Shown here piece after piece: positions 1-64,000 of a DNA stretch of 64,000 bases. The notes beneath the pieces were generated by a model. The model had not been told where the DNA came from and did no database searches. It was given only the letters and a program-made list of their open reading frames with translations. A program made the translations under genes and the position numbers. The first letter of the stretch is position 1; each line of letters starts with the position of its first letter. The stretch is from Aliiroseovarius halocynthiae. Lineage in GTDB: Bacteria > Pseudomonadota > Alphaproteobacteria > Rhodobacterales > Rhodobacteraceae. Where the stretch lies: the NCBI RefSeq assembly GCF_007004645.1, contig NZ_ML660019.1, positions 640,437 to 704,436 of the forward strand, read 5' to 3'.

Positions 1-210
1 CAGCGATCGGCTGAGATCACCCCATATAATGCGCCCTTCATCCGGTTTGGTTTTGCCGGTGACGATGTCCATAAAGGTGGTTTTTCCAGCGCCGTTCGGG
101 CCGATGATAGCGCGCAGTTCTGCGGACCTGATTGCAAAGCTGAGGTTGTTAATGGCTTTGAATCCATCAAAGCTAACCGAAACACCTGAAACTTCCAGTA
201 GCGAGTTCAT
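1..210 (-). CDS. urtD: Urea ABC transporter ATP-binding protein UrtD (N-terminal part, cut by window edge)
   Basis: Only about the first 70 residues lie in the window; the gene continues beyond base 1. The reverse strand reads an ABC ATPase N-terminus with a Walker A motif GPNGAGKTT near residue 40. The start is an ATG at 210 that overlaps the TGA of urtC in an ATGA junction, so it is translationally coupled. UrtD is one of two cytoplasmic ATPases (UrtD, UrtE) that energise high-affinity urea import. The assignment rests on position right after urtA, urtB and urtC together with the ATPase motif. Confidence 0.9.
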   Translation of the reverse strand, partial: MNSLLEVSGVSVSFDGFKAINNLSFAIRSAELRAIIGPNGAGKTTFMDIVTGKTKPDEGRIIWGDLSRSL

Positions 211-1439
211 TCAACGGCCTCCTTTTCCTGAAGTGATCCCGCGCTGGGGCCAAGATCTGCACCGTGACGGTTTGGGCTTCTATGCTCTGACCAGAGATCA
301 AACAGCCCGCCGATACCTTTCGGGGCAAACAAGGTGACGGCGACAAAGCTTAGTCCCAGCACGATCAGCCACCAATCCACCCATTTGACGGTGTAAAATC
401 CGAGATTCACATCTGGCACCTGTCCGCCAGTGAACCATGAAGACACTAGGCTGACGAAGGCTGCGCCAATCACAGCGCCATAAAGACGCCCGCGCCCCCC
501 AATGGCAACCCAGACCGCCAGATAGATCGACGCAATGGGCGCGACTTCGGCGGGGTTGATGATCCCGGCTTGCGGATAATACAGCGCGCCAGCAATTCCG
601 GCGATCATGGCTGTGACTGTGAATAGGAATAGCTTATAGGTTTCGACCGGATATCCAAGGAAGCGAACGCGCGCTTCGTTGTCCCGAATGCCCCGGATAA
701 CCGAACCAAACTTGCCCGAGACCATCCATGCCGCGAACAGATACCCCAGCGCTAGGGCGAATGCCGACGCCCAGAAAAACCAGATGGACACTGTCGATTG
801 AGCGACGTGATCCAATCCGGGAAGGTTTTGCAGGCCAGAAAGGCCGTTATTCCCGCGCAATCCGCTGTCGTTTTGGAACAGATACAATGCAAGAGCCAGT
901 GTCATGGCTTGCGTCAGGATCGAAAGATACACCCCCGTTACACGTGACCGGAAGGCCAGCCATCCGAATGCTGCCGCCAACGCACCGGGAACCAGCACGA
1001 CCAACGCCAACTGCAAGGCAAGGCTGTCTGCGACGCTCCAGATGATTGGAAATTCACTTGATCCAACCACGCCAAAGATTTGGTTGCCGATTGCATCCGT
1101 CACTTCCTGAGCTGTCGGCGGGATCTTGGCCTCGGCCAGCGAGGCTTCGACGATCCCCCGTGTGCGCTCGTACATCAACCACATGCCAATCATGTAGCCG
1201 CCAAGACCGAAGAAAGCGAAGTGACCAAGGCTCAGGATACCTGTGTACCCCCAGACCAAATCCATCGCGACCGCGATCAGCGCAAGGCATAGCGTCTTAC
1301 CCAGTGTTTTTACAAAACTTGTGGATATCAAACCGGCGCCCGATCCTTCGGCCAGTACGGTCACGAGGATCGTAAACATCGCCAGTGCCCCGAGAAACAC
1401 AAGTGTGGACGGATTGCGCATGACAAAGGACTTCTGCAT
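207..1439 (-). CDS. urtC: Urea ABC transporter permease UrtC
   Basis: 410-residue polytopic inner-membrane protein of the branched-chain amino acid/urea permease type (LivM-like). Family-typical stretches include WGYTGILSLGHFAFFGLGGY near residues 64-83 and a glycine-rich loop IGGRGRLYGAVIGA near 310-323. It pairs with UrtB to form the urea channel in the inner membrane. The ATG at 1439 is preceded by an AGGAG ribosome site about 8 bases upstream. It starts 3 bases after the urtB stop and overlaps urtD by 4 bases, which fits one urtABCD(E) transcript. Confidence 0.93.
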   Translation of the reverse strand: MQKSFVMRNPSTLVFLGALAMFTILVTVLAEGSGAGLISTSFVKTLGKTLCLALIAVAMDLVWGYTGILSLGHFAFFGLGGYMIGMWLMYERTRGIVEASLAEAKIPPTAQEVTDAIGNQIFGVVGSSEFPIIWSVADSLALQLALVVLVPGALAAAFGWLAFRSRVTGVYLSILTQAMTLALALYLFQNDSGLRGNNGLSGLQNLPGLDHVAQSTVSIWFFWASAFALALGYLFAAWMVSGKFGSVIRGIRDNEARVRFLGYPVETYKLFLFTVTAMIAGIAGALYYPQAGIINPAEVAPIASIYLAVWVAIGGRGRLYGAVIGAAFVSLVSSWFTGGQVPDVNLGFYTVKWVDWWLIVLGLSFVAVTLFAPKGIGGLFDLWSEHRSPNRHGADLGPSAGSLQEKEAVE

Positions 1440-1442
1440 GGC

Positions 1443-3410
1443 TCAGTCTCCTGCTGCGCGACCTTTGAGGGCGATAATCCCTCGCGGTCGGAACTGAATG
1501 AAAATGATGATGAAGATGATCATGTATGTCTGAGCAGCAAGCGTGTTCGACGGGTTCATCCATTCGACACCCTTCTGGAAGAAGCCGATCATGGTGGCCC
1601 CAGCAAGCGTGCCCCAGATGTTGCCGACACCGCCAACCACAACAGTCATGAAGCTTTGAACGATATAGTCGGATCCAAGCTCTGACGTGACCTTTGCAAA
1701 AAGCCCAATTGCGACGCCCGCAACACCAGCGATGCCCGAGCCAAGGCCAAAGGTCAGCATGTTCACACGCCCCGGATTAATCCCCATCGCACCAGCCATT
1801 TGCGGGTTTTGGGTCACCGCACGGGTTTCAAGCCCAAGCCGCGTTCGCTTCATGATGTACAGAAACACGCCCAGAAAGATCAGGGCCAACACAAAGATGG
1901 CGATCCGAATGTAACTGATTGAGATCACCGGGTTCAGAACCAGCGCCCCGTCAAGCCATTCAGGTGCGGTCAGCGGACGCGCTTGCGTGCCAAATATGTT
2001 CTTGGCCAGCTGTTGAAGCGCAATCGAGACGCCAAAAGTTGCCAGCAGCGTTTCAAGGGGGCGGTTGTAAAGCCAGCGGATCACCAGCCGTTCCAACGCA
2101 ACGCCCGCAGCGAAGGTCACCGCAAAGGCCAGCGGGACCGCAACGATAATTGACACCGTGTGATTGGGAATGAGCTGTTGAACGACATAGCCGGTATACG
2201 CACCCATCATGATAAATTCACCATGGGCCATATTGATCACGCCCATGACGCCAAAGGTGATGGCCAACCCGATTGCCGCCAGAAAATAGATCGACGCCAG
2301 TGACAGTGCATCCAGGGTCAGATCCGCGGTTTGGCTAAGCGAAACACGGGTCGAAATGCTCGAAAGCGCAGCCTCGGCTGCCTTCGAGACATCTGGGGAT
2401 GGCTCGGCATAAATATCCGCAAACGAGAACGAGCTTAGCGTGCTTTCGATATCCGCATCTGAAACAAGTGGGGGAACTTTCCCAGCGGTGGCCAGCGCAG
2501 AATATGCACGAATACGGGCATCTTCATCGCCAAGCTGCACGATTGGGACACCGCCAACCAGACCACCATCAATGTGTTCACCAAGAGCCACCCTGATCTG
2601 ATCACCCGTGATCTGGGCGGGCGCTTTACCCGCATCGACAAGCAACTGATATGCGATCGCCTTGGTAAACTCATCACGACCGGGAATGCGCGTTTGCGCG
2701 ACATTCAGACTGCTGGGGATCTCTCCTTCAAAAGCTTTGGTCACCTTTGAGACTAAGGGGTTAAGCGCACCGCGTACATCCAATCCCAGATCGCCAGACA
2801 ACGCTTCAATTGCGGCGATACGCGCGGGGCCGTCGTCGCTGAAGGAAATGGTCAGCAATTTGGCGAGCCGGGACTTACGCGCTTTCAATTCGGGATCCGT
2901 CTCGCTGTCGATAGACGCAAGAAGGGGCTTCAGAAGCGATGCGTCTGGTGCCCGCTCGATGCCGGTCAGACCTTTTGCGCGTATCAACGGATCGGGATCT
3001 TCAAGCTGAAAGCGGACAAGCGCCGTCGCAATCAGGGCACGAATGCCGCTGTTTGGTTTGATCTGTTTCAGATCACTTTTATCGACCTCGTCTACGATAT
3101 CGCCAGTGTCGAGGTCCAAAAGGCGATAGATTTTGCCTTCGGCCTTCTGAGCTTGGTAAAACAGCCCGCTCGGCTTGTGGTGCCACATGTTTTTGCTTTG
3201 CCAAACGTTCAACATTGAACGCGCTTGCGGCAACTTGCTTGCGACAACAGCATCGATGGCAGGGCCGATCGTTTTACGCGAACTTTTGAGGATCGTTTCT
3301 TTGTGGTTCTGCAACACGGTTTGAATCGGGCCCACAGGGCTGTCCGTCTGGGCAAGCGTCATTACCGCCGAGCCAAGGAACATCAACGCGGCCAAAACAT
3401 AGGTTCTCAT
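1443..3410 (-). CDS. urtB: Urea ABC transporter permease UrtB with long periplasmic N-terminal extension
   Basis: 655 residues. The first ~20 residues look like a signal peptide. Residues ~25-360 are a soluble, helix-rich, presumably periplasmic region with alternating short helices reminiscent of HEAT-type repeats. Residues ~365-655 are the LivH-like permease, with the family-typical stretch FGVMGVINMAHGEFIMMGAY. Many proteobacterial UrtB proteins are known to be longer than cyanobacterial ones; the role of the extension is not established here. The start ATG at 3410 lacks a strong ribosome site. The gene lies 59 bases after urtA, with a hairpin between them. Confidence 0.92.
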   Translation of the reverse strand: MRTYVLAALMFLGSAVMTLAQTDSPVGPIQTVLQNHKETILKSSRKTIGPAIDAVVASKLPQARSMLNVWQSKNMWHHKPSGLFYQAQKAEGKIYRLLDLDTGDIVDEVDKSDLKQIKPNSGIRALIATALVRFQLEDPDPLIRAKGLTGIERAPDASLLKPLLASIDSETDPELKARKSRLAKLLTISFSDDGPARIAAIEALSGDLGLDVRGALNPLVSKVTKAFEGEIPSSLNVAQTRIPGRDEFTKAIAYQLLVDAGKAPAQITGDQIRVALGEHIDGGLVGGVPIVQLGDEDARIRAYSALATAGKVPPLVSDADIESTLSSFSFADIYAEPSPDVSKAAEAALSSISTRVSLSQTADLTLDALSLASIYFLAAIGLAITFGVMGVINMAHGEFIMMGAYTGYVVQQLIPNHTVSIIVAVPLAFAVTFAAGVALERLVIRWLYNRPLETLLATFGVSIALQQLAKNIFGTQARPLTAPEWLDGALVLNPVISISYIRIAIFVLALIFLGVFLYIMKRTRLGLETRAVTQNPQMAGAMGINPGRVNMLTFGLGSGIAGVAGVAIGLFAKVTSELGSDYIVQSFMTVVVGGVGNIWGTLAGATMIGFFQKGVEWMNPSNTLAAQTYMIIFIIIFIQFRPRGIIALKGRAAGD

Positions 3411-3435
3411 GGAAAGAAGCCTTTGGTCAAAGGGA

Positions 3436-3459
3436 TCAGAGGGGCCAAGGCCCCCCTGA
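3436..3459 (-). promoter_or_regulatory. Intercistronic hairpin between urtA and urtB
   Basis: GGGGCC at 3441-3446 and GGCCCC at 3449-3454 form a perfect inverted repeat, extended by TCAG (3436-3439) and CTGA (3456-3459) with one mismatch between. No T-run follows on the minus strand, so it is more likely an mRNA-stabilising or attenuating stem-loop after the highly expressed binding-protein gene than a full terminator. Function is inferred. Confidence 0.55.
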
Positions 3460-3469
3460 AAATTTCAGA

Positions 3470-4750
3470 TCAATAATTGGATTTCAGCTGAACGCAGCTG
3501 TCGGTTTCGGTGTTGTACATACCGCACCCCAAATCCTTCCAATCCGACTTAAGCACAGCGGATTCCGCCAAGAAGTCGGTCCAAGCATCGCCCGGAACCT
3601 CTTCGGTTTGGCTGATGATGTCGAATTGACCATCCTCTTGGATTTCGCCGATCAGGACTGGCTTGGCCAAGTGGTGGTTTGGCAACATCACAGCTGTACC
3701 ACCTGTCAGGTTCGGGAATTCTTGTCCGTACATCGCAGTGCGCACAGCATCCACATCGGTAGACCCTGCGGCCTCGGCTGCATTTACCCACATGTTGAAG
3801 CCAATATAGTGTGCTTCCATCGGATCGTTGGTGACACGGCTTTCACCCATCTTGGCCTTCCAAGCTTCGATGAATGCCGTGTTGGCGTCAGATTCTGCCG
3901 ATTGGAAATAGTTCCAAGCCGCCAGATGACCAACGAGGTTCGAGGTATCCAGACCCGACAGCTCTTCTTCACCCACCGAGAAAGCAATCACTGGAATATC
4001 GTCCGCCGAGATACCAGCCGCTGCCAGCTCTTTGTAAAAGCCGATGTTCGCGTCACCGTTAATGGTCGAGATCACGCCAACTTTCTTTCCGTCAGCACCC
4101 ATTGCGACAACGTCGGCGACGATCTTGGACCAGTCCGAATGGCCAAAAGGCGTGTAGTTTACAAAGATATCTTCAGCGGCGATGCCTTTGCCTTTCAGAT
4201 AGCTTTCCAGAATGTTGTTTGTGGTGCGCGGATAAACATAATCAGTGCCCAGCAGCGCGAACTTCTCAACGCCCAGCTCGTCCAAGAAGTAGTCAGTGGC
4301 GGGGATGGCCTGTTGGTTTGGGGCAGCGCCGGTGTAAAACACGTTCTTCGAGCTTTCTTCACCCTCATACTGAACCGGATAGAACAGCAGACCGTTCAAT
4401 TCTTCGATCACGGGCAAAACCGATTTACGTGAAACCGAAGTCCAGTTACCGAAAATCACGTCGACCTCGTGAACACTTAGAAGCTCACGCGCTTTTTCGG
4501 CAAACAGGGGCCAATCGGATGCTGGATCTACGACCACAGCTTCCAGTTCACATCCAAGCACGCCCCCTTTGGCATTTTGCTCGTCCACCAGCATCAGCAT
4601 CGTGTCTTTCAACGTGGTCTCCGAGATCGCCATGGTTCCGGAGAGGGAATGCAGAACACCAACCTTGATTGGACAGTCAGCAGCATTGGCAGCCGTCGCA
4701 ACAGCAGTAATCGCAACCGTGGTCAGCGCCGTGGATTTCAAAAAATTCAT
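3470..4750 (-). CDS. urtA: Urea ABC transporter substrate-binding protein UrtA
   Basis: 426 residues from the chosen start. Residues 1-23 are a Sec signal peptide ending at ANA, followed by ADCPIKVGVLHSLSGTMAIS, the conserved N-terminus of urea-binding proteins of this family (FmdD/UrtA type). It binds urea in the periplasm and delivers it to UrtBC. The longer reading frame begins 16 codons upstream, but the ATG at 4750 has a GGAG site 6 bases upstream and gives a proper signal peptide. It is first gene of the leftward urt operon, divergent from ureD. Confidence 0.95.
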   Translation of the reverse strand: MNFLKSTALTTVAITAVATAANAADCPIKVGVLHSLSGTMAISETTLKDTMLMLVDEQNAKGGVLGCELEAVVVDPASDWPLFAEKARELLSVHEVDVIFGNWTSVSRKSVLPVIEELNGLLFYPVQYEGEESSKNVFYTGAAPNQQAIPATDYFLDELGVEKFALLGTDYVYPRTTNNILESYLKGKGIAAEDIFVNYTPFGHSDWSKIVADVVAMGADGKKVGVISTINGDANIGFYKELAAAGISADDIPVIAFSVGEEELSGLDTSNLVGHLAAWNYFQSAESDANTAFIEAWKAKMGESRVTNDPMEAHYIGFNMWVNAAEAAGSTDVDAVRTAMYGQEFPNLTGGTAVMLPNHHLAKPVLIGEIQEDGQFDIISQTEEVPGDAWTDFLAESAVLKSDWKDLGCGMYNTETDSCVQLKSNY

Positions 4751-5137
4751 GTATTTCTCCTTGCAGAGAAGACCACGGATACTTGCGCAAACACGCATGT
4801 TTCACTAGGCATTGTCTCTGCAACTTCTTGTGTTGCACCCGTGTGGCGGCTTGATGCGAGCACTACTTCGTCTTGCCGTCACACACCTGTTCCCAAGCAT
4901 CGCTCAGCAGGTAGACAGAGCTTCGCTGCGACGTGGCAGGAATTGCAACACTGCGCGGGGTGCAACGCAGAGGATTTTCTTACACGCCAAAACTTTCAGC
5001 ACATCGACACGCAAAAGCGCGTTTTTCGCGCAGCTGAAGTTTGAGGCGCCCAGAAAGACAGAATTAGGTGGTCTTATGAACGCGTGTGAAAAATGAAGGG
5101 ACAACTCTGACGAACGAGAAGTCCGATCAACCAATCT
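4751..5137. promoter_or_regulatory. Divergent intergenic region between urtA and ureD
   Basis: 387 bases without a convincing gene. It must carry the promoters of both the urea transporter and the urease operon. An imperfect structured segment is visible at 4990-5042: an outer stem of about 10 bp around a GCGCG-TTTTT-CGCGC inner hairpin (5017-5031). I searched for a sigma-54 promoter and found only GG/GC pairs at the wrong spacing (around 4851-4865), so nitrogen control by NtrC/RpoN is plausible but not shown. Confidence 0.5.
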
Positions 5138-5965
5138 GTGAACATAGAGCATTCTGCAGCCACGCAGATCCAGCCGCGCGCAATCGGGGGCGTTAACCTT
5201 ACGGTGACTGCGTCGGGCCAGACAACTCGTTTGCGCCACCTCAGGCAATCGGGGTCATTGAAATGCCTTTTCCCGCGCAATACGAAGGGTGGGTGCGAAG
5301 CCGTTTTGATCAATACAGCAGGCGGCATCACCAGCGGAGACCGGTTTTCTGTCGACGCGACAGTGCAATCAAATGCTCGGTTGACCCTCACAACCCAAGC
5401 ATCAGAACGGGCCTACGCCAGTGCTGGCGAAGTTGGTGGGCAGATCGCCACTTCACTTGCGGTCAAGAGCAAAGGCCATATCAACTGGCTTCCCCAAGAA
5501 ACCATCCTGTTCAACAATTGTCACCTAAGCCGATCGCTTCATGTCGAGCTGGAACAGGATGCGCGCGCGCTTATCTGTGAGCCGGTGATATTCGGGCGCA
5601 CGCTTATGGGCGAGAAGCTTTCATGCGCACAGTTTGAAGATCGCGTTGAGATCACTCGGGATGGCAAGCCCATCTATCTGGATCAACTAAAACTCAGCGG
5701 TAACGTCGAACAGACGTTGGCGCGACCTCACACTGCGGCAGGCAATCTCGCCATGGCGTCTTTGGTCTATGTCGCACCGGACGCCGAGGCGCACCTGTCC
5801 ACCATACGAAGCTTTCTGCCGGATACTGGCGCTGCAAGTTTGGTCCAAGAAGGCCTGCTGGTCTGCCGGATGCTTGCTCCGGATGGATACCTTCTGCGCA
5901 AGCATCTGCTGCCGGTGCTCAATCACCTCACACGCAATCAACTGCCCAAATGCTGGATGATCTGA
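5138..5965 (+). CDS. ureD: Urease accessory protein UreD
   Basis: 275 residues. UreD is the scaffold that binds apo-urease and, with UreF and UreG, delivers nickel to the active site. The family-typical motifs [13 protein letters not shown] (near 33-45) and [12 protein letters not shown] (near 59-70) are visible. The start is a GTG at 5138; an in-frame stop lies 27 bases upstream and no ATG lies between, and the ribosome site is poor. It opens the ureDABCEFG operon, one base before ureA. Confidence 0.93.
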
Positions 5966-5966
5966 T

Positions 5967-6269
5967 ATGAACCTGACCCCCCGCGAAAAAGATAAGCTGC
6001 TGGTCGCAATGGCCGCTGAGGTTGCCCGAAAGCGCCTGGCCCGTGGCGTGAAGCTCAACCACCCAGAAGCAATCGCGCTGATCACAGACGCCGTGGTCGA
6101 AGGCGCACGCGACGGTCGGTCTGTTGCCGACATGATGGAATTCGGCGCCGAAGTGGTCACCAAGGACCAATGCATGGCAGGCGTGTCCGAAATGATCCAC
6201 GAGGTGCAGGTCGAGGCAACATTCCCTGACGGCACCAAGCTTGTCACCGTGCACACCCCTATTCGATAG
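5967..6269 (+). CDS. ureA: Urease subunit gamma UreA
   Basis: 100 residues, the usual length. It begins with [12 protein letters not shown] and contains [10 protein letters not shown] and VHTPIR, all standard for urease gamma. It assembles with UreB and UreC into the cytoplasmic (UreABC)3 enzyme that hydrolyses urea to ammonia and carbamate. It starts one base after the ureD stop. Confidence 0.97.
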
Positions 6270-6278
6270 GAGACTGTA

Positions 6279-6584
6279 ATGACCCCCGGAGAACTCTTTC
6301 CCGCCGATGGCGAGCTGATCCTGAACGCAGATCGTGACGCCATCACGCTTATGGTCGCAAATACCGGCGACCGTCCCGTACAGGTGGGCAGTCACTATCA
6401 CTTCGCTGAAAGCAATTCGGCGCTCGATTTTGATCGGAGCGCGGCCCATGGGATGCGGTTGGACATTGCCGCCGGAACGGCTGTGCGCTTTGAGCCTGGC
6501 CAGCGTCGCGAAGTTCAGCTGATCCCCTTCTCTGGCGGTCGCAAGATCTTTGGATTCAACCAAAAAGTAATGGGAGCCCTCTGA
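6279..6584 (+). CDS. ureB: Urease subunit beta UreB
   Basis: 101 residues. It begins [12 protein letters not shown] and contains the conserved [15 protein letters not shown] and AVRFEPGQ segments of urease beta. A GGAG site precedes the ATG at 6279. Its last base is the first base of the ureC start codon, so translation is coupled. Confidence 0.97.
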
Positions 6585-8326
6585 TGCCCGCCACGATTTC
6601 CCGCGCTGACTACGCCGCCATGTTTGGCCCAACCACGGGCGATAAGTTGCGCTTGGCGGATACCGATCTGATCATCGAGGTCGAACGCGACCTGACCGCC
6701 GATCTTGCAGGACGGCAGGGCGCTCAACCGCTCTATGGTGAAGAAGTGAAATTTGGTGGAGGAAAGGTGATCCGTGACGGAATGGGGCAGGCGCAGACTA
6801 CTCGTAGCGAAGGTGCAGTAGATACGGTCATCACCAACGCACTGATCCTAGATCACACAGGCATTTTCAAAGCAGACATCGGTCTGAAAGATGGACGCAT
6901 CGCCGGAATTGGTAAGGCGGGAAATCCGGATACACAGCCCGGAGTAACGATTATTGTGGGACCGGGCACCGAAGCCATCGCCGGCGAAGGGCGCATTCTT
7001 ACAGCTGGCGGGTTTGACAGCCACATCCACTTTATCTGTCCACAGCAAATCGAGGAAGCACTGCACTCAGGACTGACAACGATGCTGGGTGGTGGGACAG
7101 GTCCAGCCCATGGCACACTTGCCACAACCTGCACCCCCGGACCATGGCACATCGGGCGTATGCTGCAGGCGGCGGATGCATTTCCGATGAACCTTGCCTT
7201 TGCAGGGAAAGGCAACGCGTCACTTCCCGCCGCTATTGAAGAGCAAGTTCTGAGTGGCGCATGTGCTTTGAAGCTTCACGAGGACTGGGGCACGACCCCC
7301 GGCGCTACCGACTGCTGTTTGGGCGTCGCCGATGACATGGATGTGCAGGTGATGATCCACACAGACACGCTTAATGAAAGCGGGTTCGTTGAGAATACTG
7401 TGGCAGCCATGAAGGGGCGCACCATCCACGCCTTTCATACCGAGGGCGCAGGTGGAGGGCATGCGCCGGACATTATCAAGATCTGTGGCGAAGACTATGT
7501 TTTGCCGTCGTCCACCAACCCCACGCGACCGTTTACGGTCAACACAGTCGAAGAACATTTGGACATGCTGATGGTCTGTCACCATTTGGACAAGTCGATC
7601 CCTGAAGATGTCGCCTTTGCCGAAAGCCGTATTCGTCGCGAAACTATCGCCGCTGAAGACATTCTTCACGATATGGGTGCCTTTTCGATCATCGCTTCCG
7701 ATAGCCAAGCCATGGGCCGTGTCGGAGAAGTTTTGATCCGCACCTGGCAGACTGCAGATAAGATGAAAAAACAGCGCGGTAGGTTGCCAGAAGAAACCGG
7801 AGACAACGACAACTTCCGCGTGCGCCGCTACGTGGCCAAGTACACGATAAATCCGGCCATAGCTCATGGTATTGGCCACGAGATCGGTTCGGTCGACGTC
7901 GGCAAGCGCGCTGATTTGGTGCTTTGGGATCCAGCATTTTTTGGTGTGAAGCCGGAAATGGTGCTGATTGGCGGTACTATCGTCATGGCACAGATGGGGG
8001 ATCCTAACGCGTCGATTCCGACACCACAGCCTGTCTATTCCAGGCCAATGTTCGGAGCGTATGGCCGGTCGGTTGAAAACTCTGCAGTGTGTTTTGTCAG
8101 CGAGGCAGCGCAAGCCTCTGACGTCAGATCGTCTCTTGGGCTTGCGAAGCAAACAATTGCGGTGCGCAACACAAGAAACATCGGAAAGAAAAACCTGATG
8201 CTGAACAACGCCACGCCTGAGATCGAAGTACACCCAGAAACTTACGAGGTGCGCGCAGACGGAGAGTTGTTGACCTGCCAACCCGCCGAAAATTTACCCA
8301 TGGCCCAAAGGTATTTTTTGTTCTGA
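6584..8326 (+). CDS. ureC: Urease subunit alpha UreC
   Basis: 580 residues, slightly longer than the common ~570. It is the catalytic subunit. Nickel and catalytic residues are visible: His147 and His149 in SHIHFICP, the carbamylated Lys230 in [10 protein letters not shown], histidines in [11 protein letters not shown] and [13 protein letters not shown], the flap Cys-His in MVCHHLD, and Asp373 in [10 protein letters not shown]. All key residues are present, so an active enzyme is expected. It overlaps ureB and ureE by one base each. Confidence 0.98.
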
Positions 8327-8772
8327 TGGCTGACTATACAACATATAAGATCGCCAAAGCAGGAAGCTGGGAAGGCGCGTTCGAGCTCTGCATTTTAACG
8401 TATGACGAGCGGTTCATCCGGCGCAAAGTGTTGAACACGGTGCATGGAGGCTCGCTATTGGTTGATCTTCCCAGCGCAACGTCTTTGGGTGACAGGGACG
8501 CGTTTGTTCTGACGGATGGCCGGCAAATTGAAATCATAGCCGCGGAAGAAGACCTTTATGAAATACGCGGCGATCTGACCCGGTTGGCGTGGCACATCGG
8601 GAACCGGCACATGCCGTGCCAGATTGAGGAAAAGCGTTTGTTGATCCAACGTGATCATGTGATCCGGGACATGCTTAGCAAGCTTGGTGCTGAACTGCAC
8701 GAGATCCGTGAGCCTTTCACGCCAGAAGGCGGAGCCTATGGGCACGGCCGAACGCACGCCCATGCGCATTGA
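8326..8772 (+). CDS. ureE: Urease accessory nickel chaperone UreE
   Basis: 148 residues. It has the UreE N-terminal domain and the metal-binding C-terminal domain, ending in a short histidine-rich tail (HGRTHAHAH) that can hold nickel. UreE supplies Ni2+ to UreG. It starts with a TGATG overlap with ureC and runs 35 bases into the ureF frame. Confidence 0.94.
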   Translation: MADYTTYKIAKAGSWEGAFELCILTYDERFIRRKVLNTVHGGSLLVDLPSATSLGDRDAFVLTDGRQIEIIAAEEDLYEIRGDLTRLAWHIGNRHMPCQIEEKRLLIQRDHVIRDMLSKLGAELHEIREPFTPEGGAYGHGRTHAHAH

Positions 8773-9406
8773 GCATATATTGACGCTCAGCCAATGGCTG
8801 TCGCCAGCATTTCCAGTTGGATCTTTCGCGTATTCCCATGGTCTGGAAGCCATGGTGGAGCAAGAGTGGGTGGGCGATGCGGCAGGCCTAGAAAACTGGC
8901 TTTGCGATATCTTGGAATATGGTGGGGGATCATCTGAGGCGTTGTTTTTAAATGCGGCCTTCAATGCCGGCGATCAGGCGAAGCTGTACCTCATTGATGC
9001 CGCCTGCCGCGCTTTCGCATCTTCCAAAGAACGACTGTTGGAAACCGAGGCTCTAGGACGGGCGTTTTGTGCGGTGACCTCTCAGATCTGGGGTGAACTG
9101 CCAAAACCACTTGCATACCCCGTGGCGGTTGGGGCCGCCGCTGTACGCGAAGGCCTTCCTGCGGATTTGACGACACAATTATATCTTCAGGCGATGAGCT
9201 CGAACCTGATTGCAGTGGGTCAAAGATTGCTACCGGTTGGGCAAACTGAAGGGCAGGCGATCTTGCATCGTTTGACCCCCTTGTGCATGCAGATTGCGAA
9301 AGCGAATGCCCATGCCGATCTGGACATGCTAAGCAGTGCGGCATTCCTGTCCGATATTGGCTCGATGAAGCATGAAACCCAATATTCAAGGATCTTTCGA
9401 ACATGA
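8738..9406 (+). CDS. ureF: Urease accessory protein UreF
   Basis: 222 residues from the chosen start. Family motifs [17 protein letters not shown] and the C-terminal [18 protein letters not shown] are clear. UreF forms the UreDFG activation complex and tunes the UreG GTPase. The ATG at 8738 has an AAGGCGGAG site just upstream; a second ATG at 8762 (protein beginning MRIEHILTL) is also possible. The reading frame overlaps the His-rich tail of ureE. Confidence 0.92.
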
Positions 9407-10014
9407 TCAGTCCTAATGGCCCTTTGCGCATCGGAATTGGCGGCCCGGTTGGCGCTGGGAAAACCACCCTTACGGCTTCCCTGTGTGAGCACCTGCGCGA
9501 CCGTCATTCCATCGCTGTCGTCACAAATGACATCTACACCCAAGAGGACGCCGAAGCACTGATGCGGATGCAAGTCCTGCCTTCAGATCGCGTAATCGGC
9601 GTCGAAACCGGAGGTTGCCCCCATACTGCCATCCGCGAAGATGCGTCCATAAACCTGGCGGCGGTTGCGGATCTGACCACGAAGCACCCAGACCTCGAAA
9701 TCGTATTGATCGAAAGCGGCGGCGACAATCTGTCTGCGACGTTCAGCCCTGAGCTTGCGGATCTTACAATCTATGTCATCGATGTTGCTGCCGGTGAAGA
9801 GATCCCCCGCAAAGGCGGTCCTGCCATTACCCGATCGGACATACTGGTGATCAATAAAACAGATCTCGCGCCACATGTAGGGGCCGACCTGACTGTGATG
9901 GGGCGCGACGCAGCAAAAATGCGGGGCGAACGCCCATTTGTGTTTTGTGCGCTCAAACACCGAACCGGGATTGAGGATGTTGTCGCGCTGCTGGCGAACT
10001 TGTCCGGTCTGTAG
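9403..10014 (+). CDS. ureG: Urease accessory GTPase UreG
   Basis: 203 residues. It is a SIMIBI-class GTPase with P-loop [10 protein letters not shown] near residues 13-22, the nickel-binding [21 protein letters not shown] and the base-specificity motif NKTD. It couples GTP hydrolysis to nickel insertion into urease. It overlaps ureF by ATGA and is the last gene of the operon; the next gene is convergent. Confidence 0.97.
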
Positions 10015-10233
10015 CGCCAGAGATCATAGAGACCGCAGATTTGCGCTCGGGGGCAATCTGTATTCGCTCAAACCTTGAGCATATGCTCTCTGCACGAATG
10101 GTGAGATTGGACTGTGCCCGAAACTTGATTGTGCCGGGACGTGTATATGTCTGGAATATGTCTTCACAGTAGTCATTAATGGCCGCAGGCAGACGGCTTG
10201 AAAGCAAGCTCTGCGCTGGAACTTAACACGCTC

Positions 10234-11406
10234 TTATCCTTTGCGAAGGTCAGATGGTGTTTTCCCAGTTTCGCGTTTGAATGCCTTGTAGAACGCTGAT
10301 CGAGAATTGAAGCCGACATCGTAAGCGATCACCAAGATTGTTTCATCAGTCGTGTTCAGCTGCTCGATTGCGTCTTTGATCCGCCAGCTATTGATATAGT
10401 CAAAGAAACTGGTGCTCAGGTGGGAGTTCAGAGTCTGCGAGATATAGTGCGATGTGACGCCGATATGCTTGCCGAGATCCCAAAGGCTGAGATTGGGTTC
10501 GCGATACAGCAGATCCGTTGTCATTGCGGTGTCAATTTTCCGTGCGATCCGTGCCGCGCGTTCGTCATCCAACGCTGATTTCTCGTATTTCTTTGCGATG
10601 GGCGCAGGTGGTTCTTCCACCTCAGCCACGGGTTCACGGATCAGGCCTGGGCGCTGGCGAAGGCCCCAAATACCGATAACCCAGAGTAAGATGAGCAACG
10701 CCAAGCTTTCGAAGAAGCTGATGAGGTCATTGTTTTCATCACCGCTTAGTGCACCACCCCATGTTGCCACGCTGAGGGCTACAGAAAGCAGCCAAAAGCC
10801 GATGCTGGCAAAGATGATCGCCCAGATCCACGTCAGTTCCCGGTTCTCGGTACTGGCAAAAACTTCGTGAAGGCGTTGATGGTATTTTCTAAGTCGCCTG
10901 ATGATAAGGGCTAGGTATGTTCCGATTACGATCTTGAACACTATGTCTCCAAGAAAAATAGCTAATGTAATCAAAAGCGCCTTAATCACAATAGGATGAT
11001 CTTCAGGCAGATCCGCTTGTGTAATCTCTTCGGGAACGAATGCGAGCGTCGCCAGTAAGGCCGATCCAATGATGATCGGCGGCAGGTGGTATCGCAATCT
11101 CGGAATGCTCGCGGCTTCGCCTTCGCAGGTAAGTCCACGCACATACATCCAAAATAGAAACGGGCTGGCGAAGTCCAGAATAACAAATAGAACCGAGATG
11201 CGCATGACGTTGTTGATTTGATCCGCTCCGCCCGAGAGTTCTGCGACGAGAAAAGCCAGAGAGGACACACCCCGGAAAAGGAAAAACAGGGCCAAAGGTA
11301 AATACACCCCCGGTTCGTTCCTTCGTAGAAATAGCAGGTTGGCACAGAATAGGCTGATTCCGATGGCCGCGATGTCGACGGTGTTGGAGGCAGTTTCCAG
11401 TGTCAT
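10234..11406 (-). CDS. Membrane-anchored AraC-family transcriptional regulator
   Basis: 390 residues. Roughly residues 8-255 contain about seven hydrophobic helices, followed by a cytoplasmic linker and a C-terminal AraC/XylS DNA-binding domain (about 295-390) with two helix-turn-helix units (LSLWDLGKHIGVTSHYISQT and VIAYDVGFNSRSAFYKAFKR). This is the domain order of regulators that sense a signal at the membrane. The ligand cannot be read from sequence. It is convergent with ureG and monocistronic. A role in urea control is possible only by proximity. Confidence 0.85.
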   Translation of the reverse strand: MTLETASNTVDIAAIGISLFCANLLFLRRNEPGVYLPLALFFLFRGVSSLAFLVAELSGGADQINNVMRISVLFVILDFASPFLFWMYVRGLTCEGEAASIPRLRYHLPPIIIGSALLATLAFVPEEITQADLPEDHPIVIKALLITLAIFLGDIVFKIVIGTYLALIIRRLRKYHQRLHEVFASTENRELTWIWAIIFASIGFWLLSVALSVATWGGALSGDENNDLISFFESLALLILLWVIGIWGLRQRPGLIREPVAEVEEPPAPIAKKYEKSALDDERAARIARKIDTAMTTDLLYREPNLSLWDLGKHIGVTSHYISQTLNSHLSTSFFDYINSWRIKDAIEQLNTTDETILVIAYDVGFNSRSAFYKAFKRETGKTPSDLRKG

Positions 11407-11759
11407 ATTCTTACTCAGATTAGATTGAACGTATTGGTGTCATGCAGGTCTAAGGCTAAAACGAGGCTGCTCTGTTGCGGAACGCCGTGCTGACTTGGCA
11501 TTCGTTTGTTGAATTGTATCGGGTCCACACAAGGAACTGCGGCTTTAGATGCTGTGTCGTCTTTTTCGGTCGGGAAGGACAGAGTTTTCCATCATTTCGT
11601 ACCCAGATTGGATCTGTGAGTGCCTGGTTATCGCATTTCACATGTCCTTACCGGCTGGGGTGGACGACATCTGGACGCCCAGATGAAATTTAGACCGTGT
11701 CAACAGAGATTGGCTGCCGTCCGAGAACGGTACACTACAACACAGAAAGAAGAGCTAGT
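11407..11759. other. Intergenic region upstream of the AraC-type regulator and the lipoprotein
   Basis: 353 bases with no convincing gene. It should hold the promoters for the leftward regulator and the rightward lipoprotein. The only clear element is a palindrome CATCTGG-ACGC-CCAGATG at 11668-11685, 75-92 bases before the lipoprotein start. Confidence 0.4.
11668..11685. repeat. Short palindrome upstream of lipoprotein gene
   Basis: CATCTGG and CCAGATG form a perfect 7-bp inverted repeat with a 4-base centre ACGC. It could be a protein-binding site or a small RNA hairpin in the leader of the downstream gene. No T-run follows. Confidence 0.4.
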
Positions 11760-12086
11760 ATGACACGTATTAAATCAGCCGCCATCACGTTGCTTGGCCT
11801 CGCGTTGGGTGGGCTTTCCGCCTGCGGTGAATCTAAAGACCAGTTGTCCTCGGCGTGGTCAAAAAGCTGCACAGAATTGGCCCGTGAGATCGGCAAACGT
11901 GAGCAACGGCGCGATTCCGCGAAGATCGACGGATGGATCAACATCGCAGAATCAGCGTTTGCAGAGGACTCAAATGCGGCGGCTGCAGCGGATATCGAAT
12001 ATGCTGCCAATGCGTTTGACGAAGCCGACGCGGAAAAGTCCTTTGATCAGCTGACCAAAATCTATCGCAGTAAAGGTTGCAGATAG
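11760..12086 (+). CDS. Small putative lipoprotein
   Basis: 108 residues. An N-terminal lipoprotein signal with lipobox LSAC (cleavage before the Cys near residue 22) is followed by a short acidic, alanine-rich helical domain of ~85 residues with two further cysteines (near residue 37 and at residue 107). I do not recognise the family. The ATG at 11760 is chosen over a longer frame because it gives a proper signal and has an AGAAGAG site upstream. Likely located in the periplasm, attached to a membrane. Confidence 0.65.
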   Translation: MTRIKSAAITLLGLALGGLSACGESKDQLSSAWSKSCTELAREIGKREQRRDSAKIDGWINIAESAFAEDSNAAAAADIEYAANAFDEADAEKSFDQLTKIYRSKGCR

Positions 12087-12158
12087 TCGTTGCCGGGTGT
12101 GGTGTTGTCGCGTTCGAGCACACCATGTACCTGACCCCAAAGTGGACATGCCAATCTG

Positions 12159-12178
12159 CCTGCCCAGTGGTGGGCAGG
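12159..12178 (+). terminator. Hairpin downstream of lipoprotein gene, no T-run
   Basis: CCTGCCCA (12159-12166) and TGGGCAGG (12171-12178) form a perfect 8-bp stem with a GTGG loop, 73 bases after the lipoprotein stop. It lacks a T-tract, so termination is only a possibility. Confidence 0.35.
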
Positions 12179-12658
12179 AACGCTCGTATGGGGTCGCGCT
12201 GTGTGGCATAGGCACGACACCCAATCCTCAACTTCATGTTTTCGAACGGGGCAGACGAGACATTTGGCTCCCGTCAGATGTTGAGCTTCTTCAAGCACAT
12301 CAATTCGTCACGCGTCGGTCACCTTGCAATGCTTGCGTGATCTACGACGCCGAGGGTGTTGATATGCGGGCCACTTGCAGTGAGGCCAGTTCTGAAGGGC
12401 GCGCAACCAGGTCGCTGATTGTCTCGTCGCGCGTGCGTACATCGGGAAAATTGGGGTGCCTGTGCGCATCATGTGGTCAACACCAATTGGCGCGTTCCCG
12501 TACCTTGTAGTTGTCGGAAATGCTACTTCACCAACTCGGAACGGATGCGGTGGCATCGATAATGAATGTGGATTTGCGAACTGATCTAGGGGGTGGGTGT
12601 ATTGCACACCTATCCCATTACTGGGTTCCCGTCGTTTAAGTTTACTTAGGCGAAGGTA

Positions 12659-12687
12659 GTCTGCGGGCCAATTGGCTGCCCGCAGAC
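12659..12687 (-). terminator. Hairpin at the 3' end of the sugar transport operon
   Basis: GTCTGCGGGC (12659-12668) and GCCCGCAGAC (12678-12687) form a perfect 10-bp GC-rich stem with a 9-base loop, starting 5 bases after the stop codon of the last operon gene. A clear T-run is missing on the minus strand, so it may protect the 3' end or act as a weak terminator. Confidence 0.5.
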
Positions 12688-12692
12688 ATACG

Positions 12693-13826
12693 CTATTTTA
12701 GCAAAGCTGTGGCATCTTCCGTGGTCAGCTGCGCTGGTCGCTCGCAAGTGGTTGTCATCTCGACCCAGTCCCGGATTTCGCCAGCTTTCAGGATCGAAAC
12801 CATGACGTCGATCGCATGCACGGCAATGTCGATATTGCAGCGGTGCTGTTTGCCTGCGTAGATCGCGTTGACCATCTCGGCCAGACCTGCGGTGCGATAA
12901 TTCGCCTGCGGATTGTCACCATCCAGCCCCTCGTTCGGAATACCAAACGGATGGTCCTGTTGTGGCAGGCGGGCCAGCCCCGCGTCCTTTTCGGACATCA
13001 TGATATCGCCCCCAAAGAAGTTGGGGTCGGGCACCTGCATGCTGCCTTCGGTGCCGTAAAGCTCCATATTGGGGTGGGTGTGCGCGTAGACGTCCCAGCT
13101 TGCGCCGAAGGTCACGATCGCCCCGTTCTCGAATTCGAGAAGCGCATGGATGTTGGTTGGCGTATCTACCGGGATCTCTTCCCCGTTGCGCGGGCCATTT
13201 GAAATCGTCCGCGTCGGGAAGCTGGCCGCCGTCATGGCGCTGACAGCTTTCACCGGTCCAATCAACTGGATCAGGTTGGTGATGTAGTAAGGACCAAGAT
13301 CAAGGATGGGACCTGCGCCGGGCTGGAAGAAGAAGTCCGGGTTGGGGTGCCAATGCTCCATCCCGCGTGACATGACATGGCAGGTGCCGCCGATCACGCG
13401 ACCGATTTTCCCGTCATCAATCACGTCGCGTGCTTGCTGATGCGCCCCACCCAAAAATGTGTCGGGGGCCGAGCCGATGCGCAGGCCTTTGCTGGCGGCG
13501 AGATCCCGAAGGGCTTTGCCTTGCTCCAGCGTTAGCACCAGAGGTTTCTCTGAATAGGCATGTTTGCCGGCCTCAAGGATCTGACGGGTCAGATCGTAAT
13601 GTGCCTCGGGGATGGTCAGGTTCACGACAATGTCGATGTCGTCAGAGGCCAGCAGCCCCTCGACCGTCTCGGCACGAAGCCCGAACTCGGCCGCACGGGC
13701 CGTTGCCGCGTCCAAGTTGATGTCTGCAACCGCGCGCATTTCAAGCCCTTTGAACAGGGGCGCGAATTTAAGATAGCTGGCGGAAATGTTCCCGCATCCA
13801 ATGATGCCAACGCCGAAAGTAGCCAT
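12693..13826 (-). CDS. Gfo/Idh/MocA-family NAD(P)-dependent oxidoreductase
   Basis: 377 residues. An N-terminal Rossmann fold with GVGIIGCGNIS (residues ~4-14) and the family EKPL motif (SEKPLVLT near 91-98) are present, followed by the C-terminal substrate domain. Such enzymes oxidise or reduce cyclic sugars, sugar acids or inositols at a ring carbon. It is the last gene of the ABC transporter operon, 9 bases after the isomerase gene, so it probably acts on the imported sugar. The exact substrate is not readable. Confidence 0.85.
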   Translation of the reverse strand: MATFGVGIIGCGNISASYLKFAPLFKGLEMRAVADINLDAATARAAEFGLRAETVEGLLASDDIDIVVNLTIPEAHYDLTRQILEAGKHAYSEKPLVLTLEQGKALRDLAASKGLRIGSAPDTFLGGAHQQARDVIDDGKIGRVIGGTCHVMSRGMEHWHPNPDFFFQPGAGPILDLGPYYITNLIQLIGPVKAVSAMTAASFPTRTISNGPRNGEEIPVDTPTNIHALLEFENGAIVTFGASWDVYAHTHPNMELYGTEGSMQVPDPNFFGGDIMMSEKDAGLARLPQQDHPFGIPNEGLDGDNPQANYRTAGLAEMVNAIYAGKQHRCNIDIAVHAIDVMVSILKAGEIRDWVEMTTTCERPAQLTTEDATALLK

Positions 13827-13835
13827 GGGTGGTCC

Positions 13836-14579
13836 TTAGAAAGATTTTACGGTGGCCAGCGAACGCGACGCGAAACGCTGGTGGTCATTGGGGTTATCGT
13901 GCTCGACGACGTAGCGGGTCACGCCAGCGGCCTGCAAAGCCGCATGGATGGCGGCCCAATCGGTCGTGCCATAGCCAACATCCGCCCATCCGTCTTCGTC
14001 AGTGCAGTCCCCAGCGGGGGCGACGTCCTTGATATGCGCCGTGTGGATCTGGCTGCCAAAGGTTTTGATCACGTCGACCGGATCAAGCCCGGCGCGTACG
14101 ACCCACCCCAGATCAAGCTCAAGCTTCATGTCAGGGGATGCGGCCGCAATAATACCCAGCGGGGTGGTGCCATCACCAAGGTCAACCAGTTCGAAGTCGT
14201 GGTTATGCCAGCCAAAAGTAAGCCCGGCATCTTGCAGCGGCTTTCCGGCAGCGCAAAGACGCTGGGCAAATGCCTCCCACCCGGCACGGTTTGTGGGACG
14301 GTCGTCAGCGTCCAGATAGGGTGCGAACACCGCTTCAGCCCCAACAGCGCGCGCCAGATCGATCGCGGCTTGCGGGTCGGCTTCCAAATCATCCAGACCG
14401 TAATGCAGCGTGGGCATGCTGAGCCCTGCGGCTGCAAGGTCATCGGCTAGCGAAGGCGCCTGGGCAAACAATGCTCCATAGCCTTCGACATCACTGAACC
14501 CGGTTGCCTTCACCATGGTCAGCGTGTCGGGCAGCGGCCAATTGCGGGATCCGTAAAGCTGGTAAGAAATAGCAGTCAT
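13836..14579 (-). CDS. Sugar phosphate isomerase/epimerase (xylose-isomerase-like TIM barrel)
   Basis: 247 residues. The AP endonuclease family 2 fold is indicated by metal-ligand segments FGWHNHDFE, ELDLGWV and TAHIKDV. Members isomerise, epimerise or dehydrate keto-sugars or inosose-like compounds. The ATG at 14579 has an AAAGGA site; the longer frame upstream is ignored. It lies between the transporter ATPase and the dehydrogenase gene, suggesting consecutive steps on the same imported substrate. Confidence 0.8.
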   Translation of the reverse strand: MTAISYQLYGSRNWPLPDTLTMVKATGFSDVEGYGALFAQAPSLADDLAAAGLSMPTLHYGLDDLEADPQAAIDLARAVGAEAVFAPYLDADDRPTNRAGWEAFAQRLCAAGKPLQDAGLTFGWHNHDFELVDLGDGTTPLGIIAAASPDMKLELDLGWVVRAGLDPVDVIKTFGSQIHTAHIKDVAPAGDCTDEDGWADVGYGTTDWAAIHAALQAAGVTRYVVEHDNPNDHQRFASRSLATVKSF

Positions 14580-14604
14580 GATGTGTCCTTTCATCCGCGC
14601 GGCG

Positions 14605-15693
14605 TTACAGCCGAGCTTCGCTAGAGGCGTCAAATAACGAGGCACGAGAGGTGTCGAACCCAACGGTGATCCGATCACCGGCTTTCACGGCGCTGAGGCC
14701 GTCCATGCGCAGGCGCAGATTGTGGGTGCCTAGTGATGCATGAACCAATGTGTCCGAGCCCAATTTCTCGACGATCTGCACTTCGACTTCGGCCTTTGCC
14801 GCGACCGAGGCTGCGGCGTCGCCGGTCAGCACGTGTTCGGGTCGGATACCGATCACGGCGGCCTGCGAGGCGGGCGCTGCGCCTATGAATTCATAGCCAT
14901 CCAGCGGCAGTGACAGCCCGTCAGCCACGAACTCAGCGCCTTGGATCTGTCCTTCGATCATGTTCATTGCAGGGCTGCCAATGAACCCTGCCACATAGAT
15001 GTTCTGCGGGCGGTTATAGATCTCGTCCGGGGTGCCCAGCTGCATGATTTTGCCGCCCTTCATGATCGCGATGCGATCGGCCAGCGTCATGGCTTCGACC
15101 TGATCATGGGTCACATAGATCATGGTATTTTCAAGCTGTTGATGCAGACGCTTCAACTCGACCCGCAGATCAGTACGCAGCTTGGCGTCGAGATTCGACA
15201 GCGGCTCGTCAAACAGGAAGACATCCACGTCGCGCACCAGCGCGCGACCAATGGCGACCCGCTGACGCTGCCCGCCCGACAGAGCGCCGGGTTTGCGTTT
15301 CAAAAGCGGCTCGATCTGCAGGACGTCGGCGGCGCGGGCGACACGTTTTTCGATCTCGGCCTTGGGAACGCGTGCGTTCTTCAGGCCGAAGGACAGATTT
15401 CCTTCGACCGTCATCTGCGGATAGAGCGCATAGGATTGGAACACCATGCCGATGCCGCGATCCGAGGGCTCGGCCCAAGTGACGTTGTCGCCTTTGATAA
15501 AGATCTGGCCATCGGTCACGTCCAGCAGGCCAGCGATACAGTTCAGAAGCGTCGATTTCCCGCAGCCGGATGAGCCCAGAAGCACCAGAAATTCGCCTTC
15601 ATGGATGTCGATATTCAGCTTCTGCAGGACTTTGACGTCACCGAAGTGAAGGTCCAGATCACGGACTTCAACAGAGTTTGCGTTCATGTTCAT
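14605..15693 (-). CDS. Carbohydrate ABC transporter ATP-binding protein (UgpC/MalK type)
   Basis: 362 residues. It has Walker A GSSGCGKST (near 39-47), signature LSGGQRQRV, Walker B VDVFLFDEPLSNLDAK, and a C-terminal TOBE/OB regulatory domain (about 235-360). It energises the MalFG-like permeases encoded directly upstream. The gene begins 4 bases after the second permease stop. The family includes ATPases for sn-glycerol-3-phosphate and many sugars; the substrate is set by the binding protein. Confidence 0.93.
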   Translation of the reverse strand: MNMNANSVEVRDLDLHFGDVKVLQKLNIDIHEGEFLVLLGSSGCGKSTLLNCIAGLLDVTDGQIFIKGDNVTWAEPSDRGIGMVFQSYALYPQMTVEGNLSFGLKNARVPKAEIEKRVARAADVLQIEPLLKRKPGALSGGQRQRVAIGRALVRDVDVFLFDEPLSNLDAKLRTDLRVELKRLHQQLENTMIYVTHDQVEAMTLADRIAIMKGGKIMQLGTPDEIYNRPQNIYVAGFIGSPAMNMIEGQIQGAEFVADGLSLPLDGYEFIGAAPASQAAVIGIRPEHVLTGDAAASVAAKAEVEVQIVEKLGSDTLVHASLGTHNLRLRMDGLSAVKAGDRITVGFDTSRASLFDASSEARL

Positions 15694-15697
15694 GGGA

Positions 15698-16615
15698 TCA
15701 GCCTTTCACAGCGCCGGCAGCGATGCCGCGCACGAAGAGTTTGCCTGAGACAAAATAGATGATGAGGGGAACAAGACCGGTCAGCAGCGTGGCGGCCATG
15801 TTGACATTGTATTCTTTGACGCCTTGCACCGAGTTCACGATGTTGTTCAGCTGCACTGTCATCGGATAAGTTTCCGGCTTGGTGTAGATCACGCCGAACA
15901 GGAAGTCGTTCCAAATTCCGGTGACTTGCAGGATCATCGCGACAACAAAGATCGGGATCGACATGGGCAGCATCACACGGAAATAGATGCCCCAGAAACC
16001 TGCGCCGTCTACGCGGGCTGCTTTGAACAGCTCTTCCGGAAGCGACGTGAAATAGTTGCGGAACAGCAGCGTCAGGATGGGCATGCCGAAGACAGTGTGC
16101 ACCAGAACAAGCCCCCACAGCGACCCCATCAGCTTGATCTCGCGCAGCATGATCACGATGGGATAGATCATCGTCTGATAGGGGATAAAGGCCCCGATGA
16201 TCAGGATGGTGAAGAACACTTCCGAGCCTTTGAATTTCCAGTTGGCAAGCGCATAGCCATTTACGCTGGCGATTGCGATGGAGAGGGCGACGGACGGGAC
16301 CAAGATCTTGATCGAGTTGCCAAAGCCGCGGCTCAGGCCATCGCAATTGATGCCGGTACAAGCCTCGGCCCATGCTTTGACCCAAGGTTCAAAGGTGATG
16401 TCGACGGGTGGCGCAAAGATGTTGCCCAGTCGGATTTCTGGCATGCCTTTCAGCGACGTTACCACCATCACGTAAAGTGGAAGCAGGTAATAAACGGACA
16501 CCAGCAAAAGCGTGCCATAGAGGAATATGTTGCGGCGGGAAAACCGGGATTTCGGCTTGCTGCCACGCGGGCCGTCCAGAAGGCGGCTTTTGGGGGGCGA
16601 CATCGTCTCAGCCAC
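15698..16615 (-). CDS. Carbohydrate ABC transporter permease (MalG type)
   Basis: 305 residues with about six membrane segments and the permease EAA-like loop (ELFKAARVDGAGFWGIYFRV). The start chosen is a GTG at 16615, because GGAGG stands 8 bases upstream; an ATG four codons later (16603) would be too far from that site. It overlaps the upstream permease gene by 8 bases, indicating coupling. Inner-membrane half of the sugar importer. Confidence 0.9.
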   Translation of the reverse strand: MAETMSPPKSRLLDGPRGSKPKSRFSRRNIFLYGTLLLVSVYYLLPLYVMVVTSLKGMPEIRLGNIFAPPVDITFEPWVKAWAEACTGINCDGLSRGFGNSIKILVPSVALSIAIASVNGYALANWKFKGSEVFFTILIIGAFIPYQTMIYPIVIMLREIKLMGSLWGLVLVHTVFGMPILTLLFRNYFTSLPEELFKAARVDGAGFWGIYFRVMLPMSIPIFVVAMILQVTGIWNDFLFGVIYTKPETYPMTVQLNNIVNSVQGVKEYNVNMAATLLTGLVPLIIYFVSGKLFVRGIAAGAVKG

Positions 16616-17531
16616 GTTTCTTTCCTCCGAATTCAAGATAAGCCCATGGGACAAGCACGATGATGACTGACAGCAACATCATGGTTGAGGCCGCAAAGCC
16701 CTGCCCAAGGTTCTGGGCTTGGAACATATAATTGATGACGTATTTCGCGGGCACTTCGGACGAGATGCCGGGACCGCCATTGGTTTGCGCCACCACCAGG
16801 TCATAAAGCTTGATGATACCGCTGGCGATAATGACCAGCGCGGTAACGAAAACCGGGCGCATCATCGGAATAATGACGCGGACATAGGTTTTTGCGACGC
16901 CGATGCCATCCACGCGTGAGGCCTTCCAGATATCTTCGTCAATACCACGCAAGCCTGCCAGCATGATCACCATGACAAAGCCGGTGCCTTGCCACAGACC
17001 CGCGATCAGGACGCCAAAGATAACGATGTCGGGATTGTTCAGCGGATCGAAAGTAAAGCTTTCCCATCCCCAACCGCGGACAACGCCCTGAAGGCCAAAA
17101 TCGGGGTTCAGGATCCATTGCCACGCCAAACCGGTCACGATGAAGGACAATGCGAACGGATACAGGAAGATGGTACGGAATGCGCTTTCGAACCGGATTT
17201 TGCGATCCAAAAGGGCCGCCAGCGTGAAGCCCAGAACCATGGTCAGAACCAAAGAACAGACGCCATAGATCATCAGGTTTTCGACAGAAATCATCCAACG
17301 ATTGCTGTTCCAGAGGCGTTCATATTGATCGAAGCCTACAAAGTCCCACTTTGGCAGCAAGCGCGATTTGGTGAAGGAATGGGCGACGGTCCAAGCGGTG
17401 CCACCAACAAAGACCACCAGCGCGGTCAGGATCATCGGCAGCGATGCGAACTTAGCGTTCAGATTTCGAAACAACTGTCTCGGGCGGCGCGCCGATCTCT
17501 CGGCCCCGCGGGGGTTCTCGGCATGAGACAT
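16608..17531 (-). CDS. Carbohydrate ABC transporter permease (MalF type)
   Basis: 307 residues with about six membrane segments, a cytoplasmic N-terminus rich in Arg, and the EAA-like loop (DIWKASRVDGIGVAKTYVRV). It partners the MalG-type permease. It follows the binding-protein gene after a 100-base gap that contains a perfect hairpin, which may set its lower expression. Confidence 0.92.
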   Translation of the reverse strand: MSHAENPRGAERSARRPRQLFRNLNAKFASLPMILTALVVFVGGTAWTVAHSFTKSRLLPKWDFVGFDQYERLWNSNRWMISVENLMIYGVCSLVLTMVLGFTLAALLDRKIRFESAFRTIFLYPFALSFIVTGLAWQWILNPDFGLQGVVRGWGWESFTFDPLNNPDIVIFGVLIAGLWQGTGFVMVIMLAGLRGIDEDIWKASRVDGIGVAKTYVRVIIPMMRPVFVTALVIIASGIIKLYDLVVAQTNGGPGISSEVPAKYVINYMFQAQNLGQGFAASTMMLLSVIIVLVPWAYLEFGGKKRG

Positions 17532-17572
17532 GGGATTAGCCTTTGGGAAAGGGGCGTTTAGCGCAAAAGGGG

Positions 17573-17615
17573 GCAGAGCGGCGCTTGGGGTTTTGGGGTG
17601 GGGGCGCCGCTCTGC
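17573..17615 (-). promoter_or_regulatory. Intercistronic hairpin between sugar-binding protein and permease genes
   Basis: GCAGAGCGGCGC (17573-17584) and GCGCCGCTCTGC (17604-17615) are perfect 12-bp inverted repeats with a 19-base loop. The stem starts 17 bases after the binding-protein stop codon, and no T-run follows. Its position fits an mRNA 3'-protecting or partial attenuation element that keeps the binding protein more abundant than the permeases; this is inference. Confidence 0.7.
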
Positions 17616-17631
17616 GCTGCTGTCACGTCAC

Positions 17632-18861
17632 TTAGTCAGCGTCAGCAATAATCGCTGCATAGCTCGCCTGAGCGTCAGCGGCGGGCATATCAGATGCCCA
17701 GAACTCGGCCAGAAGATCCTGGATCTGTGTCTGAGTATCTGCGGTCAGCGTCTGGTCGGCATTGGGAAGCACGCCGCCATCAGCGAGGATGGACAGACCT
17801 TTCTGCATGCAGTCATTGGCGGCCGACAGGTCAATATCGCCACGCACCGGCAACGATCCTTTGGCCAGATTGAAGTTCACCTGTGCCTCTTTCGAGATCA
17901 AGATTGATGCCATTTCCAGCTGTGCGGCTTTGACTTCGGCGTCATCCACAACGGGGAAATAGAACGCGTCGCCACCAGTGTCGATGATCTGGTTCAGACC
18001 CAGTCCCGGCAGGCAGGAATAGTCCTGACCAGCAACCTGTTCAGCAACCGCAAATTCACCTTGCGCCCAATCACCCATGATTTGACCGCCAGCTTTGCCG
18101 GTAATCACCATGTTGGTGGCAAGGTTCCAGTCCTGAACGTTGCTTTCACGTGCCAGTTCGCGGGCGTCTGCCGCAGCTTGGAACACTTTGGCATATTCGG
18201 GGCCCGCAGCGACATCGGCGTTCTTTTCAACGGTCACTTTGCGCCAAGTGTCTACACCGACGATGCTGATGGTGATTGCACCAAATGCGATCGACTGCTG
18301 CCAGCCTTGCTGACCCATTGCCAGAGGGACCAGCCCAGCTTTTTCCAGTGCAGGAGCTGCGGAAACGAACTCAAACCAATCCTTCGGAACCTCGACACCA
18401 GCCTTTTCAAAAGCGTCGTGGCTTAGCCACAGCCATTGGGTCGAGTGGATATTCACCGGCACACAATAAATGCGGCCTTCAAAGGTACAGCTATCCAGCA
18501 GTGACGAGGGGTTCACGATGTCGCGCCAGCCTTCGGCCTCGGCCAACTCGGTCAGGTCTGTCATCAGACCCGCCTCGATCAGCTCTTCGGCCTGGCGGCC
18601 ATGGTTCAACTGCGTTGCGGCCATCGGGTCGCCGCCCAGAATGCGGCTGATAATGATGGGCCGTGCGGTGCCGCCGGAGCCTGCGATCGCACCATCAATC
18701 CAGTTGTGCGATGTCTTGGCGTCCACGGCTTTTGCAAATTCGGCCACCGCAGCAGCTTCGCCTCCCGAAGTCCACCAGTGCGTGACCTCCAGATCAGCTG
18801 CCATTGCGCCGCTAGCGCTAACAAATGCAACCGATGCTGCCAGTGCTGTTTTGAGTTTCAT
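17632..18861 (-). CDS. Sugar ABC transporter substrate-binding protein (family 1, GtsA/glucose-mannose-like)
   Basis: 409 residues. A Sec signal peptide (ending ...SGAMA near residue 21) precedes LEVTHWWTSGGEAAAV, a start typical of glucose/mannose-type binding proteins of Proteobacteria. The protein captures a sugar in the periplasm for the permeases downstream. The substrate is unproven. The ATG at 18861 has GGAGG about 9 bases upstream. It is the first gene of a six-gene operon under LacI-type operators. Confidence 0.9.
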   Translation of the reverse strand: MKLKTALAASVAFVSASGAMAADLEVTHWWTSGGEAAAVAEFAKAVDAKTSHNWIDGAIAGSGGTARPIIISRILGGDPMAATQLNHGRQAEELIEAGLMTDLTELAEAEGWRDIVNPSSLLDSCTFEGRIYCVPVNIHSTQWLWLSHDAFEKAGVEVPKDWFEFVSAAPALEKAGLVPLAMGQQGWQQSIAFGAITISIVGVDTWRKVTVEKNADVAAGPEYAKVFQAAADARELARESNVQDWNLATNMVITGKAGGQIMGDWAQGEFAVAEQVAGQDYSCLPGLGLNQIIDTGGDAFYFPVVDDAEVKAAQLEMASILISKEAQVNFNLAKGSLPVRGDIDLSAANDCMQKGLSILADGGVLPNADQTLTADTQTQIQDLLAEFWASDMPAADAQASYAAIIADAD

Positions 18862-18878
18862 GTCGTTTTTCCTCCCGT

Positions 18879-18892
18879 CTAAAACGATGTAG
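18879..18892. promoter_or_regulatory. LacI-type operator, proximal copy
   Basis: CTAAAACGATGTAG shares 11 of 14 bases with the second copy at 18899-18912 and has the central CG typical of LacI-family sites. It lies just downstream of the predicted promoter, between it and the ribosome site of the binding-protein gene. Confidence 0.6.
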
Positions 18893-18897
18893 TAATT

Positions 18898-18925
18898 TCT
18901 ATAACGTTTTAGTTTTCTGTTGCAA
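18898..18925 (-). promoter_or_regulatory. Candidate promoter of the sugar transport operon
   Basis: On the minus strand TTGCAA (18925-18920) and TATAGA (18903-18898) are spaced by 16 bases and match sigma-70 -35 and -10 boxes at four positions each. Both operator-like palindromes overlap or flank it. Predicted from pattern only. Confidence 0.5.
18899..18912. promoter_or_regulatory. LacI-type operator, distal copy
   Basis: CTATAACGTTTTAG is a near-perfect palindrome (two symmetric mismatches) centred on CG. Its centre is exactly 20 bases, two helical turns, from the centre of the copy at 18879-18892. It overlaps the predicted -10 box, so a bound repressor would block transcription. The divergent LacI-family gene at 19009 is the natural candidate to bind here. 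Confidence 0.65.
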
Positions 18926-18930
18926 CAGAA
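18915..18930. repeat. Perfect 16-bp palindrome in the LacI/transporter promoter region
   Basis: TTCTGTTGCAACAGAA reads the same on both strands and overlaps the predicted -35 box. It differs from the two CTA..TAG sites, so it could be the target of another regulator or a secondary site. Confidence 0.55.
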
Positions 18931-19008
18931 TTTTTCTGAGATAGTTTAGGTCTGCTCTGGCTAAAAGGTCTCGGTAGCGCATGCGATGGCAAAAAGAGGT
19001 TGATAATC

Positions 19009-20043
19009 ATGACTGACAAGGCTTCCTCGCCGCAAGCGCGCCCGCAGAAACCCACGTTGAAAACAATTGCGCAAGTCAGTGGAATGGCTGTGCCGACCGT
19101 GTCTCGCGCGCTGGCGGATGCGCCGGATATCAGCGAAACGACTAAGGAAAGAATTCGCCGAATCGCGAACGAGCTGGGTTATATCCCAAACCGCGCGGGT
19201 GTCGGTTTGCGCACAGGTCGTACGAATGTCGTCTCGCTTGTGATGTCTGCAGAACGTGAAATGATGAACGTTACCGCGCGCCTTTTGTCATCGATAGGTG
19301 TCTCCTTGCGCGCGACCCCGTTTCACCTGAACGTGGTGCCTGTTTTGCCGGATGACGATCCGATGCAGGCCGTCCGCTATATCGTCGAAAACAGGACCGC
19401 TGACGGTATCATATTCAACCAAGTTCGGACAGAAGACCCACGCGCGCAGTTCCTTATGGAACGAAAATTCCCCTTCGCCACCCACGGGCGCACAAAATGG
19501 GCAGGGCAGCACGCTTATTATGACTTTGACAACTTCACATATGCCCGGTTGGGGGTAGACGAGCTGGTGCGCAAAGGGCGTAAAAATCTGATTTTGGTCG
19601 CACCGCCAATCGAACATAACTATGCGTTAGAGATGGTCGAGGGGGCGCAAAAGGCTGCCGCCGCACATGGGGTTAAGCTGCACGTCGCCAAGCAGGTGGA
19701 CAGTGATGCGACGACGTTGGAAACCCGTGATTGGGCGACGCGAAAAATGACGTCGGATCCCAATATCGACGGGATCATTTGTGCATCTACTAGTGCTACG
19801 ATGGCGGTTGTTGCCGGGATGGAAAGTACCGGTCGAAAAGTTGGCCATGATTTCGACGTGGTGGCGAAGGAGGCGATTCCCATGCTGCAGTTGATGCGGC
19901 CTGAAATCATCGTCGTGAACGAGAATGTAGATATTACGGGCGCCTTCTTGGCAGACGCGATTGTGCAAGCCATTCGCACCCCCGAGAATGCGCCGCTGCA
20001 ATGTTTGGAAGTGCCCAACAAAGACGCACTTCACAGCTTATGA
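19009..20043 (+). CDS. LacI-family transcriptional regulator
   Basis: 344 residues. The N-terminal helix-turn-helix (TLKTIAQVSGMAVPTVSRAL, about 18-37) and hinge (GYIPNRAG) are followed by a periplasmic-binding-protein-like sensor domain. It likely represses the divergent transporter operon and its own operon until a sugar or intermediate binds. The ATG at 19009 is preceded by an AGAGGT site 8 bases away; a TTG three codons earlier is less likely. It is co-directional with an isomerase and a dehydrogenase. Confidence 0.9.
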   Translation: MTDKASSPQARPQKPTLKTIAQVSGMAVPTVSRALADAPDISETTKERIRRIANELGYIPNRAGVGLRTGRTNVVSLVMSAEREMMNVTARLLSSIGVSLRATPFHLNVVPVLPDDDPMQAVRYIVENRTADGIIFNQVRTEDPRAQFLMERKFPFATHGRTKWAGQHAYYDFDNFTYARLGVDELVRKGRKNLILVAPPIEHNYALEMVEGAQKAAAAHGVKLHVAKQVDSDATTLETRDWATRKMTSDPNIDGIICASTSATMAVVAGMESTGRKVGHDFDVVAKEAIPMLQLMRPEIIVVNENVDITGAFLADAIVQAIRTPENAPLQCLEVPNKDALHSL

Positions 20044-20068
20044 CACCTGTCTGACAAGGAGAGTTGAC

Positions 20069-21124
20069 GTGACCACTCAGATCAAAGGCCCCGCGCTGTT
20101 TTTGGCGCAGTTCGCCGGGGATGACGCCCCATTTAATTCCCTAGCGGATATCACACGCTGGGCGGCTGGATTGGGCTATAAGGGTGTGCAGATCCCCACA
20201 TTTGATGCGCGGTTGTTTGATCTGGAAAAGGCGTCGGACAGCCAGACATATTGTGACGAGGTAAAGGGTATCTGTGCAGATTCCGGTGTCGAAATCACCG
20301 AGCTATCCACCCATCTTCAAGGCCAATTGGTTGCGGTTAATCCGGTCTATGACACGGCCTTTGATGCCTTCGCCCCCGAAGCGTGCCGTGGCAATCCAGC
20401 CAAGCGGCAGGCTTGGGCGGTTGAGCAGATGAAGATGGCGGCTGTTGCAAGTGAACGGCTGGGGCTGAAGCACACCGTCAGCTTCACCGGATCGCTTGCT
20501 TTTCCGTTTCTCTACCCATGGCCCCAACGCCCCGAAGGTCTGATTGAAGAAGCTTTCGCCGAGCTGGGCCGTCGATGGACACCAATCTTGAACCACTATG
20601 CAGATCACGGACAGGATATCGGGTTTGAAATCCACCCCGGCGAAGACGTGTTCGACGGCGCAACATTCGAGATGTTTGTGGATGCCTGCGACGGGCACGA
20701 TGCGGCAATGATCAACTATGATCCCAGCCATTTCCTGCTGCAACAGCTGGATTATCTGGCCTTCATCGACCTGTATCACGACCGCATTAACGCCTTCCAC
20801 GTCAAGGATGCCGAGTTTAATCCCGACGGGCGGCAGGGCGTCTATTCCGGCTATCAAGGCTGGATGAACCGTGCCGGACGCTTCCGGTCCTTGGGCGATG
20901 GTCAGGTGGATTTCGCGGGCATCTTCTCGAAGCTCACACAATATGGCTATGACAGCTGGGCCGTTTTGGAATGGGAATGCTGCATCAAGTCGCCAGAGCA
21001 GGGCGCAGCCGAGGGCGCGCCTTTCATCGACCGCCATCTGATTGAAGTCACTGAGAAGACATTCGATGATTTTGCAGGTGGCGAGCGGGACGAAGCTGCA
21101 ATCAAAGGGATGCTGGGCCTATGA
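20069..21124 (+). CDS. Sugar phosphate isomerase/epimerase (TIM barrel)
   Basis: 351 residues, longer than the paralogous-fold protein at 13836. Metal-site segments such as FEIHPGEDV, NYDPSHF, FHVKDAEF and the final LEWECC fit the AP endonuclease 2/xylose isomerase-like family. The start is GTG at 20069 with AAGGAG at a good distance; the longer frame runs into lacI and is rejected. It overlaps the next gene by ATGA. Confidence 0.85.
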   Translation: MTTQIKGPALFLAQFAGDDAPFNSLADITRWAAGLGYKGVQIPTFDARLFDLEKASDSQTYCDEVKGICADSGVEITELSTHLQGQLVAVNPVYDTAFDAFAPEACRGNPAKRQAWAVEQMKMAAVASERLGLKHTVSFTGSLAFPFLYPWPQRPEGLIEEAFAELGRRWTPILNHYADHGQDIGFEIHPGEDVFDGATFEMFVDACDGHDAAMINYDPSHFLLQQLDYLAFIDLYHDRINAFHVKDAEFNPDGRQGVYSGYQGWMNRAGRFRSLGDGQVDFAGIFSKLTQYGYDSWAVLEWECCIKSPEQGAAEGAPFIDRHLIEVTEKTFDDFAGGERDEAAIKGMLGL

Positions 21125-22233
21125 CACGGTTAAAGCTGGGAATGGTCGGCGGCGGCCAAGGGGCGTTCATCGGCGGCGTCCACCGCATCGCGTCACGTAT
21201 TGACGGCCGGTTCGACCTTGTCGCCGGCGCGCTGTCTTCGGACCCGGATCGTGCGGCGGCGAGCGCTGCGGAACTGGGAATCGCGCCCGACCGCTCCTAC
21301 GCAAGCTTTGAGGATATGGCGGTGTCCGAGGCCACCCGCGAAGATGGGATCGACGCAGTTGCAATCGTCACGCCCAATCACATGCATGCGGGGCCTGCGA
21401 TTGCCTTCCTGAACGCAGGTATTCACGTGATCTGCGACAAGCCTTTGGCGGCGAGTTTGGAAGATGGCGAGGCGATAGCCGCTGCGGCGGCTGCCAGCAG
21501 CGCCCGTTTTTTCCTGACCCATAACTACACCGGGTATCCGCTGATGCGGCAGGCCCGCGCGATGGTGGCCCGGGGTGATCTGGGGGCGATCCGGTTGGTT
21601 CAGGTGGAATATGCGCAAGACTGGCTGACCGAACCGCTGGAGCAAGATGGCCACAAACAGGCAAGCTGGCGCACCGATCCCAGCAAGTCGGGTGGTGGCG
21701 CCATTGGCGATATCGGCACCCATGCGTTCAATCTGGCCAATTTCGTATCCGGTCTTGATGTCGAAGCCCTGTCCGCCGACCTGCAAAGCTTTGGTGCGGG
21801 TCGTGCAGTGGATGATAACGCCCATGTCTTGCTGCGCTATGCAGGCGGCGCACGTGGGATGCTGTGGGCCAGTCAAGTTGCGGTCGGATGTGAAAACGGT
21901 TTGCGACTGCGCATTTACGGCGACAAGGGCGGCATTGAATGGGCGCAGGAATCGCCGAACCAGATGACCTTCACCCCGTTTGGCTACCCAAAACAGATCC
22001 TGACTCGCGGCGGTGCAGGAACCGGTCCGGAATGGACCCGCATTCCGCCCGGCCACCCTGAAGGGTATCTGGAAGGCTTTGCGACGCTTTATGATGACAT
22101 CGCATCCGTGATTTCGTCGGGACAAGAGAATGACCTGCTACCCAATCTACAGGATGGGTTGGACGGGATGTGGTTTATCAACGCTGCGCGCAGATCTTCG
22201 GATGACAACGGGACATGGATCGCGCGGACGTGA
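21121..22233 (+). CDS. Gfo/Idh/MocA-family oxidoreductase
   Basis: 370 residues. A Rossmann N-terminus (LGMVGGGQGAFIG) and the catalytic-lysine motif CDKPLA (near 102-107) are present, followed by the C-terminal domain with GDIGTHAFN. It probably works with the coupled isomerase in oxidation and rearrangement of a carbohydrate imported by the nearby transporter. It ends 19 bases from the convergent gntK. Confidence 0.87.
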   Translation: MTRLKLGMVGGGQGAFIGGVHRIASRIDGRFDLVAGALSSDPDRAAASAAELGIAPDRSYASFEDMAVSEATREDGIDAVAIVTPNHMHAGPAIAFLNAGIHVICDKPLAASLEDGEAIAAAAAASSARFFLTHNYTGYPLMRQARAMVARGDLGAIRLVQVEYAQDWLTEPLEQDGHKQASWRTDPSKSGGGAIGDIGTHAFNLANFVSGLDVEALSADLQSFGAGRAVDDNAHVLLRYAGGARGMLWASQVAVGCENGLRLRIYGDKGGIEWAQESPNQMTFTPFGYPKQILTRGGAGTGPEWTRIPPGHPEGYLEGFATLYDDIASVISSGQENDLLPNLQDGLDGMWFINAARRSSDDNGTWIART

Positions 22234-22252
22234 ACGCATTCAGGCAATTAGG

Positions 22253-22774
22253 TTAGCAGAGAAATTCTTCTGGCAGCAGTCGCAGGGCTTTATCTATGGT
22301 TTCTGATTTGCTGCCGGAAACATCGACGGTGCAACTTGCCTCGTCACGGTTGGGCGGTTCCAGTGTTGCAAACTGGCTGTCGAGCAAGCTTGAGGGCATG
22401 AAGTGATCCGTCCGCGCAGACATCCTGCCTTCAATCTTGTGCTGGTCCCCATGTAGATGGACAAAAAACACGTCAGGCAAGCGGTCGCGCAGCGTGTCAC
22501 GGTAGCTTTTTTTGAGCGCTGAGCACGCGGCCACAACAACCTGCCCATCTTGTGCTGCTTGAGTGTCCGCAATACCCTCGGCCAAGGCTGTTAGCCAAGG
22601 ATGGCGCATCTCGTCGGTCAGAGGGATGCCAGCACGCATCGCATCAACATTTTTCTGCGGATGGAAGTCGTCGGCTTCGACATAAATCGCACCGAGTTGC
22701 CGGGCGATTCCGAGTGCGACCGAGGTCTTTCCGACGCCGCTTACGCCCATCACGACAATCACTTTTTTCTGCAT
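22253..22774 (-). CDS. gntK: Gluconokinase
   Basis: 173 residues, the usual length for the GntK/IdnK family. It has P-loop GVSGVGKTS (about 10-18), EADDFHP, and SSLLDSQFATLEPP, all standard in thermoresistant/thermosensitive gluconokinases. It phosphorylates D-gluconate to 6-phosphogluconate for the Entner-Doudoroff route. It is convergent with the sugar locus, so functional linkage is plausible: glucose-type sugars oxidised to gluconate could enter here. Confidence 0.93.
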   Translation of the reverse strand: MQKKVIVVMGVSGVGKTSVALGIARQLGAIYVEADDFHPQKNVDAMRAGIPLTDEMRHPWLTALAEGIADTQAAQDGQVVVAACSALKKSYRDTLRDRLPDVFFVHLHGDQHKIEGRMSARTDHFMPSSLLDSQFATLEPPNRDEASCTVDVSGSKSETIDKALRLLPEEFLC

Positions 22775-23267
22775 GGAAACCTCCCAGAGTTCTCATGTAT
22801 CTATATATGATTGCGCTAACATTTGACAGCCCTCAATGCCTGATTGAAGCGCGCAAGTGTCACGTGATATCCAGTGCCCGCTGTGCCGTAAGGTATGTTC
22901 CGGATATAAATTTTCTCATCGGCTTACGCCGAGATAACGTTCAAAATCCCGGACAATACTGGTTCAATCGATGTTGGCCGCAGTGTTGGCTGACTGCCCA
23001 GAGTAGCGTCGAAGCCGTGCAGTCCGACCCGTTTCTTATCCTTTAGTCAGGCTGTAACTGGCGGAAGCACTCTATCCTATACTTTTTGAAGAAGTTTTGA
23101 TTGCTTTTTAGAATGGAATAGTGGTGAATCCTTAGTACACGCAGCTGGCAGCCATATTTTTAGGCCAGTTTCGGATTTTGCATTTTGTTTTGTGCAGTTG
23201 TTGGTTGATATTAGGGGTGCTCGTTCACGAAATGAATTTATCCAGCGATGAGAAGCAGTTTCATTTT
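22775..23267. other. Intergenic region between gntK and the sulfotransferase
   Basis: 493 bases without a convincing gene. The left part holds the gntK leader, a GGGAGG ribosome site and an operator-like palindrome (22807-22822). The right part, about 23040-23260, is visibly AT-rich compared with its surroundings and probably carries the promoter of the polysaccharide-edge gene. Confidence 0.45.
22807..22822 (-). promoter_or_regulatory. GntR/LacI-like operator upstream of gluconokinase
   Basis: ATGATTGCGCTAACAT is a partial palindrome (12 of 16 symmetric) resembling the gluconate-repressor consensus ATGTTA-N4-TAACAT known from enteric bacteria. It lies 33-48 bases upstream of the gntK start and overlaps a TATATA box. 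Regulation by a gluconate-type LacI-family repressor encoded elsewhere is inferred. Confidence 0.45.
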
Positions 23268-24161
23268 ATGACCCAATCCGCGCCGACTTTCATCCATATC
23301 GGGATACACAAGACCGGCTCGTCAACCTTGCAGCACTCGTTCCGTACGCATGCGTCGATTTATTACGTCGAACGCGCAGATGTTCGAAATGCATTCATTG
23401 GACATTCTCTGGAATTTGACGCAGTCCCTTTCCCTGCCGAAGCGGAGCGCGCAGAGGATCAATCCAAGGCGCTCGTCATGTCGCACGAACGATTATCGGG
23501 CTATCCCGCGTCAGGCGGGTTCGATCGCGAACTGATCGCTGGCCGATTGGCCGAGGCCTTTCCCGAGGCGAAGATCCTGATCATTTTCCGCGAACAGTCC
23601 CGCTGGATCAAAAGCTTCTATCAACAATATGTTGCAGATGGTGGCAGCCTGAAACTGCGTGAGTTTCTGACTAATCCGCAGCCGCAAATCTATAAGATTC
23701 CCGCATTCGAGCTGGACTACCTGAATTACCATCAGCTGGTGACGCTGTATCACAACCACTTTGGTGCGCAGAACGTGTTGGCGCTTCCATTCGAGTTGAT
23801 GGCGCAGGAGTTCGATGCCTTTGCCGATCGCCTGAACACATTCTTTGGCTTTGATCTTGAGCTAGAGAATGAGCTGACCAATCAGTCACGGCCATTGCTG
23901 CCGCTCTTACTTATGCGGTTTGTGAACGGAACGATCGGGAATACGCAGCTGTCTCCTGGTGGATTTGTTCCCTTGGGCTATCTGAAGCTGGCCACCAAGT
24001 TTTTGGGGGCGATGCCGGGCGCGCGGTCTTTCGATGACCGGATTGCGGCCAGATATGAGCGGCTGATCAAAGAGAAAATCGAGAGTCATTATAATGAAAG
24101 CAACACGCGGCTGGCATCATTGATCGGAATGGATCTGAGCGAATACGGGTATAGTTGCTGA
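23268..24161 (+). CDS. Sulfotransferase-fold protein
   Basis: 297 residues from the chosen start. Near the N-terminus FIHIGIHKTGSSTLQ matches the 5'-phosphosulfate loop of PAPS-dependent sulfotransferases, and ILIIFREQSRWIKSFYQQYV matches the 3'-phosphate-binding region. It would transfer sulfate to a carbohydrate hydroxyl. Two upstream in-frame starts exist (23178, 23232) but give no better ribosome site. At the left edge of the polysaccharide locus, so sulfation of the exported polymer is a reasonable inference. Confidence 0.7.
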   Translation: MTQSAPTFIHIGIHKTGSSTLQHSFRTHASIYYVERADVRNAFIGHSLEFDAVPFPAEAERAEDQSKALVMSHERLSGYPASGGFDRELIAGRLAEAFPEAKILIIFREQSRWIKSFYQQYVADGGSLKLREFLTNPQPQIYKIPAFELDYLNYHQLVTLYHNHFGAQNVLALPFELMAQEFDAFADRLNTFFGFDLELENELTNQSRPLLPLLLMRFVNGTIGNTQLSPGGFVPLGYLKLATKFLGAMPGARSFDDRIAARYERLIKEKIESHYNESNTRLASLIGMDLSEYGYSC

Positions 24162-24210
24162 CAGATTTGGCTGATGTCTAGCCGTTGTTTTATTGATTGA
24201 GGAGTTCACC

Positions 24211-25182
24211 ATGACGCGGTCGGCGCTTTCCATTCTTATCTGCTCTGCCGGGCGTCGTGTCGGTTTGATCGAGGCATTTCGTGTCGCCGCCGATCGGCTT
24301 TCTTTGGATTTGACGATACTAGCCTGCGACCTTGAGCCTGATCTTAGCGCCGCCTGCGCCGTTGCGGATCGCGCTTTCAAAGTTCCCCGATGCAATGACC
24401 CAGCCTATGTTGCTGCGATCAAGGACATCGTGCGGGATTTCAACGTGGCGCTTGTGGTGCCGACAATTGATCCCGAGCTTCAGCCGCTGGCGCAGGCTGT
24501 TGATGAGTTCACAGCGCTGGGCGCGCGGGTGCATGTCTCGGATCTGTCGGTGATCCAGATCGCGCGGGACAAGGCACGGACCTCTAACGTCTTTGCAGGC
24601 GCCGGCGTTCCGGTTCCGCGTACTTTGGATGAAACGCAGTTGCGGGCTGATCCGACCGCTCTGACATGGCCGGTCTTCGCCAAGCCCAGTGGGGGAAGCG
24701 CAAGTCGCGGATTGGCCGTCTATCACAGCATGCCGGACGTGCCGGATGCCTTTAACGAGCCGATGATCTTTCAGGATACGCTGGAAGGGCCGGAATATAC
24801 GATCAACATGTTCGTGGATCAGTCGGGGGTGCTGAAATGCGTCGTTCCGCATATCAGGCTGAGCATTCGGGCAGGAGAGGTCGAAAAGGGCCGCACTGAA
24901 CGGCGCGAGGATTTGAAGAAAATCGCACAGGGCATTGCAAGCGCATTACCCGGGCTGCGCGGAGTGGCCTGTTTTCAGGTCATCGATGACCCGACGCATG
25001 GCCCCCGCGTGATCGAGATTAACGCACGGTTTGGTGGTGGCTATCCGCTGGCCGACAACGCCGGGGCGACGTTTGCGCAATGGCTGTTGGAAGAGGTCTG
25101 TGATCTGCCCTCAAGCGCCAATGATGATTGGCGTGATGGTGTTTTGATGCTGCGCTATGATCGCGCGGTCTATCAGGGCTAA
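24211..25182 (+). CDS. ATP-grasp domain protein
   Basis: 323 residues. An N-terminal Rossmann-like domain (ILICSAGRRVGLIEAF) leads into an ATP-grasp fold with FAKPSGGSASRG and VIEINARFGGGYPLA, the Mg-ATP-binding end. Such enzymes ligate a carboxylate to an amine or similar nucleophile via acyl phosphate. The ATG at 24211 follows a GAGGAG site. It overlaps the HAD gene by 26 bases, so the two products are probably made together. Substrate unknown; related proteins occur in polysaccharide loci. Confidence 0.75.
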   Translation: MTRSALSILICSAGRRVGLIEAFRVAADRLSLDLTILACDLEPDLSAACAVADRAFKVPRCNDPAYVAAIKDIVRDFNVALVVPTIDPELQPLAQAVDEFTALGARVHVSDLSVIQIARDKARTSNVFAGAGVPVPRTLDETQLRADPTALTWPVFAKPSGGSASRGLAVYHSMPDVPDAFNEPMIFQDTLEGPEYTINMFVDQSGVLKCVVPHIRLSIRAGEVEKGRTERREDLKKIAQGIASALPGLRGVACFQVIDDPTHGPRVIEINARFGGGYPLADNAGATFAQWLLEEVCDLPSSANDDWRDGVLMLRYDRAVYQG

Positions 25183-25837
25183 GCGCGTGCTGGTCTTCGA
25201 TCTGGATGACACGCTGTATCTAGAGCGTGACTTTGCGTTCAGCGGCTACGTTCATGTCGGTGACTGGGTGCAGCAGCAGTTTGGCGCGCCTGATTTCGGG
25301 CTTCATTGTCGGCAGGCGTTTGAGCGCGGCGAGCGGACCCGCATTTTCAACCACGCCTGTCAGGCCGTTGGGCTCGAGGCGGACCCGGATCTGATCTCGC
25401 GTCTGATCGATGTCTATCGCAACCATCCCCCGGCCATTGATCTGTGCGCGGATGTAGCACGTTTCTTTGCACGCTCATCAGGTCCGTTTGGGCTGGTAAC
25501 GGACGGACCCGAGCAGATGCAGCGCAACAAAATCGCAGCTTTGGGGCTTGAAGCAATTATCGCGCATATCTGCCCAACAGGGGCATGGCCCAAAGGATAT
25601 AGGAAGCCACATCCGCGCGCCTATGAGTTGATGGAGCAGGCGGCATCGGGTGCGCGCATGGTCTATGTCGCGGACAATCCGGCCAAGGATTTTGTTACCC
25701 CAAGGGCGCGGGGCTGGGTCACGGTGCAGATCAATCGGCCAGGCAGGGTACATGCGCCGGATGCGCCGGATGACCTTCATGCGGCTGGCCACGTGATCGA
25801 CAGTCTTGATGATCTGGACGCGGTCTTGGCAAACTAA
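25157..25837 (+). CDS. HAD-superfamily hydrolase
   Basis: 226 residues. Motif I FDLDDTLY, motif II LVTDG, and the late motif VADNPAKDF indicate a HAD phosphatase. It overlaps the ATP-grasp gene by 26 bases; a GTG at 25187 is an alternative start that would remove most of the overlap. The stop overlaps that of the convergent glycosyltransferase by 3 bases. It probably dephosphorylates a small metabolite related to the ATP-grasp product. Confidence 0.75.
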   Translation: MIARSIRAKRVLVFDLDDTLYLERDFAFSGYVHVGDWVQQQFGAPDFGLHCRQAFERGERTRIFNHACQAVGLEADPDLISRLIDVYRNHPPAIDLCADVARFFARSSGPFGLVTDGPEQMQRNKIAALGLEAIIAHICPTGAWPKGYRKPHPRAYELMEQAASGARMVYVADNPAKDFVTPRARGWVTVQINRPGRVHAPDAPDDLHAAGHVIDSLDDLDAVLAN

Positions 25838-26904
25838 AGTTTTGCGGCCCGCGAAATCACCTTATCCCAATCGGACAAGATCTGGCCAGGGGCCAAACGA
25901 TCGCGATTGATCGCGGCTTGCCCGGCCATATGCGCGCGCAATGGGCTGTCTTGCATCAAACTACTGACCGCGCCGGCCAGCGCTGACGGGTTATCCACCG
26001 GGACCAGAAGTCCGTTCTCGCCCTCGACGATCATCTCACGCGGGCCGAAATCGCAATCGGTCGCGATGGCGGGAAGGCCAGCGACAGTCGCTTCAGCAAG
26101 GACGTTTGGAAAGCCTTCGAAACGCGAGGGCATGACCAGAATGTCGGCCTGCGACAGCCACGCCCCTGGGGAAAGGCTGGCGCCGGGCAGGGCGACGGTG
26201 TCTTCCAGCTGCAGGTCCTTTCGCAATGCCTCAAGCCTGTCGCGTTCGGGGCCGTCGCCATAGATTGTCAGGCGCACATTGGGGCAAGCCGCACGTACAT
26301 CCGCCATGGCGCGGATCAACACGTCGAAGCCTTTTTGCGTGTCCAGCCGCCCCACCGCAACCAGACGATGGCCCGCCGGGTCGGGCTGTGCGGGATAGTT
26401 TGGATGAGGCGCGCAGGGGTTCGGAATGACAACAGATGTAGCTTGGACGGCTCGGGGCAGATCCGCGCGGGCGCGGTCTGTTTGCATGACAGCACAGGCA
26501 GCGCGGCGTACCAGAAGGTTCTGCGCGTGCCGCCAGATCGGATGCGCCTTCTGCGCGCGTGGATTATTCCGTTCGGAGATCACAACAGGCACACCCGTGC
26601 CAATTGCGGCAGCAAGGCTCAGTACATTCACCTTGGTGAGAAAAGACAGTACCAGATCGGGTTGCGTAGTGCGGATCGTGTGCCGGATCATCCCAAGACG
26701 GGCAAGCGGGTTACCGGTTTTTGCCCCATCCGGAAGGAACAGCTGCACGTCATCTGGGTAGGGGAAATAAGATCCATCCGCTGGCATATCGAAGCCCATG
26801 GCCGTGACTTCATCGCCCATCTGGGCGCGGTGTGCAGCGATCATTGCGACGACTTTTTCAGCGCCACCTGCGCCGAAACCACCCTGAACGATAAGGATTT
26901 TCAC
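25834..26904 (-). CDS. Glycosyltransferase family 4
   Basis: 356 residues, GT-B fold. The acceptor domain begins MKILIVQGGFGAGGAEKV; the donor domain has VAVGRLDTQKGFDVLI and the E-x7-E-like region RFEGFPNVLAEATVAGLP. It is the last gene of the eight-gene leftward CDP-sugar operon, 3 bases after the GT2 gene. It likely adds one sugar on the cytoplasmic face of the lipid-linked repeat unit. Confidence 0.88.
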   Translation of the reverse strand: MKILIVQGGFGAGGAEKVVAMIAAHRAQMGDEVTAMGFDMPADGSYFPYPDDVQLFLPDGAKTGNPLARLGMIRHTIRTTQPDLVLSFLTKVNVLSLAAAIGTGVPVVISERNNPRAQKAHPIWRHAQNLLVRRAACAVMQTDRARADLPRAVQATSVVIPNPCAPHPNYPAQPDPAGHRLVAVGRLDTQKGFDVLIRAMADVRAACPNVRLTIYGDGPERDRLEALRKDLQLEDTVALPGASLSPGAWLSQADILVMPSRFEGFPNVLAEATVAGLPAIATDCDFGPREMIVEGENGLLVPVDNPSALAGAVSSLMQDSPLRAHMAGQAAINRDRLAPGQILSDWDKVISRAAKL

Positions 26905-26907
26905 AGC

Positions 26908-27909
26908 TTACTCCGCAGCGCTGGGAAGTGATGATTTGCCGCCGCTATGCGGTGGAGTCACATTGTCACTCTGATCAGGTGTGTTTAATTGCGTCTCGAT
27001 AAGGGGGCGATGCAGGTCTTTCGATTGCATGAAGATCCGACCGATATATTCGCCCAAAATGCCCAGAAACATCGCGTTCAATGTCATCGAGAGCAGCAGC
27101 AATACGGTGGTGGTTGCGAAACCAGCAGGCCAATCCTGCCCGAAGACCAGCTTGGCGATGATATAGAACATCATCAGAAGGAACGTACACAATCCGACGA
27201 TCAGGCTGATATACGAGGCCAGCCTGAGCGGCAAAAGTGAATGGTTTATCATGCCGTCGATGGCCAGCGACAGCATGGCGCGGAACGGGAATTTTGACTC
27301 GCCTTCAAGCCGGGCCTGCCGGTCATATTCAAAGCCGATCTGGCTGAAGCCCATGCCGCTGATCAGCCCGCGCACATATGGCGAACGGTCGTCGACACGC
27401 TTCAATTCGTCCAGAATACGCCGGTCGGTCAGGCGGAATTCGCCTGCGTTCCGGGGCAGGTTGTCATCGCTGATCCGATCAATCAGCATGTAATAGAAAC
27501 GGCGCGCAAAAGCGGTGATGCGTCCATCCGGCAGGCTGCGACGCACACCATAGACCACCTGATGCCCCTGTTTCCACAGGTCCAGCATTTGCGGGATCAG
27601 CTCGGGTGGATCTTGCAGGTCGCAATCCAGCTGAATAGCGCAGGCGCCACGCGCAGCACGATATCCGGTCAGGACTGACGCCTGATAGCCAACGTTTTTC
27701 GAAAAACGGATGACACGGACACGGGGGTCATTCTGCGCGATCTCGGACAGGATCAGGAAAGTGTCATCGTCCGAGTGATTGTCGGTGAAAATGATCTCTG
27801 GCTCATAACCGTCCAGTTCGGCGAATACGGCGAGCAGGCGGTCATAGGCGCGGCGGACATTCGCCTCTTCATTCAAGGCAGGGATGAGGATTGAAACAAG
27901 TGTTTTCAT
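26908..27909 (-). CDS. Glycosyltransferase family 2, GtrB/DPM1-like
   Basis: 333 residues. The GT-A domain begins LVSILIPALNEEANV and contains the LDCDLQDPPEL motif of dolichol/bactoprenol-phosphate glycosyltransferases; two membrane helices lie at about 230-255 and 268-292. Such enzymes make undecaprenyl-phosphate sugars for periplasmic use. GtrA and a GT-C membrane protein are encoded upstream in the locus, completing a Gtr-like set. The start overlaps the SDR gene by ATGA. Confidence 0.85.
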   Translation of the reverse strand: MKTLVSILIPALNEEANVRRAYDRLLAVFAELDGYEPEIIFTDNHSDDDTFLILSEIAQNDPRVRVIRFSKNVGYQASVLTGYRAARGACAIQLDCDLQDPPELIPQMLDLWKQGHQVVYGVRRSLPDGRITAFARRFYYMLIDRISDDNLPRNAGEFRLTDRRILDELKRVDDRSPYVRGLISGMGFSQIGFEYDRQARLEGESKFPFRAMLSLAIDGMINHSLLPLRLASYISLIVGLCTFLLMMFYIIAKLVFGQDWPAGFATTTVLLLLSMTLNAMFLGILGEYIGRIFMQSKDLHRPLIETQLNTPDQSDNVTPPHSGGKSSLPSAAE

Positions 27910-28868
27910 GCTGATCTCCTGTTCGTGGAATGGGGAAGGCTTGGGCGGGTGATCTGGGCCAGCATGGCGATCCCGTCCTTCAGATTGATGTCCGGGGTCC
28001 AGCGCAGCACATCGCTTTGGGTGCGTGGATCAATCCGAAGTTCAACCGCGTCGTCGTCCCGCTGGTCCTTGAATTGCACAAGCTGATCTGACGCCCCCAT
28101 GGCCGTGATGACGGCAAGGGCGACCTCGCGCATGGTTGGGGCGCTCCCGGTTCCAATGTTTATGACCTCTGGCAGCGCGTCCGACAGCGTGCCCATGCGC
28201 AGCAGTGCCGTGACCACATCATCGACATGAATAAGATCGCGACGATCTTTGGGGCGGGCGAGGGCTATCGGCTGCTGGGCCGCACATGCGTTGATCAACG
28301 AGGGCAAAAGAAAATCCGCCGACTGCACTGGGCCATAGGTCAGCGCCAGACGTGCGGTTGAGGCTACGAATGGGAGCCGACCTCGGATGCCTGTCAGAAA
28401 CTGGGTTCCGGCCAACATGGACAAGCCATAGGCGTTGACGGGCTTTTCCTTGGTGCTTTCGTGATAGGGGGCGGCAATTGGGCCATATTCCGCGATGGTT
28501 CCGGCGCGGATAAATGCCTTTGGTGCGTGAGCCGCACGGGCGCAAGCGGACAGAAGCGCCATGAGCGGCACAAGATTTGCGTCCAGCCCGGCTTGCAGAT
28601 CCGACAGGTCGTCTTGCGGGGTAAAGCGGGTTCTGGCCCCAAGATGAAAGACAATTTCGGGCCGCGTGCGTGTCAGACAGGTGTCCAGCTTGCCCTGATC
28701 GGAAAGCTGAACGCGCTGAATATCAAGGCGCGCGGCAATGTTGGCGACCCGCTCAAGCGTCGAGGTCGGGCGCACCAGCAGCGTCACCTCGTCCCCGCGC
28801 GCAAGGCATCTGCGCGTAAGGTGAGAGCCAATGAAGCCCGTGCCGCCAGTGATCAGAACCCGTGCCAT
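27906..28868 (-). CDS. NAD-dependent epimerase/dehydratase (extended SDR) with altered YxxxK motif
   Basis: 320 residues. The Rossmann motif GGTGFIGSH (8-16) is intact. The catalytic tyrosine is Tyr147 in NAYGLSMLAG, but the position four later, normally Lys, is Met151; the codon reads ATG where AAG would be lysine. It may be the 4-ketoreductase/epimerase finishing the CDP-deoxyhexose, but loss of the lysine raises doubt about normal catalysis. It is within the CDP-sugar operon, 8 bases after the methyltransferase. Confidence 0.8.
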   Translation of the reverse strand: MARVLITGGTGFIGSHLTRRCLARGDEVTLLVRPTSTLERVANIAARLDIQRVQLSDQGKLDTCLTRTRPEIVFHLGARTRFTPQDDLSDLQAGLDANLVPLMALLSACARAAHAPKAFIRAGTIAEYGPIAAPYHESTKEKPVNAYGLSMLAGTQFLTGIRGRLPFVASTARLALTYGPVQSADFLLPSLINACAAQQPIALARPKDRRDLIHVDDVVTALLRMGTLSDALPEVINIGTGSAPTMREVALAVITAMGASDQLVQFKDQRDDDAVELRIDPRTQSDVLRWTPDINLKDGIAMLAQITRPSLPHSTNRRSA

Positions 28869-28876
28869 TCCGTCAC

Positions 28877-30121
28877 CTATGGCACAAGACGCGGCATCGG
28901 CAGGGGCACGATGAACTTGCCGCCGCGTGCTTCGAAGTCGGACATCTGATCGCGGATTTCATCAAAGAAATTCCACGCGAGAACCAACAGATAGTCAGGC
29001 TTGCGCTCTGCCACCACGTCGGGCGACAGGATCGGAAGGCGCGTGCCGGGGGTGAACAGGCCCTGCTTCAGCGGGTTCTTGTCCACCACGAAATCAAGCG
29101 TCTCGGCACCAATGCCGAAATAGTTTAGCAGCGTGTTACCTTTGGCTGGTGCGCCGTAGGCCGCGACGGTTTTCCCCTCGGCCTTGATGTCGGACAGCAT
29201 CTGTTTCAACTGGCGTCCCAGCTCGTCGACACGTTCGGCAAAGGCCTCGTAGGTGGCGCGCTGGGTCAGCCCTGCTGTATCTTCCTCGGCCAGCATTTCG
29301 GCGACGACTGGCGCGGGGGCCTGCCCAAGGCTGGCGCGTTTCATGAAGACTCGCATGGATCCGCCATGCACCGGCAGTTTGGTAACATCCACCACATCCA
29401 TCCCGCGCGATTGACCAAGCCGGACAATCGACAGCAGGCTCAGCTCGGACATGTGCTCGTGATAGACATTGTCGAACTGGTTGGCCTCGACGATCTTCTT
29501 GCCCCACGGCACCTCGATCACGAAAACACCGTCATCATCCAGCAGAACAAGAACTGCGTCCATGAACCCGTGCAAATCGTCGATGTGATTAAACGTGTTC
29601 GTGGTGGTGATGACTTTCGCGGGCCCCTTGTCTTTCAGAACCGCGCTTGCGGTTTCGGGATTGAAATAGGCGGTCAGCACATCAACGCCGCGCTCTTTTG
29701 CAAGCGGCGCAAGGTTGGCTGCCGGGTCGATACCAAGAACCGTGGCACCCGCTTTCACGGCATGGCCCAGCATCAGGCCGTCATTGCAGCCCACATCGAC
29801 GATCAAGCCGCCATCCGCATGCTCACTGGCCACTGACGCAAGCCCCGCGAAGTGTTCGTGCATGGTGGCAGCGCCCGAGGGAACGTATAGATAATCCTCG
29901 AAAAACGCGTCGGGCACCTGATCGGCGACCTGAATGAGTCCGCAATCCAGACAGGCTTGGGTATTCAGCTCGAATGCTGGTTGGCGCTGTTCCGGGTCTG
30001 CGGTTTTAGCAAACATGTTTGCGGGCGGATGCGCGCCCATTGGCAGGAAAAGAAACAGGTTCTTAGATCCGCATGTGCGGCACTGAGACAGGGTCGATGC
30101 GGGTTTGGATTGCACATTCAT
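28877..30121 (-). CDS. SAM-dependent sugar C-methyltransferase (TylC3/NovU type)
   Basis: 414 residues in three parts typical of NDP-sugar C-methyltransferases: an N-terminal zinc site with C14-x2-C17 and C57-x2-C60, a SAM-binding Rossmann domain with VDVGCNDG near 108-115, and a C-terminal domain beginning near AAYGAPAKGNTLLNY. Conserved YHEHMSE is present. Known members methylate a ring carbon of 4-keto-6-deoxy sugars. With the CDP-sugar genes around it, a branched-chain deoxysugar is expected. ATGA overlap with the acyltransferase gene. Confidence 0.87.
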   Translation of the reverse strand: MNVQSKPASTLSQCRTCGSKNLFLFLPMGAHPPANMFAKTADPEQRQPAFELNTQACLDCGLIQVADQVPDAFFEDYLYVPSGAATMHEHFAGLASVASEHADGGLIVDVGCNDGLMLGHAVKAGATVLGIDPAANLAPLAKERGVDVLTAYFNPETASAVLKDKGPAKVITTTNTFNHIDDLHGFMDAVLVLLDDDGVFVIEVPWGKKIVEANQFDNVYHEHMSELSLLSIVRLGQSRGMDVVDVTKLPVHGGSMRVFMKRASLGQAPAPVVAEMLAEEDTAGLTQRATYEAFAERVDELGRQLKQMLSDIKAEGKTVAAYGAPAKGNTLLNYFGIGAETLDFVVDKNPLKQGLFTPGTRLPILSPDVVAERKPDYLLVLAWNFFDEIRDQMSDFEARGGKFIVPLPMPRLVP

Positions 30122-31221
30122 GAAAGCGTTCCCTTTTGAATAATTTTAGGTCGAGTGGCCCAATTCTTGACCAGTTTCTGAGGATATTTTTCAAACAATA
30201 TGAAAGAAATATGAGCTGCCGCGATGGACAGGATGAAGGTGACGACGCCGAACAGAAAAACACTGAGCCACGCGTTGTCCGAGAAGAAGTCAAGCTTTTG
30301 AAACACGACGCGGGTGGGCATGTAGATATAGGGATGCACCAGATACAGGCTGTAGCTGATCGTCCCCAGATATTGCGCCCAGCGCGCAGACAGAATCCGT
30401 GCGGTGACGCTGTCTTTCTCGACCGCGAAGAGGAAATATAGAAAGGTCAGCGCCATGCAGATCAGGGTGATCGGCTCGCGCAGTTCCCCGGCACGGAAGT
30501 CGAAATGCGCGCGCGAGGCGGCATAGGCCAGCGACAGCGCGGCGATGATTTCCAGCAGCGGGCGGGCGGGTAGCTTCTGGACGATCTGCCTGCCATGCAG
30601 CACGAAGACCAGAATGCCTGCGACGAAATAGATGGATTTCGGGAAGATCACCAGAAACGCGATCGAGGCAAGAGTGATGAGCATCTGCAGCCCGCGCATC
30701 CTTTGGGTGATCGCGAATGCGCCTAGACCGGCAAGGATGTAGAACATCATCTCATAGGTCAGGCTCCACGCGTTCGGGGTCAGCTGTTCGGTGCCCGCCA
30801 GCAGGTTGGTGAAGGTCAACGCATATAGGATCGTGGGCAGGTCGTTCATCTGCGGTTGCAGGTTGGTGACCGCATTCCCAGCGATGAAGATCAGCGAGAA
30901 GACCAGAAACAGCGGATAGATCCGCAGCATTCTGCGGGTCGCGAAATCACGTGGTGTATAGCGAAAGGCGCTGGGCAGGATCACGAAACCTGAAATTGCG
31001 AAGAACAGATAGACAAAGAAGGTGCCGAAATTCCAAAGCGGCTCGGACACGGCAAGATAGGCTGCGTTGTCGGAGTAAACATGTTCCGCCGTGCCACCGA
31101 CGATATGGGCAAACAGCACCATTGCAGCGGCCACGCCCCTCAACCCGTGAATGCCAGTATTCTGGCCGCCCTCATAGGGCAGCCAGTCCGGCAATTGGTG
31201 AGGGGCGCGAAGCTGGCTCAT
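30118..31221 (-). CDS. Acyltransferase family 3 (OafA-like membrane O-acyltransferase)
   Basis: 367 residues with about ten membrane helices. It begins with GIHGLRGVAAAMVLFAHI, which carries the conserved N-terminal arginine and histidine of this family, and includes FFAISGFVI and ISYSLYLVHPYIY. Such proteins add acetyl or other acyl groups to surface polysaccharide sugars at the inner membrane. Tightly coupled by ATGA at both ends. Confidence 0.88.
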   Translation of the reverse strand: MSQLRAPHQLPDWLPYEGGQNTGIHGLRGVAAAMVLFAHIVGGTAEHVYSDNAAYLAVSEPLWNFGTFFVYLFFAISGFVILPSAFRYTPRDFATRRMLRIYPLFLVFSLIFIAGNAVTNLQPQMNDLPTILYALTFTNLLAGTEQLTPNAWSLTYEMMFYILAGLGAFAITQRMRGLQMLITLASIAFLVIFPKSIYFVAGILVFVLHGRQIVQKLPARPLLEIIAALSLAYAASRAHFDFRAGELREPITLICMALTFLYFLFAVEKDSVTARILSARWAQYLGTISYSLYLVHPYIYMPTRVVFQKLDFFSDNAWLSVFLFGVVTFILSIAAAHISFILFEKYPQKLVKNWATRPKIIQKGTLS

Positions 31222-32423
31222 TGCGCGGCAACCCCTTGTTGCTGCTTGGCAAAGTCAGCAAACATCTCGTGCACGTATTCCACGTGCGCGGGTGTCAGCC
31301 CGTGATGCACCGCCAGAAGGATCCCGCCCTTCATCACCTGATCCGACACGGGATATCCTGCCGGATCCGACGTATAGGTGACGCTTTTCATGGCGGGTTG
31401 GCGCAGGATGTTGCCGGTAAAGACCGGGCGTGTTTGGATGTCTGCCTTTTCCAGATGGATCTGAAGATCACGCCGGGTGAAAGGCGCGCCCTCGCGCAAG
31501 GTCAGCGGGAAGGACAGCCAGCCGGTGCGGCTATTAGGCAGTTGTTTTGGCAGGATGAACCAGTCTTCATAGGCCTTGAAGAAGGCCATATGCGCGTCGA
31601 AGTTCTTTTCCCGCTCGCGGATGTTGTGATCCAGTTTATCCAACTGCACCAAGCCGAAGGCCGCACTGATTTCCGAGGGTTCAAGGTTATAGCCCAGATC
31701 TTCGAACAGGAACTTGGCGTCATAATCGATCCCGTCCACCTGCACGTTAAAGCGGTTCTCGATTGTCTCGGATTCCACAAAAAGCGATGAGCTGCGGCCC
31801 CATGAGCGCAGAAGCAGCGCTTTGCGGCCCAGCTCTTCGTCATTCACACACAGCATCCCACCATTGCCCGCGCCGTTGATCACATGCGAGCCATAGAAGC
31901 TGGTGGTCGAGACGTCCGAGAACTTGCCGGTGCTGTCCGAGCCAATCGTGGCACCCAGCGTATCGGCGCTGTCCTCGATCACCTTCAGACCATGCGCATC
32001 CGCCAACTCGCGAATGCGGCGCCAGTCTGGCAAATTGCCGATCAGCGACGGGATCATCACGGCCGAAGTATTGGGCGTAATCATTCGCTCGATTGCGTCC
32101 ACGTCGATGTTGTACGTGCCGGGGGCCACGTCCACGAAGGCGGGCACCAGCCCCTGACGCACCAGCGGCGCGACGGTGGTGGCGAACGTCAGGGCAGGGG
32201 TGATCACCTCGCTGCCCTTGGGCAGGTCCAGAATTTCGACCGCCAGATAATTGGCGCTGGATCCCGAGTTCACCATGATCCCGTGATTTTTTGCAAACAG
32301 CGCCGCGACACGTTCCTGCATTTTGCGCACGCGCGGGCCCATCTGGGTCGAGGTCTTCAGCACGTCGACAACGGCGTCGATCTCCTCCTGACCATGTACG
32401 GTCTGTCCGTAATTCACTCGCAT
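31218..32423 (-). CDS. DegT-family PLP/PMP-dependent 3-dehydratase-like enzyme (ColD/RfbH type)
   Basis: 401 residues, aspartate-aminotransferase fold. Asp151 would contact the cofactor ring. The residue that is the Schiff-base lysine in aminotransferases is His180 in SFYGSHVINGAGNGG, as in ColD and in CDP-6-deoxyhexulose 3-dehydrase (E1/RfbH). It lacks the four cysteines that hold the [2Fe-2S] cluster in E1/RfbH: the only cysteine is Cys192. It therefore looks mechanistically closer to ColD while sitting next to CDP-glucose genes. Expected to remove the 3-hydroxyl of a 4-keto-6-deoxyhexose. Confidence 0.83.
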   Translation of the reverse strand: MRVNYGQTVHGQEEIDAVVDVLKTSTQMGPRVRKMQERVAALFAKNHGIMVNSGSSANYLAVEILDLPKGSEVITPALTFATTVAPLVRQGLVPAFVDVAPGTYNIDVDAIERMITPNTSAVMIPSLIGNLPDWRRIRELADAHGLKVIEDSADTLGATIGSDSTGKFSDVSTTSFYGSHVINGAGNGGMLCVNDEELGRKALLLRSWGRSSSLFVESETIENRFNVQVDGIDYDAKFLFEDLGYNLEPSEISAAFGLVQLDKLDHNIREREKNFDAHMAFFKAYEDWFILPKQLPNSRTGWLSFPLTLREGAPFTRRDLQIHLEKADIQTRPVFTGNILRQPAMKSVTYTSDPAGYPVSDQVMKGGILLAVHHGLTPAHVEYVHEMFADFAKQQQGVAAQ

Positions 32424-32443
32424 ATCAATCTCCTTCTCTGGCG

Positions 32444-33568
32444 CTATTGTGCGGCCAGCGATGTTGTGTCCTGAGATGCCCCCGACATCAGTGCGCCGTA
32501 ATGCGCGATCTGGGACATGGTAAATTCTTTCATGTTTTCATTCGCTTGGTGGGCGCGATACCAATCGACCGTCATCTGAACCGCATGCGCCAGATCCAGT
32601 TGCGGTCGCCAGCCCAATTGGGTCTGTGCCTTGGTGCTGTCCAGTCGAAGCACGCCCGCCTCGTGCATCTTGGGATCGGCCTGACCGAATTCGAACTGCG
32701 GACCATTTGTCCCCCAGCTTTCTTGCATCTGCGCTGCAAGTTCCCGCACATTGACAGTGCCCGAGATATCGGGGCCAAAGTTCCACGGGCCCGCGAAGGG
32801 CGCGCCGTCGGTCAGCAGCCGCGCGGCCAGTGCCAGATAGCCGGAAAGAGGCTCTAGCACATGTTGCCAAGGTCGAATGCTGGCGGGGTTACGGATCTGT
32901 ACGGGCTGGCCAGCGACGGTCGCGCGCACGATGTCCGGGATCAACCGATCCTCGCCCCAGTCACCACCACCAAACACGTTACCTGCCCGCACCGTTGCCA
33001 GTTGCGGGCCGTCTGCTGTGTTGAAGAACGAGCGTTGATAGGCTTGGGCCACAAGTTCGGTTGCACCTTTCGACGCACTGTAGGGATCAGAGCCACCCAT
33101 CGGGTCATTCTCGCGATAGCCCCAGCTCCACTCGTTATTCTCGTAGCATTTGTCACTTGTGACGACGATTGCCGCTTTCAGCGACGGCATCGCGCGCGCC
33201 AGATCCAGCACATGCGCCGTGCCTGACACGTTGGTCGCGAAGGTTGCGGCTGGTTCGGCGTAGGACCGGCGCACGAAAGGTTGCGCGGCCATATGGATCA
33301 TCAGATCGGCGTCGATATCGCGGGCCTGCATCAGCAAAGCTTCACGATCGCGAATGTCGATCAGGCGGCTGTCCATATTGCCTGTCAGCCCCGTCACATC
33401 ACACAGGTTCGGGCCGGGATCGGGTGCAAGGGCTATGCCCGTCACACGCGCACCAAGCTGCATCAGCCAATGGCTGATCCAACCGCCCTTGAACCCGGTA
33501 TGCCCGGTGACAAGGACGTGGCGGCCGTGGAATGTGCCGCCGAAATCAGAGGGAACAGCGCCGGACAT
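32444..33568 (-). CDS. rfbG: CDP-glucose 4,6-dehydratase
   Basis: 374 residues, extended SDR. TGHTGFKGGW (21-30), TSDKCYEN (137-144) and active-site Tyr163-x3-Lys167 in DPYSASKGATE are intact and match CDP-glucose 4,6-dehydratases. It converts CDP-glucose to CDP-4-keto-6-deoxyglucose. The ATG at 33568 follows a GAGGT site; the frame could start at a TTG 12 bases upstream. It directly follows the cytidylyltransferase gene. Confidence 0.93.
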   Translation of the reverse strand: MSGAVPSDFGGTFHGRHVLVTGHTGFKGGWISHWLMQLGARVTGIALAPDPGPNLCDVTGLTGNMDSRLIDIRDREALLMQARDIDADLMIHMAAQPFVRRSYAEPAATFATNVSGTAHVLDLARAMPSLKAAIVVTSDKCYENNEWSWGYRENDPMGGSDPYSASKGATELVAQAYQRSFFNTADGPQLATVRAGNVFGGGDWGEDRLIPDIVRATVAGQPVQIRNPASIRPWQHVLEPLSGYLALAARLLTDGAPFAGPWNFGPDISGTVNVRELAAQMQESWGTNGPQFEFGQADPKMHEAGVLRLDSTKAQTQLGWRPQLDLAHAVQMTVDWYRAHQANENMKEFTMSQIAHYGALMSGASQDTTSLAAQ

Positions 33569-33576
33569 TCTGCACC

Positions 33577-34383
33577 TCAAATCGCAAGGGCCGTGATGTC
33601 ATTCGGCAGCTCTTCATTGAAGCGCATCCAAGGCGGCGTTTCCTCTTCGCACAGCTCGTTCAGCGTGTTGCGGTCGCGGATCGTGTCCATTGGATGCCAG
33701 AACCCGTCATGGCGATATGCCATCAACTCGCAATCCTGCGCCATTTGGGTCAGCGGAGACTGTTCCAGCGGCTCCATATCATCGACGAAATAGTCCATAA
33801 CCTCGGGCTCAAAAACGAAGAAGCCCCCGTTGATCCAGGTGTCACGGCGGCGCACCTTCTCGGTGAAGGCCTCAACCCGATCGCCGGCAAGTTCGATGTT
33901 GCCGAAACGCGCTGGCGGCTGCACAGCGGTCACCGTGGCCAGCTTGCCATGCGATTTGTGGAAGTCGATCAGCGCGTTGATGTCGATATTGCCTACCCCA
34001 TCGGAATAGGTGACCATGAACGGGCCGGGCTTCAGCCATTCTTTCAGACGACGAATGCGTCCGCTGGTCATGGTTTTCGGGCCGGTATCCACGACCGAGA
34101 CATTCCAGCCGCCGGGGGCAACCGGAACCAGATCCATTTTCCCGCTGTCCAGCGACACGCTGATATTGTTGGCGATCAGGTGATAATTCGCGAAATACTG
34201 CTTTAGCGACAAGGATTTGTAACCTGCGGCCACGATGAAATCGTTGTGGCCGAACTGGCTGTAGATATCCATGACGCGGGTGATGATCGGGCGTCCTCCG
34301 ACCTCGACCATGGGTTTCGGGATGGCGACAGTTTCTTCGGCCAGACGCGAGCCAAGTCCGCCTGCTAGCAAGATCGTTTGCAT
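33577..34383 (-). CDS. rfbF: Glucose-1-phosphate cytidylyltransferase
   Basis: 268 residues, usual length. The nucleotidyltransferase start ILLAGGLGSRLAEET with IPKPMVEVGGRPI, and GGFFVFEPEV and GFWHPMDT near the end are characteristic of RfbF. It makes CDP-glucose from CTP and glucose-1-phosphate and opens the CDP-sugar branch. First gene of the eight-gene leftward operon; 115 bases separate it from the gene upstream, enough for a promoter. Confidence 0.95.
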   Translation of the reverse strand: MQTILLAGGLGSRLAEETVAIPKPMVEVGGRPIITRVMDIYSQFGHNDFIVAAGYKSLSLKQYFANYHLIANNISVSLDSGKMDLVPVAPGGWNVSVVDTGPKTMTSGRIRRLKEWLKPGPFMVTYSDGVGNIDINALIDFHKSHGKLATVTAVQPPARFGNIELAGDRVEAFTEKVRRRDTWINGGFFVFEPEVMDYFVDDMEPLEQSPLTQMAQDCELMAYRHDGFWHPMDTIRDRNTLNELCEEETPPWMRFNEELPNDITALAI

Positions 34384-34498
34384 GGTTCGTTCCCCCCTTC
34401 GAATGATGTGTGAACGGTTGTGAAATGCGCCCCGATCAGTGCCACCCTAGGGACGCGGTTTTGAAAATTGATTGGTTGAAATGGTTGCAGGATGGGGG

Positions 34499-36151
34499 TC
34501 ATTCTGAAATCTCCCCGGGTTGAAGAAAGACGCGACCCTTGCCGTAGCGATTGGTCAGACCGTCGATAGAAATTTCGCGATAGCCCTTTTCGATCGCGTA
34601 GTTCAGAAGCGGCGCCTCGAGCGCGGGTTCGTATCCCAGCACAAAGGCGGCGGGCGGTTCAAAATCGAACACCTCGGTGATCTGATCCGGTCCGGCCATA
34701 ACGTAGTGCTGTGCAAGCTCTGGGTCCGTGTAGGGCGCGATGCGATAGGCAAATTGGCCAGTGGCAAGCTCGGGATAGATGTCCAGCCCGGCTTCGAGCG
34801 GATAGATCGGCAGCAGGGTTGCGACCTTACCGTTGACGATGCCGCGATCAGACATCGCTTTTGCAAGCGCGTTGCCCCCGGCATTCATACGTTCCGGGGT
34901 CGATGCGGTGACCCCCAGTGTTGTGCGCAGATCCGGGGCGAGCCAAGGCAGGGCGGTCAGGACACACAGCAGGGACGCAGCAGCAAGAACCGAACGCGTG
35001 AGTTCCTGATGCGGCCAAGGCACGCGGGCCAGCATCAACGCGGCCAGTACGGGCAACAGCACCAAGGGTGCCACGTAGTATTGTGAGAAACCGGGCGTGG
35101 GCAGGAAGCTCATCATCGCGGTTGTCAGAAGGGCCCCCAGCACGACCATGATCGGTGCAAGGGTGGTATGCGGATCCACGCGCTCGGGATCAGTAGGTGT
35201 CGAAAATGCCATCCATGCAAAGCACAGGATCACAAAACTTAGGATCAGCGGAACGCCTGAGAGCCAGATCCCATAGGCCAGATAGGCCTTTGCCCAAAGG
35301 CTCATGGCCAGATCGGGTTCGCTCAGGTGGTTGGCCTCCCAATAGTCGACGTGGGGACCGGTGTGGAACTGAACGATATGGGCTAGGAACAGCTGTGGGT
35401 CTGACAAAAGCAGCATGAATAGGGGCAATGCAGCCACAAGCCCCCCAAAAAGCACCGGCAAAGCGACACGGCGCACACGCAGCCGGAAGGGCAGCGCGGC
35501 GGGCAAGAGGAACGCGGCAACGGCTACCGGCGGGATAAAGGCAACTGCACTGACTTTGATGCCTGCCGCGATAGACAGGCATATGCCGGATGCAAACAGG
35601 CGCGAGCGACGCAATGTTTGATCTTTCAACTCGATCACGAACAGGCCCAGCCCGCCAAGTGCGAAGGGTAGTGGTAGCAAGTTGTTGGACGCGGCCATCC
35701 CAGGCTCGTTCATCAGCGGGTGACAGGTCAGGGTCGCGACGACGGCAAACAGAGCAAACCCTGTTGAACCTGACAGGCGCAGTGTAAGCCACCCCGTCAC
35801 GCCCGCCAGCATAAGCCATACGGCGAAAACCCCGATACGGGCCGAGAACAGAAGCCCGCCAGCCCCGAAGAACAGATCGAAGACGCGGAAGTACCACGCA
35901 GAATAGGGTACGTGGTTATAGAACAGATCTTGATACAGAGACAGATCGCTGAGCAGGCGGGCAGGAGGGACGAACATCATCTCGTCCCTGCGCAGCCCAT
36001 AGCCCATTAGGCGGCCATAGACAGCGGCCAGAAGAATGGCAAAGCCGATCACCAAGGCAATCTGTCCCATGCGGCGGGCGACTGGGTCGTCCAACGTTTT
36101 GCGTGGCATATGCGTGTCAGATGTGGATTTGAACAGATCGGTTACACTCAT
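34499..36151 (-). CDS. Polytopic membrane glycosyltransferase, GT-C type
   Basis: 550 residues with about ten or eleven membrane helices. The first external loop contains LRRDEMMF, an Arg/Asp/Glu cluster like the catalytic acidic motif of GT-C enzymes, followed by a C-terminal soluble region (about 430-550). The reading frame extends far upstream, but those codons are a shadow of gtrA; the ATG at 36151 overlaps the gtrA stop. It likely uses a lipid-phosphate sugar to modify the polymer at the periplasmic face. Confidence 0.75.
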   Translation of the reverse strand: MSVTDLFKSTSDTHMPRKTLDDPVARRMGQIALVIGFAILLAAVYGRLMGYGLRRDEMMFVPPARLLSDLSLYQDLFYNHVPYSAWYFRVFDLFFGAGGLLFSARIGVFAVWLMLAGVTGWLTLRLSGSTGFALFAVVATLTCHPLMNEPGMAASNNLLPLPFALGGLGLFVIELKDQTLRRSRLFASGICLSIAAGIKVSAVAFIPPVAVAAFLLPAALPFRLRVRRVALPVLFGGLVAALPLFMLLLSDPQLFLAHIVQFHTGPHVDYWEANHLSEPDLAMSLWAKAYLAYGIWLSGVPLILSFVILCFAWMAFSTPTDPERVDPHTTLAPIMVVLGALLTTAMMSFLPTPGFSQYYVAPLVLLPVLAALMLARVPWPHQELTRSVLAAASLLCVLTALPWLAPDLRTTLGVTASTPERMNAGGNALAKAMSDRGIVNGKVATLLPIYPLEAGLDIYPELATGQFAYRIAPYTDPELAQHYVMAGPDQITEVFDFEPPAAFVLGYEPALEAPLLNYAIEKGYREISIDGLTNRYGKGRVFLQPGEISE

Positions 36152-36576
36152 GCTGCACCTTTTCCGTTGTCGGACCCGCCGCGCAGTGCGGCCGAGACGA
36201 GTTTGAAGGACAAAAGAACCGTTGGGACCAAGGCGATGGCTTGTGCCAGATAGGCGCCTATGTCGAAGCCCATCAGCAGCTTCAGCAAACCGGCGTTGAA
36301 CAGGTAAACCGCCACATAAGCCGCGACATATTGGGGGAAGCGACCGTAACCGCGGGTGCCAAAGACGAAACGTCCATGGGTCATGTGATTGAACACCACA
36401 CCAATGGCGAATTGCAGGGCCAGCGCCGCTTGGGGATATGCGCCCGCGAAGACAAACGCAGCATAGATCGAATAGCCGAACCCGGTATTCACCACACCAG
36501 CCAAGACGAACCGCAAGAAGCGGTTGCCCTGATCTGGCGTTTCGCCCGAAGGCATCGGCGTCGCAGCGCGGATCAT
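36148..36576 (-). CDS. GtrA-family membrane protein
   Basis: 142 residues with four membrane helices. FVLAGVVNTGFGYSIYAAF and NHMTHGRFVFG are typical of the GtrA family, thought to flip undecaprenyl-phosphate-linked sugars across the inner membrane. It overlaps the neighbouring genes at both ends by ATGA. The adjacent GT-C protein and the GtrB-like GT2 at 26908 fit a Gtr-type side-branch system. Confidence 0.88.
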   Translation of the reverse strand: MIRAATPMPSGETPDQGNRFLRFVLAGVVNTGFGYSIYAAFVFAGAYPQAALALQFAIGVVFNHMTHGRFVFGTRGYGRFPQYVAAYVAVYLFNAGLLKLLMGFDIGAYLAQAIALVPTVLLSFKLVSAALRGGSDNGKGAA

Positions 36577-37802
36577 GATGCAAGCTCCGCAAATTCCAGC
36601 CCCTTGGGCAGTCTTGCCTCGGGGGTGAGCGGTTCGACCCCCATGTGCTGCATTAGGATCGAGTTCACCAGATGCACGTCAAAACGCTGGCACGCGTGAA
36701 CACGTGCGGCTTTTCCCATTTTTACGGCAAGCCATGGTTCGTTGATGAAGATCTTCATCGTCTGCGCAAGGGCGTCAGCGTCCCCTTGAGGGAATACCAG
36801 ACCAGACACGCCGTCTTGGGTGGCTTCGCCACAACCGGGGGCGTCTGTGGTGATCACAGCGCGTCCACTGGACATGGCCTCAAGGATCGACCGCGGGACG
36901 CCCTCACGCAGCTCGGTCGGCAAGACAAACACGCTGCATTTGGCCAGATACGGACGTACGTCGCGTGTCTCGCCCAGCCAGTTGACCAGTCCGCGCTTCT
37001 GCCAACCGGCAAACAGGGCGGGGTCGATGGCGTCAGGGTTGCTGTCTGCCGGTCCCAAAATGTCGATGTCACATTCATGCCCTTGGGCACGAAGAATTTC
37101 GGCGGCCTTGCCAAGGGTCAAAAGCCCCTTGCTGCGCAATAGCCGTCCAACGAATAGGAATCTTGTGCGCCCAGTGGGAATGGGCGTGTCGAAATAGCGG
37201 CGCGTGTCCACGCCAGAGCCGGGCACGTCATGCAGCGGCACGCGGTCGGGGATCAGATGAAAGCGGCGAATGTCACGCCGATCCGCCGAGTTATAGCAAA
37301 AAGCCCCATGAATGCGGCGCAGAGCAATCCGGTGCAGTAGGATCGACAGATCCCGAACGCGCTTGCGTCGTCCGCTCGGGTTCTCCTCCATGAAACTATA
37401 GCCAAGCCCAGTGAACAGCGCATAGCGATGCGGTACGCCCGCGATCTGCGCGGCGAGGCTGCCATAGATGTTTGGTTTCATGGTGTATGAGATCACAAGC
37501 TCGGGCTTTTCTCGACGAAAGAAGCGCACCAGTTCCCAGAGTGTTTTAAGATCGCGCAGCGGGTTGGTGCCTGTGCGGTCCATATAGATGGGACAGGGAC
37601 GCACACCGATGTCCCGAAGCGTCCGTGCCGTTTCATCGTCGATATCTGCAGCAACAGCCAGTACTTCATAGCCATTCGCGGCCAGCCTGCGGATCAGATC
37701 GAGGCGGAAGTTCACCAAGGACCATCCAAGGCTTCCCAATACCACGGCCTTCTTCGGCGCGCTGGCAGCTGTCGCGTCATGTGTTTTTTTTGGCGCGCGC
37801 AT
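36573..37802 (-). CDS. Glycosyltransferase family 4
   Basis: 409 residues from the ATG at 37802; a GTG at 37823 is possible but overlaps the upstream gene. The N-terminal domain resembles WbpX/PglA-like transferases (VVLGSLGWSLVNFRLDLI), the donor domain has FLFVGRLLRSKGLLTL and PTELREGVPRSILEAMSSGR. It transfers a sugar to the lipid-linked intermediate. It lies 5 bases after the 4,6-dehydratase gene, so it may use the sugar that branch supplies, as PglA does. Confidence 0.88.
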   Translation of the reverse strand: MRAPKKTHDATAASAPKKAVVLGSLGWSLVNFRLDLIRRLAANGYEVLAVAADIDDETARTLRDIGVRPCPIYMDRTGTNPLRDLKTLWELVRFFRREKPELVISYTMKPNIYGSLAAQIAGVPHRYALFTGLGYSFMEENPSGRRKRVRDLSILLHRIALRRIHGAFCYNSADRRDIRRFHLIPDRVPLHDVPGSGVDTRRYFDTPIPTGRTRFLFVGRLLRSKGLLTLGKAAEILRAQGHECDIDILGPADSNPDAIDPALFAGWQKRGLVNWLGETRDVRPYLAKCSVFVLPTELREGVPRSILEAMSSGRAVITTDAPGCGEATQDGVSGLVFPQGDADALAQTMKIFINEPWLAVKMGKAARVHACQRFDVHLVNSILMQHMGVEPLTPEARLPKGLEFAELAS

Positions 37803-37807
37803 GGTTT

Positions 37808-39943
37808 TTACTCGCCCGCCCACAGGCGCTGTGCGTTTGCGCTTTTATCGCCATTCTGCCGTTCTGGCCCCGCGACGGGCGCTGGGAAAGACGAACGATG
37901 GCGAATGATGCAGTGTACGTTTGCACGCTGGGACGTGTCCGCGTGATCTCCGTAACCGGGAACAAGGTCGATCAGCTGTCGACGCACAGCGGCTTCGTCG
38001 CCTGCACGCGCAGCGGTCTCAAGCGCTACTATGGCAGAGCGCAGCTGCGCCATCGGAACTCCGTCGGGCAGCGCGCTGTCGACGGATTCAATGCCACTGT
38101 CACGGCGCTCTTCGGCCTTGTCGAACAGCTCTTCAAACAGTTTCTCGCCGGGACGGATGCCGACAAAATCGATGTCGATATCGCGATAAGGCTCAAGCCC
38201 GGCCATGCGGATCATGCGTTCGGCCAGATCGACGATCTTGACTGGCTCACCCATGTCCAAAACGAAGATTTCGCCCAGACCGGAATTGCGCGCCAGACCT
38301 TTGGCCGCGGCCACAACGGTCAGTTGCACGGCCTCGCGGATAGTCATGAAAAAGCGTTCCATCCGGCGGTCGGTGACGGTCAGCGGGCCGCCCTCGGAAA
38401 TCTGTTTTTGGAACAGTGGGATCAGCGACCCAGACGACCCCAGGACGTTCCCAAAGCGGACCGAGAAGAAACGCGTCTGCGTCGCATTTTCCTGACCTTG
38501 CTTCTGATAGGTGATGCGGTCCTGTGCTTGCGCATAGAACTCGGCCACGCGCTTGGTCGCGCCCATCACGTTGGTGGTGTTTACTGCCTTGTCGGTCGAG
38601 ATCTGGACCATCGCGATGGCCCTCACGTCACGCGCGGCATCTGCCACGTTGCGGGTGCCGATGACATTGGTCAGAACGCCTTCGCAGGGGTTCAGTTCGA
38701 CCATTGGCACATGCTTCAACGCAGCTGCGTTAAACACCAGTTCGGGCTTATAGCGCTGGAATACAGCCTGAACGCGCTGGGCATCGCGAATGCAGCCCAC
38801 ATGCACCTGACGGTTCACGTTGGGATAGTTCTTCCCAAGATCCATATCGACCGAGTATGCGTTGAATTCGCAATTGTCCAAAAGCACCAGAAGTGACGGA
38901 TCGAAGGATGCAATCTGGCGCGACAGCTCGCTGCCGATCGAGCCGCCGGCGCCGGTGATCAGGACCCGACGACCTTCGATCATCTGACGCAGAAGCGAGC
39001 GCTCCACGGCCTTCTGTGGGCGGTTCAGGATCTCTTCGGGTTGAATGGCGCGCAGTTTGATTTCGTTGTCACCGACTTGATCTAGCACCGGATCAGCCAA
39101 CCCCGGCAGGCGCGAGATTTTTACGCCGTTCGAAGTCGCCCAGGATAGCAGAGTGAAAATTCCCTTATTGTCGAAATGGGACACATCTTCAGTCAGCAGA
39201 AGCTGGCGAGCTCTCATTTCGCAGGATTCGATCGCCTCGATAGCTGCTTTGGGTTGACGGATCGATCCAAGGATTTGGGCATTGCGGAAATGCAACCCGG
39301 TCGAACCGGTTGCGTCGTCGATAATGCCAACCGGAACATAGGTCGAGCAGGTTCGGTCCAATGACCTTAAAAACAAATCGCAATTCGTACCGGTTCCAAT
39401 CAATACCACCGGAATTTGCTGTTCGGCAATACGGTCTGCTTGCTTAGTGCGGCGCACAAGCTCGCGGTGGCGCGCAATAATGCGAAGCATGCCAGTGAAT
39501 GGTATTGTTGCAAGAAACTGGATGATGAAGACCGCGAACGGAATCGGGGCCAATGCCTCAATCTGAGTAGCGATCAAAATCTGCGTGCTGATTGCCAGTA
39601 AGGCACCACGGGATATGACCATCACATCTCTCAGCGACGTGGATCGCGAATGCTGTCTGTAGAGCCCAATGCATGTGAACGTAACGAAGTTAATCACTCC
39701 GGCCAAAAGCATCATTGGTCCCATCACCGATGCCAATTCGTCGGTGACAGCGCCGCCATGTGACAGGCTGATCGCCGCAAAAACCGCTGCGGCCGCGGCG
39801 AAGATGTCACCTATTACCAGCTTACGGTTTGCATACAGCTCTTTCTTTTTCTGAGTAAGACAGAGCTTCAGTTTGTTTTTTATTCCATTACGAGCAGACA
39901 TTCGTCCTTCCGCAGAAGACACGAGCCCCATTCCATCAAGCAT
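37808..39943 (-). CDS. UDP-N-acetylhexosamine 4,6-dehydratase, PglF/WbpM/CapD type
   Basis: 711 residues from the chosen ATG. Four N-terminal membrane helices (about 40-160) precede a CoA-binding-like Rossmann domain and the catalytic SDR domain with TGAGGSIGSE (330-339). The active site reads STDKAV...NVMGATKR, with Met460 in the tyrosine position and Lys464: the known variant of large membrane dehydratases. It makes a UDP-4-keto-6-deoxy-HexNAc. Start uncertain: ATG at 39943 has AAGG 8 bases upstream; ATG at 39901 and TTG at 39985 are alternatives. Confidence 0.9.
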   Translation of the reverse strand: MLDGMGLVSSAEGRMSARNGIKNKLKLCLTQKKKELYANRKLVIGDIFAAAAAVFAAISLSHGGAVTDELASVMGPMMLLAGVINFVTFTCIGLYRQHSRSTSLRDVMVISRGALLAISTQILIATQIEALAPIPFAVFIIQFLATIPFTGMLRIIARHRELVRRTKQADRIAEQQIPVVLIGTGTNCDLFLRSLDRTCSTYVPVGIIDDATGSTGLHFRNAQILGSIRQPKAAIEAIESCEMRARQLLLTEDVSHFDNKGIFTLLSWATSNGVKISRLPGLADPVLDQVGDNEIKLRAIQPEEILNRPQKAVERSLLRQMIEGRRVLITGAGGSIGSELSRQIASFDPSLLVLLDNCEFNAYSVDMDLGKNYPNVNRQVHVGCIRDAQRVQAVFQRYKPELVFNAAALKHVPMVELNPCEGVLTNVIGTRNVADAARDVRAIAMVQISTDKAVNTTNVMGATKRVAEFYAQAQDRITYQKQGQENATQTRFFSVRFGNVLGSSGSLIPLFQKQISEGGPLTVTDRRMERFFMTIREAVQLTVVAAAKGLARNSGLGEIFVLDMGEPVKIVDLAERMIRMAGLEPYRDIDIDFVGIRPGEKLFEELFDKAEERRDSGIESVDSALPDGVPMAQLRSAIVALETAARAGDEAAVRRQLIDLVPGYGDHADTSQRANVHCIIRHRSSFPAPVAGPERQNGDKSANAQRLWAGE

Positions 39944-40043
39944 TTTAAGAACCTTCCCCGGCTCTGAGATAAATACATTGTTCAAATTTCGTGACGCTCC
40001 AGGGGCGCACGACAGAAATTTATAGTTCTCGAGATGCTGAACA

Positions 40044-40084
40044 GGTTGATATTTTCCAACACGGGAGGCTGGAAAATATCAGCC
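40044..40084. repeat. Strong inverted repeat upstream of the 4,6-dehydratase gene
   Basis: GGTTGATATTTTCCA (40044-40058) and TGGAAAATATCAGCC (40070-40084) pair over 15 bp with a single T-G wobble, around an 11-base loop. It is about 100 bases upstream of the dehydratase start. It could be a regulator-binding site or a leader hairpin. Confidence 0.65.
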
Positions 40085-40297
40085 CTTGAGTATTTCAAAC
40101 AAATCGCTCAACATCTCACTTCACTCGTTACAAATGTGCCCTCACCACAAACCATTTACTGCGCCAAAATCTGGCAAACTCAAATCCGCACTAAAAAACG
40201 CGCGAACATACATTCGGGGCGGAGAGCACAATCACAAAGTCTTTGCTGTATGGAAACGGACCCACCCCTGGAAGAATCGATCGAGATCAAAACGTAA

Positions 40298-40385
40298 CCC
40301 GTTTCCCTATGCTTTCATCATATCGCAAGGTCATCTTTATTTCTAATAAAATGTAGACACGTACTGTTTCTTTTCGGGAAACGGG
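40298..40385. repeat. Separated 10-bp inverted repeat
   Basis: CCCGTTTCCC (40298-40307) and GGGAAACGGG (40376-40385) are perfect reverse complements separated by 68 AT-rich bases. They may be the ends of a tiny element or a looped regulatory site; no duplication was seen at the flanks. Confidence 0.4.
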
Positions 40386-40545
40386 CAGGAATTCCAGTAG
40401 GTTGGATCAGTTTCACTCGAGTTTTGGGCGAGTGATAGTGGTAAAGATCCTCTTTTGGTAGATGTGTCGAGTGAGGTATTATCTCTCAAGGGTAGAGCTT
40501 CTGCCCGGCGGGAGCCCAAAATGAGCCCTGAGAGAATCGGTTCGT

Positions 40546-41403
40546 TCATGCGTTGGACGTTGCAGGCCGGTCCCGTACATGTATCCATGGTGGTTGGAAG
40601 TTCGGTGCAAGTTCAATAAGAGTAGATTTTTCTGGCATATAGAAGACTTCGATCTCGCGTTTCAGGTCGTCTGGAAGAGCCGGATAGGTAAATGGCCTGG
40701 CGACAAGGCTGCGCATTGTGCTGAGAGGGGCCGTGTTCCTTACTGGATCCAAAAGTGGACGCAGAGGAGCCAACAGCCGCCGCAGAGATGTCGGTACCGC
40801 GGCTGCGTGTTTGTCCTTCACCTTTTCATGCAGGGGCGGGGTCAGCTGACCAGAGTATCCGATATGATCGGCGACCCACTGCAACTGGCGCTCTGGATGC
40901 GTAGCCACGTCGTCAAAGGCAAGAAGAAGGATCTGGTCTTGCGGAAACAGCGCGTAGAAACGTGTCAGGTGATGGCCATAGCGGCCGTCATTCAAGAACC
41001 GTTCGGTCGCAGCTTTCTGCGGGTCCAGATGGCGTCGAATGTCATCATCCACCTCCCCTCGCCGCAAGAGCATGCAGTAATCCGAATAGGCTCGTTGAAC
41101 GGGATCGCGCATTTGTACGATCATTTTTACGCTGGGATAGGCGTTATGGATGCGAGCGGCGGCCTCTGGCTGAGTTAGATACGAGTTCGATTTTTCACCC
41201 ACGATGTCGCCTGGGTTCGCGCCAGCAAACTGTGCGTTGAACCAGTCAAAACCCTTGTCATACTCACGCGAGAAGAAGTGCAGCTCGGGCGCCGGCATAT
41301 AGATTCCGGGCGAGGCTGACAGAGATTTCTGTTCCCAAGTCGTGGCGCATTTGGCTGCGCCAATAATGAGGAAATCTACGGGGCGTGGGAGGGGCTTGGT
41401 CAT
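40546..41403 (-). CDS. Sulfotransferase domain protein
   Basis: 285 residues. FLIIGAAKCATTWEQ near the N-terminus is the 5'-phosphosulfate loop, and IVQMRDPVQRAYSDY is the 3'-phosphate motif of carbohydrate sulfotransferases (NodH/heparan type). EKSNSYL follows the usual spacing. It would use PAPS to sulfate a sugar. Last gene of the leftward export operon, 12 bases after a glycosyltransferase. Confidence 0.83.
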   Translation of the reverse strand: MTKPLPRPVDFLIIGAAKCATTWEQKSLSASPGIYMPAPELHFFSREYDKGFDWFNAQFAGANPGDIVGEKSNSYLTQPEAAARIHNAYPSVKMIVQMRDPVQRAYSDYCMLLRRGEVDDDIRRHLDPQKAATERFLNDGRYGHHLTRFYALFPQDQILLLAFDDVATHPERQLQWVADHIGYSGQLTPPLHEKVKDKHAAAVPTSLRRLLAPLRPLLDPVRNTAPLSTMRSLVARPFTYPALPDDLKREIEVFYMPEKSTLIELAPNFQPPWIHVRDRPATSNA

Positions 41404-41415
41404 TGGATAATTCCC

Positions 41416-42579
41416 TTACCCTGTAAGCATGTCGTAGACGGCGGTGGTTTTGGCCACGTGAACATCCAACCCATATTGCCCACGCACTTCCTGTTGCGCT
41501 GCTGTGGCAATGCGTACGCGTGTGGTCGGATGTTCGACCAAATCCCGCACCGGAGCTGAGAAGGCTTTGGGATCCCATGGGTCGACCAAAAAACCAGTCT
41601 CACCGTCTTCGATCGCTTCCGGGTTGCCGCCGTGGCGGGTCGCAACAACCGGCGTTCCTAAATGCATGGCTTCGATCAGCGTTCGGCCAAAAGGTTCGTC
41701 CAGCGCAGTGACCAATAGCGCGTCCACCCCGGCCATCGCGGGGGCAGGCGGATCGCGAAAGCCCATCATGTGCAGGTTTGCTGACACGCCAAGCCCAGCG
41801 GCCCGATCAAGGCAGGCCTGATCCAGCCCTGATCCTTCGGTTTCGACCCGCCCGAAGATCAGCCCATGCACGGGGCGGTTGGGCATTGCATCCCGCACAG
41901 CTTTTACAGCGTCAACGAAATGCAGCGGGCGTTTGCGATCATTCAAGACGCCGAAATAGGCCAGCAGAACGCTGTCTTCGGGCACGCCAAGCTCGACACA
42001 CAGCGCTTTGTGGCACGCCGCGTGGTTGGGGATGTCGGGATCCAAGTCAAATGGGCTGTGCACAACCTGAAACCGGTCTTCGATGGACCGAAGCGGTTTC
42101 TCGGGGCGCGAGAATTCGGACACGGACAGGATACGATCTGCCAGCAGCGGGGCGATGTAATTCGCCCCTTTTGCATCCGGCCCTTGGCGGTGGTGCCAGA
42201 TAAGCTCGCACCCGGCCAGCTTGGCGGGCAGGCTCCAAGATCCGTGCATCCGCCCATCATTCGTATGCACAATGTCGATCCGGTTGCGCTTTAGATAGCG
42301 CACCATCTGCGGGACCGAGCGCAGAAGAAACCCCGGCATCGATGCATCCTGAGGGCTGCGGCTGTGCTTGGGGGCGATGATGCGCGGGGTGTCCAGCACC
42401 TCGTATGACAATCCCATTTCCGAGATATACGCGCCCAACGCGCCGGCCTCGCGGTGCAGGGCGATGACTGGTTCGTATCGGTCCGGGTCCAGGTTTCGGA
42501 TCAGACCCAATGCCGACACATGGCTGCCCCCGATGGTGGCGCCTCCGACAAAGGGATAGAAGATGCGAAGTTTTGTCAT
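41416..42579 (-). CDS. Glycosyltransferase family 4
   Basis: 387 residues, GT-B fold. N-terminal IFYPFVGGATIGGSHVSAL with the Gly-rich acceptor loop, and C-terminal LDEPFGRTLIEAMHLGTPVV with the E-x7-E region. It lies between the Wza-like gene (16-base gap) and the sulfotransferase gene in the export operon. Adds a sugar to the repeat unit on the cytoplasmic side. Confidence 0.88.
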   Translation of the reverse strand: MTKLRIFYPFVGGATIGGSHVSALGLIRNLDPDRYEPVIALHREAGALGAYISEMGLSYEVLDTPRIIAPKHSRSPQDASMPGFLLRSVPQMVRYLKRNRIDIVHTNDGRMHGSWSLPAKLAGCELIWHHRQGPDAKGANYIAPLLADRILSVSEFSRPEKPLRSIEDRFQVVHSPFDLDPDIPNHAACHKALCVELGVPEDSVLLAYFGVLNDRKRPLHFVDAVKAVRDAMPNRPVHGLIFGRVETEGSGLDQACLDRAAGLGVSANLHMMGFRDPPAPAMAGVDALLVTALDEPFGRTLIEAMHLGTPVVATRHGGNPEAIEDGETGFLVDPWDPKAFSAPVRDLVEHPTTRVRIATAAQQEVRGQYGLDVHVAKTTAVYDMLTG

Positions 42580-42595
42580 GGGTTACCTAAAGAAT

Positions 42596-43825
42596 TTATT
42601 GAGAGTTGGTGGGCAATGCTGCCGATCGTGACACTTCAATTGTGTCACCAGACATCAGGCTATCGGTCGGCGCGACGACCAGAGTAACGGGGGTGCCGTC
42701 CACCACGCGGGTCACGCGGTATTCAGTCGTTGTGTCCGCAAAGGGGTCAGGAACGGCAAGTCCGCTTGCGACGGCTTGGGCGCGCAGGGCTTCAGCGGTG
42801 GCAAGGCGAATGTCCAGACGGGCCAAGTCGCGATCGACGTGGTTAAGCTGTTCAAGCGTTCGGGCGCGAGCATCATCGGTCAGCGCAAGCGTATCGCGTT
42901 CTGCAAGGTTGAGCTGTTGGCGCGCGGTTAGACGGGCGATTTCAAGTTGCAACCGTTTGCTTTCAAGATCGTTCAATGTGGTGGTCAAGGCTGTGACGCG
43001 CGTATTCACCGTCAGCCCGCGCTCTTTCAGTGAACTGACCTTGGTAAGTTCTTCTGTGGTGCTTTCTATCTGTTCCGAACGCAGGGCGATCTGGGCGGTC
43101 ATCCGGTCAATCTGTTCGCGCAAAACTTCTTGCAGATCACGCAAACGCTCTTCTTGGGCGGCGCGCGCTTTGCGGGTTGCTTCCCAAATATCGGCCTCGA
43201 TCCCACGAGGGCGCGGGCGAATTGATGCTGTGTCGCTGTCGTCTGCCCGGTTCAGGTCGTCCAGATCCGCAGCCAGCCGTACCCGTTCCGCGTTCAGTGC
43301 GGCGATCTCGATTTCAATACTACGTATTTCACCACCCAAACGCATGGTTTCCTGCACATATGCGCTGGTGTTTGCAGGCTGCAAGCGTACCAAGCCGCCG
43401 GCAAGCGCCAACGCCTGCTGCGGAGTGAGGCCAGGATGGAAGGCGTATGATCCGGGCGATGCGACCTCGCCCAATACAAAAACCGGTTGATGTCCGATGA
43501 TCTCGACCCCGACGCGCGGCGCAGGCGAGATGCCGAGCTTGCGCTCGATCTCAAGCTCTATTTCGCGCGCAAGGCTTGGCGTGGTAAATCCACGTGCGGC
43601 AATGCTACCGACTAGGGGCAGGGATAAAACTCCCTCGTTCGAAATGTGATATTCCCCAGACAGGCCATCCAAAACAGTGAAGGTGTTTTGATCCCCGTCC
43701 CAGCGCAGAACGCGCAGCCGCAGTTCGTCCTGCGCCTGAAGTTGGTATTCAGCCGATCGGGCCGAGTCCGGGAACCACGCCAATGTGAGCATAAGGGTCA
43801 AGACAAGTGAAACCGTGCGGATCAT
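42596..43825 (-). CDS. Polysaccharide export protein (Wza/ExoF-like, with long coiled coil)
   Basis: 409 residues from the ATG at 43825; the upstream frame extension is a shadow of the polymerase gene. A signal peptide (~24 residues, no lipobox cysteine) precedes a polysaccharide-export domain (YQLQAQDELRLRVLRWDG), an SLBB-like domain (VFVLGEVASPGSYAF) and a long charged coiled coil at ~180-340. This order resembles rhizobial ExoF rather than lipoprotein Wza. It would form or contact the outer-membrane/periplasmic export channel. ATGA overlap with the polymerase gene. Confidence 0.85.
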   Translation of the reverse strand: MIRTVSLVLTLMLTLAWFPDSARSAEYQLQAQDELRLRVLRWDGDQNTFTVLDGLSGEYHISNEGVLSLPLVGSIAARGFTTPSLAREIELEIERKLGISPAPRVGVEIIGHQPVFVLGEVASPGSYAFHPGLTPQQALALAGGLVRLQPANTSAYVQETMRLGGEIRSIEIEIAALNAERVRLAADLDDLNRADDSDTASIRPRPRGIEADIWEATRKARAAQEERLRDLQEVLREQIDRMTAQIALRSEQIESTTEELTKVSSLKERGLTVNTRVTALTTTLNDLESKRLQLEIARLTARQQLNLAERDTLALTDDARARTLEQLNHVDRDLARLDIRLATAEALRAQAVASGLAVPDPFADTTTEYRVTRVVDGTPVTLVVAPTDSLMSGDTIEVSRSAALPTNSQ

Positions 43826-45153
43826 GGGCGTACTCTTTTGCTGCGAAAGATGGAAATAGGCGGATTGGGCGCGCGTGGTTCGATCTGTTGCAGGCTGGCT
43901 GCGGTCAGCGAGAATAGAAGGATCCATGGCACGTTCCAAAAGCGCGCGAAGAAGGTGGGAAACATATTGAAGGCGGCGGCATAGATCAGCAGAACCACCA
44001 GTGTGATTGCCCAGACCATTCTGTTTGCCCTTTCGACAATTGCGGCCCAGATCAAGATAATGCCCGACAGAAAGAAGCCGATCAGCCCCAGCATCGATAT
44101 CAGGCCGCCTTCGACAAAGGCGAGCAAATAGGCATTGTGAACCGCTGCATGGTGCGAACTGATCTCGCGAAATTGTTCGACGCCAAGGCCTAGCACGATG
44201 GTGTTTTTCATCACGGCGAAAGCCTCTTGCATCAATTGCGCGCGGTCCGAGAAGGTTCCAGCCTCGGACAGGTTGCGGTCTAGAAGCGGGTTCAACACGC
44301 GTTCCTGGAATACGGCGGGCATGAAGTTGTCGCCCAACAAAATCAACAGTCCAGCGACGGCGATAAATACGGCAGCCGAGATGGGCAGGTACTTGAAAGG
44401 GCCGACAATGGTGATCAACAGTGTGACGCCAAAGATCGTGGCCAGAAGTCCCGAGACTGATCCAGTCAGCATGATGCCATAGATCAGCGGGGGTAGGCAC
44501 AGAAGCACTGTGCGCAGGCGAAACTCGCTCATTTTGTACAGGCCCAGCACCAACACGATTGCGATGCCGCCATGGACTGCGCATTCATTTTCGCGCTGGA
44601 TCAATGATCGCATCCGGCCGGAACCCGAAACCAACATGTGATTGGGGTTATCGACGAAATGGACGACATAAGCGCCGAAGAGCATGACGAAGACGTATGA
44701 CGCGACCAAGAGTTTCACCAAAGCAATGGTTTGGGCATAGGGGCGACCGCCAAGGACCATTGGCAGCACCAACAGGGAATAACCGTATTGGGCGAAGGTG
44801 TTGGGCAGGGCCATGGGGTTTCCATTAATGACCGAGCTGACGGTCAGGCCACCCATAAAGGCAAAGAAGGACATGAACCAGAACGCCGTTGCTGGCCCGA
44901 AGAACTTAAGGCTTAGTGTTCGGTTGGCCAGCATCAGGATGAATGCCATCAGCGCAACGATGTCCGAGGCGGTGACGTAAACCGAGCTAAGCTTCACATG
45001 ATTCATCGGCGCCAGCACGACTGCTGCGGCCACCAAGAGCCCTGTGGGTGTCGCCAGGCCGGAACTGACCAAACCGAAGGGGTCCGCCTGAGACCTGCGT
45101 CTGCCCCTTGCGCGTCTGCGCATGGGCTGCATCTGTTCCCGCTGCGCTGTCAT
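43822..45153 (-). CDS. O-antigen ligase/Wzy-type polymerase
   Basis: 443 residues with about ten to twelve membrane helices and an Arg-rich cytoplasmic N-terminus. A large periplasmic loop near 300-340 ends with HAAVHNAYLLAFVEGGL, the His-containing motif of the Wzy_C/O-antigen ligase family. In this setting (Wzx, Wzc and export protein adjacent) it most likely polymerises the repeat units. It overlaps both neighbours by 4 bases. Confidence 0.83.
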   Translation of the reverse strand: MTAQREQMQPMRRRARGRRRSQADPFGLVSSGLATPTGLLVAAAVVLAPMNHVKLSSVYVTASDIVALMAFILMLANRTLSLKFFGPATAFWFMSFFAFMGGLTVSSVINGNPMALPNTFAQYGYSLLVLPMVLGGRPYAQTIALVKLLVASYVFVMLFGAYVVHFVDNPNHMLVSGSGRMRSLIQRENECAVHGGIAIVLVLGLYKMSEFRLRTVLLCLPPLIYGIMLTGSVSGLLATIFGVTLLITIVGPFKYLPISAAVFIAVAGLLILLGDNFMPAVFQERVLNPLLDRNLSEAGTFSDRAQLMQEAFAVMKNTIVLGLGVEQFREISSHHAAVHNAYLLAFVEGGLISMLGLIGFFLSGIILIWAAIVERANRMVWAITLVVLLIYAAAFNMFPTFFARFWNVPWILLFSLTAASLQQIEPRAPNPPISIFRSKRVRP

Positions 45154-46505
45154 GATTGCACCTGAGTTTGAATCGCGGAAGGTTTGTCAGTCTTTGCGTC
45201 CAGCGTGCGGATCACCAGCCAGCCGCTTGCACCAAGCCACAGGGTGTTGCTTATCAGGTGACTAAGGGCTGCACCGTTGACGCCGAAGGTTACGACGAAG
45301 GGATAGATCAGGATGAAGAACAGGGCGGCGGTGGCCGCGCCAATCAACATCAGCTCGCGGTCTCGCCCAAGGCTAAGCAACACTGGACCAAGGATGACGC
45401 CTGCAAGGAAAAGTGCCACCGCCACGGCCTGAATGGACACGACCGGGGCCGCGGCGATGAAGGCTTCGCCAAAGGCAGCATTCAGGATCGGGCCGATATA
45501 GATCAGTGTGGGGATGACGCCTGCCAGAAGGATCGCGCAGAAGCCGATGCTGACCCACAGCGCTGTTTTGCGGATGCGGGCGAAGTCTCCGCTGGCGGCA
45601 AGGCGGCTGAGTTCTGGGAAGATCGCCTGTTTTATCGGGCGGCCAAGGCGGATGGCAGCGTCCCCGCATTTGCGCGCGATGTGATAATGCCCGACGAAAA
45701 CCGGTGCGACCAACGCACCAAGGATCACCACGTCCAGTCTTTGCGTGGTTTGACGCAGGATCACGGCCAGATTGGAGTTCCACATGAAGCGCAGGAAACC
45801 CCGGTTTTGTCGCAGCGTGGAATGCAAGTTTCCAAAACGCGGTGTCTGCTCACGCTTGCGCATCTCGCGGTGGCCAAACAGAAAGGCGGTGACGCCCTCA
45901 GCAAGGCTGAACAGAATGAAAATAATGACGAAATGAAGCAGGTTGCCGCCAATCAACCAAGCGATGGCTGACAGTCCCAAGCGCATGAATGCGGTCGCGG
46001 TGTCGATTTTGGCGAGCTGATCAAAGCGATCATAGAGGCGCAGAAGTGCTACTCCGGTGGCGCGCAAAGACAGCACAACGGCGATCGCGCCGAGCGACAA
46101 AAGATGTGCGGCGCTGCCCTCAAGCCCAATGGTTCCAGAGATAAGCGGGGCGAGAAGAAGGATTAATGTCGCAGCGGCAAGCCCTCCTAATACGTCCACC
46201 ACGATTGACAGGCCCACAAGTCGTTCAAATCGTGTGCTATCGTGTTCTTCCATTGCCGAACTGCCATACTGGATCATCGCCTGCCATGGCTCGATATGGA
46301 CGAGCCGCGCATTAATTCTGGCGAAGGCCTCAATCAAAGCCAATGCGCCTAATTCCGCTGCGCCAAGTGCGCGCGCGGAAATGGCCAAGGACACCATGCC
46401 CAGAACCGCAATCACAATCTGCGAGGAAAAGATCCATTTCAGATTGCGGAGCAGGCGTAGGGCGATTTGGTCGCGTGGCAGAAACTGGCGCAAGCGCTGG
46501 ATCAT
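45150..46505 (-). CDS. Polysaccharide flippase (Wzx/MOP type)
   Basis: 451 residues with about 12 to 14 membrane helices. The N-terminus (WIFSSQIVIAVLGMVSLAIS) and mid-region are typical of the polysaccharide transporter family that flips undecaprenyl-diphosphate repeat units to the periplasm. ATGA overlaps with the lyase gene upstream and the polymerase gene downstream show strong coupling. Confidence 0.87.
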   Translation of the reverse strand: MIQRLRQFLPRDQIALRLLRNLKWIFSSQIVIAVLGMVSLAISARALGAAELGALALIEAFARINARLVHIEPWQAMIQYGSSAMEEHDSTRFERLVGLSIVVDVLGGLAAATLILLLAPLISGTIGLEGSAAHLLSLGAIAVVLSLRATGVALLRLYDRFDQLAKIDTATAFMRLGLSAIAWLIGGNLLHFVIIFILFSLAEGVTAFLFGHREMRKREQTPRFGNLHSTLRQNRGFLRFMWNSNLAVILRQTTQRLDVVILGALVAPVFVGHYHIARKCGDAAIRLGRPIKQAIFPELSRLAASGDFARIRKTALWVSIGFCAILLAGVIPTLIYIGPILNAAFGEAFIAAAPVVSIQAVAVALFLAGVILGPVLLSLGRDRELMLIGAATAALFFILIYPFVVTFGVNGAALSHLISNTLWLGASGWLVIRTLDAKTDKPSAIQTQVQS

Positions 46506-47950
46506 GTAATATCTCCGGCAAGTTTGGCCAGCCAGGTTTCTATATGGCTAAGGGTGCTTCCAGATGGGCGTGCCCATGGGTTGTTCGGTTGATTGCGTGA
46601 CAATCCAGGGGTCACATCCTCATAGAGATCGGGCAGTCCATCGCCATCGCTGTCAGCCTGCGCATTCCGGACCGGAAGGACAGGCCAGCCGCCAACTTCC
46701 TCGGGTGTGTTTATCACACGGCCGAAGCATTTCAGCGTGTCGTCGATGACCCGCTTGTCCAGTGCGTCCAAATGGATTTCGCCGGGCAGTCGATCACCTG
46801 CATGTCTCAACACATTCAGCAATGTGTGTTTTGCTTTGTTCAGTGGAGCAGAGAACGGGCCCGATGTGGTAGGGATTCGGCGTGCCTTGGCGGTCGGATT
46901 CAAGACGGCAAAACTGCGCTGGTTGCAGCCGGTCGCAGCTCCGGTAATGTTGTCGAACGCCATGATGGAAACCCGCCGTTTTCGTTTCCATTCGAAGACT
47001 TGAACCGCCTCGGGTTTTTGGCCCGAGGTGCTAGGGCCACTTAGCGCGACGTTGCCGCCATAGATGATCTTTACATCTCCCAACAGGTCATAGAACTCGC
47101 CGAACTGACTGATTGGGTTGTAAAAGACGTTGTTCAATACTTCGATTTGTCCCACATCCGTGCCCTTGATATCGGGCATCCGGTCGCGGTGATGGGCGAA
47201 TAGGTTGCGTGCAATGGTGATGCGTCCGCAAATGTTGCTCTTACCCTCGTGCGAACAGATCAATGCTCCCTTAGAGTGCTTACCCTTCGGATGGGTGCTG
47301 CGGTCTAGACTTAGCGCCAGAATGCTGTCTGCCAGAGTAATATTCGCAACCTTGCCACCAGAGACATGGACATTGAATGTCTCGTCCGTTGCAAATTGCA
47401 TCGAGAGGTTGCCCAGATAGATCTTGGTCGAATCCTCGACAGTGATGGCATCCACATTGGCCGAAGGCGTAATGCTTGGGCCGGGGCGGATCTTCAGAAA
47501 CCGGACAACGACCTCGCGCGAATTCTTGATGATCAAAGGTGTCACAACCGACCCACGATTGCGTAGTTGGATGCCCTTTGCGGGGGCGGTTTGCCCCGCG
47601 ATGTAAATATTCGAGCCCACGCGAATTGGGCTGTCCAACATGATCGTTCCGGACACGTGAAAAATGCAGACACGCGGCTTTCCACCATTGTTGGCGCAGG
47701 CGCGCAGGCTGCCCGGGCCGCTATCGGCCAGTGTCGTCACTGCAACGACGTCGCCGCCTTTCCATGCCAGCGCTTTCGCACCAAACCCCAGCGCGCCGGG
47801 AAAGGCGATGTCCTGGGCCTGAGTCGGGATTGCGGCTGCGAATACACCAAAGCAAGCAGCAGATATCGTGGCAAGGGGGCGATGTCTCGGCCCGTCACGC
47901 CGCGCGCGATTACGAATAATATCCTTCGCCGTAGTTATAATATTGAGCAT
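46502..47950 (-). CDS. Secreted pectate-lyase-like parallel beta-helix protein with calcium motif
   Basis: 482 residues from the ATG at 47950. A long N-terminal signal (cleavage near AQA, about residue 46) is followed by a right-handed beta-helix similar to family 1 polysaccharide lyases (FGAKALAWKGGDVVAVTTLA; ARNLFAHHRDRMPD). The tail has a thrombospondin-type-3-like calcium loop DSDGDGLPDLYE. It may trim or process the polymer during export, as alginate-type lyases do, or be non-catalytic. It overlaps the end of the kinase gene by 41 bases; another ATG at 47989 is possible. Confidence 0.8.
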   Translation of the reverse strand: MLNIITTAKDIIRNRARRDGPRHRPLATISAACFGVFAAAIPTQAQDIAFPGALGFGAKALAWKGGDVVAVTTLADSGPGSLRACANNGGKPRVCIFHVSGTIMLDSPIRVGSNIYIAGQTAPAKGIQLRNRGSVVTPLIIKNSREVVVRFLKIRPGPSITPSANVDAITVEDSTKIYLGNLSMQFATDETFNVHVSGGKVANITLADSILALSLDRSTHPKGKHSKGALICSHEGKSNICGRITIARNLFAHHRDRMPDIKGTDVGQIEVLNNVFYNPISQFGEFYDLLGDVKIIYGGNVALSGPSTSGQKPEAVQVFEWKRKRRVSIMAFDNITGAATGCNQRSFAVLNPTAKARRIPTTSGPFSAPLNKAKHTLLNVLRHAGDRLPGEIHLDALDKRVIDDTLKCFGRVINTPEEVGGWPVLPVRNAQADSDGDGLPDLYEDVTPGLSRNQPNNPWARPSGSTLSHIETWLAKLAGDIT

Positions 47951-49781
47951 ACCCACCATACCCCAATTTTTGATGCCTGCGTGTATCAACGTCGTTGATC
48001 AACGTCGCCGTGATCGGCAGCCCATCGCGTTTCAATCGTTCAACCGTATCCACCAGCACGTTCTCTGGCGTGCGACCCCAACGCACCACTTGCCAAATCT
48101 CGTCCGCCAGCACGCCAATCCGAACAGTATCGTCTACGACCAGAACCGGCGGCGTATCGACAATCACCAAGTCATAATTTTCTCGAATTTGTTTTCTCAA
48201 TTCCGCCAGCTGTTGGCGTTGCTCTTTCAAGTTTGGAGTACTACGTACGTTCACGGACAGGAAATCCAATCCTTCGACAGGTTGACCGTCCAATGCGACT
48301 GGGGCCGGCGAAACTTTCCCCCCGATCACGTCCGAGAACTTTGCTGGCTTGCTTGTGACATCAAGCAGACGAGCCGCCGCTTCACGATGGCTGTCCATAT
48401 CGATGATCAAAGTGCGCAAGCCATCCAAGGCGGCCGACACTCCAAGCGCGACTGTGACGGTGGACTTACCTTCGTGGGGCAGGCCAGAGGTTATCATCAC
48501 AACCCAACCTTCGTTGCTGTCGTCAAACCACAATCCGGTGGCTCCGCGCACCGCCTGTGCGAACATCGTATGGGGCTTGGCGATCAAATACCGCGCAACA
48601 CCCTTGCGGCGCATCGGCCCCGCAGCGCGCCCAATCCGAGGTAGAAAGCCGGCATTTGGTAGGCCTGAAAGCCGCATGGTCTGTGTTTCGTTCCACAGCC
48701 TCCGGTTCATGAGGTCCAAAATAAGTGCAACGATGAAGGCCAGAACAAGCCCGCCAACCGCTGCAATCACCAGCGAGGCTTTCTTGTTTGGCCACGAGGC
48801 GGAAACCGGGGGGCGTGCGACCGATACCTGACGGGCACCCTGCGAGACTAGATTGATCTGTGTCTCCAGCTCGTTCAATTTCTCGATTGCGGTCTGGTAG
48901 CGTAGGCGCTGCACTTCCAGCAGGCGTTCGCGGCGCATCTGAGCCAGCTCGGCGCGGGTGCGGTCCTGTAGCTCAGCTTCGACTGCGGCAAGCTCGGCTT
49001 GCAGGCGGGCGCTGTTCTCGGCGTTCTGATCCGCGTCTGATGTTTTCAAGAAAGTTGTCAGGTACTGCACCTGCGAGCGCAGGCGGTCAGGCAATTGCGC
49101 GTCATCCAGTTTGTTGTCCCGGATGAAATCGGCCAGTTCGACCTCGGCCAGTGTCAGCTCATCACCGATCGTTGTCACGCGCTCGCGCAGAAACACGATT
49201 GAACTTGTGACATTGTCGCGTTGTTCGGACAGGCTGTTTTCGATGTAGACAGCGGGGATCGCGTTGGCGATATCCGCCGCCAATGCGGGCGCATTTGCCG
49301 TGGCAACGATGTCGATGGCCAGACTTTCACCAGACCGAAACACTGAATACGACCCTTGGATCTTGTCCAGCACCTGTTCCTGATGCAGCGCGCTATCAAT
49401 CGGTTGCCCATTCGATGTCAGCGATACAAAGCTCGGATCATCGTACAGGCCAAGGAACACAGCCAGCTGGTCAGCAAAGGCGCGCGATTTCAGGACATCC
49501 ATCTCGGTTTCGATCACGGCACGTGACAGCTCGAAGCTTTCCAGTTGTGTATCCGTCTGGCGCACGCGTGTATCCGATCCGGTCAAAACCAGCGTCGCCC
49601 GTGCGGTAAAGCGCTCTTCCAGCCGGTCGACGACGAAGTAGGTTGCTGCGATCACGGCGGCCACGATCAATACGATCAGTCGAAGGTGGCGTCGCAGGAT
49701 CAGCCAAAAGCCATCCAGCCCGATCCGATCGAAATCGTTCGAGCTGCCGTCGTCGCTTCCAATTTGCGCGTCGATCTTCAT
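47910..49781 (-). CDS. Polysaccharide co-polymerase and tyrosine autokinase (Wzc/ExoP type)
   Basis: 623 residues. Membrane helices at about 34-50 and 337-357 flank a periplasmic Wzz-like domain with coiled coil. The cytoplasmic kinase domain has Walker A GLPHEGKST (433-441), Walker A' LIIDMD (458-462 region) and Walker B LVIVDTPP. The last 16 residues carry seven tyrosines (YGGYAQYYNYGEGYYS), the autophosphorylation cluster. It controls chain length and export. First gene of the leftward seven-gene export operon. Confidence 0.93.
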   Translation of the reverse strand: MKIDAQIGSDDGSSNDFDRIGLDGFWLILRRHLRLIVLIVAAVIAATYFVVDRLEERFTARATLVLTGSDTRVRQTDTQLESFELSRAVIETEMDVLKSRAFADQLAVFLGLYDDPSFVSLTSNGQPIDSALHQEQVLDKIQGSYSVFRSGESLAIDIVATANAPALAADIANAIPAVYIENSLSEQRDNVTSSIVFLRERVTTIGDELTLAEVELADFIRDNKLDDAQLPDRLRSQVQYLTTFLKTSDADQNAENSARLQAELAAVEAELQDRTRAELAQMRRERLLEVQRLRYQTAIEKLNELETQINLVSQGARQVSVARPPVSASWPNKKASLVIAAVGGLVLAFIVALILDLMNRRLWNETQTMRLSGLPNAGFLPRIGRAAGPMRRKGVARYLIAKPHTMFAQAVRGATGLWFDDSNEGWVVMITSGLPHEGKSTVTVALGVSAALDGLRTLIIDMDSHREAAARLLDVTSKPAKFSDVIGGKVSPAPVALDGQPVEGLDFLSVNVRSTPNLKEQRQQLAELRKQIRENYDLVIVDTPPVLVVDDTVRIGVLADEIWQVVRWGRTPENVLVDTVERLKRDGLPITATLINDVDTRRHQKLGYGGYAQYYNYGEGYYS

Positions 49782-49881
49782 GCACTAAACTCCATTCGGG
49801 TCACATCTGTTTCCGAATGGCGAAAACATGATGACGACTTCTCTGGGAACTCGCCACATAACCCCTATCAACTTCTTGTAT

Positions 49882-49895
49882 CCGCCTTGCGGCGG
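49882..49895 (-). promoter_or_regulatory. Small hairpin with GCAA tetraloop upstream of the kinase gene
   Basis: On the minus strand CCGCC-GCAA-GGCGG forms a 5-bp stem closed by a GNRA-type tetraloop, about 100 bases before the kinase start and 60 bases after the upstream glycosyltransferase stop. It may be an RNA element in the operon leader. Confidence 0.35.
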
Positions 49896-49952
49896 GCCAC
49901 CCAAAATCATCCGCTTCCCATTTATCCCCCGGGAAGGGACAGCTATAAAATC

Positions 49953-51104
49953 TTAACTCTGCGACGAAATCTTTGCAGAGGTTGCACGCCCATAGGCGGC
50001 GTAATGACGGTCGACATAAATGTCTGTCGAAAAATTATCAGTCACGCGTTCACGCGCAAGTTTCCCTAAGGTTGCCCTAGCGATGGGGCCTTCGTCAATG
50101 AGTTCCGCGACTGCAAGTGCTTGTTTTTCCGGCTGGGCGGGTGGAACGACACGCCCGGTGTCGCCCACAAGCTGCGCACAATCACCGACATCTGTGACCA
50201 CGCAAGGCACCTCGGCCGCCATCGCCTCCGAGACGGCCAGTGGAAAGGCTTCACCCCAGGCCGACGACAGTAGGAAGATGTCAAAACCGGGCACGATGCG
50301 GTGAATATCCGGGCGTGTATCGATGATGCTGACCCGGTTTGTGATGCCCAGATCCTGCGCTGTTTGCTCGGCCAGACTGCCGCGATGCCCTTCACCCACC
50401 AGCACCGCATGCACGTCATGCCCCATCTCGACCAGTTGCGCAGTGGCTTTCGCGATGGCGACGTGATCTTTCATCGGGTGATTGCGGGCCACATTCCCAA
50501 TGATCAGGCGCTCATCCGGAATGTCGGCGATGCCACCCAAACGCGCGCGGGCAGCGGGATCGGGCCGGAAGATTTCGGTGTCGACGGCGTTCGCGATCAG
50601 TTCGACCCGGTCGGGGTAGAAACCAATCGCCTCGTGCTGTTCTTGCGAAACGCGCGAGCAATAGGTGATCAGTTCGATCTTTCGCGACAGTGCCGCCATC
50701 ATGCGCACCACCATCCGGGTCGAGCGCTTTTCGTTATTGATGTCCTGAAGTGAGTGATGCACCGCCCAGACCTGCGCGGCGCGCTTGCGTTTTGGCAGCA
50801 GTTTCAGCCCCGCCCAAGCCGCCAAACAACCATGATACATCCAGCCGTGGACTACATCCGGGCGCGCGTCGCGCAGCAGCCGACGAAGGCGTAAAAGCGC
50901 AGCGAAAGTGATCCGACCGGGACGTAGCCCAAGGTCGGTCACCTCAACCCCCAGCGCTTCGATTTGCGAAGCAACCGCACCAGGGGGCACCAGCGATATC
51001 ACGGAATGAGACTGCGCGCCGTCCTTCAGAGCAGATAAATATCTATGCAACATAATTTGAGCGCCGCCAACATCCGTGGTTGTGACGACATGAATAACTT
51101 TCAT
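49953..51104 (-). CDS. Glycosyltransferase family 4
   Basis: 383 residues from ATG 51104. MKVIHVVTTTDVGGAQIMLHR is a typical GT4 acceptor start; LSSAWGEAFPLAVSEAMA contains the donor E-x7-E region. An earlier ATG at 51119 is possible; neither has a good ribosome site, and a 9-bp inverted repeat lies at 51109-51144 right at the start. It is divergent from the initiating sugar transferase, probably an early transferase of the repeat unit. Confidence 0.87.
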   Translation of the reverse strand: MKVIHVVTTTDVGGAQIMLHRYLSALKDGAQSHSVISLVPPGAVASQIEALGVEVTDLGLRPGRITFAALLRLRRLLRDARPDVVHGWMYHGCLAAWAGLKLLPKRKRAAQVWAVHHSLQDINNEKRSTRMVVRMMAALSRKIELITYCSRVSQEQHEAIGFYPDRVELIANAVDTEIFRPDPAARARLGGIADIPDERLIIGNVARNHPMKDHVAIAKATAQLVEMGHDVHAVLVGEGHRGSLAEQTAQDLGITNRVSIIDTRPDIHRIVPGFDIFLLSSAWGEAFPLAVSEAMAAEVPCVVTDVGDCAQLVGDTGRVVPPAQPEKQALAVAELIDEGPIARATLGKLARERVTDNFSTDIYVDRHYAAYGRATSAKISSQS

Positions 51105-51108
51105 GGGG

Positions 51109-51144
51109 GAAGCTTGCATGGAATCTGAATGTCTGGCAAGCTTC
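51109..51144. repeat. Inverted repeat in the divergent polysaccharide promoter region
   Basis: GAAGCTTGC (51109-51117) and GCAAGCTTC (51136-51144) are perfect 9-bp arms with an 18-base spacer, next to the start of the leftward glycosyltransferase. The 27-base arm-to-arm spacing fits a regulator site; as RNA it would bury the start region. Confidence 0.5.
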
Positions 51145-51303
51145 AATCATTGCGTATGTGCATGTTGGGGCGGGATTTTCTGGTTCAAAGCCATTTTGGC
51201 GTCGCGTGGGGTATTTTGACCCGTTTCTGATGCGACCAGTCTGCTTCGATGTGTTCTGACTTATATTTCTGCCCGCTTTGGGCCCTTGATTGCTGGACAC
51301 ATA

Positions 51304-51915
51304 ATGAATCGATTGCTCGAGATTCTGATCTGCCTGTGCATGCTTGTCATCGCCATACCCTTATGTGCGGTAACCTACTTGATTGTGGTCCGTGTGCTTG
51401 GCCGCCCGGTCATGTTTCACCAGACCCGTGCAGGGAAGGGTGGGGTGCCCTTTGAGGTTGTGAAATTTCGCACTCTGACCGATGACCGGGACGCCCACGG
51501 TGTGTGGCTTCCTGATGAAGAGCGCCTGACCCCGCCCGGAAAATTCCTGCGACGCATGCGCTTCGACGAGCTTCCGCAATTGTTCATCATCCTTGCAGGA
51601 CGTATGGCACTGGTTGGGCCGCGCCCGTTGATGGTCGAGACGATCGAGGGGTTCGGACCCGAGGGCGTCATCCGCGGCTCGGTGCGCCCGGGCCTGACCG
51701 GCTGGTCTCAGGTCAGCGGCAATACGGCGCTGTCTGATGACGAGAAACTGCAACTGGATCTTTGGTATGTGGCGCATCGCTCGACCGCGCTGGACTTTCG
51801 GATCCTTGCCGAGACCTTCGGTGTTGCGCTGTTCGGGGAACACCGGCGCGAGGACCGGATTGCGGCCGCGCAAACATGGGGCGCCGCGCCGGCAAACACA
51901 CAGGTCCGCGCATGA
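51304..51915 (+). CDS. Initiating sugar transferase (small PglC/ExoY-type phosphoglycosyltransferase)
   Basis: 203 residues. One N-terminal membrane segment (about 4-28) is followed by the phosphoglycosyltransferase domain: VVKFRTL, RRMRFDELPQL, MALVGPRPLM and VRPGLTGWSQVSG. It transfers a sugar-1-phosphate to undecaprenyl phosphate and starts repeat-unit synthesis. The compact form is typical for UDP-bacillosamine-like donors, which fits the HexNAc dehydratase and aminotransferase in the locus. ATGA overlap with the formyltransferase gene. Confidence 0.92.
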   Translation: MNRLLEILICLCMLVIAIPLCAVTYLIVVRVLGRPVMFHQTRAGKGGVPFEVVKFRTLTDDRDAHGVWLPDEERLTPPGKFLRRMRFDELPQLFIILAGRMALVGPRPLMVETIEGFGPEGVIRGSVRPGLTGWSQVSGNTALSDDEKLQLDLWYVAHRSTALDFRILAETFGVALFGEHRREDRIAAAQTWGAAPANTQVRA

Positions 51916-52829
51916 AGATTGTGTTGGTGGGGGCGGTCGAAAGCACGCAGATTGCGTTGCAAGAGCTGTGTACGGCAGGATTTGCGCCCGAGATGGTCGT
52001 GACCTTGCCGCCTGAACTGGCACATCGCCACTCGGATTTTGTGGATGTCGTACCTTTGGCGAAGCAGCATGGTTGCGCTGTGCATTTCACCCGCAAAAGT
52101 GACGGGGCCGAAACGATTGACGCCATTCGCAGGCTGGACCCGGATCTTGTTCTGGTGATCGGCTGGTCTCAGCTATGTGGACCAGAATTTCGTGCGGTGC
52201 CAAAACTGGGCTGCATCGGGTTCCATCCCTCGGATTTACCGAAATTGCGGGGCAGGGCGGTGCTGCCCTGGACGATTCTGTTGCAGGAAAAGACCATTGG
52301 GGCCTCGCTGTTTTGGCTGGCCGACGGGGCGGACACAGGGGACATCGCGGCCAAAGCGCAGTTCGAGGTCGACCCAGACACCATCACTGCGCGGGCGCTC
52401 TATGATAAGCATATGCGGGTGCTGGCTGATATGCTGCCGCAGCTTATCAAGCGCATTGCTGCGGGTGACGTGCCGCGCCAACCGCAAAGTGACGACGGCG
52501 CCAGCACCTGCGCGCTTCGCCGGCCCGAGGATGGGGTGATCGACTGGAATTGGCCTGCTGCCGATATCCACCGTCTGATCCGCGCCGCAGGTCCGCCCTA
52601 TCCGGGGGCTTTCACCTTCGCGGCTGACGGATCCAAGCTGGTTCTGACGGATGTGCGCCACACGCCCCGAAAGGGCTATTACATCGGCATTCCCGGTCAG
52701 GTACAGGATATTGATGGCCGGATGTTCACCGTCTTTTGCGGTGATGGGAACTGTATTGATATTCTGGATTGGACCGGGGCGGAGGCGCCCCCGAAATTAC
52801 ATACGAAACTTGGAAAGAGTACGACATGA
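51912..52829 (+). CDS. Formyltransferase-fold protein, likely sugar N-formyltransferase
   Basis: 305 residues. An N-terminal formyltransferase domain has GCIGFHPSDLPKLRG with His105 and the aspartate Asp141 in DGADTGDIAAK; the C-terminal OB-like domain follows. The usual Asn of the Asn-His-Asp triad is Gly103 here. In a polysaccharide locus it would more likely formylate an amino sugar with N10-formyl-THF than methionyl-tRNA. The start ATG overlaps the previous stop; the longer frame is a shadow. Confidence 0.8.
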   Translation: MKIVLVGAVESTQIALQELCTAGFAPEMVVTLPPELAHRHSDFVDVVPLAKQHGCAVHFTRKSDGAETIDAIRRLDPDLVLVIGWSQLCGPEFRAVPKLGCIGFHPSDLPKLRGRAVLPWTILLQEKTIGASLFWLADGADTGDIAAKAQFEVDPDTITARALYDKHMRVLADMLPQLIKRIAAGDVPRQPQSDDGASTCALRRPEDGVIDWNWPAADIHRLIRAAGPPYPGAFTFAADGSKLVLTDVRHTPRKGYYIGIPGQVQDIDGRMFTVFCGDGNCIDILDWTGAEAPPKLHTKLGKSTT

Positions 52830-53530
52830 GCACGTTGGCATCTTCGGCTTTTGGGGGTGACCCCAAAGCCCCGGTTTTGGTGGTGGCCCCGCACCCTGAT
52901 GACGAGGTTCTGGGTGTTGGCGGCACCATCGCGCGGCTGGCGGATGAAGGGCGCGAGGTGCATGTGGCGGTCGTAACAAAAGGCAGCGCGCCGCTGTACA
53001 CGGACCAGATGATCGAGGCCGTTCGCGCCGAAGCCCGCGCCGCCCATGATCATCTGGGCGTGACCAAGACCCATTGGCTGGATTTCCCTGCCGCCGAACT
53101 GGCAGAACACCCCCATGGCGGGCTGAATGCGGGCCTCGGAAAGCTGGTACGGGATTTGGCGCCGGGACTGATTTTCGTAACCCATCCGGGCGATATCCAC
53201 ATGGATCACCAGCTGTCTTTCCTGTCCACGCTTGTAGCCAGCCGCCCGCATCAGAATGATTATCCGACGACGATCATGGCATACGAAACGCTTTCGGAAA
53301 CCAACTGGAATGCGCCCTATCTGACGCCCGCTTTTGTGCCGAATGTGTTCATCGATGTGTCCGAGACACTGGAACGTAAGCTGGAAGCCTTCCAGATGTT
53401 CGCAAGTCAGGTGAAAGAGCCGCCGCACGAGCGCTCGGTCAACGCCTTGCACGCGCTGGCAACCCTGCGCGGCGCAACCGTGCACCGCCATGCGGCCGAG
53501 GGCTTTGTCCTTGTACGCAGCGTGATCTGA
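52826..53530 (+). CDS. PIG-L/LmbE-family deacetylase
   Basis: 234 residues. The zinc site is seen as PHPDDE (22-27) and HMDH (His126, His129 in GDIHMDH). The family removes N-acetyl groups from GlcNAc-containing substrates. It overlaps the formyltransferase gene by ATGA, suggesting that an acetyl group is removed and another acyl group put on. Start ATG 52826 has an AAGAG site. Confidence 0.87.
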   Translation: MSTLASSAFGGDPKAPVLVVAPHPDDEVLGVGGTIARLADEGREVHVAVVTKGSAPLYTDQMIEAVRAEARAAHDHLGVTKTHWLDFPAAELAEHPHGGLNAGLGKLVRDLAPGLIFVTHPGDIHMDHQLSFLSTLVASRPHQNDYPTTIMAYETLSETNWNAPYLTPAFVPNVFIDVSETLERKLEAFQMFASQVKEPPHERSVNALHALATLRGATVHRHAAEGFVLVRSVI

Positions 53531-53540
53531 GGAGGTATTG

Positions 53541-54704
53541 ATGTCCAGCTGGCCCGTTTTTGATGAAGAACAAATTACCGCCGTGACCGAGGTTTTGCGC
53601 TCGGGCAAGGTCAACGCATGGACCGGCCCCGATGTGCGGGCCTTCGAGGTAGAGTTTGCCGATTGGTTCGGCGTCCCGCATGCCATTGCGATGGCGAACG
53701 GCACGGTCACTCTGGACGCGGCGCTGCATGTGCTGGGTCTGTCTGAAGGCGACGAGGTGATCGTCACACCCCGCAGTTTTATCGCCTCGGCCAGTTCCGT
53801 TTCGCTAAAAGGCGGCGTGCCGGTGTTCGCGGATGTCGATCCGGACAGCCAGAACATCACCGCCGACACCATCGCGCCTTTGATTACGCCGCGCACCAAG
53901 GGGATCGTCCCGGTGCATCTGGGCGGCTGGCCCTGCGATATGGTCGCGATCATGGAATTGGCGCGTGCGCATGATCTGTGGGTGATCGAGGATTGCGCGC
54001 AGGCCCACGGAGCGATGATCGGCGACCAACATGTGGGCAGCTTCGGGACATTTGGCTCGTTTTCTTTCTGTCAGGACAAGATCATGACCACGGGCGGCGA
54101 GGGCGGCATGCTGACCACCACCGACCGGGATCTTTGGTCCAAGGCGTGGAGCTTTAAGGATCACGGCAAGGACTATGATGTGGTGCTCAACACCGAGCAC
54201 CCTCCGGGCTTTCGTTGGCTGCACGGGGTCGGACCGGGCACAAATTTGCGTATGACCGGACCGTCAGCGGCCATCGGTCGGGTGCAGCTAAAGCGACTGG
54301 TGGATTGGCGTGGACAGCGTACCGAAAACGCAGACATCTTGGCGTGCGCCTTGTCTGATCTGGATGCGGTACGGGTGCCCGACTTGCCTGACGGCCTGAC
54401 CCATGCCTATTACCGGTTTTATGCATTCGTACGCCCTGAGGCGTTGAAGAATGACTGGAGCCGTGATCGTATCATTTCCGAGGTCTCGGGCGCTGGGTTT
54501 CCGATTTTTTCGGGCAGTTGCAGCGAGATTTACCGAGAGGGCACCTTTACACGCTATGGTTTGGGGCCAGATGCACCACTTCCGGTCGCGCGCGCGCTTG
54601 GTGACACTAGCCTGTGTTTTTTGGTGGACCCGACTTGGATCAAGGAACGTACTTGTGACTTGGCAGATTGTTTGCGGCAGGTGATAGGGGACGCGACTCG
54701 CTAA
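53541..54704 (+). CDS. DegT/DnrJ/EryC1/StrS-family sugar aminotransferase
   Basis: 387 residues. The PLP lysine is Lys180 in FCQDKIMTTGGEGG and the cofactor aspartate is Asp151, so this is a true aminotransferase, unlike the His-bearing relative at 31218. It likely aminates the 4-keto sugar made by the PglF/WbpM-type dehydratase. The ATG at 53541 has a perfect GGAGGT site. Last gene of the four-gene rightward amino-sugar set. Confidence 0.9.
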   Translation: MSSWPVFDEEQITAVTEVLRSGKVNAWTGPDVRAFEVEFADWFGVPHAIAMANGTVTLDAALHVLGLSEGDEVIVTPRSFIASASSVSLKGGVPVFADVDPDSQNITADTIAPLITPRTKGIVPVHLGGWPCDMVAIMELARAHDLWVIEDCAQAHGAMIGDQHVGSFGTFGSFSFCQDKIMTTGGEGGMLTTTDRDLWSKAWSFKDHGKDYDVVLNTEHPPGFRWLHGVGPGTNLRMTGPSAAIGRVQLKRLVDWRGQRTENADILACALSDLDAVRVPDLPDGLTHAYYRFYAFVRPEALKNDWSRDRIISEVSGAGFPIFSGSCSEIYREGTFTRYGLGPDAPLPVARALGDTSLCFLVDPTWIKERTCDLADCLRQVIGDATR

Positions 54705-54728
54705 GGAGTGAATGGGGAAAGGGGTGAA

Positions 54729-55520
54729 ATGGGGAAGCTTCTGAACAGCCTGCTTCGGAAATTTGGGGGCAATGCAAAGTTCAATGCGCCATTGGCGCCG
54801 GATCAACCATTTCTGGTGATCGGTGACATTCACGGCTGCTTTGATGCGCTATGTTCGGCCTTGGATCGGATAGCGTCGGAATCTGAATTGATGGGACAAC
54901 CGCTTGTTTTCGTTGGTGACTATCTGGACCGCGGTCCGCAAAGCTCGGGCGTGCTGCGTCGTCTTATGGCCTTGCAGGCGTCAGGTGAGCGCGATGTCAT
55001 CTGTCTGCGCGGAAATCATGAACAGCTGCTTCTGAACTTCCTGGAAAACCCGGCTCTTCATGCACCTGTTTGGTTCGCGAATGGGGGTGTCGAGGCGCTG
55101 AGAAGCTTCGGTATTCGGGCGTCGAAGCAGGATATGCGCGGGGATCGTGTGCTGATGCTGAGTGCGCGTTTGAAGCAAGAGATGGGGGCGGATTCCTTGG
55201 CTTTCTTGCAGGGGCTGCCGCATATTTGGCAGACTGGAAATGTTGCCGTGTCCCATGCCGGTGCTGATCCGGGAAAGCCACTGGATATGCAAGAGGAACA
55301 GGTGCTTATCTGGGGTCATCCCGCCTTCACGTCGCAGCCGCGTAAGGACGGTATCTGGATGGTGCATGGCCACACGATCGTGCCACAAGTTGTTGCGCAA
55401 GATGGACGGATTTCAGTGGATACCGGCGCGTTTCAAACAGGCGTGCTACCTGTGGTATCTGTGTCCCGCGATGGGGTGCGCGTTGTGGGCCAAGAGGACA
55501 GACTGCAGATTGTGACGTAG
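54729..55520 (+). CDS. Metallophosphoesterase (PPP-type Ser/Thr phosphatase)
   Basis: 263 residues. All metal motifs are visible: GDIHG, GDYLDRGP, GNHE, and a C-terminal VHGHT. This matches bacterial PrpA/PP1-like phosphatases. The ATG at 54729 follows AAGGGGTG; a GTG at 54708 is possible. It lies 24 bases after the aminotransferase gene. No Wzb-like tyrosine phosphatase was found in the window, so this enzyme could oppose the Wzc-like kinase, but that is speculation. Confidence 0.85.
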   Translation: MGKLLNSLLRKFGGNAKFNAPLAPDQPFLVIGDIHGCFDALCSALDRIASESELMGQPLVFVGDYLDRGPQSSGVLRRLMALQASGERDVICLRGNHEQLLLNFLENPALHAPVWFANGGVEALRSFGIRASKQDMRGDRVLMLSARLKQEMGADSLAFLQGLPHIWQTGNVAVSHAGADPGKPLDMQEEQVLIWGHPAFTSQPRKDGIWMVHGHTIVPQVVAQDGRISVDTGAFQTGVLPVVSVSRDGVRVVGQEDRLQIVT

Positions 55521-55820
55521 AGGAAGTCAAATTTGCAAGACCGCCGGCCAGGGAAAAGCCGAGCGCGGTCGGGAAACAGAGCTGAAAATTTGCAGGGGTA
55601 CACAACACGTGTTTGGGCAGCGCTATACTGGCTTTTCGTTGACCGCCGATCAACGCACGGGATGGGTGTTGAACTGATCGGTTTGCTAACTTGATTGCGC
55701 ATGCCCGGAACGGATCCTAGTATTGGATCAGCTCAACGCTGCTTCCGCCATAAATCTTATCTATCCTAGAGTTACCCCACCCGGTGAGGGTGGGGCGTTT
55801 TTGTAACGATGCCGGCAGGA
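55521..55820. other. Intergenic region with terminator
   Basis: 300 bases between convergent genes, no convincing gene. A strong rightward terminator lies at its right end. A weak promoter-like pair (TTGCGC at 55695, TAGTAT at 55718, spacing 17) precedes it, so a short RNA of about 75 bases is conceivable. Confidence 0.4.
55775..55805 (+). terminator. Rho-independent terminator
   Basis: CCCCACCC (55775-55782) and GGGTGGGG (55788-55795) form a perfect 8-bp GC-rich stem with a 5-base loop, followed by CGTTTTTG. This is a classic terminator for rightward transcription. The nearest rightward gene ends 255 bases before it. No T-run serves the leftward fpr gene. Confidence 0.85.
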
Positions 55821-56675
55821 TCAGTCCAAGAACGCTTTCTCGACCACATATTGCGCAGGTTTCGAATTCGCGCCCTCTTGCAAACCGTATTCCTCGAACA
55901 TCTCTTTCAGTTCCAGGTTAAAGGCCAGGTTACCACAGATCATCGCGCGGTCATGTTCAGGGTTCAAAGGCTCAACGCCCAGATCCTTGAACGCCTCGCC
56001 CGAGCGCATCAGGTCGGTGATGCGGCCCATCTTGGGGCTCTCTTCGCGGGTGGTGGTCGGGTAATACTTAATCTTCTTCCAGAAGCCTTCGCCAATCACT
56101 TCGTTCAGAAGCTCGTCTTCTTTCAGGTTTTCGATCAGGTTCGCACCATAGGTCAGCTCGCCCACTTCACGGCAGGTGTGGGTGATGATCACCTCGTCGT
56201 AATCCTCATAGGTCTGCGGTTCGCGCAGAAGCGAAGCGAAGGGCGCAAAGCCGGTACCTGTAGCGAAGAACCAGATGCGTTTGCCGGGGATCAGCGCGTC
56301 GTGCACCAAGGTTCCAACGGGTTTCGGACGCAGGATGATCTCGTCTCCAACCTGAAGGTGCTGCAGTTTCGAGGTCAACGGCCCGTCCGGCACTTTGATC
56401 GAGTAGAACTCCAGCTCTTCATCCCAGCTGGGCGAGGCAATCGAATAGGCGCGCAGAAGCGGCTTTTGCTTGCCGGTTTCCGGCTGTGGGTCGCCCATCA
56501 GCCCGATCATCACGAACTCGCCCGAACGGAAGCGCAGGCTGGCAGGGCGCGTGCAGCGGAACCTGAACAGGCGGTCGGTGTAATGTTCAACTTCAGTCAC
56601 TGTCTGCGCGTCGGGCAGGGTCGGGACCGGTTTTACTTTGGTTTCAGCATCCATAACGGGCGTCACTTCATTCAT
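55821..56675 (-). CDS. fpr: Ferredoxin-NADP reductase
   Basis: 284 residues, bacterial Fpr type. The FAD-binding motif LRAYSIASP and NADP-site residues FATGTGFAPFASLL are visible, with ICGNLAFN near the C-terminal part. It exchanges electrons between NADPH and ferredoxin. Placed at the end of the cys operon (68 bases after the DUF934 gene), it could feed the siroheme sulfite reductase. The start has no strong ribosome site; ATG at 56654 is an alternative. Confidence 0.93.
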   Translation of the reverse strand: MNEVTPVMDAETKVKPVPTLPDAQTVTEVEHYTDRLFRFRCTRPASLRFRSGEFVMIGLMGDPQPETGKQKPLLRAYSIASPSWDEELEFYSIKVPDGPLTSKLQHLQVGDEIILRPKPVGTLVHDALIPGKRIWFFATGTGFAPFASLLREPQTYEDYDEVIITHTCREVGELTYGANLIENLKEDELLNEVIGEGFWKKIKYYPTTTREESPKMGRITDLMRSGEAFKDLGVEPLNPEHDRAMICGNLAFNLELKEMFEEYGLQEGANSKPAQYVVEKAFLD

Positions 56676-56743
56676 AAGCGTCAGCAGGGCACAATGCCCC
56701 GCCCTTTCCTGTCAGTGTATATATGTGGGTAGCGAAGGCTGGT

Positions 56744-57154
56744 CTAGCCGGTCATCCGCGACCTATAGTCATAGGCCTTCCAGTCCGCCCGGAACTGCCA
56801 TTCGGCTTCGGGTTGGCGTTGTGCCAACTCGTCCGAGATCTCGACCTCGTCAAAGCCTGACCGACGCGCCATCGCGTATTGGTCCGAGATCACGTGGCCA
56901 TGGGCGCGCAGACGACCCGTGAAGCCAAGAAGGCGCAGTTGGCGACCCAAAGTGAAGCCGCGGCCATCTGCGAAAGACGGGAAGTCGATACGGATGGCAG
57001 GCACGCCGACCATCAGATCAGCCAGTGCCGCCGGATCCGTATCCGACGCAATGTGCAGCCCGCGCGTGTCATTGGCGGCGCGCTCGTCCGAGGTTGCGAA
57101 CCCTTCGGTCCAATCGTCACGGGCAAAGCCGTTATCGGTTACAATCACGCTCAT
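56744..57154 (-). CDS. DUF934 protein of the sulfur assimilation operon
   Basis: 136 residues. PAIRIDFPSFADGRGFTLGRQLR and LRAHGHVISDQ are the typical signature of DUF934, which almost always follows sulfite/nitrite reductase and cysH genes in Proteobacteria. The biochemical role is not firmly established; an accessory function in sulfite reduction is inferred. ATGA overlap with cysH fixes the start; the longer frame is not used. Confidence 0.88.
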   Translation of the reverse strand: MSVIVTDNGFARDDWTEGFATSDERAANDTRGLHIASDTDPAALADLMVGVPAIRIDFPSFADGRGFTLGRQLRLLGFTGRLRAHGHVISDQYAMARRSGFDEVEISDELAQRQPEAEWQFRADWKAYDYRSRMTG

Positions 57155-57891
57155 GCTTCTGCTCCTACGCGAACCATTTTTCCGTCGACAAAGTGAATGC
57201 CGCATTCCGTCTTCTCGGCCCCGCGCCAGCGTCCGGCGCGTGGGTCTTCACCGGGTTTAACCGCCGACGTACAGGGGGCACAGCCGATCGACGGGAAGCC
57301 GCGACTGACCAGCGGGTGCTTGGGCAGGCGGTTGTTGATCAGGTAATCCTGCACGTCTGACGCCGCCCAATGGGCCAGTGGATTGACCTTCAGTAGACCG
57401 TCTTCGGCCTCGAAGAACTCCAGGTCCACACGCTTGCCACCCTGAAAGCGTTTGCGTCCGGTGATCCAGCCGTCAAACCCGTCCAATGCACGGTCCAGCG
57501 GCTCGACCTTGCGGACAGCGCAGCAGGCATCGGTGTCTGCCAAATGCAGGATGTTGTCCGGGTCACGGGCGAACAGCTCTTCCGGGTCTGGATGCACAAC
57601 GCGCACATCGGTCAGGCCCAGCTTCTCGGCCACCTCGACCTGATAGTCGAGGGTCTCTTGGAACAGCATTTGTGTGTCCAGAAAGATCACGGGCACGGTA
57701 CGGTCGACCTTGGCGACCAAGTGCAGCAACACAACGCTTTCCGCACCAAAGCTGGACACCAGCGCAAGCGAGCCAATGGTGCTGTCCGACAGCGCCCGCT
57801 CCACGACCGAAGTCGCCGAATGGTGCTTGTAGCGTGCGTTCAGATCAGCCGCACGTTCCTCGGCAGGGGGAAGGGGGATTTCAAGCGGCAT
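57151..57891 (-). CDS. cysH: Phosphoadenylyl/adenylyl-sulfate reductase CysH
   Basis: 246 residues. The N-type ATP pyrophosphatase-like motif SSFGAES, the ITGRKR segment and the C-terminal KTECGIH with the catalytic Cys are clear. The paired cysteines (CCAVRKVEPL and CAPC) that bind a [4Fe-4S] cluster indicate the APS-reducing type. It makes sulfite from activated sulfate. It overlaps the end of cysI by 11 bases; the ATG at 57891 is chosen over the long upstream frame. Confidence 0.93.
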   Translation of the reverse strand: MPLEIPLPPAEERAADLNARYKHHSATSVVERALSDSTIGSLALVSSFGAESVVLLHLVAKVDRTVPVIFLDTQMLFQETLDYQVEVAEKLGLTDVRVVHPDPEELFARDPDNILHLADTDACCAVRKVEPLDRALDGFDGWITGRKRFQGGKRVDLEFFEAEDGLLKVNPLAHWAASDVQDYLINNRLPKHPLVSRGFPSIGCAPCTSAVKPGEDPRAGRWRGAEKTECGIHFVDGKMVRVGAEA

Positions 57892-59551
57892 GGCTCTTAT
57901 CCTCTTCCGGATAGAGGGCTGCCTTGAACGGCGCCTCGCCCAAGCGGCGGAAGGCGTCGATGAAACTCTCGCTTTCGTCCTCGCGGTGCTCAAGATAGGC
58001 GTGTACAAGGCGTTCTATGGCCGGGACGATCTGGTCATAGGCAAAGCCGGGGCCAGCCCGTTTTCCAATCACAGTGTCCGGGCCGGCGTCACCACCCAAG
58101 GTGATCTGATAGTTTTCGACGCCCGCACGATCCAGACCCAGAATGCCGATATGGCCCAGATGGTGGTGACCACAGGCGTTGATGCAGCCCGAGATCTTGA
58201 TCTGCAGGTGGCCGATATCGTGTTCGATCTTCAACTCGTCGAAACGTTCGGCAATCTCTTGCGCGACGGGGATCGACCGCGCCGTGGCCAGCGCACAGTA
58301 ATCCATGCCGGGGCAGGCGATGATGTCCGAGATCAGACCGGCATTGGCAGTCGCCATGCCGTGCGCACGCAGGGCCGTAAAGATCGCCGGCAGGTCCGAA
58401 CGGTGGATATGTGGGAAGATCACGTTCTGCTCGTGGCTGATACGGATGTCGCTGTGGCCGTACTCTTCCGCCAGATCCGCAAGCACGCGCATTTGATCGG
58501 CGTTGGCATCGCCCGGCGTGGCCCCGTGGGCTTTCATCGAGATCGTGACGATCCCGTAGCCATCCGTGCGGTGGTCATCCACGTTGGTATCGCTCCACGA
58601 CCGGAAGATCGGGTCGGCGTCACGGGCAGCGTGATAACCCGCAAGGTCCGCCGTCTTGAAGTCGGGTGCGGTAAAGTCAGCGGCGATACTGGCGAAATGC
58701 TCTTGATCCACGCCCGAGAACAGCGGGCGCAGCTGAGCAAAGCGGGCTTCGACCAGTTCATGGATCTTATCGATTCCGTTCTCCATCGTGGTGATCTTGA
58801 TGCGCGCCTTATACTTGTTATCGCGGCGACCCAACGTGTTGTAGACGCTGACGATGGCTTCGACATATGGCAGCAGATCTTCGCGCGGCAGGAAGTCTTT
58901 CAGGACCTGACCCACAACCGGTGTACGGCCAAGGCCACCGCCGACGAGGATCTGATAGCCAACTTCCCCGGCTGCGTTCTTCACGATGCGAATGCCGATG
59001 TCATGCGCCTTGGTGACGGCGCGGTCAGCTTTCGATCCGGTCACCGCCAGCTTGAACTTGCGCGGCAGGAACTGGAATTCCGGGTGGTCGGTGGACCACT
59101 GACGCAGAAGCTCGGCTGTGGGGCGAGGATCTTCAACCTCGTCCGCGGCGGCACCGGCGAAGTGATCAGCCGTCACGTTGCGGATCGTGTTGCCCGAGGT
59201 CTGGATGGCGTGCATCCCAACATCGGCCAACGCGTCCAGCATATCAGGAATGTCCGACAGACGCGGCCAGTTGAACTGAATGTTCTGACGCGTGGTCCAA
59301 TGTCCATAGCCCTTGTCCCAACGCTCGCCGATCATCGCCAGCTGGCGCATCTGGCTGGGGTTGAGCGAGCCATAAGGGATCGCGACCCGCAGCATATAGG
59401 CGTGCAGCTGCAGATAAACGCCATTCATCAGGCGCAACGGCTTGAACTCGTCTTCGGTCAGCGCGCCCGAGATGCGGCGGCCCACTTGTTCGCGGAACTG
59501 CGCCACGCGGTTGCGCACGAAGCTTTCGTCGAAATGGTTGTAATCATACAT
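57881..59551 (-). CDS. cysI: Siroheme sulfite reductase (CysI/NirA family)
   Basis: 556 residues. Two nitrite/sulfite reductase ferredoxin-like halves and the [4Fe-4S]-siroheme ligands CPGMDYC (C-x5-C) and CINAC (C-x3-C, followed by GHHH) are present. It reduces sulfite to sulfide in six one-electron steps. Absence of a cysJ flavoprotein nearby and presence of fpr suggest ferredoxin as donor. The ATG at 59551 is chosen; codons upstream belong to the overlapping DUF2849 gene. Confidence 0.92.
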   Translation of the reverse strand: MYDYNHFDESFVRNRVAQFREQVGRRISGALTEDEFKPLRLMNGVYLQLHAYMLRVAIPYGSLNPSQMRQLAMIGERWDKGYGHWTTRQNIQFNWPRLSDIPDMLDALADVGMHAIQTSGNTIRNVTADHFAGAAADEVEDPRPTAELLRQWSTDHPEFQFLPRKFKLAVTGSKADRAVTKAHDIGIRIVKNAAGEVGYQILVGGGLGRTPVVGQVLKDFLPREDLLPYVEAIVSVYNTLGRRDNKYKARIKITTMENGIDKIHELVEARFAQLRPLFSGVDQEHFASIAADFTAPDFKTADLAGYHAARDADPIFRSWSDTNVDDHRTDGYGIVTISMKAHGATPGDANADQMRVLADLAEEYGHSDIRISHEQNVIFPHIHRSDLPAIFTALRAHGMATANAGLISDIIACPGMDYCALATARSIPVAQEIAERFDELKIEHDIGHLQIKISGCINACGHHHLGHIGILGLDRAGVENYQITLGGDAGPDTVIGKRAGPGFAYDQIVPAIERLVHAYLEHREDESESFIDAFRRLGEAPFKAALYPEEDKSHAA

Positions 59552-59870
59552 TGGCCACGGCCTCCGGTGCCGATTGCTGTGTCTGTTTGCCGTGGAAACG
59601 GTTCGACGGGCCGGTGGCGCGGAACGTTTCGCGGAAATGGGTGGGGGTCGGGCCGGTTGGGCCTGCGGCGGCGTCAGCCAGGTAAGGGCCAACGGCGATG
59701 CCGGGCTCGGCTGTGGCGTGTGCCAGCTGAGCGTTTGCCTCGGCCTCGTCCTCGATCAGCCATGCCATACACATGTCGCGCACCCATGACCCATCACGGG
59801 CCATATAGATCACGTCGCCTTCGATCAGGTCGTTCGCGGTTACCACTTTGGGGCTAAAAGGGCGGGGCAT
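59544..59870 (-). CDS. DUF2849 protein, first gene of the cys operon
   Basis: 108 residues. PKVVTANDLIEGDVIYMARDG and HFRETFRATGPSNRFHGKQ fit DUF2849, a small protein family common before cysI in alphaproteobacteria. Function unknown. The ATG at 59870 has an AAAGGA site about 7 bases upstream. It overlaps the cysI start by 8 bases. Confidence 0.83.
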   Translation of the reverse strand: MPRPFSPKVVTANDLIEGDVIYMARDGSWVRDMCMAWLIEDEAEANAQLAHATAEPGIAVGPYLADAAAGPTGPTPTHFRETFRATGPSNRFHGKQTQQSAPEAVANV

Positions 59871-60010
59871 GGCATGTCCTTTCCGGTTGCTTTCGGGATG
59901 TATATAGGACATTTTCCCCATATTCCGCGAGGTGATGCGGGAAATAAGGAATGTTGTTTCGGTTTCTGCGTCAGTTGGAACGCTTGGACCAGAAGAAGGG
60001 AAAAAGCGGA
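59871..60010. promoter_or_regulatory. Divergent promoter region of the cys operon and the Lrp-type regulator
   Basis: 140 bases between the two starts. An imperfect inverted repeat is visible at about 59919-59945 (ATATTCCGC ... GCGGGAAATA), and AT-rich flanks (TATATA near 59900). This is a likely place for autoregulation by the AsnC-type protein and for sulfur control. Pattern-based only. Confidence 0.45.
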
Positions 60011-60472
60011 ATGTCTGTTCGGCTGGATGAGATCGACCGGAAAATCCTGCGCGAGCTACAGCGCGATGCAGGGCAGTCTTTGGATGTGATTGCCAAAAAG
60101 GTGGGGTCATCTAAGACCCCTGTTTGGAACCGGATTCGTAAAATGCGCGAAGGCGGTGTAATCGGTCAAAACACCATGGTGATGGATGCCGAAAGCCTTG
60201 GGTTCGAGGCCTGCTTTTTCGTTCTGATCCGCACATCCGAGCATGAAGCCGATTGGCAAGAGAAATTCCTGGCCGCCCTGCGTGCACGCCCTGAGGTGAT
60301 GGAGGCGCATCGTCTGGCAGGCGAGATTGACTATATTCTAAAGGTCCGCGTCGAGAATGCCCGCGCCTATGACGAGTTCTATCAGGCGCTGATTTCCGAG
60401 GTGAAGATCTTCAATGTCACCGCGTTGTTGTCGATGGAAGAGATCAAGTTCTCGACCGAGTTGCCGATCTGA
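60011..60472 (+). CDS. Lrp/AsnC-family transcriptional regulator
   Basis: 153 residues, usual length. An N-terminal helix-turn-helix (LDEIDRKILRELQRDAG; IAKKVGSSKTPVWNRIRKM) is followed by the RAM ligand-binding domain (AGEIDYILKVRVENARAYDEFY). The ATG at 60011 is chosen; a possible earlier ATG at 59951 with AAGGA would add 20 residues. Its divergent place next to the sulfur reduction operon suggests that it regulates that operon, perhaps sensing a sulfur amino acid. Confidence 0.9.
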   Translation: MSVRLDEIDRKILRELQRDAGQSLDVIAKKVGSSKTPVWNRIRKMREGGVIGQNTMVMDAESLGFEACFFVLIRTSEHEADWQEKFLAALRARPEVMEAHRLAGEIDYILKVRVENARAYDEFYQALISEVKIFNVTALLSMEEIKFSTELPI

Positions 60473-60563
60473 TAGGCGTTCGGTGGCTCACGTTGTGAGC
60501 CTGGAGGGGCGTTGCCCCTCTGCACTGCGTGCATTCACCCCAGGATATTTTCGACAAGAAAAG

Positions 60564-61739
60564 CTAGCGCTTGACGATCAGTGAGGCGAGGCCGTGGAAG
60601 TGATAGACATTTCCAAATTCTGGTGGCGCGGCGATGGTTAGGTTCGGGCAGCGGTCGAATAAGATTGGTAAAGCGTGTTTCAGCTCGAGGCGAGCAAGAG
60701 GTGCGCCGATGCAGAAATGCGCGCCTGCGCCGAAGGCGGTGTTCTGTTTGATCTGCCGTGCGGGATCGAATTGGTTGGGATTGTCCCACATGTCGGGGTC
60801 GCGATTGGCCGCGCCAAGAAGTAGTCCGATTTCATCCCCGCGTTTGAAGTCATGCCCGTAAAGCGTTGTATCTTCATAGACATGGCGCGTGAACATATGC
60901 AGTGGCGGATCGTAGCGAAGCGTTTCTTCGATGGTTGCGTCGATGGCGTCTGGGCTTAGTGCGGTGGTGGGCGTGTTCTGTTCCAAGAGCGTTTTTACGG
61001 CGATGGCCATGGCGTGCACGGTGGCTTCGTGACCTGCATTCAACAGCAGGATACAGGTCGAAATCAGTTCGTCTGTAGACAGTTTTTCGCCTTCTTCTTC
61101 GGCTTGAATTAGCTCGGTGATCAGGTCGTCGCGGGGATCGCCACGGCGTTGGTCCACATAGTCGCGCATGAAGGCCACGAAGGCCTCGGTTGCAGCAATG
61201 GCCTCGTCTTCGACTGCACGGGTTCGGCGCGCTTGGTACATCGAGACCATGGCGTTCGACCAGTGCAACAGGTCATCGGCGCGCTCTTCGGGCACGCCAA
61301 GTAAGCGGCAGATGATGATCACCGGGATGCGGGTGGCGAAAGTGGGTAAGAGGTCGAACTCGCCTTCTGGAAAGGCGTCGATTAAGTCATGGGTCAGGAC
61401 CTCGATTTCGGGGCCGAGTGTTGCAATCCGGCGCGACGTGAAGGCCCGCAGAACCAGCTTGCGCAGGCGTGTATGACGGGGGGCTTCCAGTTCCAGCATG
61501 GAATGGGCTTCGACCGCATAGAACGGGGCCAGATGATCGGGGAACGGGCGGGGTTCGACGGGCTCCCGGCCAAAGCGGCGATCCCGTAGCAAAGCGTTTA
61601 CGGCCCGGAAACTAGCTGCCATCGGCAGTTCGTAGTCGTCCCAAAAGAACAGATCCCCATGGCTGCGGGCGCGGTCATAGAACGCATAGGGGTTTTGAGT
61701 GAATTCGGGTTCGGTCGGGGATTGGGTCAGTCGCTTCAT
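60564..61739 (-). CDS. Cytochrome P450
   Basis: 391 residues, soluble bacterial class. The heme loop FGAGAHFCIGAPLARLE has the axial Cys343; the I-helix has AGHEAT (235-240); the K-helix ExxR is EETLR (271-275). The ATG at 61739 follows AAGGA at a slightly long distance. It stands alone with no ferredoxin gene beside it; fpr in the cys operon could supply reductase. The substrate cannot be predicted. Confidence 0.92.
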   Translation of the reverse strand: MKRLTQSPTEPEFTQNPYAFYDRARSHGDLFFWDDYELPMAASFRAVNALLRDRRFGREPVEPRPFPDHLAPFYAVEAHSMLELEAPRHTRLRKLVLRAFTSRRIATLGPEIEVLTHDLIDAFPEGEFDLLPTFATRIPVIIICRLLGVPEERADDLLHWSNAMVSMYQARRTRAVEDEAIAATEAFVAFMRDYVDQRRGDPRDDLITELIQAEEEGEKLSTDELISTCILLLNAGHEATVHAMAIAVKTLLEQNTPTTALSPDAIDATIEETLRYDPPLHMFTRHVYEDTTLYGHDFKRGDEIGLLLGAANRDPDMWDNPNQFDPARQIKQNTAFGAGAHFCIGAPLARLELKHALPILFDRCPNLTIAAPPEFGNVYHFHGLASLIVKR

Positions 61740-61797
61740 GGGCGCATGTTCCTTAAACCCGCTGGTCAATGCAAGAGCCGTTTCCTATGCTGCCCTT

Positions 61798-63540
61798 ATG
61801 TTGCGGTTTCTGCATACGAAATGGATTTTTCCCTTTCTTCTCGGGACGCTGGTCATCAGCGCCAGCGTCTGGGCCGTGGCGTGGCGCGCAGCCTTGCAGC
61901 CATTGGCGGACCAAGCCTCGTCCGAGCTTGAGCTGGCTTCGGACCAATTGACCCGGCATCTTTTTCGCTATCGCGAACTGGCAGTGGTGCTGGCGCGACA
62001 TCCGGTGTTGAACGCACGTTTGACCGGCGAGTCGCCATCACCGCAAGAGGCTGACAGCCTGCTTCAGGCGATGGCCGATATGACCGGTGCGTATCAGCTG
62101 TTGCTGGTGGATCACACCGGGCGTGTCATGGGGGCGTCACATCGAACTGGTGTGCGGTTGGATCCGACCACCCCATTAATTTATCGCGCGCTGACCGGTG
62201 CGCTGGGCGTCGAGGCAAAGTTCCAGCCATTAGACAATGGGGGAATGCGTCGGGTGTATTCGTTTGCGGCCCCGGTAATGGGCGAACGGGGGCGGCATAA
62301 GGGCGTTGTGGTCGCCCGCACGGATCTGTTGGACTTTGAAGAGAACTGGCCATCGACGGCATCGGCATTGTTTTTCACGCTGAATAGCGAGCGTGTTTTC
62401 GTCTCGAACCGGTTGGATCTGGTCAGTGTGGCCCGCCCGGCCGAAAGGTTCCTGAACAGCAGCGCAAGTCACTGGACGGGGCACGAGGTCTGGACGGTCG
62501 AGGCCGGGCCGTATTTGCCGGATCGTGCCCTGCATCTGATGCGCGATTTGTCCACGGTTGGATTAAGTGGTGAGATCTTGTTGGATACCGCACCCGCCGA
62601 GCGCAGCGCGGCCTTGTTGGCTGCCATTTCTGCGGCGATCTGCCTTGGTGTCGGAGGGCTGTTGTTGGCTGTGGGCGAACGCCGCCGTGCATTGGATGAA
62701 AAACTGCGGATCGAGGCGGCCGCCAATGCGCGGCTCGAGGCACGGGTTGCCGAACGCACGCAGGCCTTATCGACCGCCAACGCGGATCTTCAGCGCGAGA
62801 ACCGTGAACGGCGCGAGGCTGAAGCGGCACTGAAAAAGGCGCAAGATGATCTGGTGCAGGCTGGGAAGCTGTCGGCTCTTGGTCAGATGTCTGCGGGCAT
62901 CAGTCACGAGTTGAACCAGCCCTTGATGGCGATACGGAGTTTTTCCGAGAACGCTACATTGTTTCTGGAACGCGGGCAGGAAGCTCAGGCAGGGCAAAAC
63001 CTGACCCGGATTTCCGAGCTGGCACACCGCATGGGGCGGATCATCAAGAACCTGCGTGCTTTTTCGCGCAACGAAGCCGAGCCGATGGGAAAGGTTGACT
63101 TGGGGCATGTGGTGTCGACTGCGGTAGAGCTGACGGAACCACGGTTGAAGGCAGACCGGATTGCCTTGGAATGGGCACCACCGCGCACTCCTGTTTTTGC
63201 CACGGCGGGCGAGGTTCGGTTGTCGCAGGTGTTTGTCAACCTGATCAACAATGCAGCGGATGCGATGATGGATCAGGAAGAGCGCCTGATTCAGATCACA
63301 ATTAGCGCGAGCGATACGCTGTCTGCGACCGTGCGCGACACGGGGCCGGGCATCAAAGATCCTGACCGAATTTTCGAACCCTTCTTTTCCACCAAGCAGG
63401 TGGGGCAGGATGGCATGGGGCTTGGCTTGTCGATCTCTTATGGTCTGGTGCAAAGCTTCGGGGGCGACATTCGGGGGCGCAATTGTAAGAACGGGGCGAT
63501 GTTCACGGTCGAACTGCCCTATTGGAAGGATGCGGAATGA
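61798..63540 (+). CDS. dctB: C4-dicarboxylate sensor histidine kinase DctB
   Basis: 580 residues. Membrane helices near 9-28 and 275-297 flank a periplasmic sensor of the tandem-PAS (sCache) type. A coiled coil leads to the HisKA domain with the phosphorylated His in SAGISHELNQPL and the ATPase domain (NLINNAADAM, DTGPGI, GMGLGLS). No HAMP domain is visible, as in DctB. It would sense succinate-type acids and phosphorylate DctD. Start ATG 61798 lacks a strong ribosome site. ATGA overlap with dctD. Confidence 0.87.
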   Translation: MLRFLHTKWIFPFLLGTLVISASVWAVAWRAALQPLADQASSELELASDQLTRHLFRYRELAVVLARHPVLNARLTGESPSPQEADSLLQAMADMTGAYQLLLVDHTGRVMGASHRTGVRLDPTTPLIYRALTGALGVEAKFQPLDNGGMRRVYSFAAPVMGERGRHKGVVVARTDLLDFEENWPSTASALFFTLNSERVFVSNRLDLVSVARPAERFLNSSASHWTGHEVWTVEAGPYLPDRALHLMRDLSTVGLSGEILLDTAPAERSAALLAAISAAICLGVGGLLLAVGERRRALDEKLRIEAAANARLEARVAERTQALSTANADLQRENRERREAEAALKKAQDDLVQAGKLSALGQMSAGISHELNQPLMAIRSFSENATLFLERGQEAQAGQNLTRISELAHRMGRIIKNLRAFSRNEAEPMGKVDLGHVVSTAVELTEPRLKADRIALEWAPPRTPVFATAGEVRLSQVFVNLINNAADAMMDQEERLIQITISASDTLSATVRDTGPGIKDPDRIFEPFFSTKQVGQDGMGLGLSISYGLVQSFGGDIRGRNCKNGAMFTVELPYWKDAE

Positions 63541-64000
63541 CACAAACTGTGTTGTTGGTGGATGACGACATGATGGTGCGTGAGGCACTGGGGCAGTCGC
63601 TGGAATTGAACGGGCTTTGCGTGATCGCGGCTGGCAGTTATGTCGAGGCAAAGGATCATCTTCTTGCGGATTTCCCGGGGGTTGTGCTGTCGGATATTCG
63701 CATGCCGGGTAAGGATGGTTTTGCGCTGTTAAGCCATGCACAGGCTGTGGATGCAGAACTGCCTGTGATCCTGCTGACCGGGGAAGGGGATGTCCCCACA
63801 GCCGTGCGCGGCATGTCGGAAGGGGCATTTGATTTTCTGGAAAAACCTTGTGACCCCAAGACCTTGCTGTCTGTGATCGGGCGCGCATTGCAAACACGGC
63901 GCTTGGTGTTGGAAAACCGGGCACTGAAGGCAAAGGCAAAGATCGGAGACGCCGCAGCAAGGCTTTTGATCGGGGAAAGCATGCTTGCAGACGAGTTGCG
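63537..64000 (+). CDS. dctD: Sigma-54-dependent response regulator DctD (N-terminal part, cut by window edge)
   Basis: About 154 residues are present and the frame is open to the window end. It begins MTQTVLLVDDDMMVREALGQ, with receiver acidic pocket DDD, phosphorylation site Asp in LSDIRMPGKDG (near residue 53) and the Lys in FLEKPCDP. The following segment enters the AAA+ linker with LIGES. Overlap with dctB supports the pair; with a RpoN-type promoter it would activate a dicarboxylate transporter elsewhere. Confidence 0.87.
   Translation, partial: MTQTVLLVDDDMMVREALGQSLELNGLCVIAAGSYVEAKDHLLADFPGVVLSDIRMPGKDGFALLSHAQAVDAELPVILLTGEGDVPTAVRGMSEGAFDFLEKPCDPKTLLSVIGRALQTRRLVLENRALKAKAKIGDAAARLLIGESMLADEL

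Follow-up and report, generated by a model that had tools for sequence, protein, structure and literature searches.

CDP-3,6-dideoxyhexoses are known to be made by an iron-sulfur enzyme acting together with a reductase (the E1/E3 pair). A 64,000-nucleotide stretch of the Aliiroseovarius halocynthiae genome (contig NZ_ML660019.1, positions 640,437 to 704,436; hereafter the window) raises the question of how a 3-hydroxyl might be removed in a CDP-sugar operon whose E1-like protein has a single cysteine. An earlier note on this DNA had suggested a CDP-sugar enzyme working by the ColD mechanism with glutamate and PMP. Judged from its sequence and gene context, the protein, like RfbH, most likely removes the 3-hydroxyl from a sugar that is activated with CDP and destined for cell-surface polysaccharide. 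In particular, it is probably a PMP-dependent 3-dehydratase that converts CDP-4-keto-6-deoxy-D-glucose to CDP-4-keto-3,6-dideoxyglucose with neither an iron-sulfur cluster nor an E3-type reductase; the dehydratase activity, the glutamate-dependent turnover and the final sugar are the parts of this reading that we infer.

The gene encodes a protein of 401 amino acids on the minus strand, and its start and stop codons lie exactly where the earlier note had put them (Table 1). The protein belongs to the DegT/DnrJ/EryC1/StrS superfamily by its match to Pfam PF01041 (DegT_DnrJ_EryC1, 272.5 bits) and by its predicted fold. The predicted structure (mean pLDDT 93) lies nearest to that of E1, the CDP-4-keto-6-deoxy-D-glucose 3-dehydratase also called RfbH, DdhC or AscC (PDB 3BCX; Z 50.8, 34% identity), followed by ColD, the GDP-4-keto-6-deoxy-D-mannose 3-dehydratase (PDB 2GMS; Z 48.9), and aminotransferase folds were matched as well. 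Overall, sequence and fold are slightly closer to E1 than to ColD. As the earlier note had recognized, the site of the PLP lysine is occupied by a histidine, His180, which aligns with H220 of E1 and H188 of ColD (the PDB chain numbering of ColD is the native numbering plus 2). The preceding residue, S179, aligns with S187 of the Ser-His pair that ColD carries at the lysine position, where E1 has Ala219. Exchange of this pair in the ColD variant S187N/H188K (PDB 3GR9) shifts the enzyme towards aminotransfer. Position 303 (F345 in E1) and the equivalent of His181 are unlike both E1 and ColD.

Upon alignment with E1, the four ligands of its [2Fe-2S] cluster (C193, C251, C253 and C261) correspond to A153, S212, L214 and I221. 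The only cysteine of the protein is C192, which is nearly invariant among homologues. A single cysteine is insufficient for an iron-sulfur cluster, in agreement with the earlier claim that the protein cannot carry that of E1. In this respect it resembles ColD, which is likewise free of iron-sulfur.

Plasmid records in the public databases label members of this family ‘DegT/DnrJ/EryC1/StrS family aminotransferase’, and the DegT/DnrJ fold would suit a sugar aminotransferase that makes a CDP-4-amino-4,6-dideoxy sugar. However, the catalytic PLP lysine of DegT-type aminotransferases is a histidine in this protein and in 49 of 49 members of its clade, the His-type proteins are all set apart from the Lys-type aminotransferases (support 100/99 in the careful tree described below), and YerE, which we discuss with the Legionella clusters, requires a 4-keto acceptor. 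We therefore consider an aminotransferase very unlikely. If the protein is a 3-dehydratase, a systematic ‘aminotransferase’ label would be corrected across the family.

The 49 sampled homologues form one clade. None of them has a cysteine at the positions of E1 C251, C253 or C261, and eight have one at the first ligand position (C193); by contrast, all four ligands are present in each of the 33 RfbH/E1 relatives sampled. Conservation of this pattern over 49 homologues takes the observation beyond chance. The two groups share about 35% identity. Against the RfbH profile (NCBIfam NF011936, cut-off 423 bits), the 401-residue protein scores 311.8 bits and the cysteine-free members 264-335 bits, all below the cut-off, whereas 666.7 bits are reached by a true RfbH from the same bacterial family. 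The cysteine-free proteins are a real, unnamed subfamily that is widespread though patchily distributed. Relatives with 61-93% identity occur in roseobacters, Sinorhizobium/Ensifer, Kaistia, Pararhizobium, sphingomonads, Legionella, one Thiotrichales genome and marine Flavobacteriales, and homologues are plasmid-borne in Roseibium, Labrenzia, Ensifer and Leisingera. Among 390 sampled genomes of the order, 13 carry the gene, the window's own included, and six others carry a true RfbH instead; in a sample of the bacterial family, the cysteine-free gene is present in 6 of 394 genomes. In 12 genomes, the cysteine-free protein is the sole E1-type protein. The missing RfbH-defining residues could also mark an RfbH in decay, with cluster and function both lost, but strong conservation over several phyla, intact reading frames, retained operons and the lack of any other such enzyme in the tested genomes make such decay exceedingly improbable.

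The ancestry of the clade was addressed with two trees. In a quick tree, the cysteine-free clade, the iron-sulfur E1 clade and the ColD-like clade each formed one group, and long branches left the place of the first relative to ColD unsettled. A careful tree, from which the worst long branches and the cysteine columns were left out and in which SpnQ was not included, gave the cysteine-free clade a support of 100/99 and placed it as sister of iron-sulfur E1 at 98/87. The latter was itself supported at 100/100, and the ColD-like group, with the cysteine-free clade outside it, at 100/96. By descent, the sequences indicate that the cysteine-free protein is neither RfbH nor ColD but the sister of RfbH/E1. 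The earlier note had called for such a tree; it upholds a distinction from the RfbH/E1 clade, whereas a position within ColD was not borne out.

Two further proteins invite comparison. SpnQ, the dTDP-4-keto-2,6-dideoxyglucose 3-dehydratase, is likewise a His-type PMP 3-dehydratase but has a [2Fe-2S] cluster and a dTDP-sugar substrate (PMC8987622), whereas the protein studied here lacks the cluster cysteines and sits in a CDP context. PDB 9WVY, a ‘putative NDP-4-keto-6-deoxyglucose-3-dehydratase’ for which our literature search found no describing paper, is also His-type (SFYAGHH), and its aligned region is without the Cys-x-Cys of E1; it shares about 30% identity with our protein and falls on a different branch of the tree. 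A 2022 review does not name an iron-sulfur-free CDP enzyme (PMC8987622). Our search of open-access papers returned no earlier account of an iron-sulfur-free RfbH group, and no characterized iron-sulfur-free CDP group was found to which the protein could be assigned. Because relatives without the cluster lie on all sides (ColD-like, Lys-type and 9WVY), a gain in the E1 line is the shorter account. We offer it tentatively, on a tree that omits SpnQ: the [2Fe-2S] cluster and radical reduction may have been acquired once, by RfbH/E1 after the split, with the cysteine-free clade keeping an older hydrolytic, glutamate-driven form. Comparing the cysteine-free clade with E1 would be a natural way to study the timing and manner of the cluster's origin in E1.

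The gene neighborhood links the protein to CDP-sugar synthesis. In line with the earlier note, CDP-glucose genes stand alongside, and both rfbF and rfbG score above their curated cut-offs (Table 1). They are followed by the gene for the 3-dehydratase candidate and those for the acyltransferase, the C-methyltransferase, the SDR protein and the GT2, while the genes for the GtrA protein and the polytopic membrane protein lie upstream of rfbF, rfbG and the dehydratase gene. A Roseibium plasmid has the same gene order, and there the counterpart of the polytopic protein is annotated as glycosyltransferase family 39. From its predicted proteins, the operon reads as one for CDP-sugar synthesis, undecaprenyl-phosphate loading, flipping and surface-glycan transfer, of which the last three steps would follow from the protein families. 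The protein shares with E1/RfbH the CDP-glucose genes, the histidine in place of lysine and a sister position in the tree. It differs from ColD in belonging to a separate clade and, as far as gene context tells, in adjoining CDP-glucose rather than GDP-mannose genes.

Table 1. Features of the CDP-sugar operon and other genes in the window.
Feature	Coordinates	Strand	Evidence and remarks
GT4 glycosyltransferase, same operon	25834..26904	(-)	PF13692, PF00534
GT2, PgfS/ArnC-like, probable undecaprenyl-phosphate glycosyltransferase for the finished sugar	26908..27909	(-)	NF047588 202.7 bits, NF007986 136.5 bits, both below cut-off
SDR/epimerase-family protein, probable 4-keto reductase	27906..28868	(-)	PF01370; role inferred from pathway position
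Sugar C-methyltransferase (Methyltransf_13/14)	28877..30121	(-)	PF08484 207 bits, PF08421; optional in relatives' clusters
Membrane O-acyltransferase (Acyl_transf_3)	30118..31221	(-)	PF01757; optional in relatives' clusters
Predicted Fe-S-free PMP-type 3-dehydratase, DegT/DnrJ fold, 401 aa	31218..32423	(-)	ATG at 32423, stop at 31218; H180 for PLP lysine, S179, C192 the only Cys
rfbG, CDP-glucose 4,6-dehydratase	32444..33580	(-)	TIGR02622 453.5 bits, cut-off 278.45
rfbF, glucose-1-phosphate cytidylyltransferase	33577..34383	(-)	TIGR02623 318.6 bits, cut-off 300.25
Polytopic membrane protein, probable GT-C glycosyltransferase	34499..36151	(-)	No Pfam match; start uncertain
GtrA-type membrane protein, probable flippase	36148..36576	(-)	PF04138
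ATP-grasp and HAD-family proteins	24193-25837	opposite	Adjoin the operon in many relatives
Second DegT/DnrJ protein	53556-54335		Normal PLP lysine, motif SFCQDK; ordinary aminotransferase type

Across alpha-proteobacterial relatives, the core rfbF-rfbG-dehydratase-SDR-GT2 is kept, while the C-methyltransferase and the acyltransferase are variable. A C-methyltransferase gene nevertheless follows the dehydratase gene in many of these clusters, and deep members of the clade occur in non-CDP contexts. The enzyme might accordingly be a 3-dehydratase of another operon substrate, for example a C-methylated CDP-4-keto sugar if the methyltransferase acts first, or might use PMP to assist a different reaction at C3, epimerization for instance. 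Many clusters keep the dehydratase gene without a C-methyltransferase, however, and Legionella has a YerE-like enzyme in its place, which renders this reading rather unlikely. A 3-dehydratase of the unmethylated CDP-4-keto-6-deoxyglucose also fits the genomes in which the gene stands outside an rfbF/rfbG operon: six of eight such genomes encode a CDP-glucose 4,6-dehydratase above the cut-off, compared with 1 of 14 control genomes, and the two that do not are deep branches of the clade. The core clade travels with CDP-glucose 4,6-dehydratase even when the genes are unlinked. In four Flavobacteriales genomes the dehydratase gene is alone or adjoins an RmlD-type reductase gene, and in the three examined, rfbF, rfbG and a 3,5-epimerase gene are located elsewhere in the genome; together with the dehydratase, they are an ascarylose-like set. 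The split of this pathway in marine Flavobacteriales is seen at L069:7053-9191 and L177:8445-10880, where dehydratase and RmlD-type reductase lie apart from rfbF-rfbG-epimerase.

The Legionella clusters contain rfbF, the dehydratase, GT2, SDR and GtrA genes. A gene for a ThDP enzyme and rfbG both lie on the contig of the cluster, within ~30 kb, in L. maceachernii, L. drozanskii and L. nautarum. The top structural match of this enzyme is 5ahk (460 bits), and acetolactate synthase isozyme 1 scores 310 bits; from its context, we take it to be YerE-like. Yersiniose A is itself a 3,6-dideoxy sugar. CDP-3,6-dideoxy-4-keto-glucose is the known acceptor onto which YerE transfers activated acetaldehyde (PMC12247030), and a passage in PMC7867332, citing Sonesson and Jantzen 1992, places yersiniose A in the LPS of L. 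maceachernii. The genome of this species contains no RfbH above the cut-off and no E3-like Fer2 reductase; because its single Fer2 match lies inside a 784-amino-acid frame that is presumably NuoG, L. maceachernii would be without an E3. L. nautarum and L. drozanskii do have a Fer2-FAD-NAD reductase with the domain order of E3 (L149:1459-2433 and L150:775-1758), in each case on another contig than the CDP cluster. L. maceachernii also encodes a ColD-like His-type protein (L092), which is a less likely source of yersiniose A because its gene is separate from the CDP genes, in a heptose/transketolase cluster. That cluster (L144:12078-15869) comprises split transketolase subunits and genes for a heptose-type kinase, an isomerase and a nucleotidyltransferase, a set that points to a pathway for a C-branched or deoxy heptose. 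A cysteine-free 3-dehydratase would explain Legionella yersiniose A without RfbH or E3. Taken together, the contexts in alpha-proteobacteria, Legionella and Flavobacteriales, in the unlinked genomes and in those where the protein is the sole E1-type protein place the 3-deoxygenation of CDP-4-keto-6-deoxyglucose at this gene and support its catalysis by the cysteine-free protein.

E1 depends on an E3 partner, and none was found in the window's genome. A tblastn search with an E3-like reductase returned no match in the window, as the earlier note had observed, and a genome-wide domain search revealed no E3-type reductase: FAD_binding_6 occurs in only two proteins, NqrF and a PaaE-like protein, both with Fer2. 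The earlier use of this absence as support for the mechanism does not hold up. Six genuine iron-sulfur RfbH loci from the same bacterial family (L035-L040) are equally without a neighboring E3, although one of them, L037, has a ferredoxin-motif reductase nearby that resembles PaaE. Since true RfbH loci share the absence, it is weak evidence, and we rejected ‘no E3 nearby’ as a discriminator.

Ferredoxins and flavoprotein reductases are present in the window's genome, and the closest relatives of the protein are the reductive E1 enzymes; a CDP-pathway C3-dehydratase could on these grounds have its hexoseen reduced directly, by a ferredoxin or flavoprotein acting on the PMP adduct from outside, with no recycling by glutamate. 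Yet every cluster ligand is missing, L. maceachernii lacks an E3-like reductase, and we know of no enzyme of the DegT fold that uses an outside donor directly on the PMP adduct. We give such a donor little credence. Rather, with no cluster in the protein, the ColD route is to our knowledge the only known one left, and by elimination we infer a ColD-type turnover (PMP, glutamate, hydrolysis) as the best account of the cysteine-free enzyme, whose mechanism is presumed to be like that of ColD. In E1, the hexoseen adduct is reduced via the cluster and E3, and SpnQ performs a similar reduction with ferredoxin or flavodoxin; ColD is cluster-free, its adduct is hydrolyzed, and PMP is recycled by glutamate (PMC8987622). 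That our protein is a CDP-sugar enzyme without iron-sulfur, as first suggested in the earlier note, is well supported by the 49-member clade and the CDP-glucose genes.

In the mechanism that we propose, RfbF and RfbG, encoded just before the dehydratase, would supply CDP-4-keto-6-deoxy-D-glucose, whose keto group would form a Schiff base with PMP. The cofactor would then lose a proton at C4' to His180, with departure of the C3 hydroxyl. Hydrolysis of the resulting 3,4-hexoseen adduct would yield PLP and an enamine sugar, which would tautomerize and lose ammonia, and glutamate would convert PLP to PMP again. In the window's organism, the product would be C-methylated and then reduced at C4, so that the final sugar might, at a guess, be a C-methylated 3,6-dideoxyhexose. 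The GT2 would load it on undecaprenyl phosphate and GtrA would flip it for transfer to the surface polysaccharide. If true, a single protein would open a route to 3,6-dideoxy sugars that dispenses with the iron-sulfur enzyme and its reductase and that probably tolerates oxygen.

Some branches and clusters depart from this pattern. The deep members of the clade, from Acidimicrobiales, Pelagibacteraceae and the Rhodococcus plasmid pLRE138, may have other substrates. The pLRE138 protein (L164:8992-10215) is a cysteine-free His-type homologue with 48% identity that lies amid catabolic-looking genes; no CDP-sugar genes were found nearby, so that a different substrate is conceivable for the deep clade. 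Two Aliiroseovarius genomes that lack the C-methyltransferase have genes for a pyruvate-dehydrogenase-like E1 alpha/beta pair beside the CDP-sugar operon (L041:13346-16326 and L042:13349-16321). They are accompanied by an unusual protein in which a lipoyl domain is fused to a PglD-like hexapeptide acyltransferase, and this arrangement might branch the sugar in a third way.
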